Origin: a bacterium
Lineage (GTDB): Bacteria; UBP15; UBA6099; DSWB01
Assembly (NCBI GenBank): GCA_020061125.1
Contig: JAGUYV010000479.1
Coordinates: 1-11,437, forward strand
Direction of reading: 5' to 3'
DNA length: 11,437 nucleotides
Within the stretch, counting starts at the first letter, position 1. Each line of letters starts with the position of its first letter. Made by a program: the position numbers and the translations under genes. Below are positions 1 through 11,437 of the stretch, in pieces. A model generated the notes under the pieces. The model worked only from the letters and a program-made list of their open reading frames with translations. It was not told the origin of the DNA and searched no databases.

Positions 1-268
1 CGAAATCGAGCCTTCGGGCGCGCGCGCGGCGTGCGTCAGCCCCGCGGGCGGCGGCGTTTACGACATGGCGGGCAACGCCGCCGAGTGGACCCGCTCCACC
101 CTGGATCATCCCTATCCGGAAAACAGCGCGTCAGGCGCGCCGCGTGTGGTCAAGGGCGGCAGCTACATGGACCACCCGCTGTTCACCCGTTGCGCATTTC
201 GCGAGACATACGACCCCGAAGTGAAGTATGATACATTCGGGTTCCGCTGCTGCGGCTACCCCAGATAA
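1..268 (+). CDS. FGE-sulfatase (SUMF1-like) domain protein, C-terminal part
   Basis: The open frame enters from the left edge (first full codon at base 2) and gives 88 residues before TAA at 266-268. The motif VYDMAGNAAEW, then RVVKGGSY about 30 residues later and a closing FGFRCC, match the conserved C-terminal blocks of the formylglycine-generating-enzyme/sulfatase-modifying-factor family (usually GVYDMAGNVWEW, RVxRGGSW and GFR). Members oxidise an active-site cysteine or serine in sulfatases, or serve in other oxidation or binding roles. The fragment cannot tell true FGE from the many paralogues, and the WEW of the family is AEW here. The N-terminal part lies outside the window. The dGTPase gene starts 22 nt downstream on the same strand, so the two are probably cotranscribed. 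Confidence 0.87.
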   Translation, partial: EIEPSGARAACVSPAGGGVYDMAGNAAEWTRSTLDHPYPENSASGAPRVVKGGSYMDHPLFTRCAFRETYDPEVKYDTFGFRCCGYPR

Positions 269-290
269 CCGGAAGCGTCAGGACCCGCGC

Positions 291-1439
291 ATGCTCAACA
301 TATCGGATTTCGAAGCGCACATTCTGTCCCCGCTGGCGCAGCACAGCGCGCGCACACTGGGACGCAGATATCCCGAACCCGAGCACCCCTGGCGCGGCCC
401 GTTTATGCGCGACCGAGACCGCATCATCCACTCCAGCGCGTTCCGCCGCCTCGAATTTAAAACCCAGGTCTTCGTGATCTTCGAGGGCGACTACTACCGG
501 AACCGGCTCACGCATACTATTGAAGTCGCGCAGATCGCGCGCACCATCGCCCGCGGCATGGGACTGAACGAAGACCTGGCCGAAGCCGTGGCTCTGGCCC
601 ACGACCTGGGCCATCCGCCCTTCGGCCACACCGGCGAACATGTGCTCCACGACCTCATGCAGGAGCACGGCGGTTTCGAGCACAACCGACAGAGCCTGCG
701 CATCGTGGAACAGCTCGAAACCCGCTACCCCATGTTCCCGGGCCTCAATCTGTGCTTCGAGGTTCGCGAGGGCATCGCCAAGCACAAGACTTCCTACGAC
801 ACGCCCGAGGACGGGTTGCTCGAACGCGACCCCGGCATGCCCACCCTCGAAGCCCAGCTCGTGAATGTGGCCGATGAGATCACCTATTCCAGCCACGATG
901 TGGATGACGGCCTGCAGAGCCGCATCCTGGCCGAGGACGACTTGCGCGAGTCCGCCCTGTGCCGCGGCATCCTCGAAGACATGGACCGCGACGCCCGCCT
1001 GCGCAACGATCCCGCCATGCGCCACTACCAGCTCATCCGCAATCTCATTGATCGCCAGGTCAACGACCTCATCACCCAGACCCGCGCCAACATCCGCGAG
1101 CACGGCGTGGAGACCATCGAGCATGTTCGCACCGCGCCGCTCCTGCTGGCCGCTTTCAGCCCGGACATGGCGAACGCCGCACAGGAGCTGCGCGACCTGC
1201 TCATGGCCCGCTTCTACCGCCACCCGCGCGTGGCCTCCATGTCCGGCAAGGCGACCCGCATCCTCACGGCCCTGTTCGACGCGTTCCTGGCCGACATCAG
1301 CCTGCTCTCGCCCGAGAGCCGCGCGCGCAGCGGCGAGGTGTCCCCGCGCCGCATGATCTGCGATTACATCGCGGGCATGACCGACCGCTACGCCATGGCC
1401 GAGCACAAACGGCTGTTCAACGACGCGGCGCCCGAATAA
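291..1439 (+). CDS. dgt: Deoxyguanosinetriphosphate triphosphohydrolase-like protein (HD superfamily)
   Basis: A 382-residue cytoplasmic HD-superfamily phosphohydrolase, expected to cleave dGTP or other dNTPs to the deoxynucleoside plus triphosphate and so help control dNTP pools. The metal-binding HD signature is complete: His75 in the THTIEV segment, His104-Asp105 in HDLGHPPFGHTGE, and Asp195 in VADEITYSSHD. The early block RDRDRIIHSSAFRRLEFKTQ (residues 41-60) and the end YIAGMTDRYAMAEHKRLF are typical of the type-2 dGTPase-like family, and the length is normal for that group. The ATG at 291 is chosen because AGGA (280-283) lies 7 nt upstream and it does not overlap the preceding gene. An in-frame ATG at 228 would overlap the FGE gene by 41 bases. 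Substrate preference cannot be read from sequence. Confidence 0.95.
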   Translation: MLNISDFEAHILSPLAQHSARTLGRRYPEPEHPWRGPFMRDRDRIIHSSAFRRLEFKTQVFVIFEGDYYRNRLTHTIEVAQIARTIARGMGLNEDLAEAVALAHDLGHPPFGHTGEHVLHDLMQEHGGFEHNRQSLRIVEQLETRYPMFPGLNLCFEVREGIAKHKTSYDTPEDGLLERDPGMPTLEAQLVNVADEITYSSHDVDDGLQSRILAEDDLRESALCRGILEDMDRDARLRNDPAMRHYQLIRNLIDRQVNDLITQTRANIREHGVETIEHVRTAPLLLAAFSPDMANAAQELRDLLMARFYRHPRVASMSGKATRILTALFDAFLADISLLSPESRARSGEVSPRRMICDYIAGMTDRYAMAEHKRLFNDAAPE

Positions 1440-1466
1440 CGGCAATAATAAATGTGACGAATTTCA

Positions 1467-1495
1467 TTGATCAACCCGCGGCGCGACGGTACAAT
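1467..1495 (+). promoter_or_regulatory. Sigma70-like promoter for the TPP-enzyme gene
   Basis: TTGATC (1467-1472), a 17-bp spacer and TACAAT (1490-1495) fit the -35/-10 consensus with 4/6 and 5/6 matches. The predicted transcript starts near 1502, leaving a leader of about 50 nt before the ATG at 1553, which is preceded by the strong Shine-Dalgarno GGAGG at 1541-1545 (7-nt spacing). It therefore separates the TPP-enzyme gene from the upstream FGE-dgt pair. Confidence 0.65.
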
Positions 1496-1552
1496 ATCTT
1501 TGACTTGTTCGTTTGTTATTTTTACAACACAACATAAAACGGAGGAAAGAAA

Positions 1553-3265
1553 ATGGCAGAAATCACCGGCGGGGAACTCCTGATGGAATGCCTGGCCGCC
1601 CAGGGCGTGGAAGTCATGTTCAGCATCCCGGACGGCACCTACAATATCATCTTCAAGTGGATCCACGACCACGGCAAGGAAAAAAACATGCGCATGGTGA
1701 CCATGCGGCACGAGGCCGCGGGCGCGCACATGGCGGACGGATACGCGCGCGTGTCCGGCAAGCCCGCGGTGGTCATGTCCTGCGCCGGCCCGGGCGCGGC
1801 CAACATGATCAGCGGCGTGATCACGGCCCATGTGGAGAACATCCCCATGATCGCCATCACCACATCGCGCCGCACGGATCTTGTCAACCCCAACCGCGGC
1901 GGCATGCAGGTCTTCGACCAGGTGCCCGCTTACCGCGCCGTGACCAAGAACAGCATCTATGTCACCCGCTGGGAGAACATCCCGGACGCCGTGGCCGACG
2001 CGTTCCGCAGGGCCATCTCCGGCGTGCCCGGCCCGGTGCACATTGACATCGCCGAAGATGTGGTCACCAAGATCAAGGGCGACATCAAGAACGCGCCGCC
2101 CCGGCCCAAAGTGGAACTCGTGATGCCCGCAGCCAACCCGGACGATGTGGCCAAAGCCGCTGAAATGCTGGTGAACGCCAAGACCCCGCTCCTGTACGCG
2201 GGCGCGGCCGTGGTGCGCGGCGGCGCGTGGGAAGAACTCGAAGCCCTGGCCGATTACCTGGGCATCCCGGTCACGGCCTCTCCGGGCGGGCGTGGCGCTC
2301 TGCCCGAAGATCATCCCCTGTGCATCCCCACCACCGCGGGCATGGCCCGCGCCGCGGCCGGCCAGTCCGATGTGGTTTTCGTGGTCGGCGGCCGCTTCGG
2401 CGAACTCGACTTCTACGGCAAGCCGCCCCTGTGGGGCACGCCCGAAAACCAGAAGATCATCCAGAACCACATTGACATCTCCTACATGGGCCTCAACCGC
2501 CCCGTGGATGTGCCGCTCATCGGACACTGCAAGGTCGTGCTCAAGCAGGTGCTCGAAGCCGCCAAGAAACTCACGGACAAGCGCGAACCCATCAAGAAGC
2601 TCAAGGAATACAAGGACCTGATCACCCTGGGCACAAACGCCATGTACGCCACCCACGCGCCCGAGCAGGATTCCCCCATCGTGCCCGGCAGCATGATGAA
2701 GAAGACCTCGGACTTCTTCGGCAAGGACGGCATCATGGTCATGGACGGCGGCAACACCTCCCTGGGCAACGCGCATATCAACTGGATCAAAGGCCCGCGC
2801 CAGATGCTCTGGACCAGCGACTTCGGCCACCTCGGAACCGGCACCCCCTACGCCATCGGCGCCAAGCTCGCCGCGCCGGACAAGCCCGTGTTCATGATCA
2901 CCGGCGACAGCGCGTTCTTCTTCAATGTTCAGGAAATGGAAACCGCGCTCCGCGAAAATCTGCCCATCATTTGCGTGATCAATGTGGACCACGCCTGGGG
3001 CATGGAAAAGAACTCGCAGAACCGCACCTTCGGCCACAACGATTACTTCGTGAATGTGGAGCACAAGCCCATCCGCCACGACAAGATCGCCGAGGCCATC
3101 GGCTGCTTCGGCGCTTATGTAACCAAGTTGAGCGAACTCGAACCCGCGCTCAAGGCCGCGGTGGACAGCGGCAAGCCCGCCATCATCCATGTGGAAGTGG
3201 ACCCCGTGTCCAACACCAAGCCCGCGGGCCTGGAAATGTGGGTGGGCGCCAAGTCCGCCTGCTGA
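1553..3265 (+). CDS. Thiamine-pyrophosphate-dependent enzyme, acetolactate synthase/pyruvate oxidase family
   Basis: A 570-residue cytoplasmic protein with the three-domain layout of this family: an N-terminal PYR domain (about 5-170), a central domain (about 195-330) and a C-terminal PP domain (about 375-550). Glu54 in MRHEAAGAHMADGYAR is the catalytic glutamate that activates the TPP aminopyrimidine, and SCAGPGAANMISG (76-88) is the usual following block. The diphosphate/metal motif begins GDSAFFFNVQEMETA at 451 and ends INVDHAWGM at 476-484. GDS replaces the more common GDG, and Val478-Asp479 stand where NN is typical. Family reactions include acetolactate synthesis, 2-oxoacid decarboxylation and acyl-CoA lyase or decarboxylase chemistry. 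GDS is also found in oxalyl-CoA decarboxylase and 2-hydroxyacyl-CoA lyase. No small regulatory subunit gene lies nearby, so biosynthetic acetolactate synthase is not supported by context. The gene has its own promoter and a strong ribosome binding site, suggesting good expression. Substrate unknown. Confidence 0.9.
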   Translation: MAEITGGELLMECLAAQGVEVMFSIPDGTYNIIFKWIHDHGKEKNMRMVTMRHEAAGAHMADGYARVSGKPAVVMSCAGPGAANMISGVITAHVENIPMIAITTSRRTDLVNPNRGGMQVFDQVPAYRAVTKNSIYVTRWENIPDAVADAFRRAISGVPGPVHIDIAEDVVTKIKGDIKNAPPRPKVELVMPAANPDDVAKAAEMLVNAKTPLLYAGAAVVRGGAWEELEALADYLGIPVTASPGGRGALPEDHPLCIPTTAGMARAAAGQSDVVFVVGGRFGELDFYGKPPLWGTPENQKIIQNHIDISYMGLNRPVDVPLIGHCKVVLKQVLEAAKKLTDKREPIKKLKEYKDLITLGTNAMYATHAPEQDSPIVPGSMMKKTSDFFGKDGIMVMDGGNTSLGNAHINWIKGPRQMLWTSDFGHLGTGTPYAIGAKLAAPDKPVFMITGDSAFFFNVQEMETALRENLPIICVINVDHAWGMEKNSQNRTFGHNDYFVNVEHKPIRHDKIAEAIGCFGAYVTKLSELEPALKAAVDSGKPAIIHVEVDPVSNTKPAGLEMWVGAKSAC

Positions 3266-3313
3266 AACACGCGGCGGGCATGGCCCGCGCAAATCGTACA
3301 GTCTGCATCACGG

Positions 3314-3340
3314 GGGAGGGCCGCGCGCCCTCCCTCTTTC
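3314..3340 (+). terminator. Hairpin terminator after the TPP-enzyme gene
   Basis: GGGAGGGC (3314-3321) pairs perfectly with GCCCTCCC (3327-3334) across a 5-nt loop and is followed by the T-rich TCTTTCATTT. It lies about 50 nt after the TGA at 3263-3265. The T tract is interrupted, so efficiency is uncertain. The remaining 140 bases to 3482 hold no recognisable gene, only a small AT palindrome at 3381-3396. Confidence 0.6.
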
Positions 3341-3482
3341 ATTTGGCGCGAAAATGCGTTCCGGCGACTGCGCCCTACAACAAAATTTGAATTTTGCGGG
3401 GAACTTGAAGAATGTATCTTGAGTTCGGCTTCAACCGTTGGCCATATCGGGTAATTTCTCTGATAACGAATTTTCGGGGCCG

Positions 3483-4646
3483 TCAGTCGAGCGTCTCGCC
3501 CGAGGTGTCTTCCCACCAGATGTCGGAGTCGGGCCACTGCCTGGGCTTGGGGAGCTTTTCGAGCTTGCCGCGCTCCTCTTCGGTTTTCTTGAACTCGATG
3601 ACCTCGATGCTGACCGGCTCGCCCGTGCCGAAGATGCCCGCGGACACGCCCGGGGTGAGCTGCCGGGGCTTCATGATGGAGAGCAGTTCCTGGGGCGCCT
3701 GGCGGTGCACGATGTAGTCGCCCGGCTCGGGGCGCGTGTCCTCGGCGGGCTGGAAGATGGCGTATCCGTAGCCGGCCTGGGTGAGACGCGCGGTGCCCAC
3801 ATTCTGCCCGGAGCGGCGCACGGTGAAGAAATCGCCGCGCCAGTAGTCGCGGGGCACGAATTCGTTGTAGCTCACGAAACGGCCGTCGTCGAGGATGAGG
3901 CTCACGCGCGGGGCCGCGGCTTCCTGCACCGCGGGCGGAAGGCGCATGAGCTGGAAGGTGTCGCCCACCTGCAGGAAATAATCGCGGCTGATGCGCACGG
4001 CCTGCAGCACGGCGTACGACGGGGTTATGGCCGACACTCTGGCGGTGCCGAGCATGCGGTGCGCGCGCGTGATGTACACCAAGTCGCCCTCGGACAGCGC
4101 GAAGGTGTAATCCCCGAACGCCACAGCCTGCTTCCTGTCGTTGATCATGTCAATGGACCCGATGTCCGCGGTGGACGGCGGGCGGCCATCGTTGGCCGGC
4201 CACTGGTCCGTGATGGACCAGCGCACGGGATGCGGCCAGTATTGCGGGAACATCCACCGGTCCGACTCCGGGCTGGTGTCGCCGTAGCGCCAGCGCTGCT
4301 GGTAAGCCAGAAGGTCCGAGTAGGTCCACCACTCGCGGTACGGGTGCATGTCGAAATAGTCCCATCGGCCCGAGTACGGCCAGGTGGCGGGATAGGCCCA
4401 GCTTTTGATGTACGGCCAGCTCACCAGGTAGGGCCAGTCCGCGGGCGCGGCCACGGTGTACGGCATCATGCCGAGATACTGGGACCACGAGTTCTGGGTT
4501 GAAGTGAAAGTTTTATCGTATGGGGGATACTGCGGCGTGACCGGTTCGAGGAACAGGCGCGTCTGCCCCGGATTCGCCCATGCCGCGGCCGGAAGCAGCA
4601 GCAAACCAAGAAGAATCGCGCGCAGTGCGTTTTTCACAAGCTCCAT
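3483..4646 (-). CDS. Exported protein of unknown family with W-x-Y hexapeptide array and two GD-type beta modules
   Basis: I do not recognise this 387-residue protein. Residues 1-25 form a signal peptide (basic start, hydrophobic ILLGLLLLP, then AAAWA before N25), so the mature protein is probably periplasmic or surface exposed. Residues 71-154 form 14 consecutive six-residue units of type W-x-Y-x-x-x, rich in Trp, Tyr and Pro. After it come two related segments at about 187-235 and 271-316, each with a GD near the start, a short V/I-x-R strand, G-T-A-R and a closing GD-x-(5) pattern. These look like small beta-barrel modules, of the kind seen in FlgT-like C-terminal domains (weak resemblance). 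The tail (350-387) is highly charged and ends acidic. The ATG at 4644-4646 starts at the signal peptide. GTG two codons upstream is an alternative, and neither has a strong Shine-Dalgarno site. Translation reading further upstream would enter the intergenic tandem repeat. The gene appears monocistronic. Confidence 0.85.
   Translation of the reverse strand: MELVKNALRAILLGLLLLPAAAWANPGQTRLFLEPVTPQYPPYDKTFTSTQNSWSQYLGMMPYTVAAPADWPYLVSWPYIKSWAYPATWPYSGRWDYFDMHPYREWWTYSDLLAYQQRWRYGDTSPESDRWMFPQYWPHPVRWSITDQWPANDGRPPSTADIGSIDMINDRKQAVAFGDYTFALSEGDLVYITRAHRMLGTARVSAITPSYAVLQAVRISRDYFLQVGDTFQLMRLPPAVQEAAAPRVSLILDDGRFVSYNEFVPRDYWRGDFFTVRRSGQNVGTARLTQAGYGYAIFQPAEDTRPEPGDYIVHRQAPQELLSIMKPRQLTPGVSAGIFGTGEPVSIEVIEFKKTEEERGKLEKLPKPRQWPDSDIWWEDTSGETLD
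4185..4436 (-). repeat. 14-unit hexapeptide-coding repeat (W-x-Y-x-x-x)
   Basis: Within the exported protein, codon TGG (Trp) or a substitute recurs every 18 bases. Trp occupies positions 71, 77, 83, 89, 95, 107, 119, 131, 137, 143 and 149, and the three in-phase exceptions are His101, Leu113 and Ser125. The third residue of each unit is Tyr in nine consecutive registers except the later divergent units (Glu, Phe, His, Ile, Ala), and the second is Pro in seven of 14. The array is strictly in register with no insertions, while the DNA has diverged between units. This argues for conserved protein structure and against a recent microsatellite expansion. Confidence 0.85.
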
Positions 4647-4684
4647 TTTCACCCAAACCGCGCCGAAAGGCAAGTCCCGAGGAT

Positions 4685-4722
4685 CCGTCTTCCGTCTTCC
4701 GTCTTCCGTCTTCCGTCTTCCG
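4685..4722. repeat. 7-bp tandem repeat (CCGTCTT x5 plus partial)
   Basis: Five exact head-to-tail copies of CCGTCTT at 4685-4719 are followed by a partial CCG. The array lies 38 bp upstream of the WxY-protein start, in its presumptive leader. The reverse complement GGAAGACGGAAGACGG is a simple-sequence type seen in intergenic regions of some environmental bacteria. Copy number may vary between strains. No role is evident. Confidence 0.9.
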
Positions 4723-5083
4723 GCAAAAGGCAAAGGCTAAGGACAATGATAACCACAGAGGACACAGAGGGGCACAGGGGGCGCGGCTTGTTGCCGCGCC
4801 ATTAAAAGCGAGCAAGGGCGGCGCCGGACGCTGTAGCCGCAGAGCGCGATATCATAAAAATCATAAAGCTTATGGAGTGCAGTTCAGAATTCAAAGTTCT
4901 TCGCTCGGAATTCACCGCTTGGGATTCGCAGTTCATGGTTTGGATTCCGCTTTTGAGCGCGGCGTCAGCCGCGCCTTTGGTGTCCTTGGTGCTCTTCGTG
5001 GAAAAAGCCTTCGCCTTTTCCCTTGAATTCCCTGTGTCCTCTGCTCCTCTGTGTCCTCCGTGGTAATCTTTGCCTTTGCTCCA
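4723..5083. repeat. Gene-free repeat island bounded by inverted CCACAGAGGACACAGAGG-type repeats
   Basis: The left copy at 4752-4770 and the right copy at 5046-5064 (reverse complement) match at 18 of 19 bases. Both also carry GGCAAAG just outside the core (4729-4735 and 5068-5074), so the arms are longer than the core. A second core, CTGTGTCCTCTG, sits at 5032-5043. The roughly 250 bp between holds a perfect 8-bp hairpin (4780-4800), AT-rich stretches with several GAATTC-containing phrases (4887-4930), and a TTGGTGTCCTTGGTGCTCTTCGTGG-like tract near 4977-5001 of the same low-complexity style. Short open frames exist here but have no ribosome binding site or protein-like composition. The whole gap from 4647 to 5115 contains no gene that I can support. 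Confidence 0.75.
4780..4800. repeat. Perfect 8-bp stem-loop
   Basis: GGCGCGGC (4780-4787) and GCCGCGCC (4793-4800) enclose the 5-nt loop TTGTT. On the plus strand it is followed by ATTAAAAG, without a T tract on either strand, so a Rho-independent terminator is not supported. It may add structure to the leader of the downstream minus-strand gene if transcription reads through. Confidence 0.55.
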
Positions 5084-5115
5084 CGCCCCGCTGACAATTT
5101 AGCTGCGCCCGGCTC

Positions 5116-6195
5116 TCACTTCCGCCTGTACGCCTTCACAATGGCCGTCATCAGCTTTGTGTCCGCGATGCCGTCGTCCAGACTGGTGAGCGGCGTTTTG
5201 CCGCGCCGCACGCAATCCGCGAAATGCCGGAGTTCCGCTTCGAACGCCTCTTCGTGCGATGCTTTGGTGGTCTGGTCCGTGGTGGCGTCCCCGTCCATGA
5301 TCGTGCGGCGCACCACCGTGGCCGCGTTTTTGTGGAACGGATTGGGGAATTCCACCGTGACCGTGTTGCGCAGGCCATAGGCTGTGATGAATTCGTCGGG
5401 CCAGTTGCGCGCGGTGCGCGCCACGGTGAGGTTGCAGCGCAGGTCGCCGCCATAGTCCAGTGTCGTGGAAATCCAGTTGCCCTCGGGCCAGATCTCGGTG
5501 TGCAGCACGCGCACGGGGTCGCCGAACGCGCCGCGCAACACATTCACATCATGCGAACCCGTCTCCAAAAGAAGACGATACGCGGAGATCATATGCGGGG
5601 GCGCATCTTTGCCCACGGCCTGGCGCAAGCGCCGCTCCATGGTGTCCAGCCCGTCCGTGATGATTTCCGTGGGGATGTCGCCGCACTTGATGAGCCTGTA
5701 CATGCTGCGGATGGCCAGGTCGTTGGCGAAACACGCGTCATGCACGGTGATCATGCGCACATCGCGGGTCTTGATCATGTCCCTGAAATGCTTGAGGCCC
5801 ATGAGAAAGCCCTGGTCGTAGCGCTTCATGTACCCGATCATGAACACCGTTCCGGCCTTGTCCACGGCGCGCTTGATTTCGAGGGCTTCCTGCACGCTGA
5901 ACGCCACGGGCTTTTCGCAGAAAATGTGCTTTCCAGCGCGCGCCGCCTTTTTCGCGATTTCGCAGTGGTTGAAGGTGAGGATGAACACCGCGTCCACGGC
6001 GCCGTGTTCGAGCATGTCGTCAATGTTTGTACAAGCGTACGGCACGCCGTAGTGCGCGGCCATGCGTTCGGCCAGCCTGCGGCTCACATCGCACACCGCC
6101 GCGATCTCGAAATCCTCCGAGTCCTTGAGATACGGCAGGTGCATGATCTGCGCCACCATGCCCAGCCCCACAACTCCAACCCTGATCGGTTTCAT
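5116..6195 (-). CDS. Gfo/Idh/MocA family NAD(P)-dependent oxidoreductase
   Basis: A 359-residue cytoplasmic dehydrogenase of the family that oxidises or epimerises sugars, inositols and related polyols with NAD(P). The N-terminal Rossmann fold begins at VGVVGLGMVAQ (7-16) with the glycine-rich turn. Beta-strand 2 ends at AAVCD (32-36), where the acidic residue usually selects NAD. EKP at 94-96 contains the family's lysine. The C-terminal substrate domain has the ETGSHDVNVLRGAFG block (211-225), whose His-Asp pair is the typical catalytic or binding site. Length is normal. The ATG at 6193-6195 is chosen because AAGGGGG lies 10 nt upstream. A GTG at 6202-6204 would sit nearly on top of that Shine-Dalgarno site. 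The gene is divergent from the alpha/beta hydrolase. Substrate unknown. Confidence 0.9.
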   Translation of the reverse strand: MKPIRVGVVGLGMVAQIMHLPYLKDSEDFEIAAVCDVSRRLAERMAAHYGVPYACTNIDDMLEHGAVDAVFILTFNHCEIAKKAARAGKHIFCEKPVAFSVQEALEIKRAVDKAGTVFMIGYMKRYDQGFLMGLKHFRDMIKTRDVRMITVHDACFANDLAIRSMYRLIKCGDIPTEIITDGLDTMERRLRQAVGKDAPPHMISAYRLLLETGSHDVNVLRGAFGDPVRVLHTEIWPEGNWISTTLDYGGDLRCNLTVARTARNWPDEFITAYGLRNTVTVEFPNPFHKNAATVVRRTIMDGDATTDQTTKASHEEAFEAELRHFADCVRRGKTPLTSLDDGIADTKLMTAIVKAYRRK

Positions 6196-6205
6196 AAACG
6201 ACACG

Positions 6206-6212
6206 CCCCCTT
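6206..6212 (-). promoter_or_regulatory. Ribosome binding site deciding the oxidoreductase start
   Basis: On the minus strand AAGGGGG (6212 to 6206) is 10 nt from the ATG at 6195 but only 1 nt from the alternative GTG at 6204, so it supports the ATG. Confidence 0.6.
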
Positions 6213-6226
6213 GATGGCTGATACTT

Positions 6227-6240
6227 CCGGACTGATCCGG
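6227..6240. promoter_or_regulatory. Short palindrome in the oxidoreductase leader
   Basis: CCGGA (6227-6231) and TCCGG (6236-6240) form a 5-bp stem with loop CTGA. The palindrome lies between the putative -10 (6249-6254, minus strand) and the start of the Gfo/Idh gene. It could be an operator half-site pair or a leader hairpin. There is no direct evidence for either. Confidence 0.3.
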
Positions 6241-6248
6241 TCCCCGTT

Positions 6249-6254
6249 ATTATA
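6249..6254 (-). promoter_or_regulatory. Putative -10 element for the oxidoreductase gene
   Basis: Reading the minus strand, 6254 to 6249 is a perfect TATAAT, preceded directly by TTGTG. I see no convincing -35 at 16-18 bp, so this is a partial promoter call. It would give a leader of about 45-50 nt. Confidence 0.45.
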
Positions 6255-6341
6255 CACAACCGTGCAAACAGCGGCGGGGGGCGATTCGGAATGTCACACT
6301 ATTTTTTGCACTTTTTCCTGCGGATAGAGCCGGTATGCTAC

Positions 6342-6347
6342 TATACT
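6342..6347 (+). promoter_or_regulatory. Weak putative -10 element for the alpha/beta hydrolase gene
   Basis: TATACT (5/6 matches) lies about 40 nt before the TTG start. The region 17 bp upstream is TGCGGA, a poor -35. It is listed as the best candidate in the divergent 194-bp intergenic region. Confidence 0.25.
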
Positions 6348-6374
6348 ATGGTCTGAAGCGGTGAAAAGCGTAAA

Positions 6375-6380
6375 AAGGAA
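6375..6380 (+). promoter_or_regulatory. Ribosome binding site supporting a TTG start
   Basis: AAGGAA at 6375-6380 is 9 nt upstream of TTG at 6390-6392. A GTG at 6382 is out of frame and hits TGA after three codons. The first in-frame ATG (6423-6425) has no comparable site and would remove the first beta-strand of the hydrolase. Confidence 0.55.
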
Positions 6381-6389
6381 TGTGACGGT

Positions 6390-7193
6390 TTGAAGATCAC
6401 GAATCCCCGGACCGGAATCCTCATGAGCGTGCATGAGAGCGGCGCAGGCGCGCCGTTGATACTGCTGCACGGATTTTCCGGGAATTACTCGCGCTGGGGC
6501 CGGGCCGCGGAACTTCTTGCGCGGAGCCGCCGGGTCATCACCTACGACCTGCGCGGGCACGCGGAATCCGCCAAGGCGCCTGGGCTGGATTATTCGTTCG
6601 ACGCGCATGTGGAGGATCTGGCCGGGCTTATGGATGCGCTGGGCGTGGAGCGCGCGACGGTCGCGGGCCACTCCATGGGCGGCATGGTGGCGCAGCATTT
6701 CGCGCTCAAGTACCCGGAACGCGTGGAAAAACTCGTGCTGTGCGCCACCACGCAATGCCTCATGCGCAACCCCGCCAAACGCGCTTTTCTGAATCTCGCA
6801 ATGTACCTTCTGATTCTGTTTCCTGCGATTCTGGGGTTTTTCGTGCGCCGCAAACTCAACACCAAGCCCGCGGAGCTTTTCCCGGAGCGAGAGAACCCGG
6901 CGCTGGATTTTGCAAATGCGGCGCTGGTGCGGTGCCTGCGGGCGATTGTGAACCACGATCTGCGGGGCGCGGTTTCTCGCATTTCCATTCCCACCCTGGT
7001 GCTGTCGTCCACACAGGATGAAATGATTGATCCGGCGCTGGTGAAGGCGCTGGCGGGCGAGATTCCCGGCGCGCGGTTCGAGCCGATACAGAACAACACG
7101 CATTTCGTGCCCCTGGAGCAGCCCGAAACCGTGGCCCGTGTCGTGGAATCGTTCCTGGAACAGACGCCAACGCAGACAACAGCTTCGCATTAA
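6390..7193 (+). CDS. Alpha/beta hydrolase fold protein
   Basis: A 267-residue alpha/beta hydrolase with all elements of a working catalytic triad. LLHGFSG (25-31) forms the oxyanion-hole strand, GHSMG (93-97) is the nucleophile elbow with Ser95, Asp210 sits in LSSTQDEMID, and His238 in NNTHFVPLEQPE. The cap region (about 120-190) is hydrophobic (NLAMYLLILFPAILGFF, 135-151), suggesting a greasy substrate pocket or membrane association. Such proteins are esterases, lactonases, C-C hydrolases or related enzymes, and the substrate cannot be told. The start codon is TTG, chosen for the AAGGAA site 9 nt upstream. The gene is divergent from the Gfo/Idh gene, and its TAA overlaps the stop of the convergent SRPBCC gene by two bases within TTAA. 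Confidence 0.9.
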   Translation: MKITNPRTGILMSVHESGAGAPLILLHGFSGNYSRWGRAAELLARSRRVITYDLRGHAESAKAPGLDYSFDAHVEDLAGLMDALGVERATVAGHSMGGMVAQHFALKYPERVEKLVLCATTQCLMRNPAKRAFLNLAMYLLILFPAILGFFVRRKLNTKPAELFPERENPALDFANAALVRCLRAIVNHDLRGAVSRISIPTLVLSSTQDEMIDPALVKALAGEIPGARFEPIQNNTHFVPLEQPETVARVVESFLEQTPTQTTASH

Positions 7194-8011
7194 GCCGCTT
7201 TTTCAAATCCGCGCAGCTTGAGCAGATCCCGCAGCACTTCGAGTTCGCGGCCCAGCATGTCCACCATTTTATCGAATACATGGTCCGGCATTTCCTCGGG
7301 CTGGAACATGGTCACGGCGACCTCTGCGCCCGCGTTGTTGGGCAGCACGCGCAGGGGCACCAGGAACTCGCGGTCCGGCTCGGGGACGATGCGCTGATCG
7401 GCAATACCCGCGGCGGGGTTGTTGTGCAGGCGCACGCGCACGCTGCCGCGCGGGGCCGCGGACCAGTCGCCTCCGGCCCGGCTCATGGATCTGATGAATT
7501 GCATGGCCCACTGGGGCAGGCCGCGGATTTGCGATACGAACTCGAACACGCTGGCCGGGTCGCGGTCAATGAACACGGAAACGCTGCGCGCGCGCATGGG
7601 CCGGTCCTCGAACCGGCCCTGCATTTCCATGATGCGCTTGAGGGTCTTCATGGAAAGCTCCATGCTTTCAATGAGTTCGCGGAACGCGTCGTCTCCCATG
7701 CGCTCGGGCTGGAACATGGTGACGATCAGCTCCGCGCCCTCGCCGTTCGGCACCAGGCGCTGCGCGATGAGCATTTCGTCGTACGGCTCGATGGCCACGA
7801 TCTGGTCCAGCACAAGCCAGTCGCGGTCAAACAGGGGAAAAACGCCCAGCGCGCCGTCTTCGTCCGTCAGAACTAGGCCCCTGTCCGGATGCGCGGGATC
7901 CGCAGGCTCCCAGTGCGCCACGCGGCGCGCGCGCGCCATGTGGTCGTACACATGGTCCGCGGGACGGCTGATGAATATGGATGTCGTGTGGGAATTCAGG
8001 AATTCTGCCAT
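7190..8011 (-). CDS. Tandem SRPBCC (START/polyketide-cyclase-like) domain protein
   Basis: A 273-residue protein built from two copies of an SRPBCC-type ligand-binding domain, about residues 7-131 and 143-267. The strand-helix start SIFISRPADHVYDHMA matches SVFIDRDPASVFEFVS. AELIVTMFQPERM (93-105) matches AEVAVTMFQPEEM (229-241), and each is followed by the long C-terminal helix. SRPBCC domains hold hydrophobic ligands in a deep pocket and may act as cyclases, transporters or stress proteins. No catalytic residues can be assigned. There is no signal peptide, so it is probably cytoplasmic. ATG at 8009-8011 is chosen with GAGG 8 nt upstream. A GTG at 8018-8020 overlaps that site. The gene converges on the alpha/beta hydrolase and lies divergent from the SIS gene. 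The family is assigned from fold pattern and is less certain than the duplication. Confidence 0.78.
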   Translation of the reverse strand: MAEFLNSHTTSIFISRPADHVYDHMARARRVAHWEPADPAHPDRGLVLTDEDGALGVFPLFDRDWLVLDQIVAIEPYDEMLIAQRLVPNGEGAELIVTMFQPERMGDDAFRELIESMELSMKTLKRIMEMQGRFEDRPMRARSVSVFIDRDPASVFEFVSQIRGLPQWAMQFIRSMSRAGGDWSAAPRGSVRVRLHNNPAAGIADQRIVPEPDREFLVPLRVLPNNAGAEVAVTMFQPEEMPDHVFDKMVDMLGRELEVLRDLLKLRGFEKAA

Positions 8012-8117
8012 GGCTGCCACCTCACTTTGAGTTGCATCGTGTATAAATTCAATACGGTTTTGGGCATTCTTGTTCCGGTTGCAATATTAAAACAAGCGCA
8101 GGATGGCCGCGCCGGTT

Positions 8118-8146
8118 TTGCCATGCGCGCCCGGCAGTGCTACAAT
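8118..8146 (+). promoter_or_regulatory. Sigma70-like promoter upstream of the SIS gene
   Basis: TTGCCA (8118-8123), a 17-bp spacer and TACAAT (8141-8146) with TG at 8138-8139 (extended -10) make a good promoter reading toward the SIS gene. It predicts an unusually long leader of about 195 nt that contains the repeat structures at 8166-8310. Confidence 0.6.
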
Positions 8147-8165
8147 AGCATGCGTCAAATCATGG

Positions 8166-8187
8166 CCTGCGGGGATCCTGCGGGGAT
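8166..8187. repeat. Perfect tandem duplication of an 11-mer
   Basis: CCTGCGGGGAT occurs twice without interruption (8166-8176 and 8177-8187), just downstream of the promoter and abutting the left arm of the inverted-repeat element. It may be a duplication tied to insertion of that element, or a paired protein-binding site. Confidence 0.7.
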
Positions 8188-8310
8188 GTTGAAAAAGCCT
8201 GGCGGCCGTAAAAAACAGGTACAGGCACGCGGAAAACCGTCGCGTTCCCAGTCCCTATTTTTTACTGCATTCGCGCCTTTCGCGCAGCTTGTTCAGTTTT
8301 CAACAGCCCC
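8182..8310. repeat. Composite inverted-repeat element (MITE-like or REP-like)
   Basis: The outer arms GGGGATGTTGAAAA (8182-8195) and the reverse complement of 8297-8310 match at 13 of 14 bases. Inside lies a second long hairpin at 8208-8265. The 129-bp unit codes for nothing. Terminal TGTTGAAAA repeats and CAGGCAC-type hairpins are common in non-autonomous intergenic repeats, including REP-like elements moved by Y1 (RAYT) transposases. No transposase is present here, so the origin is inferred. Confidence 0.55.
8208..8265. repeat. Long imperfect stem-loop inside the composite element
   Basis: GTAAAAAACAGG (8208-8219) pairs with the reverse complement of 8254-8265 (GTAAAAAATAGG). Pairing continues through ACAGG-CACGCG against ACTGGGAACGCG with a few mismatches and one bulge, giving arms of about 24 nt around a loop of about 10 nt (near GAAAACCGT). 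If transcribed it forms a strong hairpin in the SIS leader. Confidence 0.7.
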
Positions 8311-8349
8311 CCGCCCCATCCGGGCCAGACCGCACGGGAGAACCGCCGT

Positions 8350-9078
8350 ATGCTGGACACATATTTTGCAAAAGTCGCCGAAACCCTGGACTACATTAAA
8401 ACCACGCAGATGGACAACATCCTGCGCGCCGGAGCGCTTGTGGCGGACACGATCCGCAACGACGGGATTATCCGGCCGTTCGGCACGGGACACTCGCACC
8501 TGATCGCCACGGAGATGTATCAGCGCGCGGGCGGATTCGGCCCGGTCATGCCCCTGCTTGAGGGGAATCTGATGATGCACGAGGGCGGGCGCAAGAGCGG
8601 CGCGCTGGAGCGCCTGCCAGGATACGCGGCCGTGCTGCTCGGGCTGCACGATGTGCAAAGCAGGGATCTTCTGGTGGTGGTGTCGCAGAGCGGGCGCAAC
8701 GCCGCACCCGTGGAAATGGCCGAGGAGTGCAAAAAGCGGGGCATGAAGACCGTGGCCATCACCTCCCTGGCGCACTCGAAGTCCGTGTCGTCGCGCACGC
8801 CAGGAGGCAAGCGGCTGTTCGAGGTGGCGGATGTGGTGATTGACAACGGCACGCCCGTGGGCGACGCCACGGTGCATTTCGAGCAGACCGGCGCGGGCCT
8901 GGCGCCCCTGTCCACTATAACGGGATGCTTCATCTGGCACGCCATGGCCGTGCACGCCGCGGAGCTACTCTCCGCGGACGGCGTCAAGCCCCCGGTGTTC
9001 ATGAGCGGCAACGCGCCGGGCGGCGACCTCAACAATGTCGAACTTTACATGAAATACAAAAACCGCATTTTGTTCTGA
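8350..9078 (+). CDS. SIS-domain phosphosugar-binding protein (UPF0309-like)
   Basis: A 242-residue single-SIS-domain protein. The phosphosugar-binding signatures are FGTGHSH (44-50) near the N-terminus and SQSGRN (112-117), followed by KTVAITSLAHSKSVSSR (133-149). The segments IDNGTPVGDA (164-173) and PPVFMSGN (214-221) are typical of the UPF0309 family. The length fits that family exactly. SIS proteins bind phosphorylated sugars or amino sugars and act as isomerases, deaminases, lyases or as sensing modules. The reaction here is unknown. GGGAG (8336-8340) is 9 nt before the ATG. Transcription is probably from the promoter at 8118-8146 through a long structured leader, ending at the terminator at 9108-9136. 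No transporter, kinase or glycosidase partner lies next to it. Confidence 0.9.
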   Translation: MLDTYFAKVAETLDYIKTTQMDNILRAGALVADTIRNDGIIRPFGTGHSHLIATEMYQRAGGFGPVMPLLEGNLMMHEGGRKSGALERLPGYAAVLLGLHDVQSRDLLVVVSQSGRNAAPVEMAEECKKRGMKTVAITSLAHSKSVSSRTPGGKRLFEVADVVIDNGTPVGDATVHFEQTGAGLAPLSTITGCFIWHAMAVHAAELLSADGVKPPVFMSGNAPGGDLNNVELYMKYKNRILF

Positions 9079-9107
9079 CCCGGATCAGCGGCACTGCGGC
9101 GGCGCAA

Positions 9108-9136
9108 AAAAGCCCGGTCTGTAAGGCCGGGCTTTT
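9108..9136. terminator. Bidirectional Rho-independent terminator
   Basis: AAAAGCCCGG (9108-9117) pairs perfectly with CCGGGCTTTT (9127-9136) around a 9-nt loop. On the plus strand it closes the SIS gene, 29 nt after its stop, with a short T4 run. On the minus strand the six A's at 9106-9111 become a T6 tail 31 nt after the lipoprotein stop, so it terminates both convergent genes. Confidence 0.88.
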
Positions 9137-9167
9137 GCGTTGTTTCATGATTTCGACACTTGTGCAG

Positions 9168-11147
9168 TTACTGCGTCCAGAAAAACCCTGTTGCGGGCAG
9201 GCCGGCGGTGTTCACGGCGTTGCCGCTGTAATCCGTGACATTGGACGGGGGCGTGTAGGCCGTGATGTTGTATTGCGTTCCTGAACTGATGGTCTTGAGG
9301 CCCAGGCCCGACAGGGTGGCGTTGGACTTGAGAACGAACGCCAGGGTGTCGTTGGGAACATTGGTTGACATCATCATAAACGAGCCGTAGCTCAACGCGT
9401 TGGTTGTGTTTATGGTGAGGTTTGTGCCTGTGGATACTTTCTGGATGGTGATGCTGAAGCCCGATGCGGTGAGGGTCGGCTGATCGTTCAGATTCACGGT
9501 GTGGTCCATGGTCTCGCTGAACACCACGCGGAACACGGGCTGATCGTTGGGCACATTATTCGTGCCGTTGGCCGGAAGGAATGCGGACACCGTGGGGGCG
9601 GTGGAATCGGTGGACACGGTAAACGAGCCGCCCGCGGGAATGTTGGTCGCGGTGTCGAGGGCGTTGCCCGCAGTGTCCTTAAGATTCGTGGGCACGGTCC
9701 TGGCGGTGATGTTGTAGGTGTCGCCCGGCTTGAGCGTGCGCAGGCCGCCGGCCTGCAGGTTGGCGTTGCTCTTGAGCGTGAAGCGCAGCGTGTCGTTTGT
9801 TGTGCTGGTCGTGACCCAGGAGAATGTGCCGTAGCTCAAGGCGTTGGTTGCGTCAATGGTGAGGCTCACGCCGCTGTTTGTGTTCTGGATGGTGATGCTG
9901 AACCCTGATGCGGTGAGGGTGGGCTGGTTGTTCAGGGACACGGAGATGTCCATGGCTTCGTTGAAAATCACATCGAAGGCTGCGCCGTCCGCGGGCACCG
10001 TGGTTGTGCCGCTGGCGGGGCTGAACGAAGACACCTGCGGCGCTGTGGTGTCCCCGGCCGTGATCTGCACGCCGTCGGACGACGCCACGCTGCTCATCAG
10101 GCCCGCGCCGTTTTCAGCTTTCACATTCACGAAATAGGTTGTTCCCACGGTGAGCGTCAGCCCGGTTTTTGTGAACGATGTGTTGGTCCCGTTGTCAGTC
10201 CAGTCCACGGTGTTGGTTGCGCCCGCGGTGGTGCCGATGGAATACCAGTAACCGGCGATGCCGGATTCGCTGTCCGTGGACGCGGTCCAGGAAGCGGACA
10301 GGGAGGTTGTGCCTGTCTGGGTGTCAATGTCCGTGCCGGTTGAGCCGTCCACCAGGCCCGAGGGCGTGGAAGGCGCTGTTTCGTCCGAAGCGCCGCTCAT
10401 GTCCTGCACCAGGGTGTTCAGCTCCGCGACATTGCCCTGCAGGGTGTCGAATTCGGACGCAAGCGTTGTTTCGCTGGTGTGGACATTGGTGAGGGAAACA
10501 TTGCCCGCGGTCACTTCAGCCTGCAGGTTGTCGTCGAACCAGTCAATGAAATCGGATACATCGGTGATGCTGAAATCCGGGAGCAGCTTGATTTCCGCTC
10601 CGGTTTTGCCGGTGTTGTATGTATCCACGATTTTTGCAAGACCGGCCACGGCGAAAGTGGTTTCCGTGGTCATGTCTGAAGCCGTGACCGTGGTACCGTA
10701 CTGTGACGAGGTGACCGAAACCACGCCATACACGATATAGGTGGTTGTGTTGATGGTGCGTGTGGCTTTGAGAATGTAATGGACCCCCGCGGTGACGCCG
10801 GAGATCGTGAAATTGCCGGATGTGTCGGTGGTGGCGGTTGTGAAGGCTGTTGCTGACAGAGTGCCGTCCGATCCCATGTTGTAGAGGCCCACGGTTGCGC
10901 CGGAAAGCGCCTGTGTGCTGGTGAGCGCGGCCTGGCGGCCTGCCGCGGGCCTGCCGAGTGTGAGTCCGCCGTCAATGAGCACGCGGCCCGTTATGGTGGC
11001 GGTTGTGGAGCCGCCCGTGTCCGAGGAACACCCGGGCGCCCACGGGTTTTTGATGCACGCGTTGGTTGTGGATCCCCCGCCGCCGCACCCTGCTGCAAGA
11101 GCAAGCCCCAGCAGTAACAGCAATCCGATCACATATCGCTTACGCAT
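9168..11147 (-). CDS. Lipoprotein with FN3-like and two Big_5-like Ig domains
   Basis: A 659-residue envelope lipoprotein. Residues 1-21 are a lipoprotein signal (basic MRKR, hydrophobic core, LALAAGC with Cys21 as the lipidated residue), followed by a GGGGS-type linker. A carboxypeptidase-regulatory-like beta domain (about 50-130; ITGRVLIDGG, TDTSGNFTISGVTAG) comes next, then a segment with an acidic helical stretch (about 165-255). An FN3-like domain (about 258-365; DSESGIAGYWYSIGT) follows, then two Big_5/SbsA-like Ig modules at 368-498 and 515-647, which share QPTLTASGFSITIQ and TNALSYGSF-like blocks. Such modules mediate binding or spacing at the cell surface. No catalytic domain is seen. 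Composition is rich in Thr and Ser. The ATG has GGGAG 7 nt upstream. Adhesion or polysaccharide contact is possible but is inference. Confidence 0.88.
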   Translation of the reverse strand: MRKRYVIGLLLLLGLALAAGCGGGGSTTNACIKNPWAPGCSSDTGGSTTATITGRVLIDGGLTLGRPAAGRQAALTSTQALSGATVGLYNMGSDGTLSATAFTTATTDTSGNFTISGVTAGVHYILKATRTINTTTYIVYGVVSVTSSQYGTTVTASDMTTETTFAVAGLAKIVDTYNTGKTGAEIKLLPDFSITDVSDFIDWFDDNLQAEVTAGNVSLTNVHTSETTLASEFDTLQGNVAELNTLVQDMSGASDETAPSTPSGLVDGSTGTDIDTQTGTTSLSASWTASTDSESGIAGYWYSIGTTAGATNTVDWTDNGTNTSFTKTGLTLTVGTTYFVNVKAENGAGLMSSVASSDGVQITAGDTTAPQVSSFSPASGTTTVPADGAAFDVIFNEAMDISVSLNNQPTLTASGFSITIQNTNSGVSLTIDATNALSYGTFSWVTTSTTNDTLRFTLKSNANLQAGGLRTLKPGDTYNITARTVPTNLKDTAGNALDTATNIPAGGSFTVSTDSTAPTVSAFLPANGTNNVPNDQPVFRVVFSETMDHTVNLNDQPTLTASGFSITIQKVSTGTNLTINTTNALSYGSFMMMSTNVPNDTLAFVLKSNATLSGLGLKTISSGTQYNITAYTPPSNVTDYSGNAVNTAGLPATGFFWTQ

Positions 11148-11182
11148 GAATTGACTCCCATGTCCGTGTTATGTCTGGTGCA

Positions 11183-11191
11183 ATTATAACA
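11183..11191 (-). promoter_or_regulatory. Extended -10 promoter for the lipoprotein gene
   Basis: On the minus strand TGTTATAAT (11191 to 11183) is a perfect extended -10 (TGn plus TATAAT). The -35 is weak (TTATCC at 18 bp spacing). It predicts a start near 11176 and a leader of about 30 nt. Confidence 0.65.
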
Positions 11192-11244
11192 TAAGACGCC
11201 GCTTTTGGATAAGCCCGGCCGCGGGAAACCGCGCCGCGCCCGGC

Positions 11245-11437
11245 TCATGCGCCCATCACGCGGCGCATGGCCTCGATGCTCAAGCGCGCCACGGGAGACT
11301 GCTGCAGCAGAGCGCCGGCTTCGGGCGCGTGCCGCGCGGCCAGGCCAGCAACCATACCCAGAATCACCAGAACCGAGCACACGCCCAGCACGCAGCCAAG
11401 CGCTCGGTCAAGCCATGTCAGACGCGCCAGCCTCACG
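11245..11437 (-). CDS. CvpA-like membrane protein, C-terminal part
   Basis: The reading frame is open from the right edge and gives 64 codons to TGA at 11245-11247. WLDRALGCVLGVCSVLVILG has the pattern of the last transmembrane segment of CvpA (colicin V production) proteins, where an LDR-x-LG-x(3)-G block precedes a hydrophobic stretch. The following LLQQSPVARL matches the usual S-P/x-L region after the last helix. CvpA proteins are small inner-membrane proteins with about four helices. The assignment rests on this fragment alone. The promoter of the next minus-strand gene lies in the 97-bp gap after it, so the two are likely separate units. Confidence 0.62.
   Translation of the reverse strand, partial: VRLARLTWLDRALGCVLGVCSVLVILGMVAGLAARHAPEAGALLQQSPVARLSIEAMRRVMGA

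Follow-up and report, generated by a model that had tools for sequence, protein, structure and literature searches.

The window analysed here, 11,437 nucleotides of DNA from a bacterium of a thinly sampled phylum, carries on its minus strand a gene for a protein of 387 amino acids that combines a predicted export signal, a strictly spaced array of Trp- and Tyr-bearing hexads and two small C-terminal domains. The mature protein has a calculated mass of ~42 kDa and a pI of 5.2 and contains no Cys. Its features are as follows.

3483..4646, minus strand: the array gene, 387 amino acids, with codon usage resembling that of its neighbours
4572..4646, minus strand: putative signal peptide, about residues 1 to 25, MELVKNALRAILLGLLLLPAAAWAN, read from the sequence
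4437..4571, minus strand: Pro/Tyr-rich lead-in (YPPY, MPY), residues 26 to 70, off the six-residue lattice, read from the sequence
4185..4436, minus strand: hexad array, residues 71 to 154, 14 units, placed by residue count
3927..4169, minus strand: predicted first FlgT_C-like domain, about residues 160 to 240, from a profile of proteins of the phylum (match 162 to 230)
3672..3926, minus strand: predicted second FlgT_C-like domain, about residues 241 to 325, from the same profile (match 241 to 291)
3486..3542, minus strand: C-terminal tail, RQWPDSDIWWEDTSGETLD, read from the sequence

Residues 1 to 25 have, by eye, the n-, h- and c-regions and the A-x-A of a Sec signal, with A-W-A preceding the likely cleavage site; this segment, whose sequence is also given as MELVKNALRAILLGLLLLPAAAWA, leads directly into the Pro/Tyr-rich stretch. 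AlphaFold places a helix at residues 2 to 24. The signal peptide supports the view, already put forward in a preliminary description of this DNA, that the protein is exported.

The 14 hexads read WPYLVS, WPYIKS, WAYPAT, WPYSGR, WDYFDM, HPYREW, WTYSDL, LAYQQR, WRYGDT, SPESDR, WMFPQY, WPHPVR, WSITDQ and WPANDG. Trp stands on the lattice in 11 of them (residues 71, 77, 83, 89, 95, 107, 119, 131, 137, 143 and 149), the remaining places of the column being taken by His101, Leu113 and Ser125, and a single Trp of the array (Trp106) lies off it. Tyr holds the third place throughout units 1 to 9 (residues 73, 79, 85, 91, 97, 103, 109, 115 and 121), while Pro holds the second in 7/14 units (1, 2, 4, 6, 10, 12 and 14). 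W-P-Y is found in units 1, 2 and 4, H-P-Y in unit 6 and W-P-H in unit 12, so that an aromatic-Pro-aromatic triplet, with His counted, is present in only 5/14 units. Counted from two residues ahead of the Trp, the column consensus is D/x-R/S/T-W-P-Y-x, and the 84 residues together contain 12 Trp, 10 Tyr and 10 Pro. The C-terminal tail adds one extra W-P-x-x-x-x-W step (Trp371 and Trp377).

With composition kept, at least 11 of 12 Trp would share one of six phases with a probability of ~1.4e-9, and at least 9 of 10 Tyr with a probability of ~3e-7, both figures applying to a stretch picked post hoc. When residues 27 to 165 were shuffled 20,000 times and periods of 3 to 12 were scanned, no shuffle reached the observed periodicity. 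The lattice is far from chance; the post hoc choice makes the P values a matter of orientation, yet the margin is wide. Tandem Repeats Finder (TRF) reported no tandem DNA repeat across the array, and the 18-base units share a mean pairwise identity of 47%, or, with the Trp and Tyr codons left out, 39% against 32% for shuffled codons. The preliminary description thus proved accurate on recount in its Trp positions and their three interruptions, in the placing of Tyr and the frequency of Pro, and in its statement that the register does not slip over 84 residues despite diverged DNA. The repeat is real and unusual, and its assignment to any class is tentative.

A period-six Trp column seen in raw DNA may come from a gene for a collagen-like or left-handed beta-helix (LbH) protein read in the wrong frame, and the frame should therefore be tested first. 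Viral contigs yielded at least 120 matching stretches for a DNA pattern that encodes three W-x-Y hexads, and 25 of the 25 viral contigs matching a W-P-Y pattern read collagen-like G-P-T/I in the next frame, the collagen-like frame being much the longer open frame in nearly all of them. LpxA-type genes of the phylum likewise show four consecutive period-six TGG codons out of frame, arising from codons such as GTG-GGN, and in the window the frame adjoining the Trp frame reads L-A/G-L-x-x-x. All of this favours reading the Trp array as an artefact, a collagen-like or LbH hexapeptide gene translated in the wrong frame, an explanation to which we nevertheless give almost no credence. At the array the +1 frame contains stops and no Gly-X-Y, and the +2 frame stays open over just 120 codons, whereas the open Trp frame spans 417 codons in the window and runs continuously through the signal peptide and the C-terminal domains. 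In the array, GC content at the three codon positions is 0.51/0.55/0.90, with third-position values of 0.76 to 0.88 in the neighbouring genes, and a codon-usage likelihood ranks the Trp frame best of six with and without its amino-acid part. Among period-six TGG runs in seven genomes of the phylum, only in the array gene is the Trp frame also the longest open frame. The array gene lacks the marks of a collagen-like Gly-X-Y gene read out of frame, and codon usage together with frame length refutes the artefact. As a separate observation, viral contigs (L062, L197 and L201 among them) carry collagen-like Gly-X-Y arrays that give perfect W-x-Y hexads one base off.

Searches with the array protein against Pfam, NCBIfam, PHROGs and PADLOC gave zero matches, and Pfam at E values up to 10 offered no family for the array or the C-terminal half. 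By sequence, the PDB returned chance matches only for the whole protein and none for the array. The Pfam LbH Hexapep profile was unmatched, the hexads being W-x-Y and not [LIV]-G/small-x4. The earlier proposal that the array is not of LbH type is supported by the lack of any match in these libraries. Shifted pieces of the array align by identity rather than by unit and are therefore unusable as a repeat profile. The literature searched, with the terms tried, yielded no paper on a W-x-Y hexapeptide repeat.

Homologues were likewise absent from the six other genomes of the phylum examined, from 98 genomes searched with the whole protein, from 386 genomes searched with the array alone and from 395 further genomes heavily weighted to a few genera. 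Viral contigs contained no relative, nor did plasmids and phages, where the matches had E values of only ~1 to 10 and were rejected, one of them lying beneath a collagen-like gene. Four weak matches of the array among the 386 genomes (E 0.001 to 0.007) were set aside as two short repeats (ASWPFI and WAQMETWPYRLS) and chance similarities, and a match in another genome (G673, E 9e-5) proved to be part of a phosphoglycerate-dehydrogenase-like gene read out of frame. A contig scan by peptide words, which detects close relatives only, produced a single locus, which lies antisense to an Acidobacteria TPR-like gene and was rejected as a chance match. As far as sequence comparison reaches, the array protein is a singleton among the six phylum genomes and ~780 sampled others, the source genome itself being its family's only representative among those sampled. 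One isolated repeat gives little basis for speaking of a new fold.

More can be said of the C-terminal half. A profile of proteins from the phylum matched residues 162 to 230 at 12.8 bits and residues 241 to 291 at 31.0 bits, scores somewhat inflated because the profile sequences had been found by weak similarity to the array protein. With the sequence fetched through it left out, the first domain still scored 12.3 bits (best of 2000 shuffles, 8.1), and the two copies match each other in a two-sequence BLASTP comparison (E 2e-5). The domain, of ~70 to 80 residues with the pattern V-x-L-I-L-D-D-G ... G-D ... R-x-G-x-x-V-G, is shared by a set of exported proteins of the phylum, and the profile match places the array protein among its carriers; in these other proteins it stands near the N terminus. 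The array protein itself has no match to FlgT_C (PF16538) in Pfam, and two of its phylum relatives match that family weakly, below the cut-off (E 0.08 and 0.16).

Several of the domain relatives run on, by eye, into long, beta-rich C termini resembling outer-membrane barrels, and the same genome encodes an LpxA-like protein, which makes a lipopolysaccharide outer membrane, and hence a diderm host, probable. Together these two observations make the cell envelope the likely location of the array protein. Four exported proteins with the FlgT_C-like domain were read individually (L008, from contig C2 of the same genome at 12041 to 15181, and L003, L005 and L009); in each, a charged or Ala/Pro-rich linker follows and then a beta-rich, barrel-like C-terminal half, and the parts scanned had no Pfam family above cut-off.

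Comparison with known systems brings out partial likenesses. LbH proteins such as LpxA share a six-residue period over many units but build it on an aliphatic-Gly/small pattern with no Trp column, in contrast to W-x-Y, and the LpxA gene of the same genome has its TGG lattice only out of frame. FlgT_C and its look-alikes resemble the C-terminal half by way of the phylum relatives, but nothing flagellar was seen in the window, and we know of no such hexad array in FlgT. Regularly spaced Trp residues also mark thrombospondin type 1 repeats and the Trp-Arg ladders of cytokine receptors, and the Trp of the array often follows Arg (RW). Thrombospondin type 1 repeats have Trp every 3 residues in disulphide-bonded domains; the array protein, by contrast, has neither Cys nor a Pfam match. 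Mussel adhesive proteins likewise consist of short, exported tandem units (hexa- and decapeptides) rich in Pro and Tyr, but theirs are Lys-rich, near-identical copies with no Trp column. If the array folds regularly, it would be a short-unit repeat defined by Trp and described by none of the family libraries searched, and it might serve as a scaffold for aromatic ladders with glycan-binding or charge-carrying properties.

Run without an alignment, AlphaFold gave a pLDDT of 35.5 for the whole protein and 32.8 for residues 25 to 160 alone. Over the array the mean was ~25 to 40, and the models contain no strands there, an observation of little weight for models built in this way. The preliminary suggestion of an undescribed aromatic repeat fold is compatible with the absence of any family match, but the solenoid or ladder that it envisaged does not emerge from models of this confidence, and the glycan or cell-wall binding that it proposed is conjectural.

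Our preferred reading, tentative at a probability of about 0.3, is that the array forms a multivalent aromatic strip of Trp-Pro-Tyr turns that grips an envelope polymer or partner. The protein would be a lineage-specific, exported envelope protein of a diderm bacterium, made up of signal peptide, array and two small beta domains, in which the array is extended rather than a globular core. Each x-W-P-Y-x unit would make a local aromatic-Pro-aromatic turn, six-residue steps would bring Trp and Tyr to the same side of the strip, and the strip could then bind an envelope polymer, either glycan or peptidoglycan, or else a partner protein, by way of many weak stacking contacts. The C-terminal domains would anchor or place the protein. 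Pro and Trp would be ill-suited to a sheet or an LbH prism, and the W-x-Y spacing, the six-residue steps and the frequent Pro fit an extended strip better than either. In NMR studies of peptides, Ser-aromatic-Pro-aromatic sequences tend to adopt type VI turns in which Pro is cis and the rings stack. Against the strip stand the lack of homologues in the searched sets, the low confidence of both AlphaFold models and the small share of aromatic-Pro-aromatic units, and none of the genes nearby suggests a function linked to glycans or the cell wall.

Other readings put the same residues to different use. It is possible, if doubtful, that the array is a compact solenoid or new beta structure in which Trp and Tyr fill the interior or form a ladder, at six residues per strand-turn step. 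Its strict register over 14 units, without slippage despite diverged DNA, would suit such a structure, as would the W-x-Y spacing, which turns the two rings to the same side of an extended strand, but Pro in half of the units is unfavourable inside sheets, Trp gives way to H, L and S in three of them, and the AlphaFold models lack strands in the array, although without an alignment this says little. We consider it unlikely that the W-P-Y hexads are a new repeat architecture, a regular aromatic ladder in the envelope with Trp and Tyr stacked on a polyproline-like or beta backbone and a polymer bound along its length. Just as improbable, in our estimate, is a young or neutrally drifting low-complexity segment that arose by 18-base duplication and is itself functionless. 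The protein's isolation in the phylum as sampled and the similarity that the units retain once their Trp and Tyr codons are left out are what one would expect of such a segment; yet the DNA units have diverged strongly while Tyr was kept in nine consecutive units, the array has zero indels, and Trp is costly to make. Least probable of these is a structural, adhesive or cross-linking region like mussel foot repeats, in which Tyr and Trp would stick or be oxidatively cross-linked: export and the aromatic- and Pro-rich composition agree with it, but the array is single and short, contains few Lys and has no oxidase or adhesion gene adjoining.

A sigma-70 promoter scan gave no match. The neighbourhood is unconserved in the phylum: in the five further genomes read, other genes flank the dGTPase gene. 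Immediately 5' of the array gene, in the gap that separates it from a Gfo/Idh/MocA-type gene, the heptamer TCCGTCT is repeated 5.6 times with zero mismatches (4684 to 4722). The intergenic stretch 4750 to 5070 is rich, towards either end, in pieces resembling ACAGAGGACACAGAGG and TGTGTCCTCTG and is possibly an inverted or mobile element. Elsewhere in the window, 9168 to 11147 (minus strand) encodes a probable lipoprotein of 659 amino acids (LALAAGC signal) with Big_5 in two stretches and fn3-like matches, and 1553 to 3265 (plus strand) encodes a thiamine-diphosphate enzyme of the acetolactate-synthase superfamily that falls below every NCBIfam cut-off shown.
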